DNA from: an uncultured Pelagibacteraceae bacterium
GTDB lineage: Bacteria > Pseudomonadota > Alphaproteobacteria > Pelagibacterales > Pelagibacteraceae
Length of the DNA: 52,308 nt
Assembly (NCBI GenBank): GCA_902561585.1
Contig: CACEQK010000006.1
Location: 1-52,308 of the forward strand
Direction: 5' to 3'
Positions 1 through 52,308 of the stretch are shown one piece after another; the first letter of the stretch is position 1; every line of letters starts with the position of its first letter. Position numbers and translations under genes: made by a program. A model generated the notes under the pieces. It was not told the DNA's origin, searched no databases, and was given only the letters and a program-made list of their open reading frames with translations.

Positions 1-1
1 T

Positions 2-934
2 TATCAATCTGTTCAACAAGCATTACACATTACAGTTTCAACAAGACAATCACGAAAAGGAGAAATCTCAAGCTGGAAAGCTTTTGCTCCTGCTCATGCT
101 GGAAAACTTGCTATTGAAGCAGTTGATAGATGTATGAGAGGTGAGGGTGCACCATCACCAATTTACGAAGGTGAAGATAGTGTTATCGCCTATATTTTAT
201 CTGGACCAGATAAAGAATATACCGTACCACTTCCAAAAGTTAATGAACCTAAAAGGGCAATATTAGAAACTTATACAAAAGAACACTCTGCTGAATATCA
301 ATCTCAAGCTTTGATAGACTTGGCTAGAAGTTTAAATAAAAAAATATCAAACATTAGCGATATCGATAAAATTGTAATAGAAACAAGCCACCATACTCAT
401 TATGTAATTGGAACAGGTGCAAATGATCCTCAGAAAATGGATCCAAAAGCCAGTAGAGAAACTTTAGATCACTCTATAATGTATATTTTTGCAGTTGCGT
501 TAGAAGATGGTGCTTGGCATCACGTAAAATCTTACACCCCTCAAAGAGCTCAAAGAAAAAGCACAGTTGAACTTTGGCATAAAATTTTAACTAAAGAAGA
601 TCCTAAATGGACTGAAAAGTATCATGATCCAAACCCAAATAATAAATGTTTTGGTGGAAAAGTAATTATCACAATGAAAGATGGTTCAGTGATCTCAGAA
701 GAGATTAATGTTGCTGATGCACACCCAGCCGGGAAAAGACCTTTTGCTCGTAAAGAATATATTAACAAATTTAAAACGTTAACAGATGGAATTATTTCTA
801 AAAAAGAGTCAGATAGATTTTTAAAGTGTGTTCAAAATCTTCCAAAACTAAAAGCAAAAGATTTAGTAGGTTTAAATGTAGAAGTAAACCTGGCTACAAA
901 AAAAAAATCAAAAAGCAGTAAGGGAATTTTTTAA
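2..934 (+). CDS. prpD: MmgE/PrpD family 2-methylcitrate dehydratase, C-terminal part
   Basis: The frame is open from base 2, so the gene enters from the left edge; 310 residues are visible of about 480 usual for the family. An ATG at 134 is internal, because the codons before it already encode family sequence ([20 protein letters not shown], then [15 protein letters not shown]). PrpD dehydrates 2-methylcitrate to 2-methylaconitate in the propionyl-CoA (methylcitrate) pathway in the cytosol. The visible part covers the C-terminal half of the MmgE/PrpD fold and ends at a TAA at 932-934 that abuts the stop codon of the convergent flavoprotein gene. Whether prpB and prpC lie upstream cannot be seen. 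PrpD is more likely than another MmgE-like dehydratase because of the [14 protein letters not shown] block. Confidence 0.85.
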
Positions 935-1897
935 TTACTTAATTTTTTTAGCAAGATCGTTAGCACTAAGCCAAGCATTCTCAACTTTAGGTCCATTAAA
1001 CCAATCTCCACAAATACCTAAATTATACTTTTTATTCCATATACTAAGGTAAGGAGTTTTCTCGTAATTATAAGAATATTTCCAGCCATGGATTTTTTTA
1101 AAAACAATCTTCTTTTTCTCAAAACCTGATGATTGAAGAAAACGCCTTATTAATTTTTCCATTACTGATTTATCAGTTTTATATTTGTTAATAGTTTTTT
1201 TTGACCAATTTAAAGTTGCTTGAAGTGTCCATAAATTCGTACTTGATTTAAATCTCTTTTTACTATTTTCATTAGCCGCCCAAGCCAACACATCATCATT
1301 AAATTTTATGGAACTTATCGGAAGGTTTTTTTGATTTTTAAAAGCAACCATTACAGTAATATTTGGTTGCATTTGAACCTTAAGATTAAGAATCTTTTTA
1401 TCCAAATAATTCTTAGCTAACTTTTTTAATTGAGGGTACGGGCAGGTTAATATTAATGATTTAAATTGATGTGTTGATCTATCGTTAAGAGTTATTTCCC
1501 AAAAATATTGATTAAATTTAATCTTTGTAATTGGTGAGGTGAATGACTGATTTATTCCTTTAAGATTATATTTGGCTAAATCGTTGTTAGCTTTTTTTCC
1601 AATATATTTTGATGAGAATGGTTTTTTTTCAAAGGAAAAATCTAAATGATTTTCATCCCAAGTTTTAAGTATCTTTTTTTTATGAAGCTTTTGTATGAAT
1701 TTTGTAAATTCTTTTGATTTTGGAGATACGTATTGAACACCATGATCAAAGCTTAGATTTTCTTTAAACCTTTTACTAGAAGATCTCCCGCCTGGGCCTC
1801 TAGCTTTATCAAAAACTTTTACAGAATATTTTTTAGATAATAGATTTGCTATTGTAGAGCCAGATATACCTGACCCTAGAATACAAAAATCTATCAT
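935..1897 (-). CDS. Renalase-like FAD-dependent oxidoreductase
   Basis: The 320-residue protein opens with an FAD-binding Rossmann motif (CILGSGISGSTIANLL, residues 5-20), followed by KARGPGGRSSSKR and a DHGVQYVSP block typical of renalase-like NAD/FAD-dependent amine oxidases (COG3380 type). A second FAD contact is seen near the C-terminus (LGICGDWFNGPKVENAWLS). No signal peptide or membrane segment, so cytosolic. The substrate is unknown; related enzymes oxidise aberrant dihydro-nicotinamide isomers, but this is only a family hint. Its ATG overlaps the TerC stop by 4 bp, so the two genes are probably cotranscribed. Confidence 0.75.
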   Translation of the reverse strand: MIDFCILGSGISGSTIANLLSKKYSVKVFDKARGPGGRSSSKRFKENLSFDHGVQYVSPKSKEFTKFIQKLHKKKILKTWDENHLDFSFEKKPFSSKYIGKKANNDLAKYNLKGINQSFTSPITKIKFNQYFWEITLNDRSTHQFKSLILTCPYPQLKKLAKNYLDKKILNLKVQMQPNITVMVAFKNQKNLPISSIKFNDDVLAWAANENSKKRFKSSTNLWTLQATLNWSKKTINKYKTDKSVMEKLIRRFLQSSGFEKKKIVFKKIHGWKYSYNYEKTPYLSIWNKKYNLGICGDWFNGPKVENAWLSANDLAKKIK

Positions 1898-2514
1898 ATC
1901 GCGAATAAGAATTCGTATTTTTCGTTAATTGAAAGAACTTCGTAATTGACTAATCCACCAATTATTAATTGAAGAGCTACTAAAAGAATTACGGCTAAAC
2001 CTAAATAACCAAGCCATTGATGTTTTTTGATAAAATCAGCAAAATAACTTGCTAAAGTTGCTATTAAAAATACTGACAATAATAAACCGATAACCATTAT
2101 GTGGAAATTACCTTTTGAAGCAGCAACAACTGCTAAAACATTATCAAAACTTAAAGTTAAGTCAGCTATTAGAACTTGATATACTCCAGTTGAGAAACTT
2201 TTTGTTTCTTTTGATTTTAATTGAGGAGATCTAATTTTATTTTGACCAAAAAAATCTTGTCTTAAATTATTAATTACCCAGAGTAGCGCTATTCCTCCTA
2301 AAATTTTTATCCATGCAAATTCAAATATAAAATTCGCACCAGTAGCAAACATTATTCTAAATAAAAAGGCGGCTGCAACACCCCAAGCAATAATTTTTCT
2401 CCTATTTTCAGTTGCGAAATTAGCTGCAATTAAGCTAATAATGATTACATTGTCAGCAGCCATCACTACGTCTATGATTAAAATTTGAGATGAAATTATA
2501 AATAGTTCTAACAT
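1894..2514 (-). CDS. TerC family integral membrane protein (YjbE/YkoY type)
   Basis: A 206-residue protein with about seven hydrophobic segments. It carries the paired acidic signatures of the TerC family: MAADNV around residues 18-23 and ADLTLSFDNVL around 117-127. Family members are linked to metal homeostasis (often manganese export or metal loading of exported proteins) and tellurite resistance; the actual substrate here is unknown. It heads a two-gene minus-strand unit with the renalase-like gene. Only 59 bp separate it from the divergent MATE gene, so both promoters must lie in or near that gap. I see no manganese riboswitch in front of it. Confidence 0.8.
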   Translation of the reverse strand: MLELFIISSQILIIDVVMAADNVIIISLIAANFATENRRKIIAWGVAAAFLFRIMFATGANFIFEFAWIKILGGIALLWVINNLRQDFFGQNKIRSPQLKSKETKSFSTGVYQVLIADLTLSFDNVLAVVAASKGNFHIMVIGLLLSVFLIATLASYFADFIKKHQWLGYLGLAVILLVALQLIIGGLVNYEVLSINEKYEFLFAI

Positions 2515-2573
2515 TTTTTTAAGGATCTACTATTAAGTGTATAAGCATATTAATAAATTTTTAAAGAAAAAAA

Positions 2574-3899
2574 ATGAAATCATTTAAATATTCAACAAAA
2601 TTTTCAAAAAAACAAATTATTTTGTTGTCCATCCCGGTTTTTTTTTCAAACCTAGCCGTTCCGTTAGTTGGTATGGTTGATACGGGACTGATGGGAAATC
2701 TTGGAGAGACTAAATATTTAGCTGCTACGAGCATTGCAACATCTGTGATGACAATGATTATTTGGAGTTTTGGCTTTTTAAGAATGGGAACTGTTGGGAT
2801 TGTTTCCCAAGCACTTGGAAGAGGTGATTATAATGAGATAGTTAAAACATTATTAAGAAATTTTATCATAGCAATGGGAATTTCTCTAATAATCATTGTC
2901 TTAAAGCCTTTAATTTATCTATCTATCTTACATTTTTTTAAAATTTCTTTAGAAACTCAAGAATTAATTAATACATATTTAAATGTCAGAATTTTTTCAG
3001 TTCCAGCTGAATTGGCTATTTATATTTTAGTAGGTTTTTATCTTGGAATTCAAAAGACCAAAATTTCAAGTTTGTTAATTGTAACATTATCAGTTTTAAA
3101 CATCGTTTTTAGCTCTATATTAGTTTTATCTTACAATCTTAATGTATTCGGTGTCGCTCTAGGAACTTTATTTGCAAGCTATATAACTGTGATAACTTTC
3201 TCATTATTTACATACAAATATATTATTAAGAAATTTAAAATCATACCAAAATTTGAAAGATTAATAATTAAATCCAAGCTGTTAAGATTATTTAACATTA
3301 ATTTTGATATTTTTATTAGAACTTTATTCCTAACTTTTTCTTTTTTATGGGTTACTTACATGGGCTCTAAACTAGGTGAAGATTATCTTGCAGTTAATAC
3401 AATATTAATTCAATTTATAATTCTAGCAGCTTTCTTTTTAGATGCCTATGCATTCTCAACTGAAGGAATTGTAGGATTTACCATTGGTAGAAAGAATAAA
3501 TTATCTTTTTTGTCTGTTGTTAAAAATTCTATTCAAGTAAGTTTTTATACTGCTTTAATTATCGCAGTTCTTTATCTTTTCTTTTTTAAGGAAATTATCA
3601 ATATTATAACAGATATAGAAATTTTAAGATTTATTTCTTATAAGCATTTTATTTGGATTATTATAATTCCTCCTGTTGCTTCTTTTTGTTATCAGTTTGA
3701 TGGAATTTTTATTGGAGCTTCTCAGACAAAAGAAATAAGAAACGCGATGATCGTCTCTGTTATAGGGTTTATTGTGGCTTCTATTTATTTAATTGATTAT
3801 TTTGAAAATCATGGTTTATGGTTTTCTTTAATGCTTTTTATGATACTCAGGGCTCTAACTTTGAAGTTTTATTTTAATAAAATATTAAGAAAGTTTTAA
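2574..3899 (+). CDS. MATE family efflux transporter, DinF-like
   Basis: 441 residues with about twelve hydrophobic helices. The N-terminal repeat contains VDTGLMGNLG (about residues 35-44) and FLRMGTVGIVSQALGRGD (about 68-85), the pattern of the DinF branch of the MATE family, which exports organic cations or other small molecules in exchange for H+ or Na+ at the inner membrane. ATG start at 2574 in an A-rich context. The EamA gene begins directly after its stop codon, so the two transporters are likely cotranscribed. The substrate cannot be read from the sequence. Confidence 0.85.
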   Translation: MKSFKYSTKFSKKQIILLSIPVFFSNLAVPLVGMVDTGLMGNLGETKYLAATSIATSVMTMIIWSFGFLRMGTVGIVSQALGRGDYNEIVKTLLRNFIIAMGISLIIIVLKPLIYLSILHFFKISLETQELINTYLNVRIFSVPAELAIYILVGFYLGIQKTKISSLLIVTLSVLNIVFSSILVLSYNLNVFGVALGTLFASYITVITFSLFTYKYIIKKFKIIPKFERLIIKSKLLRLFNINFDIFIRTLFLTFSFLWVTYMGSKLGEDYLAVNTILIQFIILAAFFLDAYAFSTEGIVGFTIGRKNKLSFLSVVKNSIQVSFYTALIIAVLYLFFFKEIINIITDIEILRFISYKHFIWIIIIPPVASFCYQFDGIFIGASQTKEIRNAMIVSVIGFIVASIYLIDYFENHGLWFSLMLFMILRALTLKFYFNKILRKF

Positions 3900-4772
3900 A
3901 TGCAATTTCTTTATAGAATCCCAGGATACATCCTTCTTTTGTTTGGAGGTTTTTGTTTAAGTTGGGGTGGTTTTATTATTAGATCTTTTGAAGAAGCAAC
4001 TGTTTGGCAAATTTTATTATTGAGATCTGTTTTCTTTATGATTGCATTAATGGTTTTTTTAATTGCAACTTATAAAAAAAAAACAATTAAAATTATACAA
4101 GATGCCGGTTACCCTGCCGTGCTTGGCGGATTAGTAATGTCTTTGAGTTTTATCGCATTCGTAGTTTCGATGAGCATCACAACAGTTGCTAATGTAGTAT
4201 TCATTATTAGTACACAGACAATGTTTTTGGCAATTTTTGGGTATCTTTATCTAAAAGAAAAAGTTTCATTAATTAGTTTCTTTTCAATTGTTTTAGCAAT
4301 GACTGGTATTATAATCATGGTAGGTGACTCTTTCTTCTCAGGTTCATTTCTTGGAAACATTGTTGCTTTAGCAATACCAATTAATTTCTCGATTCTAGTT
4401 ATGATAATTAGAAAATATAAAAATTTAGATATGGTACCTGCTATTTTTTACTCAGGGGTTTTTAGTATTATTTACGGTTTAATTCTTACTGAGTCTTACA
4501 GTTTTTCCAATCATGATTTATTAATGGGATTCTTTTTAGGAGTTCCACAATTAGCTTTTGGTTTTATTTGTATAACTATTGGATCAAGAACTACTGTCTC
4601 TTCAACAGTAGGTCTCCTTATGTTAACTGAAACACTTTTTGCACCTGTTTGGGTATGGATGTTTTTAAATGAAATACCCCCTCTGAGCGTAATAATTGGA
4701 GGTGTAATTATTATAATAGCTATAATTATAAATAGTTTAGATAAGCGAAAATTTTCGGATAAAAATATTTAA
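3900..4772 (+). CDS. EamA family (DMT superfamily) transporter
   Basis: 290 residues with about ten transmembrane helices arranged as two EamA repeats. Visible family signatures are LSFIAFVVSMSITTVANVVF in the first repeat and STVGLLMLTETLFAPVW in the second. It is an inner-membrane drug/metabolite transporter with unknown substrate; relatives export amino acids or other metabolites. It starts immediately after the MATE stop and its TAA shares one base with the ATG of the FkbM gene (4772), which indicates a three-gene operon. Confidence 0.85.
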   Translation: MQFLYRIPGYILLLFGGFCLSWGGFIIRSFEEATVWQILLLRSVFFMIALMVFLIATYKKKTIKIIQDAGYPAVLGGLVMSLSFIAFVVSMSITTVANVVFIISTQTMFLAIFGYLYLKEKVSLISFFSIVLAMTGIIIMVGDSFFSGSFLGNIVALAIPINFSILVMIIRKYKNLDMVPAIFYSGVFSIIYGLILTESYSFSNHDLLMGFFLGVPQLAFGFICITIGSRTTVSSTVGLLMLTETLFAPVWVWMFLNEIPPLSVIIGGVIIIIAIIINSLDKRKFSDKNI

Positions 4773-5491
4773 TGTCGTTAAAGAGATTTTTTTTCAAAAC
4801 AAGGTTGACTTATAAAATTTATTTATATTACAATCTTTATTTCAGACATAAAGGTTATCAAAATAGAACTCAGTACTCACAATGGGGGGAAGATAAAATC
4901 ATATTTGATTTCTTTAAAGATAAAAATCAAGGAGTATATATTGATATAGGGTGCTTTCATCCATTCATGTACAGCAACACATGTTTACTTCATAAAAAAG
5001 GGTGGCAGGGGATAAACATAGATATAAACCCAACTTCAATAGATTTATTTGATATTGCAAGACCTAAAGATATTAATTTATGCACTACTATAAATAATGA
5101 AAAAAAAATATTTGATGTCTTTTATGATCATCCATTTAGTCCAGTAAATACTATTGATGAAAAATTTTATAACAATTTTAAAAAAAAGTTTTTTAAAAAT
5201 GCAAAAAAATTGAAGGTAGAATCTAAGTCAATAGATGAAATAATTAAACTAAGCAAAATTGAGAAAAATATTGATTTTCTTAATATAGATATAGAGGGAA
5301 AAGATTATGATGTTTTAACTCAAATCGGTATCAAAAAACTTCAGCCTAGTTTAATTGCAATAGAAACCCATAATGTTGATGGCTCTGAAATTGATACATT
5401 CTCTTTAATTAAAAGCTATTTAAATGATAACAACTATAACGTTTATAAAAGAATAGGCCCTACAACATTATTTTTTAGAAAAACTAAATAA
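4772..5491 (+). CDS. FkbM family SAM-dependent methyltransferase
   Basis: 239 residues. Preceding SQWGED (36-41) and the SAM-binding strand YIDIGCFHP (residues 56-64), followed by a GINIDINP acidic loop, match the FkbM methyltransferase fold. Later LNIDIEGKDYDVL is the usual second conserved block. Such enzymes O-methylate sugars or polyketide-type acceptors; acceptor unknown here, possibly surface glycan. Soluble, no signal peptide. It is the last gene before the riboswitch leader and overlaps the EamA stop by one base. Confidence 0.8.
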   Translation: MSLKRFFFKTRLTYKIYLYYNLYFRHKGYQNRTQYSQWGEDKIIFDFFKDKNQGVYIDIGCFHPFMYSNTCLLHKKGWQGINIDINPTSIDLFDIARPKDINLCTTINNEKKIFDVFYDHPFSPVNTIDEKFYNNFKKKFFKNAKKLKVESKSIDEIIKLSKIEKNIDFLNIDIEGKDYDVLTQIGIKKLQPSLIAIETHNVDGSEIDTFSLIKSYLNDNNYNVYKRIGPTTLFFRKTK

Positions 5492-5501
5492 TTTTTACAC
5501 A

Positions 5502-5530
5502 TTGACATTCATGTAATATTTATAGATTAT
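5502..5530 (+). promoter_or_regulatory. Candidate sigma70-type promoter for the gcv operon
   Basis: A perfect TTGACA at 5502-5507 is followed after 17 bp by GATTAT at 5525-5530 (4 of 6 matches to the -10 consensus), just ahead of the glycine riboswitch. A start site about 7 bp further on would put the RNA 5' end near 5537, exactly where the P1 helix of the first aptamer begins. If transcription starts further upstream, a leader strand able to pair with the linker is included. The -35 box is convincing; the -10 assignment is less certain. Confidence 0.45.
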
Positions 5531-5690
5531 GATGATATAACGGGAGAGACTATTTTAATATAGCGCCGAAGGAGCAACCACCCCGGAAACTCTCAGGTAA
5601 AAGGACCGTTATCATAATAACTCTGGAAAGCAGGCTTTAGCCTCACCGAAGGATTAAATCTCTCAGGTACAAAGACAGATGGGGTTAATA
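5526..5690 (+). promoter_or_regulatory. Tandem glycine riboswitch (two aptamers) controlling gcvTHP
   Basis: Two consecutive glycine aptamers are recognisable. Aptamer 1 has GGGAGAGAC near 5542-5550, GCGCCGAAGGAGCAA, and CTCTCAGGTAAAAGGACC; its P1 is ATAACGG (5537-5543) with CCGTTAT (5606-5612). Aptamer 2 has CTCTGGAAAGC from 5621, CACCGAAGGATTAA, and CTCTCAGGTACAAAGACAGA; its P1 is TCTG (5622-5625) with CAGA (5676-5679). Upstream ATTATG (5526-5531) can also pair with linker CATAAT (5613-5618), like the leader-linker helix of tandem glycine riboswitches. Glycine riboswitches ahead of gcvT normally activate expression when glycine is present. Linker bases 5613-5624 are also perfectly complementary to 5696-5707, which covers the ribosome-binding region and ATG of gcvT. 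No terminator hairpin is seen, so control is probably translational. Confidence 0.95.
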
Positions 5691-5704
5691 AAAAAAGAGT
5701 TATT

Positions 5705-6799
5705 ATGGAGATACAAAAAACAGCTTTATATAATTATCATAAAAACTTAGGAGCAAAATTTGTTCCGTTCGCTGGATATGAAATGCCAATTCAATATAAA
5801 GATGGCATTGTAAAAGAACATATTTCTACAAGAACTCATGCTGGATTTTTTGACGTCTCACACATGGGGCAATTTTTTCTAGAAGGCGATGAAACATTAA
5901 TCGAGTCACTTGAAAAAATTATACCAGCAGATCTAAAAAATTTAAAAATTAATCATTCGAAGTATTCCTTTTTACTCAATAACGAAGGTGGAATAATTGA
6001 TGATTTAATTATTACAAGAACAGAAAAAGGTTTTTGTATAATTTTAAATGCTGCTTGCAAGGAGAACGATATAAAACAAATTTCACAACTTTTAAAAAAT
6101 AATCATAAACATCTTTTAAATAACAATTTATCTTTGATAGCATTACAAGGCCCTAAATCTGTAGAGATTTTAGATAAATTAATACCTGGTGTTGCAAATT
6201 TAAAATTTATGACAGGAAATAATTTTAATTATGCGGGTGAAAAACTTTATGTAACCAGATCGGGATATACAGGTGAAGATGGTTTTGAAATCTCTATCTC
6301 TAACAAAAAAGTTGAAAAGTTAATCGATTACCTAATTTCTAATGAAGTCAAGCCAATTGGTTTAGGGGCTCGAGATACACTAAGATTAGAAGCTGGTCTA
6401 TGTTTATATGGTCATGATTTAAATGAAAAAATAAATCCGGTTGAGGCCAATTTAAAATGGGCTATAGCAAAAAAAAGAAAAGAAGTTGGCGGTTTTAATG
6501 GATGGGAAAAAATAAAAGACCTTTTAGCTAAAGGAAGTGAAAAAATTAGAGTTGGTATTAAGCCGGATGGAAAAGTAATTGCTAGAGAAAATACAAAAAT
6601 TTTTTCATTAGAAAATAATGAAATTGGATTCGTTACTAGTGGCACTTTTGGTCCGAGTGTAAACGCCCCAGTTGCAATGGGATACGTAAAATCAGAATTT
6701 TCTAAAATAGGTACATCTATTCAGCTTGAAGTAAGAGGAAAAAAATATGGGGGTAAAATTTCTGAACTTCCATTTTATAAAAAAAGTTATGTTAAATAA
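5705..6799 (+). CDS. gcvT: Aminomethyltransferase, T protein of the glycine cleavage system
   Basis: The 364-residue protein is full length for GcvT. It transfers the aminomethyl carbon from lipoylated H protein to tetrahydrofolate, releasing ammonia. Visible signatures: [11 protein letters not shown] (21-31), DVSHMGQF (50-57), [13 protein letters not shown] (about 184-196) and [20 protein letters not shown] (about 219-238), which form the folate site. The start at 5705 follows a glycine riboswitch; only a weak AGAG lies upstream, and that AGAG plus the ATG is complementary to the inter-aptamer linker. It is the first gene of gcvT-gcvH-gcvP; the L protein (lpd) is not in the window. Confidence 0.97.
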
Positions 6800-6801
6800 G
6801 T

Positions 6802-6807
6802 GGGAGG
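6802..6807 (+). promoter_or_regulatory. Strong Shine-Dalgarno site of gcvH
   Basis: GGGAGG lies 6 nt before the gcvH ATG at 6814. Most starts in this window have no clear ribosome-binding site, so this one stands out and fixes the gcvH start. It fits a need for more H protein than T or P protein, which is an inference. Confidence 0.7.
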
Positions 6808-6813
6808 TATAAT

Positions 6814-7194
6814 ATGAGTGAAAAAAAGTTTTCTAAGAAACATGAATGGGTTTCATTGGATGGCGACGTAGCCACTGTTGGGATAACGAAACATGCAACT
6901 GAAATGCTAGGGGATATTGTTTTTGTGGAAGTTCCTGACGCAGGAAAAGCAGTGGAAAAAGAAGGTCAAGCTGCCGTTGTTGAGTCTACCAAAGCCGCAA
7001 GTGATGTTTATTCTCCTATTTCTGGGGAAATTACTGAGGGCAATAAAGCTATAGCAGATGATCCTGGTAGCGTTAACACAGACCCTGAAGGAGCAAGCTG
7101 GTTCTTTAAGTTAAAGATTAAAGACAAAGGTGAGTACGACTCGCTAATGTCAAAAGATGAATACGATAAATTTTGTAAGGAGAATCCAAGTTAA
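6814..7194 (+). CDS. gcvH: Glycine cleavage system H protein (lipoyl carrier)
   Basis: 126 residues, the normal length. The protein carries the lipoyl arm that shuttles the aminomethyl group between GcvP, GcvT and the L protein. The lipoyl-lysine motif [14 protein letters not shown] places the modified lysine at K60, and HEWV at residues 10-13 is the usual N-terminal block. It follows gcvT by 14 bp with a strong GGGAGG site and its stop codon abuts the gcvP ATG, so translation of gcvP may be coupled. Confidence 0.97.
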
Positions 7195-10062
7195 ATGATT
7201 GAAGATAATTCAAAAGAATTTATTAAAAGACATATTGGTCCCTCTGAGGAAGACCAATCCAGAATGCTTAAATACGTTGGATACAAATCCTTAGAAGATC
7301 TAATGAGCAATACTGTGCCCGAAAAGATCTTACTAAAAGATGATCTTAAAATTGATCAACCAATGTCTGAAAATGATGCTTTAAAAAAATTAAAATCTAT
7401 TTCAAAAAAAAATAAAATCTTTAGAAATTTTATTGGAATGGGATATTATAATTCTATTACACCTAATGTAATTTTAAGAAATATCTTAGAAAATCCAGGA
7501 TGGTACACTTCATATACACCTTATCAGCCTGAAGTGGCGCAGGGTCGTCTAGAAATGCTTTTAAATTTTCAACAATCAATAATTGACTTAACGGGCATGG
7601 ATATTGCAAATGCTTCTTTATTAGATGAAGCAACAGCAACTGCAGAAGCAGTAGGTTTAAGCCAGAGATTAGACAAGACTAATTCAAAAAAAATATTTAT
7701 TTCGAGCAATTGTAATCCTCAGACTATTGATCTTATAAAGACAAGAACTAACCCTTTTGGTTTAGAATTAATTATAGGTGATGAAAAAAAAGAACTTTTA
7801 AAAATTAATAAGGACATTATTTGTGGAGTTTTATCTTACCCAGGAACTTTAGGCGAGATAAACGATCCAAGTGAAAGCATTAGTCAAATACATAAAAAAA
7901 ATGGAAAAGCTATTTTAGTTTGCGATTTATTAGCTTTAGCTAAATTAAAAACTCCAGCAGAACTTGGAGCTGACATTGCTGTTGGTAGCGCTCAAAGATT
8001 TGGTATACCGATGGGATATGGTGGCCCTCATGCAGCATTTTTTGCCACTAAGGAAGAATTTAAAAGATCAATGCCAGGAAGAATAATAGGCGTTTCAAAA
8101 GATAGACACGGAAAAAAAGCTTACAGGCTTTCTTTACAAACTAGGGAGCAACACATTAGAAGGGATAAAGCAACAAGCAATATTTGTACTGCCCAAGCTT
8201 TATTGGCTATCATTTCTGCTGCTTTTGCAATTTATCATGGACCTGAAGGAATACTTAAAATAGCGAATAGAACTTCTAAATTAGCAAAAATCTTTGCTGA
8301 TAATATTAAAGCAAGCGGTTATAAAATTTTATCAGATCATTTCTTTGATACTGTTACGATTAAAACCAATGAAAAAACAAATCCTATTTTTGAGGCCGCA
8401 CTAAAAGAGAATATAAACCTTAGAAAAGTTGATAAAGATCATTTATCTGTTGCGTTTGATGAAGCAAAAAAACTTGATGATGTTAACTTATTGCTAAAAA
8501 TATTTGGAATATCTAAAGTAATTAAACAAGACGTTAAGGTTGAACTAGATAATCTTCCAAAAAATCTTTTAAGAACTTCAAAATATTTAACTCATCCAGT
8601 TTTTAACAAATACCATTCTGAAACTGAGATGCTAAGATATCTAAAGAAACTAGAAGATTGCGATATTGCACTTAATAGATCAATGATTGCTTTAGGATCT
8701 TGTACAATGAAACTCAATGCAACAGCAGAATTAATTCCTATTACTTGGAAAGAATTTTCACTTCCACATCCTTTTGTTCCTACAAATCAAATGGAGGGTT
8801 ATAAGATTCTTTTTAATGATCTTATAAACGATCTAAAAGAAATTACTGGATATGATGCAGTGTCTTTACAGCCTAACTCTGGGGCTCAAGGAGAGTATGC
8901 TGGTCTAATGACTATAAGAAAATTCCATAAGAATAATAAACAAGAAAATCGTAATGTTTGTCTAATCCCAGACTCAGCTCATGGAACAAACCCAGCCAGC
9001 GCTCAAATGTGTGGGATGAAAGTGGTTGTAGTCAATTGTGACGACGATGGAAACGTGGATATAGATGACCTTAAAAATAAAGCTGAAAAACACTCAAAAG
9101 ATTTAGCTGCATTAATGGTTACTTACCCCTCTACTCATGGAGTATTTGAAGAAAAAATCATGGATATTTGTGAAGTAATCCATAAGCACGGCGGACAAGT
9201 TTACATGGATGGAGCAAATCTAAACGCACTTGTAGGTGTTGCAAAACCAGGGAAATTTGGACCAGATGTTTGTCATATTAATTTACATAAAACATTTTGT
9301 ATACCGCATGGTGGAGGCGGACCGGGAATGGGTCCAATCGCTTGCGCTAAGCATCTAGCTGATTTTTTACCAACACATGAAATTATTAAAGAGGCAGGCC
9401 CAATGAATGGAATGGGATCTGTTTCAGCTGCGCCTTGGGGTAGCTCAAGTATACTTCCAATATCTTGGATGTATATAAAGATGATGGGGGCTGAAGGATT
9501 GAAAAAAGCCTCACAAGTTTCAATTTTAAATGCGAATTACATTTCAAAAAAATTATCCAAAGATTATAAAGTTCTTTATACTGGTAAAAATGGAAATGTT
9601 GCACATGAATGTATAATTGATATCAGACCAATAAAAGCAAGTTCAGGAATCTCTGAGGAGGATTTAGCAAAAAGACTTATTGACTTTGGTTACCACGCTC
9701 CAACAATGTCATGGCCGGTTGCAGGTACAATCATGATTGAGCCAACTGAGAGTGAAAATTTAGAGGAGATTGATAAATTTTGTAATGCCCTTATAAAAAT
9801 TAAAAAAGAAATTAATTTAGTGGAGTCATCAAAATTTGACAAAATAGATAACCCCCTAAAAAATGCACCTCATACTTATGTCGAATTAGCTTCTAGTGAT
9901 TGGAAGCATACTTACTCAAGAGAGGAAGCAGCTTTTCCAACTGAGTATGTAAAAAATAATAAATACTGGGCACCAGTTGCTAGAGTGGATAATGTTTTTG
10001 GAGATAGAAATTTAGTATGTTCATGTCCTTCAATGGATGAATATAAAGATGAAGCTGCTTAA
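7195..10062 (+). CDS. gcvP: Glycine dehydrogenase (decarboxylating), P protein, single-chain form
   Basis: 955 residues, matching the fused single-chain P protein rather than the split GcvPA/GcvPB form. This PLP enzyme decarboxylates glycine and passes the aminomethyl group to the lipoyl arm of GcvH. The N-terminal half starts with FIKRHIGPSEED; the C-terminal catalytic half contains SAHGTNPASA and the PLP lysine in NLHKTFCIPHGGGGPGMGP (K699), after which comes the glycine-rich loop. It starts right at the gcvH stop. The next gene begins 9 bp after its stop, so the downstream flavoprotein cluster could be read through from the gcv promoter. Confidence 0.97.
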   Translation: MIEDNSKEFIKRHIGPSEEDQSRMLKYVGYKSLEDLMSNTVPEKILLKDDLKIDQPMSENDALKKLKSISKKNKIFRNFIGMGYYNSITPNVILRNILENPGWYTSYTPYQPEVAQGRLEMLLNFQQSIIDLTGMDIANASLLDEATATAEAVGLSQRLDKTNSKKIFISSNCNPQTIDLIKTRTNPFGLELIIGDEKKELLKINKDIICGVLSYPGTLGEINDPSESISQIHKKNGKAILVCDLLALAKLKTPAELGADIAVGSAQRFGIPMGYGGPHAAFFATKEEFKRSMPGRIIGVSKDRHGKKAYRLSLQTREQHIRRDKATSNICTAQALLAIISAAFAIYHGPEGILKIANRTSKLAKIFADNIKASGYKILSDHFFDTVTIKTNEKTNPIFEAALKENINLRKVDKDHLSVAFDEAKKLDDVNLLLKIFGISKVIKQDVKVELDNLPKNLLRTSKYLTHPVFNKYHSETEMLRYLKKLEDCDIALNRSMIALGSCTMKLNATAELIPITWKEFSLPHPFVPTNQMEGYKILFNDLINDLKEITGYDAVSLQPNSGAQGEYAGLMTIRKFHKNNKQENRNVCLIPDSAHGTNPASAQMCGMKVVVVNCDDDGNVDIDDLKNKAEKHSKDLAALMVTYPSTHGVFEEKIMDICEVIHKHGGQVYMDGANLNALVGVAKPGKFGPDVCHINLHKTFCIPHGGGGPGMGPIACAKHLADFLPTHEIIKEAGPMNGMGSVSAAPWGSSSILPISWMYIKMMGAEGLKKASQVSILNANYISKKLSKDYKVLYTGKNGNVAHECIIDIRPIKASSGISEEDLAKRLIDFGYHAPTMSWPVAGTIMIEPTESENLEEIDKFCNALIKIKKEINLVESSKFDKIDNPLKNAPHTYVELASSDWKHTYSREEAAFPTEYVKNNKYWAPVARVDNVFGDRNLVCSCPSMDEYKDEAA

Positions 10063-10071
10063 CCTTTTTTA

Positions 10072-11298
10072 ATGAAAATTGCTGTTATCGGCTCAGGTAT
10101 TTCAGGATTATCTTCTGCATATTTTCTCTCAAAAAAATATAAAGTCGATCTATACGAAAAAGACGACCACTTTGGAGGCCATTCTTTTACCTATGAGATA
10201 AAAGAAGGCGATAAAATTGTTCCAGTAGATTTAGGTTTTATTGTTTTTAATGAGGTTACCTATCCAAATTTGGTAAAATTTTTTAATGAACTAAAAGTTC
10301 CTTATGAAAAAAGCGATATGTCATTTTCTGTATCAATTAAGAATAGCAATGTTGAATATAGCGGAAGTGGTTTAGGAGGCATTTTTGCTAATAAACTTAA
10401 TTTTTTCAATTTAAGATTTTTATATATGATTAGAGAGATAATTTCATTTTATAAAACTGCTCCAAAATTACTCAAAAGTGAAATTAAGGAGGAGACTTTA
10501 GGAAGTTTTCTTAATAAAAAAAAATTATCAAAATACTTCATCGAGTATCACTTAATACCCATGGTTGCTGCTATTTGGTCAATGCCATTTAATAAAGCAA
10601 AGGAAATGCCATTAAAATTTTTTTTAAATTTTTTTACAAATCATGGTTTATTTAAATTTAAAAATAGACCGCAATGGTACACAGTTTCAAATAGAAGTAG
10701 AGCTTATGTAAAAAAAGTAACAGATAAAATTAGTGGAGAAATTTTTAAAAATTATAAAGTTGATAAGTTAATTAGAAGCGATGAAAATATCAGAGTAATT
10801 ATTGGGAATGAATATGTTGACTATGATCAAGTAGTTCTAGCTTCCCATGCAGACCAAAGTTTAAGAATAATAGAAAAACCAACTGAACAAGAAAAAAATA
10901 TATTAGAAAAATTTAATTACGTGAAGAATGAGGCTTTTTTACATACTGATAAGAGATTAATGCCTCATAAAGAAAGGGCCTGGTCTAGTTGGAATTCTGT
11001 TTCAGATGGAGAAAAGACATGTATTACCTATTGGTTAAATAAACTACAAAACTTAGATACATCTAAAGATTATTTTTTGACTTTAAACCCTATTAGTAAA
11101 ATTAACGAAAATGCTATTATAAAAAAAGTAAATTTTACCCACCCATATTTGAATTCAAAGAATACCGCGCTTCAAAAAGATTTAAAATTAATACAAGGAA
11201 AAAAAAGGACTTGGTTTTGTGGAAGTTATTTTGGTTACGGATTTCATGAAGATGGATTAAAATCGTCTATAGATTTGATAAATAACTTTAAAATTTGA
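10072..11298 (+). CDS. FAD-dependent amine oxidase-type flavoprotein (COG2907 type)
   Basis: 408 residues. The FAD Rossmann motif IAVIGSGISGLSSAYFLSKK is at the N-terminus, with YEKDDHFGGHS following, and a C-terminal FAD loop is seen at WFCGSYFGYGFHEDGLKSS. This is the COG2907 flavin oxidoreductase that in many Alphaproteobacteria and Gammaproteobacteria is found with DUF1365, a Cfa-like methyltransferase and DUF3833. That arrangement is repeated here with overlapping reading frames. The biochemical role is not settled; context suggests modification of membrane fatty acids under photo-oxidative stress. Cytosolic or peripheral membrane. Confidence 0.85.
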   Translation: MKIAVIGSGISGLSSAYFLSKKYKVDLYEKDDHFGGHSFTYEIKEGDKIVPVDLGFIVFNEVTYPNLVKFFNELKVPYEKSDMSFSVSIKNSNVEYSGSGLGGIFANKLNFFNLRFLYMIREIISFYKTAPKLLKSEIKEETLGSFLNKKKLSKYFIEYHLIPMVAAIWSMPFNKAKEMPLKFFLNFFTNHGLFKFKNRPQWYTVSNRSRAYVKKVTDKISGEIFKNYKVDKLIRSDENIRVIIGNEYVDYDQVVLASHADQSLRIIEKPTEQEKNILEKFNYVKNEAFLHTDKRLMPHKERAWSSWNSVSDGEKTCITYWLNKLQNLDTSKDYFLTLNPISKINENAIIKKVNFTHPYLNSKNTALQKDLKLIQGKKRTWFCGSYFGYGFHEDGLKSSIDLINNFKI

Positions 11299-12056
11299 TG
11301 AACTCCTGCATTTACAATGGTGAAGTAACTCATACAAGATTTAAACCTGTAAGACATTTTTTAAAATATAAAACTTTTTCATTATTAATTGATTTAGATG
11401 AAATCAATCAATTAGATAGATCAATTAATATTTTCTCTTACAATAAGTTTAACATTTTCAGCTTTTATGACAAAGATCATGGAGAACGTGACGGAAGTGA
11501 TTTAAAAGAGTGGGTTCTTAAAAACATTAGCAAGTTCAATATAAAAGGTGAAATTAATAAAGTTAAAATACTTTGTTATCCAAGAATTTTTGGCTATGTG
11601 TTCAACCCTTTAAGTATTTTTTACTGTTATGAGGATAATAAATTGAAAGCGATTTTTTACGAGGTAAAAAATACTTTTAACGAGCAGCACACATATATTT
11701 TTAAAATTAAAGATAATGAGGAAATAGCGCAAAAATGTAAAAAAAAGTTTTACGTATCGCCATTTATGGATATGGAAACTTACTATAATTTTAAATTACT
11801 CAATCCTAATGATAAACTTTCAGTATTTATCAAACAAACAGACTTGATAGGAACAGTTTTAACAGCCACCCAAACAGGAGAAAAAAAAGAATTTAGCTCC
11901 AAACAACTTATGTTTAACTTTTTTAAGTATCCATTAATGACAATTAAAATTATTAGTTCGATACATTTTGAAGCATTTCTATTATGGAAAAAAGGAGCAA
12001 TATATAGAAAAAGAAATACTAAATTAAAAAATAATTTAAGTTACGAGGAATATTAA
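11298..12056 (+). CDS. DUF1365 family protein
   Basis: About 252 residues. Family signatures visible: YNGEVTHTRFKPVRHFLKY at the N-terminus, then YPRIFGYVFNPLSIFYCY (about residues 95-112), EVKNTFNEQHTYIF, and KKFYVSPFMDMETYYNF. The ATG at 11298 overlaps the preceding TGA by one base; a TTG one codon earlier is possible but less likely. Function unknown. It is the constant partner of the COG2907 flavoprotein and a Cfa-type enzyme, so a role in the same lipid-modifying path is likely but unproven. No signal peptide is obvious. Confidence 0.85.
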   Translation: MNSCIYNGEVTHTRFKPVRHFLKYKTFSLLIDLDEINQLDRSINIFSYNKFNIFSFYDKDHGERDGSDLKEWVLKNISKFNIKGEINKVKILCYPRIFGYVFNPLSIFYCYEDNKLKAIFYEVKNTFNEQHTYIFKIKDNEEIAQKCKKKFYVSPFMDMETYYNFKLLNPNDKLSVFIKQTDLIGTVLTATQTGEKKEFSSKQLMFNFFKYPLMTIKIISSIHFEAFLLWKKGAIYRKRNTKLKNNLSYEEY

Positions 12057-13246
12057 TGAGTTTAATAAAAATTTCAGAAAGATTCGTTTTAAATAAATTG
12101 AAAAAAATCTCACAAGGAAATCTTAAGCTCATAAATTATGATGGAAAAGTTTTTCATTTTGGTGATCTAGAGAGCCAATTGTCTTCAGATATCAAAATTA
12201 ATAAACCTAATTTTTATCTAAACGTCGTTATGGGTGGAAGCTCAGCTTTAGGAGAAGCTCATATGAAAAAAGATTTTTATACCTCAAATTTAGCAAATTT
12301 AATTGAACTTACAGCAAGAAATATCAATACAATTTATACTTTTTCAGGAAGTTTAAAATTACAAAAAATCAAAAATTTTATAAAAAAAATATTTGCATCA
12401 AATACAAAATCTAAAAGTAAAAAATATATTTCAAAACATTATGATTTAGGTAATGAATTTTTTTCATTGTGGCTTGATAAATCGCTTACTTATTCCAGCG
12501 GAGTTTATAAAAACCAGAAAGATGATTTAGAAATCGCTCAAAGAAATAAATTTCAAGAGCTAATAAATTTAATGAATATAAAAGATGGTAATAAGGTTTT
12601 AGAGATAGGGTGTGGTTGGGGCGGTTTTGCTGAATTCTTAGCTAAAAATTATGATGTGAGTGTAGACTGTATCACGATTTCAAAAAATCAATATGAATTT
12701 GCCAAAAAGAGGATTTTCAACTCAGGGCTAAACAATAAAGTTAATGTTAAGTTTTTAGATTACAGAGATCTCAAGGAAAAATATGATCACGTAGCATCAA
12801 TAGAAATGATAGAGGCTGTCGGTGAAAAATATATGGATCAATATTTTCGCACAATTAAAAATGTTCTTAATCACAATGGCACTGCTGCAATTCAAGGCAT
12901 CGTGATAAAAGATGACTTATTTGAAAGATATAGAGCGAATGAGGATTTTATTCAAAAATATATTTTTCCAGGCGGGTTCTTGCCCTCAATAAAATTTATG
13001 GAAAATCTAATTAAAAAAAATGATTTAAATCTAGAAAAAATTAGTACTTACTCTGATGATTATGCCAGAACTTTAGCAACTTGGAGAAAAAATTTTTTAG
13101 GTGCTTGGGAAAAAATTAGCCCGCTTGGTTTTGATGAATATTTCAAACGTATGTGGGAATTTTATTTATCTTATTGCGAAGGGGGCTTTAAGTCTAGGAA
13201 CATTAACTTGATTCAATTCTCTTTGTCTAATACATATTCGTCATGA
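12056..13246 (+). CDS. Cyclopropane-fatty-acyl-phospholipid synthase family methyltransferase
   Basis: 396 residues, the size of the Cfa family. The SAM-binding strand VLEIGCGWGGFAEFLA is at about 181-196, preceded by the lipid-side motif SKHYDLGNEFFSLWLDKSLT and followed by VASIEMIEAVG and the C-terminal YARTLATWRKNF. Such enzymes methylate the double bond of membrane unsaturated fatty acids, giving cyclopropane or related methylated products. Cfa-like genes in this exact neighbourhood are under singlet-oxygen (RpoE/ChrR) control in Rhodobacter, from memory, and may feed methylated or furan fatty acids rather than classical cyclopropanes. Its stop overlaps the DUF3833 start by 4 bp. Confidence 0.88.
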   Translation: MSLIKISERFVLNKLKKISQGNLKLINYDGKVFHFGDLESQLSSDIKINKPNFYLNVVMGGSSALGEAHMKKDFYTSNLANLIELTARNINTIYTFSGSLKLQKIKNFIKKIFASNTKSKSKKYISKHYDLGNEFFSLWLDKSLTYSSGVYKNQKDDLEIAQRNKFQELINLMNIKDGNKVLEIGCGWGGFAEFLAKNYDVSVDCITISKNQYEFAKKRIFNSGLNNKVNVKFLDYRDLKEKYDHVASIEMIEAVGEKYMDQYFRTIKNVLNHNGTAAIQGIVIKDDLFERYRANEDFIQKYIFPGGFLPSIKFMENLIKKNDLNLEKISTYSDDYARTLATWRKNFLGAWEKISPLGFDEYFKRMWEFYLSYCEGGFKSRNINLIQFSLSNTYSS

Positions 13247-13767
13247 AAAAATTTATAGTAATATTTTTACTTATTTTAATAACAGGATGTGCAAATAAAA
13301 TGAAACCAACAGATTTTAAAGATCAACAACCAAGACTAGTTATCGAAAATTATTTATCGGGCAACGTCAAAGCTTGGGGAGTATTACAAAATAGATCTGG
13401 AAAAGTTACGAGACAATTTAAAGCTGATTTAAACGGAAAATGGGATGGATCTCAATTAATTTTAGACGAAGTTTTTGATTGGAATGACGGGGAAAGACAA
13501 ACCCGTCAATGGACTATAAAAAAAATTGATGAACATCACTATGAGGGAACAGCCTCTGATGTAGTTGGAACAGCCAAAGGATATTCATATGGTCCAGCTT
13601 TTAAATTTGAATACGTATTGCTGGTGCCAGTCAAAGGTAAAAATATTAAAATTACTTTTGATGATTGGATTTTCATGCAGGATGAGCGTGTAGCAATTAA
13701 TAGAGCTACAATGACCAAGTTTGGAATAAAAGTTGCAGAATTAACTGTAATGTTTGTTAAAGATTAA
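13243..13767 (+). CDS. DUF3833 family lipoprotein
   Basis: 174 residues. The N-terminus is a lipoprotein signal: a hydrophobic stretch followed by lipobox ITGC with C16 as the lipidated cysteine. The mature part contains RQFKADLNGKWDG, FDWNDGERQTRQW and YGPAFKFEY, matching DUF3833. Predicted to sit on the periplasmic face of a membrane. It completes the amine oxidase-DUF1365-Cfa-DUF3833 set. Its stop overlaps that of the convergent SDR gene by 4 bp. Molecular role unknown. Confidence 0.82.
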   Translation: MKKFIVIFLLILITGCANKMKPTDFKDQQPRLVIENYLSGNVKAWGVLQNRSGKVTRQFKADLNGKWDGSQLILDEVFDWNDGERQTRQWTIKKIDEHHYEGTASDVVGTAKGYSYGPAFKFEYVLLVPVKGKNIKITFDDWIFMQDERVAINRATMTKFGIKVAELTVMFVKD

Positions 13768-14516
13768 CGCTTTACTAATTTATCTACTAAAAATAAATAG
13801 ATTTTATAAGGCAAAATTCTTAAAAATTTTAAAGTTAAAGTTAATCCTTTTGGGAAATGAATTTCAAAAGCATTTCCTTTTACCAATCCATTATAAATTT
13901 TATCTGCAGCGTATTCAGGAGTTTTTAAAAATGGCATAGGAAACTCATTTTTATCGGTCAAAGGAGTTTTAATGAATCCTGGTGATACAACTGAGACCCT
14001 AACTCCAAATTTTTTAAAATCAAAATAAATACTTTCACTAAAATTAGTTAAAGCAGCTTTTGAGGGACCATAACCACTAGAATTTGGCAAACCTCTGTAA
14101 CCTGCAATCGAGGAAACTATCGAAACGTGTCCAGATTTCTTATTTTTAAAATAATCTTCAACAACTTTTACACAATCAATGACCCCTAAAAAATTAACGT
14201 TAATCACATTTTTTATTTTATCTGGATTTATATTTTGCTCGTCCTTGGGCTCGTATGTTCCACTTGAAAACAAACATATGTCTAATTCGCCGAATTTATT
14301 TAAAATATTTTTAAACGTATTATTTATTTGAGTTCTATCAGTAACGTCTAAAGGAAAAGAGGAAATATTTTCATTTTTGGCTAACTCATCTAACAATTCT
14401 TTTCTTCTAGCTGAAACTGCAACTTTCCAACCCTCTTTTGCAAATTTTTTTGCAACTGCCTTGCCAATTCCACTACTTGCTCCAGTGATCCAAATTTTTT
14501 TATGATTTTCTGACAT
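13764..14516 (-). CDS. Short-chain dehydrogenase/reductase (SDR)
   Basis: 250 residues, classical SDR length. The NAD(P)-binding motif TGASSGIG is at 11-18, the catalytic Ser is near 136 (VSSIAG) and the YxxxK pair is Y149/K153. Soluble. Substrate unknown. SDR genes of this type are often part of the same COG2907/DUF1365/Cfa cluster, and here it lies tail to tail with the DUF3833 gene and head to head with tspO, with only 24 bp between the two start codons. Confidence 0.88.
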   Translation of the reverse strand: MSENHKKIWITGASSGIGKAVAKKFAKEGWKVAVSARRKELLDELAKNENISSFPLDVTDRTQINNTFKNILNKFGELDICLFSSGTYEPKDEQNINPDKIKNVINVNFLGVIDCVKVVEDYFKNKKSGHVSIVSSIAGYRGLPNSSGYGPSKAALTNFSESIYFDFKKFGVRVSVVSPGFIKTPLTDKNEFPMPFLKTPEYAADKIYNGLVKGNAFEIHFPKGLTLTLKFLRILPYKIYLFLVDKLVKR

Positions 14517-14540
14517 TAATTAGTTATATCTTATAAAGTT

Positions 14541-15002
14541 GTGAAAAATAAATACTTATCTTTACTAATTATACTATTAATAACCTTTATTGCACCGATG
14601 ATCGGCAGCTATGCGACAACAACTTTTAAAGAACCTTGGTACTCACAAATTATTTTACCGAGTTTTAATCCTCCAAGCTGGGTTTTTGCTCCTGTATGGA
14701 CAACATTATATTTTTTAATGTCATTTGCGATTTGGAAAGTTTGGATAAAATCTTTTGAAACGAAATTATTAAAAATTTACTTCATTCATTTATTTTTCAA
14801 TAGTACATGGAGCGTTGTATTTTTTGGTTTTCACTTAATTGGTATAGCTCTGGTAAATTTAGTAATTATATTAATATTTATTATAATTTTAATGAAAGAG
14901 TATTTTTCTAGGGATAAAATGAGTTTTTATTTAATGATCCCTTATTTAGCTTGGTCAAGCTATGCATTTATTTTAAATAGTTCTATTTTTCTTTTAAACT
15001 AA
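14541..15002 (+). CDS. tspO: TspO/MBR family tryptophan-rich sensory protein
   Basis: 153 residues with five transmembrane helices, the expected size. Motifs: EPWYSQIILPSFNPPSWVFAP near residues 32-52, VWTTLYFLMSFA next, and FNSTWSVVFFGFHLIG in the third helix. TspO is an inner- or outer-membrane protein that binds porphyrins and is linked to tetrapyrrole handling and oxygen- or light-dependent regulation in photosynthetic Alphaproteobacteria. The start codon appears to be GTG at 14541. It stands beside genes for photo-oxidative stress, which fits its family role. Its stop overlaps that of the convergent HPP gene. Confidence 0.92.
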   Translation: MKNKYLSLLIILLITFIAPMIGSYATTTFKEPWYSQIILPSFNPPSWVFAPVWTTLYFLMSFAIWKVWIKSFETKLLKIYFIHLFFNSTWSVVFFGFHLIGIALVNLVIILIFIIILMKEYFSRDKMSFYLMIPYLAWSSYAFILNSSIFLLN

Positions 15003-15469
15003 AACCATTTTACTGGGTAATTTCTTTTCAGGAGATACCGATTTATTATTATAGATAAAACAATAATGACTATTGAACCAACTATTACTGGAAAAACAAT
15101 ATAACTTAACGAAACGTCAGCAAATAATGCTATTAAAGGGTTTGCGGCTGCAGGAGGGTGTATAATTTTAAAATACATCATTAGTGTTAGAGTAGTCCCT
15201 ACAGATAATCCAAGCGTTAGATAGGACATTCCTAAAAATTCATTAAAAAGAATTCCTATAACGATTGCTAATAAGTGACCAAAAAAAACATTTGTAGGTT
15301 GAGCAAATTCACTATTATGAAATACCAGTACAATTAAAGTAGATGATCCAAAAGAAAACATTAACCAAAAACCTGTGGATGTTTCGAAGCTAAGAAAAGA
15401 TAGAATTCCAATAATAATTGAAGCGAATAGTCCTGCGAGTAAAGGTTCTAATTTTTTTGGTATTTTCAT
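14999..15469 (-). CDS. HPP family membrane protein
   Basis: 156 residues with about four to five hydrophobic helices. The family-naming motif is present as IHPPAAANPLIALF (about residues 103-116) and an upstream block FAQPTNVFFGH at about 55-65. HPP proteins are integral membrane proteins; some cyanobacterial and plastid relatives have been reported to transport nitrite, but that cannot be assumed here. It stands alone on the minus strand, 35 bp from the divergent phosphatase gene. Confidence 0.8.
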   Translation of the reverse strand: MKIPKKLEPLLAGLFASIIIGILSFLSFETSTGFWLMFSFGSSTLIVLVFHNSEFAQPTNVFFGHLLAIVIGILFNEFLGMSYLTLGLSVGTTLTLMMYFKIIHPPAAANPLIALFADVSLSYIVFPVIVGSIVIIVLSIIINRYLLKRNYPVKWF

Positions 15470-15504
15470 ATATATTTTTTTTTAAATTAAGCTATATACA
15501 CATA

Positions 15505-16300
15505 ATGGATTACAGCAAACCATTCAACTTTCTTAAGAAATTACCACCTAAGTTGAACTCATTATATAAAACAAAATCTAAGTCTGGTTTAGTAGTAAGC
15601 AATAAATCAAAGTCAAAAAAAGATTTTGATCCTGTAACTAATTTTGATAGAGCATTTGAAAAATATATACGTTCACTAATAAATAAAAAGTTTCCAAAAG
15701 ACTCTATTATTGGAGAGGAATTTGAAGATAAATTTTCATCAAATAATTATAAGTGGTCTATTGATCCAATAGATGGCACAAGAGCTTTTGTAATTGGAGC
15801 ACCAACATGGTCAAATTTAATAAGTTTATCATTCGAGGAAAGATCTTTGGTAGGTTTAGCAAACTTTCCAGAGCTGAGTAAATATTATATTAACGATAAA
15901 AAAAAAATCTTATTGTTTTAAAAATAAAAAAAAATTTATTCTAAAATCATCTAATAATAGTAATTTAAAGACAGTTAAAATAATTGGAAATTTTCATGGA
16001 ACATTAAGTTATGAAAAACAACGTAAAGTGATTAAAAAATTTGGTTGGTCTTTTAGATTAGCTGGGTTTGATGCACTGAATTATTGTCTGTTAGCTGAGG
16101 GAAAAGTTGATGCTGTAATTGAAGCAAATTTAAAACCTTATGACATACTTCCTTTAATACCAATAATAAAAAATTCTGGTGCAATAGTAACAAATTGGAA
16201 GAATGAACCAGCAGAAAAAGGTGGAAATATTCTAGCAACATCTAATAAAATTTTGCATAATAAGATTTTAAATTTGTTAAAGCCGTTTGCTAAAAAATAG
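15505..16300 (+). pseudogene. hisN: HisN-type histidinol-phosphatase (inositol monophosphatase family), split by a frameshift
   Basis: Two adjacent open frames encode the two halves of one enzyme. The first (from ATG 15505) has GEEFEDKF (70-77) and the metal motif WSIDPIDGTRAFVIGAPTW (84-102). It stops at 15921 shortly after a run of ten A (15898-15907). From that run onward the +1 frame is open and carries LAGFDALNYCLLAEGKVDAV, IEANLKPYDILPLIPI and GNILATSN, the second metal-binding half. Removing one A would give a 264-residue protein of normal size. HisN dephosphorylates histidinol phosphate in histidine synthesis. The shift may be a real mutation, a sequencing error in the homopolymer, or a site rescued by transcriptional slippage; the intact coding on both sides favours a recent or artefactual event. 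Confidence 0.8.
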
Positions 16301-16301
16301 A

Positions 16302-16823
16302 ATGATAAACATATTTTTAAATAGAATATTTAGAGCAATTAAAATTGATATTGAATTGTTTGAAGAAGTTGAAAAGGATAAAAATGCAACGTTTCAAGCA
16401 GGTGCCGTAGTAGTCTTATCTAGTTTGGCCGCAGGTGTTGGTTCAATTCATTTAGGAGCTTCTAATTTTCTTATTGCACCAGCACTTTCATTATTAAGCT
16501 GGTATGTGTGGGCGTATGTAATTTATTTTGTTGGAGTAAAACTTTTTGGGGGAATTAAAACAAAAAGTAATCACGGAGAACTTTTAAGAACGATAGGCTT
16601 TTCAAGTGCGCCAGGATTAATAAGAGTGTTTGGAATTACACCAGAGTTAATGACAGTTACATTTATTGGTTCTGCTTTTTGGATGCTTGCTTGCATGGTT
16701 GTAGCAGTAAAAGCAGCTTTAGATTACGATAGTCTTTGGAAAGCTTTTGGAGTTGTTGTAGTTTCTTGGTTGTTTCAAGCCTTTTTCTTATTCTTAGTGA
16801 TAGTTTTATTCAAAGGGATTTAA
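16302..16823 (+). CDS. YIP1 family membrane protein
   Basis: About 173 residues with four to five hydrophobic segments. The block GELLRTIGFSSAPGLIRVFG (about 106-125) together with the following GSAFWMLACMVVAVKAALDY is the pattern of bacterial Yip1-domain proteins. ATG at 16302 begins 2 bp after the preceding stop; a TTG at 16287 would overlap that gene and is less likely. Inner-membrane location is predicted; function unknown. Its stop overlaps that of the convergent 106-residue protein gene by 4 bp. Confidence 0.65.
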   Translation: MINIFLNRIFRAIKIDIELFEEVEKDKNATFQAGAVVVLSSLAAGVGSIHLGASNFLIAPALSLLSWYVWAYVIYFVGVKLFGGIKTKSNHGELLRTIGFSSAPGLIRVFGITPELMTVTFIGSAFWMLACMVVAVKAALDYDSLWKAFGVVVVSWLFQAFFLFLVIVLFKGI

Positions 16824-17140
16824 ATAGGGAATATTGTTTTTGCTAGATTACAACTTTTACAAATCTTGTAGCCATGCATAATTAAATTTTGTTTAACGCT
16901 TTCTTCCTCTTTTTTACATTCTTCACATACATCGTTTATTTCTAGTCCTTCCTTAACAACCCAAGCTCTATGGTAAAAATTATCCACGTTTTTTTGTATT
17001 AAAGATTTTGCAAAAATTTCAGCATGTTTTTTTTTAAATGGACCATGAATTTTTTTAGTTTTTTCATCAATAGTATCAATATTGTTAGGGTTTTTATGAA
17101 TTCCTTCTATGACAATAAATCCATCGTTTTCCATATTCAT
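16820..17140 (-). CDS. Small protein with two CxxC pairs, unknown function
   Basis: 106 residues that I do not recognise. No signal peptide. The N-terminal half (GFIVIEGIHKNPNNI, GPFKKKHAEIFAKSLIQ, FYHRAWVV) looks like a compact alpha/beta unit. The C-terminal half holds C72-E-E-C75 and C94-K-S-C97, spaced as a zinc ribbon or a small iron-sulfur/thiol site. ATG at 17140 (a second at 17134 is also possible). It is divergent from msrA with 18 bp between the starts, so the two may share a control region. Codon use and base composition look native. Confidence 0.6.
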   Translation of the reverse strand: MNMENDGFIVIEGIHKNPNNIDTIDEKTKKIHGPFKKKHAEIFAKSLIQKNVDNFYHRAWVVKEGLEINDVCEECKKEEESVKQNLIMHGYKICKSCNLAKTIFPI

Positions 17141-17158
17141 TAATATAACATACTTAAA

Positions 17159-17728
17159 ATGAGAATTTTTTTACTATTCGTCACATTAATAATCATAAAT
17201 CCAGTTTTACATGCTGAGGAAAAAAAAGCTTATTTTGCAGGTGGTTGCTTTTGGTGTATGGAGGAGTCATTTGATCAAGTGGAGGGAGTAATTTCAACAA
17301 TTTCTGGTTATTCTGGAGGACATTTAAAAAACCCAAAATATGCCGATGTAATTTATACAGACTCGGGACATGTAGAGGCAATTGAAGTCACTTATGACCC
17401 AGCTAAGATTGATTACCAAAAACTTTTAGACATATATTGGAAAAATATAGACCCATTCGATGCCAACGGTCAGTTTTGTGACAAGGGAAAAAGTTATAGA
17501 TCTGTAATTTTTTTTGAAAATCAGAAACAAAAAGAACTTATTGATAATTCATTTAGGAAATTAGAAAATATATTTAATAAAAAAATTGTCACATTAGTTT
17601 GGAAATTTGAAAAATTTTATGAAGCTGAAATTTATCATCAAGATTACTATGAAAAAAATTTTGTAAGATATTTAATGTATAAAAAAGGATGTCAAAGAGA
17701 GGAAACTTTAAAAAAAATATGGAATTAA
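17159..17728 (+). CDS. msrA: Peptide methionine sulfoxide reductase MsrA with signal peptide
   Basis: 189 residues. After a hydrophobic signal (cleavage likely after A19) the catalytic motif AGGCFWCMEESFDQVEGV gives the nucleophile C30. SGYSGGHLKNPKYADV, TDSGHVEAIEVTYDP and YHQDYYEKN follow, all MsrA hallmarks. MsrA reduces S-methionine sulfoxide in proteins. The signal peptide suggests export to the periplasm, which is unusual for MsrA but fits a seawater cell facing photo-oxidants. No MsrB is encoded nearby. The next gene overlaps its end by 10 bp in another frame. Confidence 0.93.
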   Translation: MRIFLLFVTLIIINPVLHAEEKKAYFAGGCFWCMEESFDQVEGVISTISGYSGGHLKNPKYADVIYTDSGHVEAIEVTYDPAKIDYQKLLDIYWKNIDPFDANGQFCDKGKSYRSVIFFENQKQKELIDNSFRKLENIFNKKIVTLVWKFEKFYEAEIYHQDYYEKNFVRYLMYKKGCQREETLKKIWN

Positions 17729-18174
17729 AAAAAATATATTTATTTATAATTGTAATTTTATTTAGCAATAAGCTTAATTGTGAAATAATAAATCCTAATG
17801 AAAAATTGTTACCTTATGATATTGTTAAAATACAATTAGAGGCACTAAAAGATAATAATAAAAACGATGAAGGTATAAAACAAACTTGGTTATTTGCCCA
17901 TCCTGATAATAAAAAAATTACAGGACCTTATGAACGATTTAGAATTATGATTTATGGAACTCAATATAGACCACTGCTCAACCATTCTTCACATAAAATT
18001 AATTTATTAATGAATACTCCTGATAAACATATTTTTAAAATTGAAATATTAGCAAAAGATAAAAAGTTATTGTTTTATGAATGGCATGTTCAAAAGGCTT
18101 CTGAAAAAAATTGTAATAACTGCTGGTTTACCTCAGCAGTATCAATGCCTATAGATCAAGGAAATACTATTTAA
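17719..18174 (+). CDS. DUF4864-like exported protein
   Basis: 151 residues from the ATG at 17719 (an in-frame ATG at 17689 would remove the signal-like N-terminus). It begins with a hydrophobic signal segment MELKKIYLFIIVILFSN. The mature part has PYDIVKIQLEALKDN, GIKQTWLFAHPDNKKITGP, YRPLLNHSSHKI and a C-terminal NCNNCWFTSAVSMP. This is the pattern of a domain of unknown function (DUF4864 type) found in cyanobacteria, marine bacteria and plastid-linked proteins. Probably periplasmic. It overlaps msrA and its stop shares one base with the ATG of the next gene, so it belongs to the msrA operon. Confidence 0.6.
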   Translation: MELKKIYLFIIVILFSNKLNCEIINPNEKLLPYDIVKIQLEALKDNNKNDEGIKQTWLFAHPDNKKITGPYERFRIMIYGTQYRPLLNHSSHKINLLMNTPDKHIFKIEILAKDKKLLFYEWHVQKASEKNCNNCWFTSAVSMPIDQGNTI

Positions 18175-18377
18175 TGAAAAAACCACCATATATGTATAGG
18201 CTATTAATAATTGCCTTAATACTAACTGTTATTCCGATAGGAACTACTCAAATAGCATCATTATATTTAGGTTCAAAGAATGGAGTTTTATTAGGTTTCT
18301 GCGTTGGAATTCCTTGTGTAACTTTTGCATGTTGGAAATTGTTTATGGATGATTGGAGAAATGAGGATGAAGAATGA
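18174..18377 (+). CDS. Small membrane protein of unknown function
   Basis: 67 residues with two predicted transmembrane helices (about residues 8-29 and 36-55) and an acidic tail DDWRNEDEE. No family recognised. Support for it being real: its ATG shares a base with the preceding stop, its stop overlaps the start of the photolyase-like gene by 4 bp, and the frame is tightly packed in an operon. Possibly a membrane partner of a neighbouring protein. Confidence 0.65.
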   Translation: MKKPPYMYRLLIIALILTVIPIGTTQIASLYLGSKNGVLLGFCVGIPCVTFACWKLFMDDWRNEDEE

Positions 18378-19504
18378 TCTTTAAAACATCTAGAGAAGAA
18401 GCTCTTCAAGATTTAGAAAATTATATTAATAAAGAGATTGTAAATTATTCTTCAGAAAGAAATTTTGATTTTGGGCCTGGTAGAAGAAAAAATGTTTCGT
18501 GTTTGTCTCCTTATATTTCTCATAGATTAATTACCGAATACGAAGTTGTAAAAAAAGTTTTAAGTAAATATCCTTATAAGAAAGTTGAAAAATATATCCA
18601 AGAAATATTTTGGAGAGTTTATTGGAAAGGTTGGTTGGAGCTTAGACCTCAAGTTTGGGCTGACTTTACTGAGGATCTTAAAGGTATAGAGGAAGATAAA
18701 AACTATCAGATAGCTGTATCTGGAAAAACTGAAATACAATGTTTTAATGACTGGGTGAATGAGCTTAAAGAAAACAATTATTTACACAATCATACTAGAA
18801 TGTGGTTCGCTAGTATTTGGATATTTACTTTAAACTTACCTTGGCAAAAAGGTGCAGAGTTTTTTATGAAATATTTATATGATGGAGATGCTGCTTCTAA
18901 CACACTGAGTTGGAGATGGGTTGCTGGACTTCAAACTAAAGGAAAGCACTATGTTGCTCAAGGATGGAATATTGCTAAATTTACTAACAATAAATACAAA
19001 AACATTAGTTTAAATGAGGATGCGACACCATTAATTGATAAGAGAGAGTATAAATTATCATCTTTAGAAATAAATAAAGAAGATTTAGAAAGTAAAACAC
19101 TTGTGTTTTTTGAAAGTGAACTAAATATTGAAACTTTAAATCTTAAAAATTATCAAAATATATATTGTGTTTTTCTCAGCAATGGAAAACGAAAAATTAA
19201 ATTTGATGAAAAGGTAGTTAATTTTAAAAAAAAAATTATTGAAGACCAAGCCAATAGATTTTCAAATATTAAAATAATTGATGAAATCAACTTTGATAAA
19301 TTAACAAATGAAATAAAAGATCTGGATGTAATTTACCCTTCAATAGGAGAAAATTTATCATTTTTAAAAAGTATAAAAAAAAAGAAGAATTTGAATTACA
19401 ATTTTATAGTGAGAGAAGGAGATGAATTTTGCTGGCAGTTTTCTAATAAAGGTTACTTTAATTTCAAATCAAATATATCAAAGATAATTCAAAAAATTAC
19501 TTAG
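18374..19504 (+). CDS. Photolyase/cryptochrome-like FAD-binding protein with the FAD domain at the N-terminus
   Basis: 376 residues. The FAD-binding half of the photolyase/cryptochrome family occupies about residues 1-215: EALQDLENYI, SCLSPYISHRLI (42-53), EIFWRVYWKGWL, HNHTRMWFASIW (138-149) and YDGDAASNTLSWRWVAGLQT (169-188), with the conserved D/N and Trp positions. The alpha/beta antenna domain that normally precedes it is absent from the front. Instead, about 150 residues after the FAD half (from TLVFFESELNIETL, residue 242) look like an alpha/beta sandwich and could be that domain moved to the C-terminus. Role: light-driven DNA repair or light sensing, not distinguishable here. It closes the msrA operon. 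Confidence 0.75.
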   Translation: MIFKTSREEALQDLENYINKEIVNYSSERNFDFGPGRRKNVSCLSPYISHRLITEYEVVKKVLSKYPYKKVEKYIQEIFWRVYWKGWLELRPQVWADFTEDLKGIEEDKNYQIAVSGKTEIQCFNDWVNELKENNYLHNHTRMWFASIWIFTLNLPWQKGAEFFMKYLYDGDAASNTLSWRWVAGLQTKGKHYVAQGWNIAKFTNNKYKNISLNEDATPLIDKREYKLSSLEINKEDLESKTLVFFESELNIETLNLKNYQNIYCVFLSNGKRKIKFDEKVVNFKKKIIEDQANRFSNIKIIDEINFDKLTNEIKDLDVIYPSIGENLSFLKSIKKKKNLNYNFIVREGDEFCWQFSNKGYFNFKSNISKIIQKIT

Positions 19505-19583
19505 AAGCACATCTTTTAGAACAATATTTAACTCTATCCCAGTTCAACCTCCATTTTTTTCTCCAGGCATCAATCTTACTGCA
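19497..19583 (-). pseudogene. Remnant of a DUF2256 zinc-finger-like protein gene
   Basis: Reading the minus strand in a frame different from the TPR gene gives a C-terminal piece of DUF2256: WRKKWRLNWDRVKYCSKRCA, ending at a TAA whose last base is 19497. The family consensus is CxxCxRPFxWRKKW, then W-D and YCSxRCR. Here the part before WRKKW (CSKIDA) does not match: only one cysteine, C-6 from the W, is kept and RPF is missing. So the 5' half appears lost where the TPR reading frame now runs. DUF2256 genes commonly sit next to photolyase genes, and this lies against the photolyase-like gene, which supports the assignment. Confidence 0.6.
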
Positions 19584-21100
19584 AGCTGAAGATATTTTTT
19601 CGACTCTTCAAATCTTTTCAATTTAAACAAGGCCCAACCTAACGAGTCGATTATATAAGGATCATTTGATCTAAGTTTGTTTGCTTTCTCCAACATGCTC
19701 AAAGATTGTTCGATTTTTACTCCTTGTTCAATCCATGAGTAGGCTAAATAATTTATTACGTATGCTTGGTCTGGGTTAGCTTTAAGTGAAGCTAATAAAT
19801 CTTTTTCTGCATTTTCCCATTCTCCTATTCTTTCATGCGCTACACCTCTTCCATCAGTAGCTTCAGCATATAAGGGATGATTATTTTTAACCTTACTTAT
19901 TATTTCAGAATAAAATTTAATAGACTCTTTGAACCTTTCATTATTTTTTAAAAATTCAGCATAATCAAAAGTTTCATAAATTTTTTTGTTAACTAAACTA
20001 TCATAGGTGTCAGAAATAATTTTGATACCTTTTTCTTTCTCTTCTTCCTGTAAATAAATTCTTGCAAGTTGTTTTGCTGAATACCAGCTATATGCTTCCC
20101 CTTTTTTACTTAAAGAATTATAAATTTTTTTTGCCTCTTTAAAATTTTCAATTTTATAAAAATTTTCAGCTAACAAAGTGTCGTATGAATGAAAATCCTC
20201 ATTTAAAAACTTTGCTAAATTTAAATAAAAATTTGAGAGAGGATAAATTGATTGAGATGATAGTGCATTAGCAGTTATATAAAGAATCTCAGCACTTACG
20301 TGTGCTTCATTTTTACAATTAAAAATAGATATATTTTTATTTTCGTTAAGGTCTTCTTTAAATTGATTTAATTTTAAATTCCTTGGGTAAGATTTAAGCG
20401 CAGAGTTAACAATTTGTTTTGCTTCCTTTATCTTCCCTGAGTTAGCCATATAAGATGCATAAAAATAATTATATCTAGAGAAATCAGTTTTTTTGTTAGA
20501 AATAAGTTCTTTATATAAATTTTCTGTATTAGGGCTATCAAAATAACAATTAAGAAAAATGTTTTGAATTTTTTTTAAATTTTCAAATCTTTCATCTATC
20601 TTTTTAATTTTAATCATAGAATTGTTAAGATTGCTGGTTTTGAGGTTAGACCAATTATTTAAAGAATTAGTTACGTAGTCATTTAAAACTGATCTTTTCG
20701 TTTCTTTTGCCTTTTGAAAGTTTTCTTTTGCAAGATCTAGTTTAGAGTGCTTTAGATAGTAAACACCCAAAACTAAACGGCTTTCAAAAATATTTACATT
20801 TTGTCTTTCTAATTTTTTAGAATAGTTAAACGCTTCTCTAAAATTACCAGAATTAACTAATGAGTATAAATATTTAGCTGAATAGTCAGGATGACTGGAC
20901 TCTAGGCCATCTAATTTTCTAAAAAACTTGTATGACTGGTCATATTCATTTTCATTAAAAGATAATATGCCAGCAAAATAATCAGAAACACGATCAGCTC
21001 TTTCAAATTTATCCAAAGATTTTGCATGAGATGTGAATAAAAAAGTAATGACAAATAATGCTAATCCTATACTCTTTAATTTTAATTTAGATAAATACAT
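19544..21100 (-). CDS. Exported TPR-repeat protein, probably C-terminally truncated
   Basis: 518 residues: a signal peptide (about 1-27, ending near SHAKS), then helical repeats throughout. Clear tetratricopeptide units lie near the C-terminus (AYVINYLAYSWIEQG; DPYIIDSLGWALFKLKRFEE). Expected in the periplasm as a scaffold; partner unknown. In similar alphaproteobacterial proteins the last block LQLAVRLMP is, from memory, followed by one or more further repeats; here it ends abruptly in GEKNGG and the DNA becomes a DUF2256 remnant. The ATG is only 2 bp from the divergent UDG start codon. Confidence 0.8.
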   Translation of the reverse strand: MYLSKLKLKSIGLALFVITFLFTSHAKSLDKFERADRVSDYFAGILSFNENEYDQSYKFFRKLDGLESSHPDYSAKYLYSLVNSGNFREAFNYSKKLERQNVNIFESRLVLGVYYLKHSKLDLAKENFQKAKETKRSVLNDYVTNSLNNWSNLKTSNLNNSMIKIKKIDERFENLKKIQNIFLNCYFDSPNTENLYKELISNKKTDFSRYNYFYASYMANSGKIKEAKQIVNSALKSYPRNLKLNQFKEDLNENKNISIFNCKNEAHVSAEILYITANALSSQSIYPLSNFYLNLAKFLNEDFHSYDTLLAENFYKIENFKEAKKIYNSLSKKGEAYSWYSAKQLARIYLQEEEKEKGIKIISDTYDSLVNKKIYETFDYAEFLKNNERFKESIKFYSEIISKVKNNHPLYAEATDGRGVAHERIGEWENAEKDLLASLKANPDQAYVINYLAYSWIEQGVKIEQSLSMLEKANKLRSNDPYIIDSLGWALFKLKRFEESKKYLQLAVRLMPGEKNGG

Positions 21101-21102
21101 AA

Positions 21103-21789
21103 ATGAATAAAAAAGATATTAATCCAGTTAAGTTAATTAATTATTACAAACTTATAAATCATAATTTAATTTACAATAACAAGGCAATCAATAGATATAA
21201 AAAGGATAATTTTGAGTTATCAGGAGATAAGGCTGAAAATTTAGATAAATTAAAAAAATCAATCTTAAGTTTAAATAATTGCGATCTTAAAAGACAAGCA
21301 AAAAATATTGTGTTTAGCGATGGGAACCCCAACTCTAAAATCATGCTTATCGGAGAAGCTCCAGGCGCTAATGAGGATGAGGAAGGTTTACCTTTTGTGG
21401 GTCGAGCAGGGGCTTTATTAGACAAAATGCTTGCTGCAATCGATTTAGATCGAAAAAAAGTTTATATATCTAATATCATTAATTACCGGCCGCCAGATAA
21501 CAGAAGACCAACCGATGAAGAAATTAAAAGATATCTTCCATTTATCACGAAACATATTGAGATTATAAGTCCAAAGATCTTAGTCTTACTTGGAAGTACA
21601 GCAATGAACGCATTAATAGGAAATGAAGTTGTAATATCTAAAATGAGGGGAAAGTGGATTGAAAAAAAATTTGGGAATTGCAAAACTTCAGTAATTATTA
21701 CATTTCACCCAGCTTTTTTAATGAGACAGCCAGTACAAAAAAAAATGGCTTGGATTGACTTAAAAATGATAAGAGACAAAAAAATCTAA
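21103..21789 (+). CDS. Family 4-type uracil-DNA glycosylase lacking the Fe-S cysteines
   Basis: 228 residues. Motifs: NIVFSDGNPNSKIMLIGEAP (68-87), GEAPGANEDEEGLPFVGRAG (84-103), YISNIINYRPPDNRRPT (121-137) and FHPAFLMRQP near the C-terminus. These define the type-4 uracil-DNA glycosylase fold that removes uracil from DNA. The canonical enzyme holds a 4Fe-4S cluster through an N-terminal CxxC and two cysteines around the RPPxNR segment. Here only C60 remains at the first site and both later positions are not cysteine (NYRPP; IKRYLPF), so the cluster is probably absent. ATG starts 2 bp from the divergent TPR gene. Confidence 0.85.
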   Translation: MNKKDINPVKLINYYKLINHNLIYNNKAINRYKKDNFELSGDKAENLDKLKKSILSLNNCDLKRQAKNIVFSDGNPNSKIMLIGEAPGANEDEEGLPFVGRAGALLDKMLAAIDLDRKKVYISNIINYRPPDNRRPTDEEIKRYLPFITKHIEIISPKILVLLGSTAMNALIGNEVVISKMRGKWIEKKFGNCKTSVIITFHPAFLMRQPVQKKMAWIDLKMIRDKKI

Positions 21790-21797
21790 AAGATAAA

Positions 21798-22370
21798 TTG
21801 AAAAATAAATTAATCACTGCTGGGGTTGATGAGGTTGGTAGAGGGTGTCTTGCTGGCCCAGTGGTTTCTGCTGCTGTGATACTTAAAAAAGGAATAAACT
21901 TAGATCTTTTAAAAGACTCTAAGAAAATTACTTTTAAGAAAAGAATAGAAATTTCAGATCATATAAAATCTTATTCTTATTACGCTATTGGACTAGCATC
22001 CGTAGATGAAATTCTATATTTAAATATTTTACAAGCTTCATTGTTATCGATGAAAAGGGCTTTAGAACAATTAACTATTAAACCAGATTTAACCTTAATA
22101 GATGGAAACTTTGCGCCAAGTGGCTTAAAAAATTATAAAACGATAATTAACGGTGACGAAAAAGTTAAAGTAATTAGCGCAGCTTCAATTATTGCAAAAG
22201 TATATAGAGACAACTTAATGATTAAACTCTCTGAAAAGTTCTCAAATTATGCTTGGGAAAGTAATTTTGGTTACGGTACAAAAGCTCACTTAGATGGATT
22301 AAAGAAATATGGTGTTACCTCGCATCATAGAAAAGGTTTCAAACCCATACACAAGATATTGTCGAACTAA
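21798..22370 (+). CDS. rnhB: Ribonuclease HII
   Basis: 190 residues, normal for RNase HII, which cuts RNA in RNA-DNA hybrids and at single ribonucleotides in DNA. Active-site motif AGVDEVGRGCLAGPVVSAAV puts D11 and E12 first; KDSKKI, LIDGN and SAASIIAKVYRD follow. The start codon seems to be TTG at 21798, 8 bp after the UDG stop. RNase HII next to ccrM is a recurring alphaproteobacterial arrangement, and the window also encodes RNase HI (rnhA). Confidence 0.95.
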   Translation: MKNKLITAGVDEVGRGCLAGPVVSAAVILKKGINLDLLKDSKKITFKKRIEISDHIKSYSYYAIGLASVDEILYLNILQASLLSMKRALEQLTIKPDLTLIDGNFAPSGLKNYKTIINGDEKVKVISAASIIAKVYRDNLMIKLSEKFSNYAWESNFGYGTKAHLDGLKKYGVTSHHRKGFKPIHKILSN

Positions 22371-22448
22371 GAATCTCTAACACAAGAGGAATCATTTTTT
22401 TATCAAAAGGGTTTGACCCTGGATTCAATTTCGGGTTGAATCAAAATA
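22371..22448 (+). promoter_or_regulatory. ccrM upstream region with four GANTC methylation sites
   Basis: The 78 bp between rnhB and ccrM contain four GANTC sites, the target of the CcrM methyltransferase: 22371-22375, 22389-22393, 22422-22426 and 22438-22442. The last two form an inverted repeat, GATTCAA (22422-22428) and TTGAATC (22436-22442). A second dyad, AGGGT-TTG-ACCCT, is at 22408-22420. A promoter-like TTGACC (22413-22418) with TTGAAT 17 bp later (22436-22441) would place a GANTC in the -10 element. This looks like methylation-sensitive autoregulation; the site density is seen, the regulation is inferred. Confidence 0.6.
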
Positions 22449-23522
22449 ATGTTAAAGTTTTCAAACCAAATCATTAATGGAGATTGTTTAAAGGAAATAA
22501 AAAAAATTCCTGATAAGTTTTTTGATTTAGTTTTTGCTGATCCACCTTACAACATGCAAATAGGAGAAAAATTAACTCGTCCGGATGCAAGTAAAGTGAA
22601 TGGGGTAAATGATAAGTGGGATCAATTTAATAGTTTCAAACATTACGATGAATTCTGCATTGCTTGGCTTATTGAATGTAAAAGAATTCTAAAAGATAAC
22701 GGAAGTATTTGGGTAATAGGATCATATCATAATATTTTTAGATTAGGTTACCATTTGCAAAATTTAGATTATTGGTTGCTTAACGATGTTATCTGGAGAA
22801 AAAATAATCCTATGCCAAATTTTAGAGGAACTAGATTTACTAATGCACATGAAACCTTAATCTGGGCTTCAAAAAATAAGAAATCAAAATACACATTTAA
22901 TTATCAATCGTTAAAATGCTTAAATGATGACTTGCAGATGAGATCGGACTGGACATTACCAATTTGTAACGGAAAAGAAAGACTAAAGAAAAACGGAAAA
23001 AAAATTCATTCTACACAGAAACCAGAGGCGCTTTTACATAGAATTATTTTAGCTACTACAAACAAAGGTGATGCTATCTTTGATCCTTTTTTAGGCACTG
23101 GAACAACGGCAGTAGTAGCTAAAAAATTAGGAAGAAAGTACTTTGGCATCGAAAGAGATAAAAAATATTTTAAAGCTGCAAGTGAAAGATTAAGTAAAAC
23201 AAAAGCTATAGAAGATAACTATTTAGATACTATTGAAAATAATAAATCTAAACCAAGAATACCTTTTGGTTCTCTTGTTGAGTTAGGAATATTAAAGCCA
23301 GGTACTACCCTATTTGATCCGAAAAAGAAGATTAATGCTAAAATTATGGCTGATGGAAGTATTAAATATAAAGAGTCAGAAGGTTCTATTCATAAAGTAG
23401 CAGCAAGAATAATGGGCGCCGAAAGCTATAATGGATGGACTTATTGGCATTGTAATATAAATGGATCTACTGTTGTAATTGATAGTTTAAGACAAAAATT
23501 CATTACTGAAGCAAAAGCTTAA
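22449..23522 (+). CDS. ccrM: Cell-cycle DNA adenine methyltransferase CcrM (GANTC-specific)
   Basis: 357 residues. The beta-class N6-adenine methyltransferase motifs are DLVFADPPYNMQIG (catalytic DPPY at 31-34), STQKPEALLHRII, and the SAM site FDPFLGTGTTAVVAKKLGRK. After that comes a C-terminal RAMA-type domain (GSLVELGILKPGTTLFDP, then SIHKVAARIMGAESYNGWTY) characteristic of CcrM. The enzyme methylates GANTC on hemimethylated DNA after replication and controls cell-cycle transcription in Alphaproteobacteria. It follows rnhB and has its own site-rich upstream region. Convergent with the monooxygenase gene, with 4 bp overlap. Confidence 0.95.
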   Translation: MLKFSNQIINGDCLKEIKKIPDKFFDLVFADPPYNMQIGEKLTRPDASKVNGVNDKWDQFNSFKHYDEFCIAWLIECKRILKDNGSIWVIGSYHNIFRLGYHLQNLDYWLLNDVIWRKNNPMPNFRGTRFTNAHETLIWASKNKKSKYTFNYQSLKCLNDDLQMRSDWTLPICNGKERLKKNGKKIHSTQKPEALLHRIILATTNKGDAIFDPFLGTGTTAVVAKKLGRKYFGIERDKKYFKAASERLSKTKAIEDNYLDTIENNKSKPRIPFGSLVELGILKPGTTLFDPKKKINAKIMADGSIKYKESEGSIHKVAARIMGAESYNGWTYWHCNINGSTVVIDSLRQKFITEAKA

Positions 23523-24652
23523 TTCTTATAAACTTTACCTAAGTATGTTTTAACAAAAAATTCACGTTTTACCAAAAACTTCAAAAATAGATTTCTTATA
23601 TTTTGCATAATTTTGCTTGATAAGTGAAATGCAAAGAAATTAAAATTTGATCTGTTTCTAATAATTTTTGCCCTTTTTGATCTAATTTCAAAATAATTAT
23701 TTTCTTTATCAAGCTTGCCTTTTGTCAATAAATTAAATATTTCAAAAGCACTTTCTATAGACTGTCCAGCGCCTTGTGCGAGTGTTGGCAAAAATCCATT
23801 AAAAGCATCTCCAATATAAAATACTTTTTTATTAGTGGATGGAATAATTTTTGGTGTAAAATATAAAGGCCATGTTTTTATTTCATTTTCAAATATATTT
23901 TTAAATTTTGAATTTTGTTTTAAAATTATTTCTTGAATTAACTGTTTAACGTTGTCAGGTTCATATTTTTTACATCTCATGATGCAAACCATATTAAGTT
24001 CTTTTTTTTTATTTATTGGATAAAGAACAATATGACTGTTACTTCCAAGCATTAAACTTATATTATCTTCATTTATATCGAATTCAGATTTTGATTTTAG
24101 TATTACTCTCGCTGCAATAGCTTTTTTAAATCTTGGCTCATTTTTTTTCGTTTCAAAGAATGATCTAGTGTTTGAAAATATTCCATCAGCAGCAATAACA
24201 AAATCCACTAGATCATTTGTGTTGTCATCAAATTTAATAAGAACTTTGTCTTTAAGCTCAGAGACTTCTTTCATTTTTTTTCCAAATCTTAAATGCTGAG
24301 TGTAAATATCTTCTTTCAAAAATTCAATTAAAGTAGATCTTTGAAGTGTTGTGTATTTTGCTTCATGACTATTAAACTTAGATAAGTTTAAATCACATAT
24401 TTTTTTATTTTGAATATTGTAAAAATCTATTGTTTTTGGGTGAAATATTTTTTCATTATTTATTTTATTGAAATTAATTTGATTCAAAATTTTAATGCTA
24501 TTAGTTGCTAATTGAATACCGTAACCTTCTTCTAAAGACAAACTTTCCTCCCTTTCATAAACCATAAATTCATGATCGGTATTTTTTTTTAATAAGTTTG
24601 CAAGAGTTAATCCTGCTATACCGGCACCAATGATTGCTATTTTCTTTTTCAT
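23519..24652 (-). CDS. FAD-dependent aromatic-ring-type monooxygenase
   Basis: 377 residues of the class A flavin monooxygenase type (UbiH/salicylate hydroxylase group). It has the dinucleotide motif IAIIGAGIAGLTLANLL, the internal FVIAADGIFSNTRSFF (ADG at 155-157) and the second FAD motif FYIGDAFNGFLPTLAQGAGQ (around 278-297). The substrate is not predictable; a role in ubiquinone ring hydroxylation or aromatic catabolism is possible. Its ATG shares one base with the end of mutY (24652), so it is cotranscribed with mutY. Confidence 0.8.
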   Translation of the reverse strand: MKKKIAIIGAGIAGLTLANLLKKNTDHEFMVYEREESLSLEEGYGIQLATNSIKILNQINFNKINNEKIFHPKTIDFYNIQNKKICDLNLSKFNSHEAKYTTLQRSTLIEFLKEDIYTQHLRFGKKMKEVSELKDKVLIKFDDNTNDLVDFVIAADGIFSNTRSFFETKKNEPRFKKAIAARVILKSKSEFDINEDNISLMLGSNSHIVLYPINKKKELNMVCIMRCKKYEPDNVKQLIQEIILKQNSKFKNIFENEIKTWPLYFTPKIIPSTNKKVFYIGDAFNGFLPTLAQGAGQSIESAFEIFNLLTKGKLDKENNYFEIRSKRAKIIRNRSNFNFFAFHLSSKIMQNIRNLFLKFLVKREFFVKTYLGKVYKN

Positions 24653-25650
24653 TAAAATAAATTTGAAATTTGTTTGAATATTTTCTTTGTGAAACTAGGT
24701 ATAAATTCTTTTTTATCGTCTAAAGAGTGCCAACTATATTCTGATGGGATCTTATTGGAGAACTTGTAATATAAATTTATATTTAATTTTAAATTTGATA
24801 TGGAATTATTATAGTTGTTTAGCAACTTCCAGTTTCTGTTACTATTTTCTTTTGACTCTTTAATCATAGGTAAATTAAAATTTTTTAAAAATCCAAAATC
24901 GTTTTTTTTAGTTAAAGCAATTTGTTTCTTTTTATTTAAAAAACAAAAAATATCATAATTTTTATTTTTAAACATTTTTTTAGATGTAGTTCTAATTTTT
25001 TTAGATGATTTAAAATACTTACAGGTCTTGTTCAAACAGCAAACAACACATTTTGGGTCTTTTGGCCTACAGATTAATGCCCCGAATTCCATAAGTGCTT
25101 CAACAAAATCAGCATCTCTTTTGGTGTTGAAAAGCATCTTTGAGTTAGAATTTACTAATTTATTAAAATCAATTTTAGCTTCTTTTTTATTTAAATTTCT
25201 TGCGAATATTCTTTTTACATTTCCATCTAGTGCTATTCTAGGCTGATCGTAAACTAAACCTAGCAAAGCACTCCCAGTATAATCACCAATACCTGGAAGT
25301 TTTTTTATTTCATCTAAGGTTTTTGGCAATTTTCCTTTATAAAGAGTTATTATCTGCTTTGAACATGCATAAAGATTTCTAGCTCGCCTGTAATAACCCA
25401 GTCCTTCCCACATTTTTAAAATTTGTTTTTCATTACTTTTTGAGAGTGACTCAAGCGTTGGAAATTTTTTAGTAAATTTTTTAAAGTAAGGTAATACAGT
25501 TTTTACTTGTGTTTGTTGCAGCATAAATTCACTCAATAACCTATAATAAAGCTTTTTTGGCGACTTTTTGCTCACACGCCATGGTAGATCACGTTTGCTA
25601 TTATCGTACCATGCTAGAATTTTTTTTGATAAAGTTGGATCTAAATGCAT
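24652..25650 (-). CDS. mutY: A/G-specific adenine glycosylase MutY
   Basis: 332 residues. HhH-GPD DNA glycosylase core: E41 in the LSEFMLQQTQV block, helix-hairpin-helix KKLPGIGDYTGSALLG (116-131), catalytic aspartate D142 in ALDGNVKRIFAR. The 4Fe-4S ligands C194-X6-C201-X2-C204-X5-C210 are all present. MutY removes adenine mispaired with 8-oxoguanine, a defence against oxidative mutagenesis. The C-terminal NUDIX-like domain is shorter and more divergent than usual. Its start codon forms one palindrome, ATGCAT, with the divergent DUF721 start. Confidence 0.95.
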   Translation of the reverse strand: MHLDPTLSKKILAWYDNSKRDLPWRVSKKSPKKLYYRLLSEFMLQQTQVKTVLPYFKKFTKKFPTLESLSKSNEKQILKMWEGLGYYRRARNLYACSKQIITLYKGKLPKTLDEIKKLPGIGDYTGSALLGLVYDQPRIALDGNVKRIFARNLNKKEAKIDFNKLVNSNSKMLFNTKRDADFVEALMEFGALICRPKDPKCVVCCLNKTCKYFKSSKKIRTTSKKMFKNKNYDIFCFLNKKKQIALTKKNDFGFLKNFNLPMIKESKENSNRNWKLLNNYNNSISNLKLNINLYYKFSNKIPSEYSWHSLDDKKEFIPSFTKKIFKQISNLF

Positions 25651-26127
25651 AGTAAAAATAATAATAAATCACGAAACGTCATTCAAGGGCTCAGGCCTTT
25701 TTCGAGCTCTATCCCTAAGACTTTAAAAAAACACCTTAGAAAAGGTGGATACAATTATTCGAACATAGTGGATAATTGGACAAAAATGGTAAGTAAAAAA
25801 ATTGCTGATGCTTGTTACCCAATTACTGTGAAAATGGGAAAAGAAATGAGAGAAGGAACTATAGTATTGAATGTTATACATGGCAAAGAACTGGAAGTTG
25901 AGTACGAAAAAAATGAAATCATGGATAAAATAAATAGTTTTTTTGGATATAAATGTATAAGCAATGTAGTACTAAAAATTGTGCAAAATACAGTCAAACC
26001 AAAAAAGAGTTTTCCGAAGATAAAAGATTTTTCAAAAATTGAGGATAAAATGAGCAAAGTTAATGATGATACGTTAAAAAGCTCTCTAAATAATTTTTTA
26101 AAGGCATTTGATGAAAGAAATAATTAA
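25645..26127 (+). CDS. DUF721 family protein, DciA-like
   Basis: 160 residues. The body VDNWTKMVSKKIADACYPIT, then GTIVLNVIHGKELEVEYEKNEIMDKINSFFGY, matches the DUF721 fold, whose characterised bacterial members (DciA) load or assist the replicative helicase DnaB. A basic N-terminus and a long polar C-terminal tail (about 120-160) are present. It stands between mutY and dsbA-smc, an order seen in many Alphaproteobacteria. The ATG at 25645 overlaps the mutY start codon region divergently by 6 bp; no later ATG keeps the domain. The gene ends inside the start of the DsbA-like gene. Confidence 0.78.
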   Translation: MHSKNNNKSRNVIQGLRPFSSSIPKTLKKHLRKGGYNYSNIVDNWTKMVSKKIADACYPITVKMGKEMREGTIVLNVIHGKELEVEYEKNEIMDKINSFFGYKCISNVVLKIVQNTVKPKKSFPKIKDFSKIEDKMSKVNDDTLKSSLNNFLKAFDERNN

Positions 26128-26704
26128 AATTATTTATACATCTATTTTTTTATTTTTCTTTATTTTAACTGTAGAAGCTAAAAGCAAAATTTTAAGTTTA
26201 GGAAGTTCTGATGCAAAAGTTACCGTAAAAGTTTTTTCTTCTTTAACATGTCCTCATTGTGCAAACTTTCACATCACAGTTTTTGATAAATTAAAAAAAG
26301 AATACATTGATCAAGGTTTAGTAAAATTTGAACATCATGCATTCCCTCTAGACCTCGCTGCACTAAATGCTGAGGTAATCGTAAGATGCACATCAAGTGA
26401 TAAAAAAAAATTTGAACTGCTTGATAAAATGTATAACCAGCAAAGAGTTTGGGCTGTTGGTTCAGATATCAATAAAATTAATGACTCAATCAAAAAAATT
26501 GGTTCTGGCTTAAATTTATCTGAAGATAATATGAATAGCTGTTTAAAAAGTAGTGATGCTCAAGATAATATACTCAATCAAAGAATAGAAGCTCAAAAAA
26601 AATATAAAATCAAGTCCACGCCTACAATTGTGGTGAATGAAAAAGAATACACTGGCAAAGTAGATTACGAAAAATTTAAAAAAATTATTGAAAAAAATTT
26701 ATAG
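26111..26704 (+). CDS. DsbA family thiol-disulfide oxidoreductase
   Basis: 197 residues from ATG 26111 (a TTG one codon earlier is possible). Signal peptide 1-23 (ending VEA), then a thioredoxin fold with the redox motif TCPHC (C47/C50), HHAFPLDLAALNAE in the helical insert, and cis-proline loop KSTPTIVVNEKEYTG. Periplasmic. It probably forms or isomerises disulfides in exported proteins. Overlaps the DUF721 gene by 17 bp and its TAG is directly followed by the smc ATG. The dsbA-smc pairing is conserved in Alphaproteobacteria. Confidence 0.9.
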   Translation: MKEIIKIIYTSIFLFFFILTVEAKSKILSLGSSDAKVTVKVFSSLTCPHCANFHITVFDKLKKEYIDQGLVKFEHHAFPLDLAALNAEVIVRCTSSDKKKFELLDKMYNQQRVWAVGSDINKINDSIKKIGSGLNLSEDNMNSCLKSSDAQDNILNQRIEAQKKYKIKSTPTIVVNEKEYTGKVDYEKFKKIIEKNL

Positions 26705-29149
26705 ATGAAATTTAAAAAACTAGATATCACTGGATTTAAATCATTCTCAGATAAAACAACTTTTTTAATTGAGGATGGATTAACTGGTATAGTTGGACCT
26801 AATGGATGTGGAAAATCTAACATTGTAGAGTCATTGAGGTGGTGTATGGGAGAAAACTCTGCAAAAAGCATGAGGGGTTCTGGAATGGAAGATGTTATTT
26901 TTTCAGGAACTTCTAACAGACCTTCGAAGAATATTTCTGAGGTAACTTTATTATTAGACAATCAAAGTAAAGAAGGCCCAGCACAGTTTAAAGATTTTGA
27001 AGAAGTGTCAGTAAGAAGAAAAATTGAAAAGGATAAAGGTTCAAAATATTACATAAACGATAAAGAGGTACGAGCGCGTGATGTTCAAACGCTTTTTGCA
27101 GATTTATCAACCGGAGCGCATTCACCTTCTCTAATAAGCCAGGGAAAAATTGGCCAACTTGTTACTGCTAAACCAATTGAACGTAAAGCTATTTTAGAAG
27201 AAGCAGCGGGAATTTCTGGTATTCACGCAAGAAGACAAGAAGCGGAAACAAGATTAAATGCTGCTGAAAATAATTTAAAACGTGCCGATGAACTTAAAAG
27301 ACAACAACAAAAACAATTAGACAATTTAAAAAAACAAGCTGAGGAAGCAACGAGATATAAAGAAATCTCAAAAGAAATCAAAAAAGCTGAGGCAGGTTTA
27401 TATTATTTAAAGTTAAGAGAAATCGAACAAGATAAAAAACAAATTCAAGAAAAACTAGGCGAACTAGAAGACGATATAAGTGCAGTTAATATCGACTTTA
27501 ATCATAACAATTCTTTATTAGATGAAGAAAATAAAAAACTTGCTCCTCTTAGAGATAAAAAAATGGAAAGTGCTGCTAGCTTACAAAAACTAAATTTAGA
27601 CATGACTAATCTTGAAGAAGAAGAGTCTAGAGTAAAATCACTTCAGGAAAAATTAGAAAAATCTATTAAAACAATAGAGTCAGACCTAGAACGAGAAAAA
27701 AGTATTTCTTTAGATGCAGATTTAAATGAAAAAAGAATTTCAAAAGAAAAAGAAGAACTTTTAAATACAGAAAATAGTTTGCTTCAGGTAGAGGCAAATT
27801 CATCTAGAGAACTCAGAGAGTCAAAAGGTCAGTTGGATACTCTTCAAAGTCAACTTGATACCATGCTTGATCAATTAGAAAAAGACATTGATGAAGATAA
27901 AAAATTATCTAAAGAAAGATTTCAAGATTTAAGACAATTAGTCAAAAACATAACATCATCTCAAGAAGCTTATGCAGAAAAATTTGGAAAGGATAAATCT
28001 ATTCAAAGTGACTCTATTAAAAGGAAAGAAAGAATTAAAAATATAGATGTAGAGTTAGAAAATTGGAGAAATCTTAAATCAAATTCAGAAAAAATGATAT
28101 CTGAATTAACTGACAGAAAGAATAAATTACTTGCTGAAATAAATGAAAATCAAAGAAATCCTGAAAGAATAGCAACCTCAAAAGGGCAAAATCTTCAGAA
28201 CTTGGAAAACACTAAAAGAAGAAATGAAGAAATAGAAAATGAATTAATTGAAGCAGAAAAAAAATATAATTTGATCAATAAAAATATTAAAGAAATTCAA
28301 TCTAAACTTTCTGATTTAAAAGAAAACAAGGCAAGAAATGAAGCAACAATAGAGGGAATAGAAAACAGAAAGAAAGATTTATTATACTCAGTAAAAAGTG
28401 AGCTAAATATTGATAATGAAAATTCTATCTTGTCCCAATCTGATTTAAATAATATTTCTCCAGAAAATCTACCCTCTTTAGAGGAACAAACCCAAAAAAC
28501 TGAAAAAATAAAAAAACAAAGGGAATCTCTTGGTTCGGTTAATTTAAGAGCAGACGAAGAAACTAAAAAATATGAAACTGAAATAAAAAAAATGGAAGAT
28601 GACAGAGCTGACCTGTATTCTGCAATAGTAAAACTAAAATCTAGTATTGAAGAGTTAAATCAAAAAGGAAGGGAAAGACTTTTAGAGGCTTTTACGAAAG
28701 TTAATAGAAAATTCAATGAAGTTTATACAAAATTATTTAATGGAGGATCAGCTAAGATTGAACTTGTGGACTCTGATGATCCCTTAGAGGCTGGTTTAGA
28801 AATGTTTGTTTCTCCCCCGGGTAAACGATTACAATCAATCACTTTACTATCTGGTGGTGAACAGGCTTTAACTGCTTTGTCATTAATTTTTGCAGTTTTC
28901 TTAGTTAACCCCTCACCAATTTGTGTATTAGATGAAGTGGATGCCCCTTTAGATGATGCCAATGTAACAAGATTTTGCGCGCTACTTGACGAACTAACAA
29001 AAATAACAAACACTAGGTTTATTATTATTACTCACCATGCTCTTACAATGTCTAGAATGCACAGACTATTCGGAGTAACGATGGCTGAACAAGGTGTGAG
29101 CCAGCTTGTGTCTGTTGACTTGCAAAAAGCCGAAGAGTTAGTTGCGTGA
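26705..29149 (+). CDS. smc: Chromosome segregation SMC protein, short form without recognisable hinge
   Basis: 814 residues, far shorter than the roughly 1150 usual for bacterial SMC. The N-terminal ATPase half has FKSFSDKTTF and Walker A GPNGCGKSN (31-39), and the QGKIGQLVTAKPIERK block. A long coiled coil runs about 170-640. The C-terminal ATPase half has signature LSGGEQ (715-720) and Walker B CVLDEVDAPLDD (D743/E744), with the D-loop intact. I find no globular hinge in the middle: the residues there stay charged heptad-like (IKRKERIKNIDVELENW and so on). The frame is continuous, so this is not a split gene. It should act in chromosome compaction with ScpA/ScpB. Confidence 0.9.
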   Translation: MKFKKLDITGFKSFSDKTTFLIEDGLTGIVGPNGCGKSNIVESLRWCMGENSAKSMRGSGMEDVIFSGTSNRPSKNISEVTLLLDNQSKEGPAQFKDFEEVSVRRKIEKDKGSKYYINDKEVRARDVQTLFADLSTGAHSPSLISQGKIGQLVTAKPIERKAILEEAAGISGIHARRQEAETRLNAAENNLKRADELKRQQQKQLDNLKKQAEEATRYKEISKEIKKAEAGLYYLKLREIEQDKKQIQEKLGELEDDISAVNIDFNHNNSLLDEENKKLAPLRDKKMESAASLQKLNLDMTNLEEEESRVKSLQEKLEKSIKTIESDLEREKSISLDADLNEKRISKEKEELLNTENSLLQVEANSSRELRESKGQLDTLQSQLDTMLDQLEKDIDEDKKLSKERFQDLRQLVKNITSSQEAYAEKFGKDKSIQSDSIKRKERIKNIDVELENWRNLKSNSEKMISELTDRKNKLLAEINENQRNPERIATSKGQNLQNLENTKRRNEEIENELIEAEKKYNLINKNIKEIQSKLSDLKENKARNEATIEGIENRKKDLLYSVKSELNIDNENSILSQSDLNNISPENLPSLEEQTQKTEKIKKQRESLGSVNLRADEETKKYETEIKKMEDDRADLYSAIVKLKSSIEELNQKGRERLLEAFTKVNRKFNEVYTKLFNGGSAKIELVDSDDPLEAGLEMFVSPPGKRLQSITLLSGGEQALTALSLIFAVFLVNPSPICVLDEVDAPLDDANVTRFCALLDELTKITNTRFIIITHHALTMSRMHRLFGVTMAEQGVSQLVSVDLQKAEELVA

Positions 29150-29154
29150 ACTGA

Positions 29155-29439
29155 ATGACAATCCCTGAAGACTTTAAAACTCGCCTAAAAATTGCAAAAT
29201 CAAAAATAAAAAAACAATCTCAATTTGATAGCGAAAAAAGAGGCTCATTTATGGGCAGCGCTTTTAAATTAGGCACAGAGTTGGTGTCTGCTGTTGCAGT
29301 TGGGACAATAATTGGGTTTATTTTAGATAGTTGGTTTGATACTAAACCTTGGTTAATAATAATTTTCTTTTTTTTAGGTACAGCTGCTGGCATTTTAAAC
29401 GTAATCAGAACTGCCAACAGAATGCAAAAAGAAGAATAA
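29155..29439 (+). CDS. atpI: F0F1 ATP synthase assembly protein AtpI
   Basis: 94 residues with two transmembrane helices. The N-terminus is polar and lysine-rich; helix 1 (GTELVSAVAVGTIIGFILD) and helix 2 (PWLIIIFFFLGTAAGILNV) flank a WFDTKPW loop, the AtpI/Atp1 pattern of Alphaproteobacteria. AtpI helps assemble the c-ring. It begins 5 bp after smc and leads the F0 gene group. Confidence 0.88.
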   Translation: MTIPEDFKTRLKIAKSKIKKQSQFDSEKRGSFMGSAFKLGTELVSAVAVGTIIGFILDSWFDTKPWLIIIFFFLGTAAGILNVIRTANRMQKEE

Positions 29440-29455
29440 ACAAGATAAGATTTTT

Positions 29456-30190
29456 ATGGCAGGCAACCCGATGCAACAATTCAGCGTCCACAAAATTGGA
29501 CCTGAGATTAATATTGGTGGTATTGATCTATCATTTACTAATGCCAGCCTTTTCATGGTTATAAGTGCTGCAATAATTTTGATTTTTTTATTTGTGGGAA
29601 CTAAAGAGAAAAAAATTGTTCCAGGAAAAGTTCAACTAGTTGCTGAAATGTTTTACACCTTTGTAGCAAAAATGATTAGTGATACCGCTGGATCGAAAGC
29701 AAAACCTTACTTTCCTTTTATCTTTAGTCTATTTATGTTTGTTTTATTTTGTAACATGGTGGGAATGCTGCCATACTCATTCACAGTAACAAGTCATATC
29801 ATTGTTACTTTAATAATGGCTTTATTTATTTTTATTGCTGTAACAATAATTGGATTTGCTAAACATGGATTTAAATATTTAAGCATATTCGTTCCAAGTG
29901 GAGTTCCGGCAGTGCTTTTACCTTTAATTACAGTAATTGAGATTATTTCATATTTAAGTAGGCCTGTAAGTTTATCTGTTAGATTGTTTGCAAATATGAT
30001 GGCAGGTCATACAATGTTAAAAGTTTTTGGAGGATTTGTAATAAGTTTAGGATTATTAGGTGGATGGTTACCACTTAGTTTTTCAGTAGCATTAACTGGC
30101 TTAGAAATACTTGTAGCTTTTCTGCAAGCCTATGTTTTTGCAATATTAACCTGCATCTATTTAAATGATGCATTAAATTTACACCATTAA
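29456..30190 (+). CDS. atpB: ATP synthase F0 subunit a
   Basis: 244 residues, five to six transmembrane helices. The key motif LSRPVSLSVRLFANMMAGH holds the essential arginine R176 that faces the c-ring carboxylate. Downstream LEILVAFLQAYVFAILTCIYL is the last conserved helix. Subunit a forms the proton half-channels in the inner membrane. It is the second gene of the F0 group; as is normal in Alphaproteobacteria the F1 genes are in another operon. Confidence 0.97.
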   Translation: MAGNPMQQFSVHKIGPEINIGGIDLSFTNASLFMVISAAIILIFLFVGTKEKKIVPGKVQLVAEMFYTFVAKMISDTAGSKAKPYFPFIFSLFMFVLFCNMVGMLPYSFTVTSHIIVTLIMALFIFIAVTIIGFAKHGFKYLSIFVPSGVPAVLLPLITVIEIISYLSRPVSLSVRLFANMMAGHTMLKVFGGFVISLGLLGGWLPLSFSVALTGLEILVAFLQAYVFAILTCIYLNDALNLHH

Positions 30191-30192
30191 TT

Positions 30193-30200
30193 AAAGGAGG
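30193..30200 (+). promoter_or_regulatory. Strong Shine-Dalgarno site of atpE
   Basis: AAAGGAGG, a near-perfect anti-SD match, ends 4 nt before the atpE ATG. It is the strongest site I see in the window and agrees with the known need for many c subunits per ATP synthase. Confidence 0.8.
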
Positions 30201-30204
30201 AAAA

Positions 30205-30432
30205 ATGGAGTTAGAAGCGGCAAAAATGATTGGAGCAGGTCTTGCTGCAATCGCATTAGCAGGAGCTGGTGTTGGTATCGGAATTATTTTCGGTAACTAC
30301 TTATCAGGTGCTATGAGAAATCCGTCTGCAGCACAAAAACAATTTCCTAATTTGCTTTTAGGATTTGCATTAGCTGAAGCAACAGGATTATTCGGACTAG
30401 TAGTGGCTTTAATTATTTTATTTGCGTTTTAA
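30205..30432 (+). CDS. atpE: ATP synthase F0 subunit c
   Basis: 75 residues: two transmembrane helices joined by the polar RNPSA loop (38-42). Helix 1 has the glycine pattern GAGVGIGIIFG (20-30). Helix 2 contains the proton-binding glutamate E58 in GFALAEATGLFG. There is no Q or T pattern suggesting sodium binding, so this is a proton-type ring. Strong SD site upstream. Confidence 0.97.
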   Translation: MELEAAKMIGAGLAAIALAGAGVGIGIIFGNYLSGAMRNPSAAQKQFPNLLLGFALAEATGLFGLVVALIILFAF

Positions 30433-30439
30433 GTAAAAT

Positions 30440-31015
30440 ATGAGGCAATACTTGAATTTTTTTATAGCATTAATTGCTATACAAAGAGATTTGTATGCAG
30501 CTGAGGCTGGGATGCCTCAGCTGGATCCAAAGTATTGGGCATCGCAAGCTTTTTGGCTAATATTAGTTTTTACAGTTTTGTATTTTTCAATATCAAAATT
30601 TTATCTTCCAAAAATTAAAAACAATTTAGATGATAGAGAAAATAGAATTAAAGATGATATTGAAGATGCTAATAAATCTAAAGAGCTTTCTGAGAATAAA
30701 CTTAAAGAGTATGAAAAAATTTTAGAAGATGCCAAAAAAGAAGTCATTAAAATACAAATAGAGTCAAAAACTAAGTTAGATAAAGATATTCAAGAGAAAA
30801 AAGAAAAAATTGAAAAAGAAATTGAGAAAGAATTAATTCAAGCTCAAAAAGAAATTACTGAACTTAAGAAAAATTCTATTTCCGACATACATAATATTTC
30901 AAAAGAGATTGCTTCAAATATTATTGAGAATATATCTGGAGATAAATTAAATGAGAGTAGCATCAAGGCTGCTGTGGAAGAAATTTCAAAAAAAAATGTA
31001 GGTAAATATTTATGA
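30440..31015 (+). CDS. atpF': ATP synthase F0 subunit b-prime
   Basis: 191 residues. A transmembrane helix lies near the N-terminus, after MPQLDPKYWASQAFWLILVF, the hallmark of the b' subunit, and a long charged helix (about 55-190) follows to form the peripheral stalk with subunit b. A short hydrophobic leader precedes it (MRQYLNFFIALIAIQ). Alphaproteobacteria and phototrophs carry the b/b' pair. Overlaps the b gene by 4 bp. Confidence 0.92.
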   Translation: MRQYLNFFIALIAIQRDLYAAEAGMPQLDPKYWASQAFWLILVFTVLYFSISKFYLPKIKNNLDDRENRIKDDIEDANKSKELSENKLKEYEKILEDAKKEVIKIQIESKTKLDKDIQEKKEKIEKEIEKELIQAQKEITELKKNSISDIHNISKEIASNIIENISGDKLNESSIKAAVEEISKKNVGKYL

Positions 31016-31509
31016 CAATAGATGCGACTTTCTGGGTAATGGTATCTTTTTTCCTATTCATAGGATTGCTAATCTATTTTCATATACCTCAAAAAATCAA
31101 AAATGCCCTAGAAGAAAATATCTCAAACATTAAAAATCAAATTGATGATGCTAACAAACTTAAGGAAGATGCGAAAAATATTTTAATTGAACACGAAAAA
31201 AAAATAAGTAATTCAAAAGCTGAAGTAAAATCTATGATTTCTAAGGCAGCTGAGGATGCTGAAAAAAATATGATTAAGACTAATGAAAATTTTCATAACC
31301 TAATGGAAAATAGAAAGCGAAATGCAGAAGAAAGAATTAGGCAACTAAAGAATCAAGCTCTAAAAGATATTAAAAATACCTCGGTTATTATAGCGATCGA
31401 GGCAGTAGAGAAATTACTAAAAAATTCTCTAGATAAAAGCAAATTAGACAAAATTTACATATCTAGTATTGAAGAAACAAAATTAGCACTAAAGAAAAAA
31501 TCCAGTTAG
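31012..31509 (+). CDS. atpF: ATP synthase F0 subunit b
   Basis: 165 residues: N-terminal transmembrane helix (TFWVMVSFFLFIGLLIYFH) and a charged coiled-coil stalk helix to the end. It pairs with b' to hold F1 against F0. It is the last F0 gene; the carotenoid desaturase gene begins 17 bp after its stop with no terminator visible between. Confidence 0.93.
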   Translation: MTIDATFWVMVSFFLFIGLLIYFHIPQKIKNALEENISNIKNQIDDANKLKEDAKNILIEHEKKISNSKAEVKSMISKAAEDAEKNMIKTNENFHNLMENRKRNAEERIRQLKNQALKDIKNTSVIIAIEAVEKLLKNSLDKSKLDKIYISSIEETKLALKKKSS

Positions 31510-31526
31510 AATAGGCCATATTTATA

Positions 31527-32993
31527 ATGGCAAAAAAAATAATAGTTATAGGCTCAGGTTTTGGAGGATTAGCCGCGGCGTTAAGATTAAAGGCTAAAGG
31601 ATACAAGGTTACTTTGGTTGAAAAGCATCCTGATCTAGGGGGTCGAGCAAGAGTTTTTAAAAAGGGGGAATTTATTTATGATGGTGGGCCAACAGTAATT
31701 ACGGCACCTTATCTTTTTGAAGAACTATTTAAATTATTTAATAAAAATATTTCTGATTATGTAAAGATTGTCCCTTTAGATTTATGGTATCGTTTTGTAT
31801 TCAATGACGGTGAAATATTTGATTACAATGGCGATGCTAAATCAATGGAAGATCAAGTTAAAAAGTTTTGTCCTGAAGATTACACGGGATACCTTAAATT
31901 AGTAGATTTTACTGAAAAAATTTTTGACAAAGGTTTTACTGATTTATCAGATAAACCATTCAACAATTTAACTTTTATGATGAAGCAAATTCCTTCATTA
32001 CTAAAATTAAAAAGTTATAAATCTGTTTATAGCCTTGTTTCGAATTATATCTCAAATGAAAAGTTGAGAAGAGTATTTAGTATGCATCCATTACTCGTAG
32101 GTGGAAATCCTTTTAGCACAACTTCTATTTATACTTTGATACTTTTTTTAGAAAAAAAATGGGGAATACACTACTCAATGGGTGGAACAGGTAGTGTAGT
32201 AAAAGCGCTTGAAAAACTTATGATCGAAGAAAATATCAAAATTATAAAAAATGCTGAAGTAACCGAGATATTAACTGAAAATAAAAAAGTTAAAGGTATA
32301 AAAGTGAATAATTCAAAAATAATTAATTCAGATTATATAATTTGCAATTCAGATCCGCCAAATGTTTATAATGCCCTAATAAAATCGAAAGAAAATTATG
32401 ACTTTTTATTTAAACAAAAAATGAAAAGGATGGATTATTCTATGGGATTATTTGTTTATTATTTTGGATCAAAAAAGAAATATGAAAATGTTGCCCATCA
32501 TACTATTTATTTTGGAAATTCATACAAGGAACATTTAAATAAAATATTTGAAAAAAAGGAATTATCAGAAGATATAAGTTATTACCTTCACAGACCTTCT
32601 GCAACTGACCCTAATATGTCTCCAAATGGCCAAGATGCATTTTACGTTCTAGTTCCCGTTCCAAATAATTTATCAAAAATCGATTGGGTTAAAGAGGGAG
32701 AAAAATTTAAAAATCTTGTTTTAGATAAAATGGACCAAACGGTCTTGCCTGGTATAAAGGAAAATGTATTGAGTGATTTTTATTTAACACCAGATTACTT
32801 TGAAATTGATTTAGCTACTAGATATGGTTCGGGTTTCTCGATACAACCTAAATTTTCTCAATCAGCATATTTTAGATTTCATAATCAATCTGAAATTTTT
32901 AAAAATTTATATTTTGTTGGTGCAGGGACACATCCTGGTGCTGGAATGCCTGGAGTCCTATCTTCAGCCAAAGTTTTAGATAAACTTTTTTAA
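31527..32993 (+). CDS. crtI: Phytoene desaturase
   Basis: 488 residues. FAD motif IIVIGSGFGGLAAALRLKAK at the N-terminus, EKHPDLGGRARVF, YDGGPTVITAP (51-61), and the CrtI C-terminal signature YFVGAGTHPGAGMPGVL. The enzyme converts phytoene to lycopene at the membrane by successive FAD-dependent desaturations. It is the first of four retinal-pathway genes and follows atpF with only 17 bp, so it probably shares the F0 transcript. Its last base overlaps the crtB start (TAATG). Confidence 0.96.
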   Translation: MAKKIIVIGSGFGGLAAALRLKAKGYKVTLVEKHPDLGGRARVFKKGEFIYDGGPTVITAPYLFEELFKLFNKNISDYVKIVPLDLWYRFVFNDGEIFDYNGDAKSMEDQVKKFCPEDYTGYLKLVDFTEKIFDKGFTDLSDKPFNNLTFMMKQIPSLLKLKSYKSVYSLVSNYISNEKLRRVFSMHPLLVGGNPFSTTSIYTLILFLEKKWGIHYSMGGTGSVVKALEKLMIEENIKIIKNAEVTEILTENKKVKGIKVNNSKIINSDYIICNSDPPNVYNALIKSKENYDFLFKQKMKRMDYSMGLFVYYFGSKKKYENVAHHTIYFGNSYKEHLNKIFEKKELSEDISYYLHRPSATDPNMSPNGQDAFYVLVPVPNNLSKIDWVKEGEKFKNLVLDKMDQTVLPGIKENVLSDFYLTPDYFEIDLATRYGSGFSIQPKFSQSAYFRFHNQSEIFKNLYFVGAGTHPGAGMPGVLSSAKVLDKLF

Positions 32994-33838
32994 TGAATAA
33001 AAACTTATTACAAATTCATGCAAAATCATTTTATTGGGCAAGTTTTTTTCTTTCAAAAAAAATTTTCAATCAATGTTCAGTGCTTTATAATTTTTGTAGA
33101 ACCTTGGATGATATAGTAGATAGTGAAAAACAATTAGAAATAAGAAAAAAAGAATTCTCAAATTTCAAAAATGATTTTTTAAATAAAAACTTTAATAATC
33201 AAATTATAAAAGAGATGTGGGATTTAATAAATTCTCAAAATATCTCTAAAATTGTTATTTTTGATTTATTTGATGGAGTTGAAACTGATCTTAGAAAAAG
33301 CTTAAAAATTAATTCAAAAAAAGATCTTTTAGTTTATTCCTATCGAGTAGCTGGTACTGTTGGTTTAATGATGTCTAAAATTTTACATGTAAAAAATAAT
33401 GAAGCCTTACTTGGTGCTATGGATCTTGGAATAGCAATGCAGCTAACTAATATTGCTAGAGACGTAGTAGAGGATAAAAAACGCAATAGAGAATACATTA
33501 GTCACGATTTTTCATCTATTAAGCAAACAATTTTAGAGGCAGAGAATTTTTATGATATCTCTTTCAAAGCAATTAAAAGTATCCCGATTAAATCTAGATT
33601 TTCTGTGATTGTTGCTAGAAGAGTTTATAGAAAGATTGGACATTGTATAATTAAGAGAGAAAATATTGAAAATTATAATCAATCAGGAAAAATTTTCGTG
33701 CCAATTCACGGAAAAATTATTGAGTCTTTTTTATCAATAATTGATTTTTTTAAATTATTGTTTCCTCAAAATGAAAAATACAATAATGAAAAACATGAGT
33801 TATTAAGCAAAGAAATAAATTTAAATGAAAGAATTTGA
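32993..33838 (+). CDS. crtB: Phytoene synthase
   Basis: 281 residues. Both magnesium-binding aspartate motifs are visible: FCRTLDDIVD (D39, D40, D43) and QLTNIARDVVEDKKRNREYI (about 140-159). The enzyme condenses two geranylgeranyl diphosphates to phytoene. It overlaps crtI by one base and crtY by 14 bp, pointing to translational coupling. The geranylgeranyl diphosphate synthase (crtE) is not in the window. Confidence 0.96.
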   Translation: MNKNLLQIHAKSFYWASFFLSKKIFNQCSVLYNFCRTLDDIVDSEKQLEIRKKEFSNFKNDFLNKNFNNQIIKEMWDLINSQNISKIVIFDLFDGVETDLRKSLKINSKKDLLVYSYRVAGTVGLMMSKILHVKNNEALLGAMDLGIAMQLTNIARDVVEDKKRNREYISHDFSSIKQTILEAENFYDISFKAIKSIPIKSRFSVIVARRVYRKIGHCIIKRENIENYNQSGKIFVPIHGKIIESFLSIIDFFKLLFPQNEKYNNEKHELLSKEINLNERI

Positions 33839-34883
33839 CTACGTAATAATTGGTGGCGGATGTGCAGGTTTATCTCTAGCGTATGAACTAGAAATAAATG
33901 ATAAGTTAAAGAATAAAAGTTTAGCTATTATTGAAAATAGAGAAAAGTACGAACGTGATAAAACTTGGTCATTTTGGAAAGTTTTTGATCACAACTTTCA
34001 AGATTGCGTAATTAAAAATTGGAATAATTTCACAATTAATACACCAGATGCTTCTCGTGAATTAAAGAGTGAAAAATTTCCATACCAAAGCATTGATAGC
34101 GGTAAATTTTACAACAAAGTTAATGCAAAATTAAAATCTAATAAAAATATTAATTTTTTCAAAACTTTAAATGAAATTAATTCTTCCAATTCAATTATTT
34201 TCAACAGTATAAATGAAACGCCACCTGATAAATCAAAATTATGGCAACATTTTCAAGGAATAGAAATTGAAACAAAAAAAAATATTTTTGATGAAGAAAT
34301 ATTTAATTTAATGGATTTTAATTGCGACCAAAAGGATGCAGTTCATTTTTTTTATACTCTACCCTTCTCAAAGAATAAAGCTCTAGTAGAAACTACTTGG
34401 CTTTCAAACTTAGAAAATAATGCATATAAAGATTATGATATTCAATTGGAAAACTACATTAAAAATAATTTAAGGATTAAAGAGTATAAAATTAATTACA
34501 CTGAAAAAGGAGCTATACCTTTATTTTATCCTAGTACAAATAATAATTTTATAAATATAGGCACAGTTGGAGAAATGACTAGGCTAAGCACCGGTTACAC
34601 ATTTTTAAATATTCAGGAGCATAGTAAATATATTAGAGAAAATTTAGAAAACATTAGCGATAAGGAAAAATTTAAATTAAACAATAAATATATATTTTTA
34701 GATAAGATATTCTTAAAAGTAGTTAAAAATAATCCAGAGAAGATGCCAAGTATTTTTTTTAATTTGTTTAAAGTTAAAGCGGATGCATTTATTAGATTTA
34801 TGTCCAACAAAAGTAACTTGGTTGATGATTTATCTATTGTTATAAAAATGCCAAAATTTACTTTTCTGAAAGCTTTGTTTTAA
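33825..34883 (+). CDS. crtY: Lycopene beta-cyclase
   Basis: 352 residues. FAD/NAD motif YVIIGGGCAGLSLAYELE (6-23), then ENREKYERDKTWSFW, the W-containing motif of the CrtY family, and AVHFFYTLPFSKNKALVETT, which corresponds to the conserved PF/LVE(T) region. It cyclises both ends of lycopene to give beta-carotene, the substrate of Blh. It is slightly shorter than many CrtY proteins (about 380-390). Ends 1 bp before blh. Confidence 0.93.
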   Translation: MKEFDYVIIGGGCAGLSLAYELEINDKLKNKSLAIIENREKYERDKTWSFWKVFDHNFQDCVIKNWNNFTINTPDASRELKSEKFPYQSIDSGKFYNKVNAKLKSNKNINFFKTLNEINSSNSIIFNSINETPPDKSKLWQHFQGIEIETKKNIFDEEIFNLMDFNCDQKDAVHFFYTLPFSKNKALVETTWLSNLENNAYKDYDIQLENYIKNNLRIKEYKINYTEKGAIPLFYPSTNNNFINIGTVGEMTRLSTGYTFLNIQEHSKYIRENLENISDKEKFKLNNKYIFLDKIFLKVVKNNPEKMPSIFFNLFKVKADAFIRFMSNKSNLVDDLSIVIKMPKFTFLKALF

Positions 34884-34884
34884 G

Positions 34885-35778
34885 ATGAATAACTTTTCTT
34901 TAAATAAATATCATACTTATATTTTTTTTGTACTGAGCGTCATTTTTGCTTTTATTAATTTCAACTCAAACCTAGAATATATTTCTATAATTTGTTTTTT
35001 TCTTATTTCAACTATTGGTGTTTCTCATGGGGCGCTAGATCATGAAAAAGGGGGAAGAATTATAAAATTATTCAAACTAAAGAAAATTGAGTTATTTTAC
35101 TTAGCTTATGTATCTTTATCGCTGATAATAATTCTTTTATGGAGCATAGCACCAATAATTACATTAATTATTTTTTTAATAGTGGCATCTTATCATTTTG
35201 GAAAAGAGGACACTGTTTTTGGAAAAATCAAACACAACCATTTCTCTAATATTTTGTTTTTTTTAAAAGGCTCAATTGTAGTTCTGGCGCCGTTGTACTT
35301 TTCTCAAAAAGAAACATTTGAAATATTCAAAATTTTAAATGTTAATATTAAAACTATTAATCAAGATTTATTAATAACTTTAATGTTACTCAGTTTATTT
35401 AGTAATTTTTTATTAAAAAAAAATGTAATCATTCACTCCATAGATACCTTGTCGATTATTATTATAAATTGGGCTTTTAGTCCTCTTGTAGCCTTTACAA
35501 TTTATTTTTGTTTTTTACACTCAATCAGACATTCTTTTTCTTTAATATATGAAATTAATAAAAATAATTTTAAAAAGGGAAGCGACTTATTTATTAAAAA
35601 AGCTTTGCCGTTGACGGTGTTAACAGGCTTATTATTTTTAATAAGCTTATACGTGCTTAATAATTACTTTTTACTGAATTCTGCTATTTTAAAAGTTATA
35701 TTTATTGGTTTGGCCTCACTTACATTTCCGCATATATTGCTTGAATATCTTTTAGAAAAAAATGAAAAAAAATCTTAA
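34885..35778 (+). CDS. blh: Brp/Blh family beta-carotene 15,15'-dioxygenase
   Basis: 297 residues, very hydrophobic with about eight transmembrane helices. Conserved histidine motifs: VSHGALDHEKG, IVASYHFGKED and CFLHSIRHSFSL, which bind iron in Brp/Blh enzymes. The enzyme splits beta-carotene into two retinals, the chromophore of proteorhodopsin. It forms a continuous retinal pathway with crtI, crtB and crtY. The 3' end overlaps ispH by 17 bp. No opsin gene is in the window, so the rhodopsin must be elsewhere. Confidence 0.93.
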   Translation: MNNFSLNKYHTYIFFVLSVIFAFINFNSNLEYISIICFFLISTIGVSHGALDHEKGGRIIKLFKLKKIELFYLAYVSLSLIIILLWSIAPIITLIIFLIVASYHFGKEDTVFGKIKHNHFSNILFFLKGSIVVLAPLYFSQKETFEIFKILNVNIKTINQDLLITLMLLSLFSNFLLKKNVIIHSIDTLSIIIINWAFSPLVAFTIYFCFLHSIRHSFSLIYEINKNNFKKGSDLFIKKALPLTVLTGLLFLISLYVLNNYFLLNSAILKVIFIGLASLTFPHILLEYLLEKNEKKS

Positions 35779-36706
35779 AATTTATTTAGCATCTCCAAGG
35801 GGTTTTTGTGCTGGCGTTAAAAGAGCAATTGATATTGTTGAAAAGTCCTTAGAAAAATATGGAAAACCTGTCTATGTAAGACATGAAATAGTTCACAATA
35901 AACAAGTAGTTGAGTCGCTTAAAAAAAAAGGTGCTATATTTGTTGAAGAATTATCTGATATCAAAGACAACTCCAGACCAGTGATTTTTTCTGCTCATGG
36001 AGTGCCTAAAAGTGTTCCAGAAGAAGCTAATTTGAAAAAATTATCTTTTGTTGATGCAACATGCCCTTTGGTTTCGAAAGTGCATAGGGAGTCAGAGCAA
36101 CTTTATAAGAAAGGTTATGATATAATTTTAATTGGCCACGATAATCATCCTGAAGTTATTGGCACAATGGGTCAACTTCCTAAAGGGTCGATAAAATTAG
36201 TAGAAACTATTAAAGACGTAGAGGCGCTTAATCTTAAAAAGTTTTCAAAACCTGTTGCATATATAACTCAAACAACTCTTTCAGTTGATGACACTTCAGA
36301 AATTATAGATAAGTTAAAAGAAAAATTTCCTGAAATTAAGCAACCAATTAAAGAGGACATTTGTTATGCAACTACTAACAGACAAATGGCAGTAAAAAAA
36401 ATTGCTCCTAAGTGTGATATGTTTTTTGTTATTGGGAGCAGAAACTCTTCAAACTCAGTTAGATTAGTAGAGGTGGCTAAAAAAGCAGGTTGTGAAAAAT
36501 CAATTTTAATGCATTCAGAAAAAAAATTACCAATCGAAGAATTAATTAATGCTGAAACAATTGGGATTTCATCAGGAGCTTCTGCTCCGGATACTCTTGT
36601 TCAAAGCTTAATAAATAATCTAAAAAAAAAAAGAGATGTATCATTAGAGGAAGTGGTAGTAGCAGAAGAAAAAGTTATTTTTAAATTACCTAAAGAATTA
36701 AATTAA
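35762..36706 (+). CDS. ispH: 4-hydroxy-3-methylbut-2-enyl diphosphate reductase
   Basis: 314 residues. The three cluster cysteines of IspH are C16 (PRGFCAGVKRAID), C101 (DATCPLVSKVH) and C201 (DICYATTNRQ). The enzyme makes IPP and DMAPP, the last step of the MEP pathway, with a 4Fe-4S cluster. Starting at 35762 inside the blh end keeps the conserved N-terminal SPRGFCAGV block, so this start is right. Being fused into the retinal operon, it links precursor supply with carotenoid output. Confidence 0.97.
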   Translation: MKKNLKIYLASPRGFCAGVKRAIDIVEKSLEKYGKPVYVRHEIVHNKQVVESLKKKGAIFVEELSDIKDNSRPVIFSAHGVPKSVPEEANLKKLSFVDATCPLVSKVHRESEQLYKKGYDIILIGHDNHPEVIGTMGQLPKGSIKLVETIKDVEALNLKKFSKPVAYITQTTLSVDDTSEIIDKLKEKFPEIKQPIKEDICYATTNRQMAVKKIAPKCDMFFVIGSRNSSNSVRLVEVAKKAGCEKSILMHSEKKLPIEELINAETIGISSGASAPDTLVQSLINNLKKKRDVSLEEVVVAEEKVIFKLPKELN

Positions 36707-37674
36707 TGGCTGTTTATACAAAACTTAGTGAAGAAAACCTTAAAGATATTCTATCTAACTATAATTTAGGAAAACTTAATAACTTTAAAGGTATTGAAGA
36801 AGGCATTGAAAATACAAATTACTTTTTATCGGTTGATAAAAAAAAATATATTCTGACAGTTTACGAAAAAAGAGTAAAAACAAAGGATCTACCTTTTTTT
36901 TCAGAATTAATGACTACTTTAAATAAATCGAATTTTAAATGCCCTGTTCCTATAACAAATAATAATAACAAAGTAATTACAGAGTTTAATAACAAAAAAT
37001 TAATGATCATCACTTTTTTAGAGGGAAAAGCCAAAAGTAATTTGTCACCAGATAATTGTAAATCTGTTGGAAAAGAAGTTGCAAAAATGCATGAGATAAC
37101 AAAAAACTTTAATATAAAAAGACAAAACGATCTCTCCATTAACTCATGGAGAAATCTGTTTGACTCAGTAAAAGATCAATGCTCTAAAATTCATAGTGAT
37201 CTTCCTAAATTGATTGAAGAAAATCTTAAGGATGTAGAGGCAAATTGGCCTAAAAACTTACCTCAAGGTATTATTCATGCTGATCTGTTTCATGATAATA
37301 TTTTTTTTGAAAAAGAAAAATTTAGTGGAATTATAGATTTTTATTTTTCATGTAATGATTTTTTTGCATTTGAAATAGCGATTTGTTTCAACGCTCTTTG
37401 TTTTGATGGTGCAAAAGAAAATTTAAGTTTTAATGTAACAAAAGCCAAAAATTTTATAGATGGGTATAATTCAATAAGAGAGATTACGGAGATTGAAAAA
37501 AATAGCTTAAAAACTTTATCTCAAGGTGCAGCCTTGAGATTTTTACTTACAAGAGTTTTTGATGCTTTAAATACTGTTGAAGGTGCAATAGTGAAAGTAA
37601 AAGATCCTATTGAATATTTAAAAAGATTAGAATTTCATAAAAATGCAAAAAATTTTGAGGATTATTTTTTTTAA
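36706..37674 (+). CDS. thrB: Homoserine kinase (ThrB, APH-fold type)
   Basis: 322 residues of the aminoglycoside-phosphotransferase-fold homoserine kinase found in Alphaproteobacteria. Visible: GIEEGIENTNYFL, then catalytic QGIIHADLFHDNIFFEKE (HxD...N) and GIIDFYFSCNDFFAFEIAI. Makes O-phosphohomoserine, the substrate of threonine synthase. Its start and stop each share one base with ispH and rnhA. ThrC is encoded nearby on the opposite strand, so the two steps are linked in place but not in one transcript. Cytosolic. Confidence 0.92.
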   Translation: MAVYTKLSEENLKDILSNYNLGKLNNFKGIEEGIENTNYFLSVDKKKYILTVYEKRVKTKDLPFFSELMTTLNKSNFKCPVPITNNNNKVITEFNNKKLMIITFLEGKAKSNLSPDNCKSVGKEVAKMHEITKNFNIKRQNDLSINSWRNLFDSVKDQCSKIHSDLPKLIEENLKDVEANWPKNLPQGIIHADLFHDNIFFEKEKFSGIIDFYFSCNDFFAFEIAICFNALCFDGAKENLSFNVTKAKNFIDGYNSIREITEIEKNSLKTLSQGAALRFLLTRVFDALNTVEGAIVKVKDPIEYLKRLEFHKNAKNFEDYFF

Positions 37675-38099
37675 TGAAATTTAAAATCTATACTGATGGA
37701 GCCTGTTCTGGAAATCCTGGAAAAGGAGGTTGGGCTGCAATCATATTAGATAGTGATTTAAACCAATCAAGAATCTCTGGAAGCGAGAGTAATACGACTA
37801 ACAATAGGATGGAATTATTAGCGGCAATTATGGCATTAAAAAAAATAAAAAAGAAGTCAGACATTACAATTTTTACCGACTCAAAATATGTGAAAGATGG
37901 AATTACTGATTGGATTAAAAAGTGGAAACTAAATAGTTGGAAAAGTTCAAATAAGAAACCAGTAAAAAATAAAGATCTTTGGATTAAATTGGATAATTCT
38001 TGTCTAAAACATAAAGTTACTTGGAGATGGGTTAAAGCACACGCAGGTAATAAATATAATAATCTTGCTGATGAATTAGCAGTTTCAGAAACTAAATAG
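37674..38099 (+). CDS. rnhA: Ribonuclease HI
   Basis: 141 residues, full length. Active-site acids D8 (YTDGACSGNPGKGGW), E47 (NRMELLAA), D69 (FTDSKY) and the terminal aspartate in NLADELA, plus WVKAHAGNKYN with the flexible histidine. It degrades RNA in RNA-DNA hybrids. Last gene of the long plus-strand run; it ends in an 8 bp overlap with the convergent peroxiredoxin gene. Confidence 0.96.
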   Translation: MKFKIYTDGACSGNPGKGGWAAIILDSDLNQSRISGSESNTTNNRMELLAAIMALKKIKKKSDITIFTDSKYVKDGITDWIKKWKLNSWKSSNKKPVKNKDLWIKLDNSCLKHKVTWRWVKAHAGNKYNNLADELAVSETK

Positions 38100-38577
38100 A
38101 TTTTAAGAAATTCTCAGCAGCAGATAACTCACAGGTAGCTGTTTCTTTTTCTTCTTCCACTTTTTTAACTTCACCATCCTCCACTAGCATAGTGTATCTA
38201 TTTGATCTTATTCCTAATCCTTTTTCAGATTTATCTACTTCTGCTCCAATAGCTTTTGTTAATTTTAAAAAGGGATCGCCTGCCATGAAAATTTTATTTC
38301 CAACATTATGATTTTCTCCCCAGGCCTTCATAACATTTGGATCATTTACAGCAATACACACAATTTTTGTAATTCCTTTTTTAATAGCTAGTTCATAGTT
38401 TTTTATGTATCCAGGAAGATGAAGTGCTGAACAAGTTTTTGTAAAAGCTCCAGGCATACCCAAAATGATAGTCTTACCTTTACAAAGATCCAAAACGTCA
38501 ATTTTTTTTACATCATTATTTTGATCAAGATAAAATAACTCTGAGTTTGGCAGTTTGTCACCTGTTTTTATTTTCAT
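38092..38577 (-). CDS. Peroxiredoxin of the Prx5/AhpE type
   Basis: 161 residues. The peroxidatic-cysteine motif GMPGAFTKTCSALHLPGY is typical of glutaredoxin- or thioredoxin-dependent Prx5 peroxiredoxins (TCS cysteine). Downstream VCIAVNDPNVMKAWGENHNV and EVDKSEKGLGIRSNRY are further conserved blocks. It reduces hydrogen and organic peroxides in the cytosol. It is the last gene of the oxidase-thrC unit and overlaps thrC by 4 bp. Confidence 0.92.
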   Translation of the reverse strand: MKIKTGDKLPNSELFYLDQNNDVKKIDVLDLCKGKTIILGMPGAFTKTCSALHLPGYIKNYELAIKKGITKIVCIAVNDPNVMKAWGENHNVGNKIFMAGDPFLKLTKAIGAEVDKSEKGLGIRSNRYTMLVEDGEVKKVEEEKETATCELSAAENFLKSI

Positions 38578-39950
38578 TTTATTTTACCTAAAATATAATT
38601 TTTAACTTCTGAATTAGAATTACCAACAATATCAAATATTTCCTTTTTATCCATATTCAGTTTTAGATGTTCAGGTGAATCTAAATTTTTCCCTGTAGCT
38701 TTTTTAACAGTATCGCTGAATTTATACGGATGAGCTGTACCAAGTACTACTATATCGCCTAAATTTTTAAAACTTTTTGCTGCCCCTACCCCTGTGGCAG
38801 TATGCGGATCAATTATGAACTTGTGTTCATTATATATTTCATCAATAATACTTAATGTCTCTTCATCAGTAACTTTTACTGCCTCAAAATCTTTTTTTAT
38901 TTTATTGATTTCTTTTTTTTCTAAATTAAACAAACTTTTTGATGCTAGATCTTTCATTAGCGATTCTACTCTGCTATCTTTTTCATCTAATATATAATAA
39001 AGAAGCCTCTCAAAATTACTGGCAACTTGAATATCCATGCTTGGGGTAATGGTTGGTTTTACAGTATCAGGTTTATATTCACCTGTATTAATTACTCTTT
39101 GTAAAATATCATTTTTATTTGTAGCGACTATAAGTTTGTTAATTGGTAAACCCATTTTTTTTGCTACATATCCAGCATAGATATCTCCAAAATTCCCTGT
39201 TGGCACAGAGAAGCTAACATTGTTATTTTTTAATTTGAAGAAAGAGTAAAAATAATAAACAATCTGACAAATAATTCTTGCCCAATTTATAGAGTTTACA
39301 CCAGACATATTTATTTTAGCTCTAAAACTATCTTCATTAAAAAGCTCTTTTACAATTTTTTGACAATCATCAAATGATCCCTCAATAGCAATGTTATAAA
39401 TATTATCTCCACCTATTGTTGTCATAATTTTTCTCTGAATATTCGAAATCTTATTATGTGGATGTAGTACAAAAAGATTTATATTTTTTCTGTTACTTAA
39501 TGCAGCAATAGCTGCCGATCCGGTATCTCCCGATGTAGCAACAACAATATTTACAGTTTTATCTTTGGCAATTTCTAAGTAATCATACATATTTCCAATC
39601 ACTTGCATTGCAATATCTTTAAAAGCTAAAGTGGGTCCATCATAAAGTTCGAGAAGATTTATATCGCCAATTTTTTTTAAATTAACAACTTCTTTGTTTT
39701 TAAAACAGCTATAGGATTTTTCTATAAGTAAACTTAGTTCATCCTTTTTAATTTCTTCTGAGCAAAAATTAAATATAATTTCTGTTGCAAGTTCATTATA
39801 ATTTAGCTGACTTAAATGATTAAGATCTTCTTTGCTATACTTTTTTAATTTACTAGGTAAAAACAATCCTCCTCCGGGAGCAAGGCCTCTTAGGAAAATA
39901 TCTTTAAAACTAAATTTTAAAGATTTATCCCTTGTGCTTATATAATTCAT
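38574..39950 (-). CDS. thrC: Threonine synthase
   Basis: 458 residues, the long form of the enzyme. N-terminal STRD and GLAPGGGLFLPS, then the PLP lysine K111 in LYDGPTLAFKDIAMQ, and ATSGDTGSAAIAAL for phosphate binding. It converts O-phosphohomoserine to threonine. Its ATG overlaps the surf1 stop by 4 bp, so it appears to be cotranscribed with the cytochrome oxidase genes; its substrate enzyme thrB is on the other strand about 0.9 kb away. Confidence 0.96.
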   Translation of the reverse strand: MNYISTRDKSLKFSFKDIFLRGLAPGGGLFLPSKLKKYSKEDLNHLSQLNYNELATEIIFNFCSEEIKKDELSLLIEKSYSCFKNKEVVNLKKIGDINLLELYDGPTLAFKDIAMQVIGNMYDYLEIAKDKTVNIVVATSGDTGSAAIAALSNRKNINLFVLHPHNKISNIQRKIMTTIGGDNIYNIAIEGSFDDCQKIVKELFNEDSFRAKINMSGVNSINWARIICQIVYYFYSFFKLKNNNVSFSVPTGNFGDIYAGYVAKKMGLPINKLIVATNKNDILQRVINTGEYKPDTVKPTITPSMDIQVASNFERLLYYILDEKDSRVESLMKDLASKSLFNLEKKEINKIKKDFEAVKVTDEETLSIIDEIYNEHKFIIDPHTATGVGAAKSFKNLGDIVVLGTAHPYKFSDTVKKATGKNLDSPEHLKLNMDKKEIFDIVGNSNSEVKNYILGKIK

Positions 39951-40609
39951 TTTTTTCTTCTAAAATATAAATAATAAAAAATTATCGAAATTGATATTGC
40001 ATACCATGTTATAGCATATTTAAGGTGATTATTTGGCACGTCTATACTAATCTTTTTTGGAATTGGTGTCTTGGCTTGATTATCTTCTAAAAAAATTACA
40101 AATTCATTAAATCGTTCTCCTGAAGTTACTTTTAGATCTTCTAAATTTATAGAAAACCAAATATTATTTCTAAGATCATTATTTGGCTTAAATATATTTG
40201 GTTTGTATATTTTTCTTAAAAGTCCGATTATTTTTTGCTCATCTTCTATATTCTTATTTATAATAGGATTATTTTTAAATTCTTCTTTAATCCATCCCCT
40301 ATTAACTAAAACGTTTTCATTTTTATTAGTTCTAAAAGGAGTTATTACGTCATAACCAGGTTTTCCATTATCATTTAAGCTATATAAATAGATTTGCTTA
40401 TCAAAATTAAATTTTCCTTTAGCACTAACCCTTTGATAATTTTTCTCAATTGAATTTGAATATTCTATTGGGCTTGAATCCAGTCCAAAAGTTATTTCAC
40501 TTATGAGTTCTAGTTTCCATTGTAATCTATATAGCTGCCAAGTGCCCAAAGCACAAAATATTGTTACAAATATAATTACAAATAATTGAAATAAATATGC
40601 TCTTTTCAA
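39947..40609 (-). CDS. SURF1 family cytochrome oxidase assembly protein
   Basis: About 220 residues with a transmembrane helix at each end, the SURF1 layout. Visible: ALGTWQLYRLQWKLELI near the N-terminus, YQRVSAKGKFNFDKQIYL, GYDVITPFRTN, VLVNRGWIKEEF and the C-terminal NNHLKYAITWYAISISII. SURF1 helps insert heme a into subunit I. The start is taken as TTG at 40609, 7 bp after coxC; an earlier TTG at 40645 would overlap coxC by 29 bp and is less likely. Confidence 0.88.
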   Translation of the reverse strand: MKRAYLFQLFVIIFVTIFCALGTWQLYRLQWKLELISEITFGLDSSPIEYSNSIEKNYQRVSAKGKFNFDKQIYLYSLNDNGKPGYDVITPFRTNKNENVLVNRGWIKEEFKNNPIINKNIEDEQKIIGLLRKIYKPNIFKPNNDLRNNIWFSINLEDLKVTSGERFNEFVIFLEDNQAKTPIPKKISIDVPNNHLKYAITWYAISISIIFYYLYFRRKK

Positions 40610-40616
40610 TTTGAGA

Positions 40617-41408
40617 TTAACTTCCCCAAATATAGATTGCAGCAAAAAGGAATAGCCATACTACATCAACAAAATGCCAATACCATGCTGCAGCTTCGAA
40701 TCCAAAGTGATGAGTTGGCGTTGAATGACCTTTCATTGATCTAAATAAACAAACCGCTAAAAATATTGTTCCTATAATTACATGAAAGCCATGAAAACCT
40801 GTTGCCATATAAAAAGTTGAACCGTATATTCCACCATCTATAGTAAATGTTGCATGATGGTATTCGTAGGCTTGGAAACACGAAAATATAAAACCAAGGA
40901 ACACCGTCGCTATTAAACCATTAACTAATCCTCTTCTATCATTCTCTAACATTGCATGGTGAGCCCATGTAACTGTTGTTCCTGATAGCAATAAAATTAA
41001 TGTATTAATTAATGGGATATCCCATGGATCAAAAGTTTCGATATCAGGTGGCGGCCAAGTGCCTCCTATTGTTTCTGCAGGAAATAAACTTGCATTAAAA
41101 TAAGCCCAAAACCAAGCTACAAAAAACATTACTTCTGATGCAATAAATAATGTCATTCCATATCTATGACCTATTTGTACAACTGGTGTGTGATGACCTT
41201 GATGTTCAGCTTCTTCTATAACATCTCTCCACCACATAAATGCTCCATAAATGACGAGAGCCAATCCCACTAGTAACAACCATAGAGCTTTAGAATGAAA
41301 ATAATAAACTGCACCAATAGCTAAAACTAAAGTTGCAAAAGAAACGTAGATTGGCCAAGGACTTGGGTCTACCAAATGAAAATCATGCTTTTTCTTTTCA
41401 GCTGACAT
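40617..41408 (-). CDS. coxC: Cytochrome c oxidase subunit III
   Basis: 263 residues with seven transmembrane helices. Motifs: FHLVDPSPWPIYVS at the N-terminus, RYGMTLFIASEVMFFVAWFW, the acidic-heme-adjacent loop GGTWPPPDIETFDPWDIP, and GFHGFHVIIGTIFL, then WYWHFVDVVWLFLF. It stabilises subunit I and its oxygen path in the inner membrane. Between cox11 and surf1 in the aa3-type oxidase operon. Confidence 0.97.
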   Translation of the reverse strand: MSAEKKKHDFHLVDPSPWPIYVSFATLVLAIGAVYYFHSKALWLLLVGLALVIYGAFMWWRDVIEEAEHQGHHTPVVQIGHRYGMTLFIASEVMFFVAWFWAYFNASLFPAETIGGTWPPPDIETFDPWDIPLINTLILLLSGTTVTWAHHAMLENDRRGLVNGLIATVFLGFIFSCFQAYEYHHATFTIDGGIYGSTFYMATGFHGFHVIIGTIFLAVCLFRSMKGHSTPTHHFGFEAAAWYWHFVDVVWLFLFAAIYIWGS

Positions 41409-41410
41409 AA

Positions 41411-41959
41411 CTAAATTTTTCCTTTTTCATAATATTCTGAGCCAAAAAACGTAAATGAAAGAGTAACATCAGAAATATTCTTAGTTTTATTATCATCAAC
41501 TACTTTTGGATCCAAGAAAAATGTTAGTACGAATTCTTGCTTTTCATTTGGTTTTAAGGTTTGTTTTTCAAAACAAAAACAGCCTATCTTGTTAACGTAT
41601 TTTCCAAATGTTGAAGGAGAAACATTAAAAGATGCTGTACCAGAAGAAGTTTTATCTCCAGGATTTTCTATATTAAATTTTACAGAATGAACCTCACCAG
41701 GTTTTAAATCTATAGTATTTTTTTCAGGATAAAATCTCCAGTCTGAAGTATTATGAATATTAGTATCAAACCTCATGCTATAATTTTGATCAACAATAAT
41801 TTTAGGAATTTCTTTATTTGATGCATCCTGAGACGTTCCACCAAAACCAGTTACTCTACAAAAAAGGTCATACAAAGGAACTGATGCAAAGGAAAGAGCT
41901 AACATTAAAAAAAATATTGAAACTAAAGCTAATGGAGTAAGTTTTTTTTTATCCGTCAT
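41411..41959 (-). CDS. ctaG: Cytochrome c oxidase assembly protein CtaG/Cox11
   Basis: 182 residues: one N-terminal transmembrane helix (LVSIFFLMLALSFASVPLYD) and a periplasmic domain. The LYDLFCRVTGFGGTSQ block and the copper-binding GCFCFEKQTL (CxC) motif define Cox11, which delivers copper to the CuB site of subunit I. Standard position between ctaB/coxF and coxC. Confidence 0.95.
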   Translation of the reverse strand: MTDKKKLTPLALVSIFFLMLALSFASVPLYDLFCRVTGFGGTSQDASNKEIPKIIVDQNYSMRFDTNIHNTSDWRFYPEKNTIDLKPGEVHSVKFNIENPGDKTSSGTASFNVSPSTFGKYVNKIGCFCFEKQTLKPNEKQEFVLTFFLDPKVVDDNKTKNISDVTLSFTFFGSEYYEKGKI

Positions 41960-41961
41960 AA

Positions 41962-42072
41962 TTAAATTTCCCTGTTATAAATTCCAATATTATAAAATGT
42001 TAGCGCAAATAGAAATATCATAAAAAGCACTAAAACAATCGCAGTAATTATATTTTTCTTTTTTTTACTCAT
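41962..42072 (-). CDS. CoxF-like minimal membrane protein (36 residues)
   Basis: A small frame missed by length cut-offs: ATG at 42072, TAA at 41962-41964. It encodes a basic N-terminus (MSKKKKN), one transmembrane helix (ITAIVLVLFMIFLFALTFYN) and a short tail. It fits exactly between ctaB (stop at 42075) and cox11 (start at 41959), leaving 2 bp on each side. Alphaproteobacterial oxidase operons often have a small single-helix CoxF protein here with an FALT-x-x-x-x-G pattern, which this keeps. Likely an oxidase assembly or stability factor. Confidence 0.75.
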   Translation of the reverse strand: MSKKKKNIITAIVLVLFMIFLFALTFYNIGIYNREI

Positions 42073-42074
42073 AA

Positions 42075-42992
42075 TTAAAAACTTTTTGCATTATCAATTA
42101 ATAAAATTAAATAAATTAAAAATAGATAAAAAATTGAATAAAGGAACACTTTTCTTGCAATCTTGTTTGAATATTTTTTTACTTTCTCTTTAAAAAGACT
42201 AAAACACAAATAGTTGTAATATAATGTCATTAATAAAGTCACTGATAAATAAAATAAGCTTGCAAAATTAAAAATAAAAGGCGCAACAACTATCGGCAAC
42301 ATCAATAAAGAATATATCAAAATATTTATTTTTGTTGTTTTTTCGCCAGCGATTACAGGCAACATCGGAATTTTCGCTTTCTTGTAGTCTTCTGATTTAT
42401 ATAAACTCAAAGCCCAAAAATGAGACGGTGTCCAAATGAATATTATCAAAAAAAGTATTATTGGTTCGATAGATATTGAACCAGTAGCAATAGTCCATCC
42501 AATTACTGGTGGGAGGGCACCTGCTGCACCTCCGATAACAATGTTTTGCGAAGTTTTTCTTTTTAGCCAAATTGTATAAATAAAAAAATAAAATGCGATT
42601 GTCGAAGCTAACAAGATCGCTGATATTAAATTAGCTGAATAGTAAAGCATTGTTATTGAAATAAATGATAAAATTATTCCAAAATATAGTGCCTGATTTT
42701 TTTTAATCTTACCTGTCGGAATTGGTCTCAGACAAGTTCTGCTCATCAAAGCATCAAGATCTGACTCATACCACATATTTAAGACACCAGCAGCTCCTGA
42801 ACCAATTGCTACAGCTAAAAGAGAAATAATCGAAGATTTAATATCAACTTGAAAAGGGGCAATTAATAATCCAACCATACAAGTAAACAAAACAAGAGAC
42901 ATCACTCTTGGTTTCATTAAATTGAAAAATGAATTTAAATCTAAAGCTAAACCTTGTTTCGAGCTTCTAGTCTTTAAAAGTGTTTGGCTCAA
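42075..42992 (-). CDS. ctaB: Protoheme IX farnesyltransferase (heme O synthase)
   Basis: 305 residues with eight to nine transmembrane helices. The prenyltransferase motif NMWYESDLDALMSRTCLRPI and the later SEDYKKAKIPMLPVIAGEK are typical of CtaB/Cox10. It adds a farnesyl group to heme b, making heme o, the precursor of heme a for the oxidase. The start seems to be TTG at 42992, one base after coxA. Confidence 0.96.
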   Translation of the reverse strand: MSQTLLKTRSSKQGLALDLNSFFNLMKPRVMSLVLFTCMVGLLIAPFQVDIKSSIISLLAVAIGSGAAGVLNMWYESDLDALMSRTCLRPIPTGKIKKNQALYFGIILSFISITMLYYSANLISAILLASTIAFYFFIYTIWLKRKTSQNIVIGGAAGALPPVIGWTIATGSISIEPIILFLIIFIWTPSHFWALSLYKSEDYKKAKIPMLPVIAGEKTTKINILIYSLLMLPIVVAPFIFNFASLFYLSVTLLMTLYYNYLCFSLFKEKVKKYSNKIARKVFLYSIFYLFLIYLILLIDNAKSF

Positions 42993-42993
42993 T

Positions 42994-45424
<2,431 letters not shown>

Positions 45425-45429
45425 GAGTT

Positions 45430-45457
45430 TTTATACAACTTTTAAATAATTTCACAA
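45430..45457 (-). promoter_or_regulatory. Candidate promoter of the cytochrome oxidase operon
   Basis: On the minus strand TTGTGA (45457-45452) and TATAAA (45435-45430) are separated by 16 bp within the 51 bp gap before coxB. The -10 element ends only 5 nt before the coxB ATG, so the transcript could be nearly leaderless. A weak -35 and an AT-rich background keep this uncertain. Confidence 0.35.
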
Positions 45458-45475
45458 TTTCAATTAATGCGACAA

Positions 45476-46189
45476 TTAATGAGTATTATTGATAAAATTT
45501 ACTAATGAAATAGCGCTTATTACAGCGGTGTCGGACCTTAAAATGTTTTTTGAAAGCGTAAAGGGCATGATGTTTGAAGTTTGAAGGATCAGCTCCCTTT
45601 CTGAAGGTGAAAAATCACCTTCTGGACCAATAAGCACAGAAAAAGATTTAACTTCACTAAAGGAGTCTTTTTTTAAAATGTCTTTAGAATTAACATCTGC
45701 AAATAATAACTTGGTCGAACTATCGAGATTATTTAAAAAATCTTTAAGTTTTATTACATTAGAAATTTCTGGTGGACTCAACTGATTAGATTGTTCAGTT
45801 GCTTCAACAACAATTTTTTTTGCTCTTTCGTAATTTAACTCTTTAACTTCTGTTCTTTCAGAAATAATTGGAGTTATTTTACTAACACCTAGTTCTGTAG
45901 CTTTTTGTAAAATGGTTTCCATTGGATTTTTTTTTACTAAACAAATCGCCAATTCAATATTCAATGAACTATCAGGCTCCTTTACTTTGTTCAAAAATTT
46001 CACTTCTACCCTGTCTTTGTCTAAAAAAACTATCTCACTATTCCATTCACCATTTTTATTAAAAAAATTTAAATTAGATCCTCTCTTTAATCTCATTACA
46101 TTCACTACATAATGAGTATGCTCTTTGGAAAGCAAACTTGTAGAATTATTTATTATATTTTCTGGGTAGAATAATCTGATATTACTCAT
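45476..46189 (-). CDS. rsmE: 16S rRNA m3U1498 methyltransferase RsmE
   Basis: 237 residues. The SPOUT fold is indicated by the C-terminal knot motifs LIGPEGDFSPSERE and LSKNILRSDTAVISA, and KKNPMETILQKATELGVSKI in the middle. The N-terminal PUA-like part begins MSNIRLFYPE. It methylates U1498 of 16S rRNA using SAM. 51 bp upstream of coxB on the same strand order, and divergent from the dehalogenase gene with 17 bp between starts. Confidence 0.95.
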   Translation of the reverse strand: MSNIRLFYPENIINNSTSLLSKEHTHYVVNVMRLKRGSNLNFFNKNGEWNSEIVFLDKDRVEVKFLNKVKEPDSSLNIELAICLVKKNPMETILQKATELGVSKITPIISERTEVKELNYERAKKIVVEATEQSNQLSPPEISNVIKLKDFLNNLDSSTKLLFADVNSKDILKKDSFSEVKSFSVLIGPEGDFSPSERELILQTSNIMPFTLSKNILRSDTAVISAISLVNFINNTH

Positions 46190-46206
46190 TAATATTAATT
46201 TAAGTT

Positions 46207-46869
46207 ATGAAAAATATTAAAGCAATAATTTTTGATGCTTACGGTACTCTTTTTGACGTCAATTCAGCTGCTGAGAAATGCAAAGATAAAATCGGTAATA
46301 AGTGGGAAGGTTTTGCTAATTATTGGAGAACCACTCAGCTAGAATATACATGGCTTAGAAGTTTAATGAATAGGCACAAAGATTTTTGGCAAGTGACAGA
46401 GGACAGTTTAGATAAATCAATGAGAGCTTTCGATATAAGTACTTCAATGAGAAGCGAATTATTAGACCTTTACAAAGTACTTTCACCTTTTAAAGAGGTT
46501 CCTGAAGTTTTAAAAATTTTAAAAGAAAGGAATTATAAACTTGGTATTCTGTCAAACGGAACACCTGCCCTTCTCAATGAATTAATTGAAAGCAATAATT
46601 TAAAAAATACTTTTGATGATGTTTTTTCAATTGAAGAAGTAAAAATTTATAAACCAAACTCAAAAGTTTATGACCTGCCAATAAAAAAATATAATATACA
46701 AAAAGACGAAGTTGCATTTTTAAGTGCAAATACTTGGGATGTATCAGGTGGTGGTAACTACGGTTACAATTCTATTTGGGTAAATAGAAATAAAAATATT
46801 TTTGATAATCTTGATTATAAACCTAGTAATGAAATAAATAATTTGAAACAATTATTAGATTTAGTATAA
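46207..46869 (+). CDS. Haloacid dehalogenase, type II
   Basis: 220 residues, HAD superfamily. Nucleophile motif IIFDAYGTLFDVNSAAEK (D10 region), cap region WRTTQLEYTWLRSLMNRHKDFW that is characteristic of L-2-haloacid dehalogenases, SNGTPALL (motif II) and VAFLSANTWDVSGGGNYGY (motif IV). It would hydrolyse L-2-haloacids to D-hydroxy acids, plausible for seawater haloacids, but other small substrates cannot be excluded. Confidence 0.87.
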   Translation: MKNIKAIIFDAYGTLFDVNSAAEKCKDKIGNKWEGFANYWRTTQLEYTWLRSLMNRHKDFWQVTEDSLDKSMRAFDISTSMRSELLDLYKVLSPFKEVPEVLKILKERNYKLGILSNGTPALLNELIESNNLKNTFDDVFSIEEVKIYKPNSKVYDLPIKKYNIQKDEVAFLSANTWDVSGGGNYGYNSIWVNRNKNIFDNLDYKPSNEINNLKQLLDLV

Positions 46870-46892
46870 GCTATGAAATATGGAGAAGTTAA

Positions 46893-47132
46893 ATGACTAA
46901 AGGACAAAGAGCGGGAGATGCTCCAATCGGATTTAATGTTTTAGAAGGTAAATTTTATTATTGGTGTACTTGTGGTAAAAGTTCAAAACAACCTTTCTGT
47001 GATGGTTCACATAAAAATACGACTTTTAAACCTTTGCCATTTAAAGCTGATCAGTCTAAAAAAGTTTTTTTCTGCACTTGTAAACAAACAAATGATCAGC
47101 CAATGTGTGATGGATCACATAATTTAAAATAG
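46893..47132 (+). CDS. CDGSH iron-sulfur domain protein with two clusters
   Basis: 79 residues with two copies of the CDGSH 2Fe-2S site: WCTCGKSSKQPFCDGSH and FCTCKQTNDQPMCDGSH. Each cluster uses three cysteines and one histidine. Such small double-CDGSH proteins (mitoNEET-like) handle electrons or redox sensing in the cytosol; partner unknown. A GGAG ribosome-binding site lies 7 nt before the ATG. Followed 3 bp later by the pirin gene. Confidence 0.93.
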   Translation: MTKGQRAGDAPIGFNVLEGKFYYWCTCGKSSKQPFCDGSHKNTTFKPLPFKADQSKKVFFCTCKQTNDQPMCDGSHNLK

Positions 47133-47135
47133 AAT

Positions 47136-47978
47136 ATGAAAACTATTGAGGTAAAAAAAATTATTAAAGCTTTAAATGCATCAGATGGTGCAGGTGTTAA
47201 ATTAAAAAGAAGTATTGGTACACCTGAAGCAGATTATATTGATCCTTTCTTAATGCTTGATGAGTTTGGATCAGAAAACAAAGATGATTATGTTGCAGGT
47301 TTTCCTCCTCATCCTCATAGAGGAATAGAAACAGTTACCTATATGTTAAACGGTGAGTTTGAACACCAGGATAGTACTGGTGCAAAAGGAATTATGACAT
47401 CTGGTGATGTACAATGGATGAAAACAGGTAGAGGTATAATCCACTCTGAAATGCCTGCCATGAAAGAAGGCAAGTTATTAGGTTTTCAACTTTGGATTAA
47501 TATGCCCGCCAAATACAAAAAGAATAAGCCTGAATATCTTTACATAAAAGGTAATGAGCTTGGAACTCATAAAGATAATGACAAAACAGTCAAAGTAATT
47601 GCTGGAAAATATGAAAATGCAGAAGGTCCTGAAAAAAATCACAACGTTGAACCAATTTATTTTCATGTAGTTTTAAATGAAAGCAAAGAATTTAATTGTG
47701 ATGCTCCTGAAGGACACAACAGTTTTATATATTTACTTAAAGGCGAATTAAAAATTGGTGAAAAAGATCACGATAAAACTGCTGATTCTAGTTTAATTCT
47801 TTTAGATAAAGGTAATAAGCTTACTGTTAAAGCTAATAAAAAATCTGAATTTTTATTTATAGCTGGTAAACCAATTGGTGAACCCATTGCAAGAGGCGGT
47901 CCATTTGTAATGAATACAAAAGCTGAAATACTTGAAGCTATTCAAGATTATAATAACGGAACATTTGCTAAATATTAA
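47136..47978 (+). CDS. Pirin family protein
   Basis: 280 residues, bicupin of the pirin family. Metal ligands are H59 and H61 (PPHPHRGIETVTYML) and H103 and E105 (GRGIIHSEMP), all four kept. DEFGSE and QLWINMPAKYKKNKPEY are other conserved blocks. Some pirins are quercetin dioxygenases or redox-sensitive regulators; function here open. Cotranscribed with the CDGSH gene, with 28 bp to the quinone oxidoreductase. Confidence 0.92.
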   Translation: MKTIEVKKIIKALNASDGAGVKLKRSIGTPEADYIDPFLMLDEFGSENKDDYVAGFPPHPHRGIETVTYMLNGEFEHQDSTGAKGIMTSGDVQWMKTGRGIIHSEMPAMKEGKLLGFQLWINMPAKYKKNKPEYLYIKGNELGTHKDNDKTVKVIAGKYENAEGPEKNHNVEPIYFHVVLNESKEFNCDAPEGHNSFIYLLKGELKIGEKDHDKTADSSLILLDKGNKLTVKANKKSEFLFIAGKPIGEPIARGGPFVMNTKAEILEAIQDYNNGTFAKY

Positions 47979-48006
47979 AAGTTAAAGTACGTTCCTTTTT
48001 AACTAA

Positions 48007-48981
48007 ATGTCAAAATCAATTATAATTAAAAAGTACGGTGGCCCTGAAGTTCTAGAACTACAAGATGTTAATGTAGGTTCTCCTGGTCTGGATGAAATTA
48101 AAGTAACCAATCATGCGATTGGTTTAAATTATATTGATACATACCATAGATCAGGTTTGTATCCTGTAAAGCTTCCTAGCGGAATTGGTTTAGAAGCAGC
48201 AGGAAAAATTGACGAAGTTGGATCAAACGTTACAGAATTTAGCAAAGGGGATAATATTGCCTATGCCTCTGTACCCCTTGGAGCTTATGCGCAACAAAGG
48301 ATAATTCCAGCAAAAATAGCTGTGAAAATTCCAGATGGAATTTCACATACACAGGCTGCAACACTAATGACCAAGGGTTTAACAACAAACTATCTTCTCT
48401 GTAAAACTTACAAATTAAAAGCAGGTGAAACAGTTTTATTTCATGCAGCAGCTGGGGGTGTTGGTCAAATATTTGCTCAATGGGCTAATAGTATTGGCGC
48501 AAAAGTAATTGGGACTGTTGGATCGGATGAAAAAATTAATGTAGCAAAAGAAAATGGCTATGCTCATGTTATTAATTATTCCAAAGATGATTTTGCTAAA
48601 GAAGTTATGAAATTTACAAACAATGAAGGTGTTCCTGCAGTATTTGATGGCGTGGGTAAAAATACTTTTCATAAATCACTTGAATGCTTAAAGACAAGAG
48701 GGATGATGATAAGTTTTGGAAACGCCTCAGGACCGCTTGATCCTGTGAGTGTGCCAAAAGATATACAACCTAAAGGATTATATTTAACCAGACCTTCGAT
48801 TGCGCAGTATTTTACAAATCAAAAAGAACTTCAGGAAGGAGCTGATGCTATTTTTGGAAAAGTTAAATTTGGTAAAATTAAAATAAGAGTTTCTAAAGAA
48901 TATAAGCTTGCTGAGGCCAAGCAGGCCCATGCAGATTTAGAATCTAGAAAATTAACAGGGCCTGCTGTCATTATTCCTTAA
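48007..48981 (+). CDS. Quinone oxidoreductase, zinc-independent MDR family
   Basis: 324 residues of the zeta-crystallin/QOR group. N-terminal GPEVLELQDV and GLNYIDTYHRSGLYP, NADPH-binding AAAGGVGQIFAQWANSIGAK (about 140-159) and C-terminal LAEAKQAHADLESRKLTG. There are no zinc ligands in the catalytic place. It reduces quinones with NADPH. The stop overlaps the DUF1289 start by one base. Confidence 0.93.
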   Translation: MSKSIIIKKYGGPEVLELQDVNVGSPGLDEIKVTNHAIGLNYIDTYHRSGLYPVKLPSGIGLEAAGKIDEVGSNVTEFSKGDNIAYASVPLGAYAQQRIIPAKIAVKIPDGISHTQAATLMTKGLTTNYLLCKTYKLKAGETVLFHAAAGGVGQIFAQWANSIGAKVIGTVGSDEKINVAKENGYAHVINYSKDDFAKEVMKFTNNEGVPAVFDGVGKNTFHKSLECLKTRGMMISFGNASGPLDPVSVPKDIQPKGLYLTRPSIAQYFTNQKELQEGADAIFGKVKFGKIKIRVSKEYKLAEAKQAHADLESRKLTGPAVIIP

Positions 48982-49247
48982 TGGATAATAAAATTATCTC
49001 TCCTTGTATTAGTATTTGTAGAACAGATCCTGTGACGGGCTATTGTTATGGTTGTGCTAGAACTAATGAAGAAAAAAAGCAATGGAAAGATGAAAATTCA
49101 ACTAACAAATGGAAAGAAGAAAATTTAAAAATTATTATTTCGAGAATGCAAGGTTGGCAATTAAATACTTTTAAAGAGTCCTACGAGCATAAGAAAAATA
49201 AGGGTGTTTCGTTATTTAAAAAAAGTCTTTTAGAAAATAAAAGTTAA
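48981..49247 (+). CDS. DUF1289 family cysteine-rich small protein
   Basis: 88 residues. The four-cysteine DUF1289 motif is C9-I-S-I-C13, then C22-Y-G-C25 (SPCISICRTDPVTGYCYGCA). The usual GCARTxxE follows, with a lysine-rich helix. Metal or Fe-S binding is likely. Function unknown; found next to oxidoreductases and in photo-oxidative contexts in Proteobacteria. Overlaps the end of the DUF2721 gene by 4 bp, convergent. Confidence 0.85.
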   Translation: MDNKIISPCISICRTDPVTGYCYGCARTNEEKKQWKDENSTNKWKEENLKIIISRMQGWQLNTFKESYEHKKNKGVSLFKKSLLENKS

Positions 49248-49654
49248 TAATCTTTTTTCATTGAGTCCATGTCGCTCAAATGATATTTAAGGGCTTGGTT
49301 TGAAAGTCTTATTTCATGCATAAATAAAAAAATTGAAATGATCATACAAATACAACATCCCGCAAAAATGAAACGAGCAATTTGTAGGCTACCAAGATAA
49401 AGCATTAATACTGTTGACATATTGAATAAAAAACCAAAAGCTGCAAAGCCCATAGTATATTTTAAATAATTAGTTCTTTTATTAAGAACGTGCAGTTGAT
49501 TTTCCCATTCTGGAGGAACTTTTTTTTCAAAGGTATATTGATCGTGTATCTGTCTAATCAAAGCGCTTAACGTATGAAACCTATTGCTATACATCGTCAT
49601 CATTAATGGTATTGCTGGGAACATTAATGCTGAAACTGTGTAATCTATATCCAT
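49244..49654 (-). CDS. DUF2721 family membrane protein
   Basis: 136 residues with three hydrophobic helices (about 5-18, 65-83, 88-112). VSALMFPAIPLMMTMYSNRF at the N-terminus and HVLNKRTNYLKYTMGFAAFGF in the middle match DUF2721. Inner-membrane, function unknown. Divergent from ubiA by 53 bp. Confidence 0.7.
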   Translation of the reverse strand: MDIDYTVSALMFPAIPLMMTMYSNRFHTLSALIRQIHDQYTFEKKVPPEWENQLHVLNKRTNYLKYTMGFAAFGFLFNMSTVLMLYLGSLQIARFIFAGCCICMIISIFLFMHEIRLSNQALKYHLSDMDSMKKDY

Positions 49655-49707
49655 ATCGAATCAAATTGATTATGAAGTTAGTGTTTGATATTTACAAGTG
49701 ATATTTC

Positions 49708-50562
49708 ATGCAACAATTAAGAATATTTATTAATTTAACAAGACTAAATAAGCCAATTGGATTTATGTTGTTGTTCTGGCCATGTTCATGGGGTTTAGCT
49801 TATGCATATTCAGTAAATGATAATATAAATATATTTATTTATTATTTAATTCTTTTTTTTCTTGGTTCAGTTTTAATGAGAAGCGCAGGATGTATTTTTA
49901 ACGATATAGTCGACAAAGATTTTGATAAAAAAGTGCAAAGAACAAAAAAAAGACCTATTGCGTCAGGAAAAATATCTGTAATGAAATCATTTGCATATGT
50001 ATTAATTCTTTGCATTTTGGCTTTTTTAATTTTAATCCAATTTAACCTTTTAACAATTATGCTTGGGTTTGGTTCAATGTTTTTAGCTTTTTCGTACCCT
50101 TTTATGAAAAGAATAACTTATTGGCCACAATTATTTCTCGGTATTACTTTCAATTGGGGAATTATTATGTCCTGGGCAGCTGTCGAAAATTCAATTTCCT
50201 CAGAGATAATTATACTTTATCTTTCAGCCATATTTTGGACATTGGGTTATGACACAATTTATGGAGCTCAAGATATGTCTGACGACGAAATAATTGGTCT
50301 AAAATCAACCTCAATTAAGTTTAAAAAAAATATAAAATTTTTTGTGGGCTTAAATTATTTAATCTCTTATTCTCTAATAATTCTTCTTTTGTACCACAAA
50401 CTGTATTTTGGTTTACCTGCTGTATTTATATCTCTCTATTTAATAACACTTGTTTATCAAATTAAAATCTTTAAAAAAGAAAAGCCATTAAGCTGCTTAA
50501 AAGCTTTCAAGTTAAATAATTTAACAGGATTATTATTATTTATAACAATATTATCTTACTAG
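49708..50562 (+). CDS. ubiA: 4-hydroxybenzoate polyprenyltransferase
   Basis: 284 residues, eight to nine transmembrane helices. First aspartate motif CIFNDIVDKDFDKKVQRTKK with RPIASG; second motif YDTIYGAQDMSDDEIIGLKS. It attaches the polyprenyl tail to 4-hydroxybenzoate in ubiquinone synthesis at the inner membrane. GFMLLFWPCSWGLA near the N-terminus is typical of UbiA. Confidence 0.95.
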   Translation: MQQLRIFINLTRLNKPIGFMLLFWPCSWGLAYAYSVNDNINIFIYYLILFFLGSVLMRSAGCIFNDIVDKDFDKKVQRTKKRPIASGKISVMKSFAYVLILCILAFLILIQFNLLTIMLGFGSMFLAFSYPFMKRITYWPQLFLGITFNWGIIMSWAAVENSISSEIIILYLSAIFWTLGYDTIYGAQDMSDDEIIGLKSTSIKFKKNIKFFVGLNYLISYSLIILLLYHKLYFGLPAVFISLYLITLVYQIKIFKKEKPLSCLKAFKLNNLTGLLLFITILSY

Positions 50563-50565
50563 TTT

Positions 50566-52308
50566 ATGAATAAAGAAGAATTAATAACTATTTTAAAAAG
50601 ATTATATAAACAATATGTAAGGTATCACATTAAAACAATAATAGTATGTTTGTTTTTATCAATATTAGTTGCTGGTTCTACGTCAGCAACTGCATGGTTG
50701 TTAGATCCAGCTGTAAAAAAAATATTTGTTGAGAAAGACCAAACTTTAGCTTGGTTAATACCAATTGCTATAGTTTTTGCATTTGCAGCAAAAGGGCTAT
50801 CTTTATATTTTGCAAGATTAAATATTCTTAAAATTGGACAAAAAATATCCGGTGAAATGCAAAAAAAAATTGCTAGATCAATATTGTTTTCTGACGTGCA
50901 GACATTAGACTCTAGACACTCTGGAAAATATATTTCCAACATCATGTATGACTCGGGACAAATCCACCAGCTTGTCAGTACTGGAGTCCTTAATATAATG
51001 AAAGATAGTTTTTCAGTAATATTCCTTGTTGGTGTGATGTTTTATCAAAACTGGAAACTTGCTTTTTTTGCAATGATAATGATACCGCTTGCTGCAGGAC
51101 TGGCAAAAAATTTAGGAAGAAAAACTGGAAAAGCTACTTTACAAGCAAGTGAACTATCTGGAAAATTAATTTCTTTTCTAAGCGATATTTTTAAAGCATC
51201 AAGAATGATAAGAGTTTATCAAAAAGAAGATTTTGAAGAAAATAATTCAAAAAATGTAATATCACAACTTGTAGATAAAAACATAAGACTTGGAAGTTTA
51301 GTTATTAGAGCCACTCCAATAATGGAATTTTTGACAGGGATAATGATTGCTGGTTTTATTTTTTACTCTGGAAGATTAATAAATGCGGGAGAATTAGAAG
51401 TTAACAATTTTTTCTCATTTTTAGCAGCGATGATGCTTGCTTACCAACCTGTTAGATCTCTTGCCACAATTAACATGACAATTCATCAAGGTGCTGTTGC
51501 AGCAAAAAGAATTTTTTCGGTTATTGATAAACCAATTCAAATAAAAAATGATGATAGTTTGCCAGAGCTTAAAATATCAAATTGTAATATTGAGTTTTCA
51601 AATGTAGATTTTAAATATGACACTACCAACTTCAAAGCAGTTAAAAATATAAACTTAAATATTGAGGGAGGGAAAATTACAGCGCTAGTAGGACAAAGTG
51701 GTGCAGGTAAAAGCACAATTATAAATTTAATACCAAGATTTTACGATCCTCAAAAAGGTTCAATTAAAATTGACGGTCAAGATATCAGAAATATTAAATT
51801 AAATTCACTAAGAAAAAGTATAGCTTTAGTTAGTCAAGAAATTGTGTTGTTCGATGACACAATTAAAAAAAATATTGCTTATGCAAACCCCTCAGCTACT
51901 CAACAAGATGTAGAAAGAGCATGTAAATTTGCAGCCGCAGATGAATTTATAAATAACCTGCCTGATAAATATGATAGTTATGTTGGTGAAAATGGTGTGA
52001 AATTATCTGGTGGGCAAAAACAAAGAGTTTCGATAGCGAGAGCTATTATAAAAGACTCGCCAATTATTCTTTTAGATGAAGCCACTTCCTCTTTAGATAC
52101 TGAGTCAGAGAGAATCGTCCAAAATGCTATAAATAATCTAATTAAAAATAAAACTACAATTGTTATAGCACATCGGCTTTCAACTATACACAGCGCAAAT
52201 AAAATATTTGTTTTTAAAGATGGAAATGTAATAAATGGTGGTAACCATGAATATTTGATGGATAATTGCGGAGAATACAAATCTTTATATCAAAAACAAC
52301 TTAAGTGA
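50566..52308 (+). CDS. MsbA-type lipid A/phospholipid ABC exporter
   Basis: 580 residues: six-helix permease (residues about 20-320) fused to a nucleotide-binding domain. Walker A GQSGAGKST, Q-loop VSQEIVLFDDTIKKNIAY, signature LSGGQKQR, Walker B IILLDEATSSLD and the H-loop IVIAHRLSTI are all present. Family role: flips lipid A or other lipids across the inner membrane. It starts 4 bp after ubiA and its TGA ends on the last base of the window. Confidence 0.9.
   Translation: MNKEELITILKRLYKQYVRYHIKTIIVCLFLSILVAGSTSATAWLLDPAVKKIFVEKDQTLAWLIPIAIVFAFAAKGLSLYFARLNILKIGQKISGEMQKKIARSILFSDVQTLDSRHSGKYISNIMYDSGQIHQLVSTGVLNIMKDSFSVIFLVGVMFYQNWKLAFFAMIMIPLAAGLAKNLGRKTGKATLQASELSGKLISFLSDIFKASRMIRVYQKEDFEENNSKNVISQLVDKNIRLGSLVIRATPIMEFLTGIMIAGFIFYSGRLINAGELEVNNFFSFLAAMMLAYQPVRSLATINMTIHQGAVAAKRIFSVIDKPIQIKNDDSLPELKISNCNIEFSNVDFKYDTTNFKAVKNINLNIEGGKITALVGQSGAGKSTIINLIPRFYDPQKGSIKIDGQDIRNIKLNSLRKSIALVSQEIVLFDDTIKKNIAYANPSATQQDVERACKFAAADEFINNLPDKYDSYVGENGVKLSGGQKQRVSIARAIIKDSPIILLDEATSSLDTESERIVQNAINNLIKNKTTIVIAHRLSTIHSANKIFVFKDGNVINGGNHEYLMDNCGEYKSLYQKQLK

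Follow-up and report, generated by a model that had tools for sequence, protein, structure and literature searches.

The riboswitch and its genes

The window, the whole stretch of 52,308 bases analysed here, belongs to a genome of 824,764 bases in 27 contigs whose named Pelagibacteraceae relatives, with up to 95% GcvT identity, point to membership of the SAR11 family. It carries a tandem glycine riboswitch upstream of, and co-directional with, the glycine metabolism gene gcvT, followed by gcvH and gcvP (Table 1); the scores of both aptamers exceed the RF00504 gathering cut-off of 32. The two strands CATAATAACTCT and AGAGTTATTATG, the first comprising the linker between the aptamers and the second the gcvT start region, form 12 Watson-Crick pairs, none of them broken, and this helix is present in the MFE fold of 5520-5730, where it directly adjoins aptamer-1 P1. 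That fold as a whole was not stabler than shuffled sequences (z -0.48; 60 of 200 shuffles equally stable). The perfect complement at the heart of the original prediction is confirmed by both sequence and fold, and it has no equal among the 55 ORF starts of the window that we compared (ATG, at least 100 aa): the longest complement of the region -12 to +6 within the 94 nt upstream reaches 12 at gcvT and 4-9 at the other 54. When the sequence upstream of gcvT was shuffled by mononucleotides, none of 20,000 shuffles reached 12 and two reached 11. A G-U pair, 5612/5708, could formally extend the helix; in the fold, however, 5612 closes the 3' end of aptamer-1 P1 and would first need to be released from it. 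The aptamer-2 P1 strands are present where they had been placed. The GGGG after aptamer 2 can form a P5-type pseudoknot with the CCCC of aptamer 1; its variants in other SAR11 genera match on both sides (GCTC/GAGC, GCCC/GGGC), the native run averaging 4.43 (98 loci) versus 3.85 when swapped between genera.

Table 1. Features of the gcvT locus in the window
Feature	Positions	Strand	Basis
-35-like hexamer TTGACA	5502-5507	+	consensus scan; TTGAC similarly placed in many g1 relatives, by eye
-10-like hexamer GATTAT	5525-5530	+	consensus scan; spacing 17; overlaps leader strand 5526-5531
Glycine riboswitch aptamer 1 (RF00504)	5531-5618	+	cmscan, 68 bits, E 4.3e-12; sole RF00504 match listed in that scan
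Aptamer 1 P1, 5' strand	5537-5543	+	pairs with 5606-5612, MFE fold
CCCC of aptamer 1	5581-5584	+	P5-type pseudoknot partner of 5681-5684; sequence
Aptamer 1 P1, 3' strand	5606-5612	+	last base immediately precedes masking helix, MFE fold
Glycine riboswitch aptamer 2 (RF00504)	5613-5688	+	profile search of genome, 43.9 bits, E 3.5e-8
Masking strand CATAATAACTCT, inter-aptamer linker and start of aptamer-2 P1	5613-5624	+	sequence, MFE fold, covariation
Aptamer 2 P1, 5' strand UCUG	5622-5625	+	UCU common to masking strand; sequence
Aptamer 2 P1, 3' strand CAGA	5676-5679	+	sequence
GGGG after aptamer 2	5681-5684	+	P5-type pseudoknot with 5581-5584; sequence
Masked strand AGAGTTATTATG, SD-like AGAG, spacer and gcvT ATG	5696-5707	+	sequence, MFE fold, covariation
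gcvT (glycine cleavage T protein), 364 aa	5705-6799	+	ORF; tblastn to relatives
gcvH, next ORF, 126 aa	6814-7194	+	ORF; name read from sequence
gcvP, third ORF, 955 aa	7195-10062	+	ORF; name read from sequence

Linker and start region vary together across SAR11

Of 397 SAR11-family genomes, 313 gave an RF00504 match and 84, among them 19 of the 140 nearly complete ones, gave none. Loci L001-L142 comprise 2 from the window's genome, 30 + 80 best-scoring listed matches and 30 more; the 110 taken by score are a biased sample of the 313 positive genomes. Adding the window brought the input to 143 sequences. tblastn found gcvT in 124 of them, and removal of L001 and L002, which are the window again, left 122 loci with 99 distinct linker and start pairs, covering 12 of 14 genera, which we denote by codes (g10 and g11 are missing). 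Among the 19 loci without gcvT, 16 were assigned, on visual inspection of the N-terminus, to glcB (malate synthase) and three (L031, L033, L063) are cut by contig ends. L120, which has no anchor, was left out of the anchored column test, the ensemble folding, the GcvT tree and the count of helix coverage.

Across these genera both strands vary in step (linker/start: AATAACTCT/AGAGTTATT, ATTAACTCT/AGAGTTAAT, ATAAACTCT/AGAGTTTAT and TATATAACTC/GAGTTATATA). The combination found in the window, CATAATAACTCT with AGAGTTATTATG, is that of most g3 loci; most g2 loci have TTGTAATAACTCT with AGGGTTATTACAA, including one G-U, and most g4 and g14 loci CATATTAACTCT with AGAGTTAATATG. Four of five g5 loci carry ATTATATAACTC and GAGTTATATAAT, g7 carries AAATAAACTCT and AGAGTTTATTT, g9 carries ATAAACTCT and AGAGTTTAT, and one of five g12 loci carries ATTAAAACTCT and AGAGTTTTAAT. 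The native longest Watson-Crick run is at least 9 in 91 of the 99 distinct pairs, runs in g12 being short (5-11). When unlike linkers are swapped across genera, the mean run drops to about 4-8; such swaps are not clean because genera share linker types, and 1814 of 7554 of them still give runs of at least 9. Two g4 loci (L051 and L058) combine the linker AAATATTAACTCT with the start strand AGAGTTAATATTT in a 13-bp helix that excludes the ATG, which sits downstream. In the gcvT leader of L120 (g12) the start strand AGATTTTGA has lost its in-register pairing with the linker, and this locus may be a natural case of a mask that has disappeared.

An anchored test on 13 columns and 48 distinct blocks, with the conserved [AG]GTT as anchor, a choice that favours the core columns, found standard pairs in 91.2% of cases in register versus 39.3-47.8% when one strand was slid by 1-3 columns. 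Whole-block shuffles (2000), which do not keep relatedness, gave a pairing of 0.816 ± 0.010 with a maximum of 0.848, and outside the five core columns the observed pairing was 0.867 versus 0.711 ± 0.016 (maximum 0.766 of 2000). Pairing is found in only 69% of blocks in column 11 and 50% in column 12, both at the outer edge. The number of columns with two-sided change is not informative by itself, being 7 in register and 4-7 when slid. Mapped onto a tree of GcvT N-termini with 120 rows, linker, start and pair state require a minimum of 1/1/1, 3/3/4, 4/4/6 and 4/4/6 changes at positions 6-9, so that at least 1, 2, 2 and 2 changes, respectively, strike both sides together; these two-sided changes are few events, mostly at the genus level, and some may share branches. 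The match is also visible by eye, wobbles allowed, in all 19 loci of named Pelagibacteraceae, some of which may be of the same species as other sampled genomes (the 20th, L165, is cut). The search for covariation among SAR11 genomes that the original prediction had called for has therefore yielded compensatory changes, with pairing kept across genera, and the locus shows one hallmark of a translational ON riboswitch, an anti-SD strand that is complementary to the start region and conserved by covariation.

The glcB loci offer an internal comparison. In the ten from g4 (L015, L042, L046, L078, L082, L089, L094, L098, L112 and L123), the linker of glcB pairs with the start of glcB, including its ATG, through 9 to 11 pairs. 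Mean duplex energies in this genus are -10.5 kcal/mol for matched glcB and -14.1 for matched gcvT versus -5.0 and -6.6 for the crossed combinations; the linker/start duplex of the single g10 glcB locus reaches -12.2 kcal/mol. One internal mismatch occurs in the glcB helix of all ten g4 loci. The five glcB loci of g1, the genus of the window (L050, L060, L080, L086 and L091), form weak linker/start duplexes (-2.4 to -6.2 kcal/mol), whereas a stretch of aptamer 2 pairs better with the start region (-6.8 to -10.5 kcal/mol). By eye, the 3'-side stretch GUACCAAU of aptamer 2 in L080 can pair with AUUGGUAC upstream of the ATG, and in the g1 glcB loci a stretch of this type could likewise pair with an AUUGGU that precedes the ATG. 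A different platform may therefore serve glcB in the genus of the window; this aptamer-2 pairing is a lead only, because the same stretch gives -4.4 to -10.1 kcal/mol at glcB in g4.

Forty of 60 non-Pelagibacteraceae loci, chosen by motif hits, were scanned and all 40 carried RF00504. With L199 left out, the remaining 39 gcvT riboswitches had a mean run of 4.15 versus 4.07 for swapped pairs and a maximum of 6, with approximate positions for the start codons and, in loci lacking CTCTGGA, for the linker; the design is accordingly rejected as a general proteobacterial feature. From other alphaproteobacterial families 24 of 29 loci were used (two had no gcvT hit, two no linker and one no start), and their mean run of 4.58 versus 4.07, with a maximum of 8, is inflated by taking the best of all candidate starts. 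No run longer than 8 was found in the 63 gcvT riboswitches sampled outside SAR11. Three of the 24 loci (L250, L256 and L267) have 7- or 8-nt complements between linker and gcvT start, for example GGCTCTCT/AGAGAGCC in L256, which may represent a shortened version of this design or coincidence. Within the loci sampled the long helix is confined to SAR11, and short anti-SD versions elsewhere are possible.

These comparisons also bear on the idea that the complement arose by chance in AT-rich sequence flanking a conserved ACTCT and a GAG-type SD. ACTCT does recur in the linkers of most non-SAR11 loci shown and can pair with any AGAGT, and the matches of 7-8 nt in other alphaproteobacterial families are of the kind that such an origin would produce. 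The SAR11 match, however, runs several bases past ACTCT, its two sides change in step, and it collapses when slid and weakens when crossed; contradicted by both the anchored column test and the glcB paralogues, an accidental origin is exceedingly improbable.

What the helix covers and how aptamer-2 P1 may compete for it

The helix reaches the first G of GAG in 96 of 98 distinct loci, whereas the whole ATG lies within it in 55, part of it in 12 and none in 31. Because the ATG is wholly outside in those 31 loci, the constant target is the SD-like GAG with the spacer, a correction to the proposed masking of the start codon. In the predicted unliganded ensemble, from a folding method that omits tertiary contacts, the pseudoknot and the ligand, the helix has a mean probability of 0.95, with values above 0.5 in all but one of 98 loci, leaving the four SD-like bases 6% unpaired and the ATG 17%. 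Combined with the start of another linker class, its mean probability is 0.49, with more than 0.5 in 161 of 294 swapped folds, an overlap that again reflects linker types common to several genera.

Competition between aptamer-2 P1 and the start region for the linker was another element of the original prediction, and the direct overlap is real but limited to 3 of the 12 pairs. Forcing P1, in 97 of the 98 loci, raised the unpaired fraction of the SD-like bases from 6% to 59% and that of the ATG from 17% to 29% (in the window, from 3% to 59% and from 1% to 18%), at a mean cost of 6.3 kcal/mol (window, 6.6), and the remainder of the masking helix retained a probability of 0.46. Even when the start region has yet to be transcribed, the prediction seldom contains P1 (mean probability 0.18, above 0.5 in 10 of 97 loci; 0.03 in the window). 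Since forced P1 leaves the ATG mostly paired in silico, P1 alone would clear the SD and not the whole start; the remaining opening would have to come from the pseudoknot, the dimerized aptamers and the two bound glycines.

The small overlap, the strong preference of the unliganded ensemble for the helix and the ATG left partly closed by P1 would suit a constant stem that glycine does not open and that serves to keep basal gcvT translation low or to shield the mRNA. An SD that is always covered would, on the other hand, render two conserved aptamers useless, the masking strand holds the ACTCT that it has in common with aptamer-2 P1, and glcB in g4 keeps its own version of the pairing, all of which make a constant stem rather unlikely, although it is the most serious of the rival explanations.

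The leader strand, the promoter and control at the RNA level

The original prediction gave the linker a further partner in the leader, 5526-5531. Its complement with 5613-5618 does exist (6 nt in the window, extendable to 8), but as a competing strand it is not conserved: leader/linker complementarity was no higher than in swapped pairs across 99 loci (mean 4.30 versus 4.26), an 8-nt run occurred only in the window's genome among them, and no excess indicative of a leader-linker helix of the P0/kink-turn type was found. The strand also overlaps the -10-like hexamer, and we rejected it as a conserved partner. The two hexamers of Table 1 would place the start of transcription near 5537, a position that can be put forward only tentatively because promoter-like sites are no commoner in the region than expected by chance (3 found versus 3.0 expected in the consensus scan).

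Leader-linker helices occur in other glycine riboswitches. This likeness, together with the extendable complement in the window, speaks for a three-way switch in which, in the bound state, the leader takes the linker in a P0/kink-turn type helix and frees the start, but the equality with swapped pairs and the overlap with the hexamer speak against it. Metatranscriptome reads of SAR11 glycine riboswitches, linked to gcvT, are reported to start at the first P1 base or up to 15 nt upstream (PMC5069720), which is a further difficulty for it, although with read starts that far upstream some transcripts could still contain the leader strand. The leader-linker helix is described as less conserved in glycine ON switches (PMC13104608). 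A three-way switch is, on balance, highly unlikely.

The scan of the leader found no terminator-like hairpin, the sole match (5855-5870) lying within gcvT. This agrees with the proposal of a switch operating without a terminator, and a transcriptional riboswitch was rejected since the scan shows no intrinsic terminator between aptamer and gene. The same anatomy would also serve if masking acted on the mRNA, untranslated gcvT being cut or Rho-terminated so that regulation would be seen in transcript amounts. Such effects can in general follow when translation is blocked, but with no terminator-like hairpin found in the leader we regard this variant as very unlikely.

A probable translational ON switch with the linker as expression platform

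Because the pairing is conserved with compensatory changes, an unliganded start that is masked and a translational ON switch represent the best reading of this locus. We put the probability at roughly 0.77 that the tandem glycine riboswitch is a translational ON switch whose expression platform is the inter-aptamer linker. Of the model as originally drawn, the masked start is backed by covariation, the leader strand has to be dropped, and the roles of P1 and of the ATG are narrower than supposed. What we infer is that the start is masked in the cell, that the switch responds to glycine in the ON direction and that the other nine pairs then open.

In the proposed mechanism, the glycine-free RNA would pair its linker and the opening bases of aptamer-2 P1 (5613-5624) with the SD-like AGAG, the spacer and the ATG (5696-5707). 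As this helix begins on the base that follows aptamer-1 P1, aptamer 1 could remain folded, perhaps stacked on the helix, and aptamer 2 would be unable to close its P1. Glycine binding would favour the aptamer-2 P1 (UCUG/CAGA), the P5-type pseudoknot GGGG/CCCC and the aptamer dimer, so that the UCU of the masking strand would be taken from the SD-like AGA and the remaining nine AU-rich pairs weakened. Ribosomes could then initiate gcvT and hence the gcvTHP genes. The ON direction is suggested by the role of gcvT, which degrades glycine, by the title of Tripp 2009, which reportedly calls the SAR11 switch glycine-activated, and by the gonococcal gcvT switch, a translational tandem ON switch.

A more detailed version, to which we would give about even odds, takes the SAR11 linker as the whole platform, its anti-SD strand running from beside aptamer-1 P1 to inside aptamer-2 P1. 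Aptamer 1 would be folded in both states and stacked on the masking helix, with aptamer 2 as the only moving part. Linkers and starts, at gcvT and in one genus at glcB, would have evolved as locked pairs, so that matching about a dozen bases would suffice to redirect the switch to a new gene.

The glycine riboswitches of SAR11 gcvT and glcB are already known (PMC2704228, PMC5069720), and the element in the window is the same as theirs (Tripp 2009, Meyer 2009). Candidatus Pelagibacter ubique is reported to have two, upstream of gcvT (SAR11_0666) and of glcB, in a paper whose accessible part does not mention the linker/start pairing (PMC2704228), and a later paper, citing Tripp, states that SAR11 glycine switches modulate mRNA translation (PMC2864753). 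In the accessible portions of the literature searched, which did not cover Tripp 2009, the likeliest place, we met no description of the linker as masking strand or of its covariation.

A close counterpart outside SAR11 is gcvT of Neisseria gonorrhoeae, reported in 2026 as a translational tandem glycine ON switch (PMC13104608). According to the sections available, both systems have tandem aptamers, translational ON control of gcvT and a possible P5 pseudoknot, a feature described as frequent in glycine ON switches; in both, unliganded aptamer-2 sequence pairs with the translation initiation region, and the reported absence of the 5'-end/post-aptamer-1 motif in N. gonorrhoeae can be listed as a further likeness (PMC13104608). 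The gonococcal masking strand, in contrast, comes from aptamer-2 P3a, P3 and P1, and its platform is described as poorly conserved among species (PMC13104608), whereas in SAR11 it consists of the linker and the P1 5' strand, mostly with 10-13 pairs and with compensatory changes family-wide. Bacillus subtilis and other transcriptional tandem glycine switches are reported to resemble the SAR11 element in their tandem aptamers, gcvT operon and ON direction, and to differ in control by transcription termination, given that no terminator-like hairpin was found in the leader of the window.

The model can be tested with a few mutants, and the glcB paralogue provides a control in related genomes. SAR11 bacteria are reported to be among the commonest ocean cells, to need external glycine or serine and, as is thought, to have few transcriptional regulators. 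If glycine does open the helix, our results would locate the expression platform of their long-known switches, show a very short leader working without a terminator, and reveal a tandem riboswitch that uses its own linker as its output.
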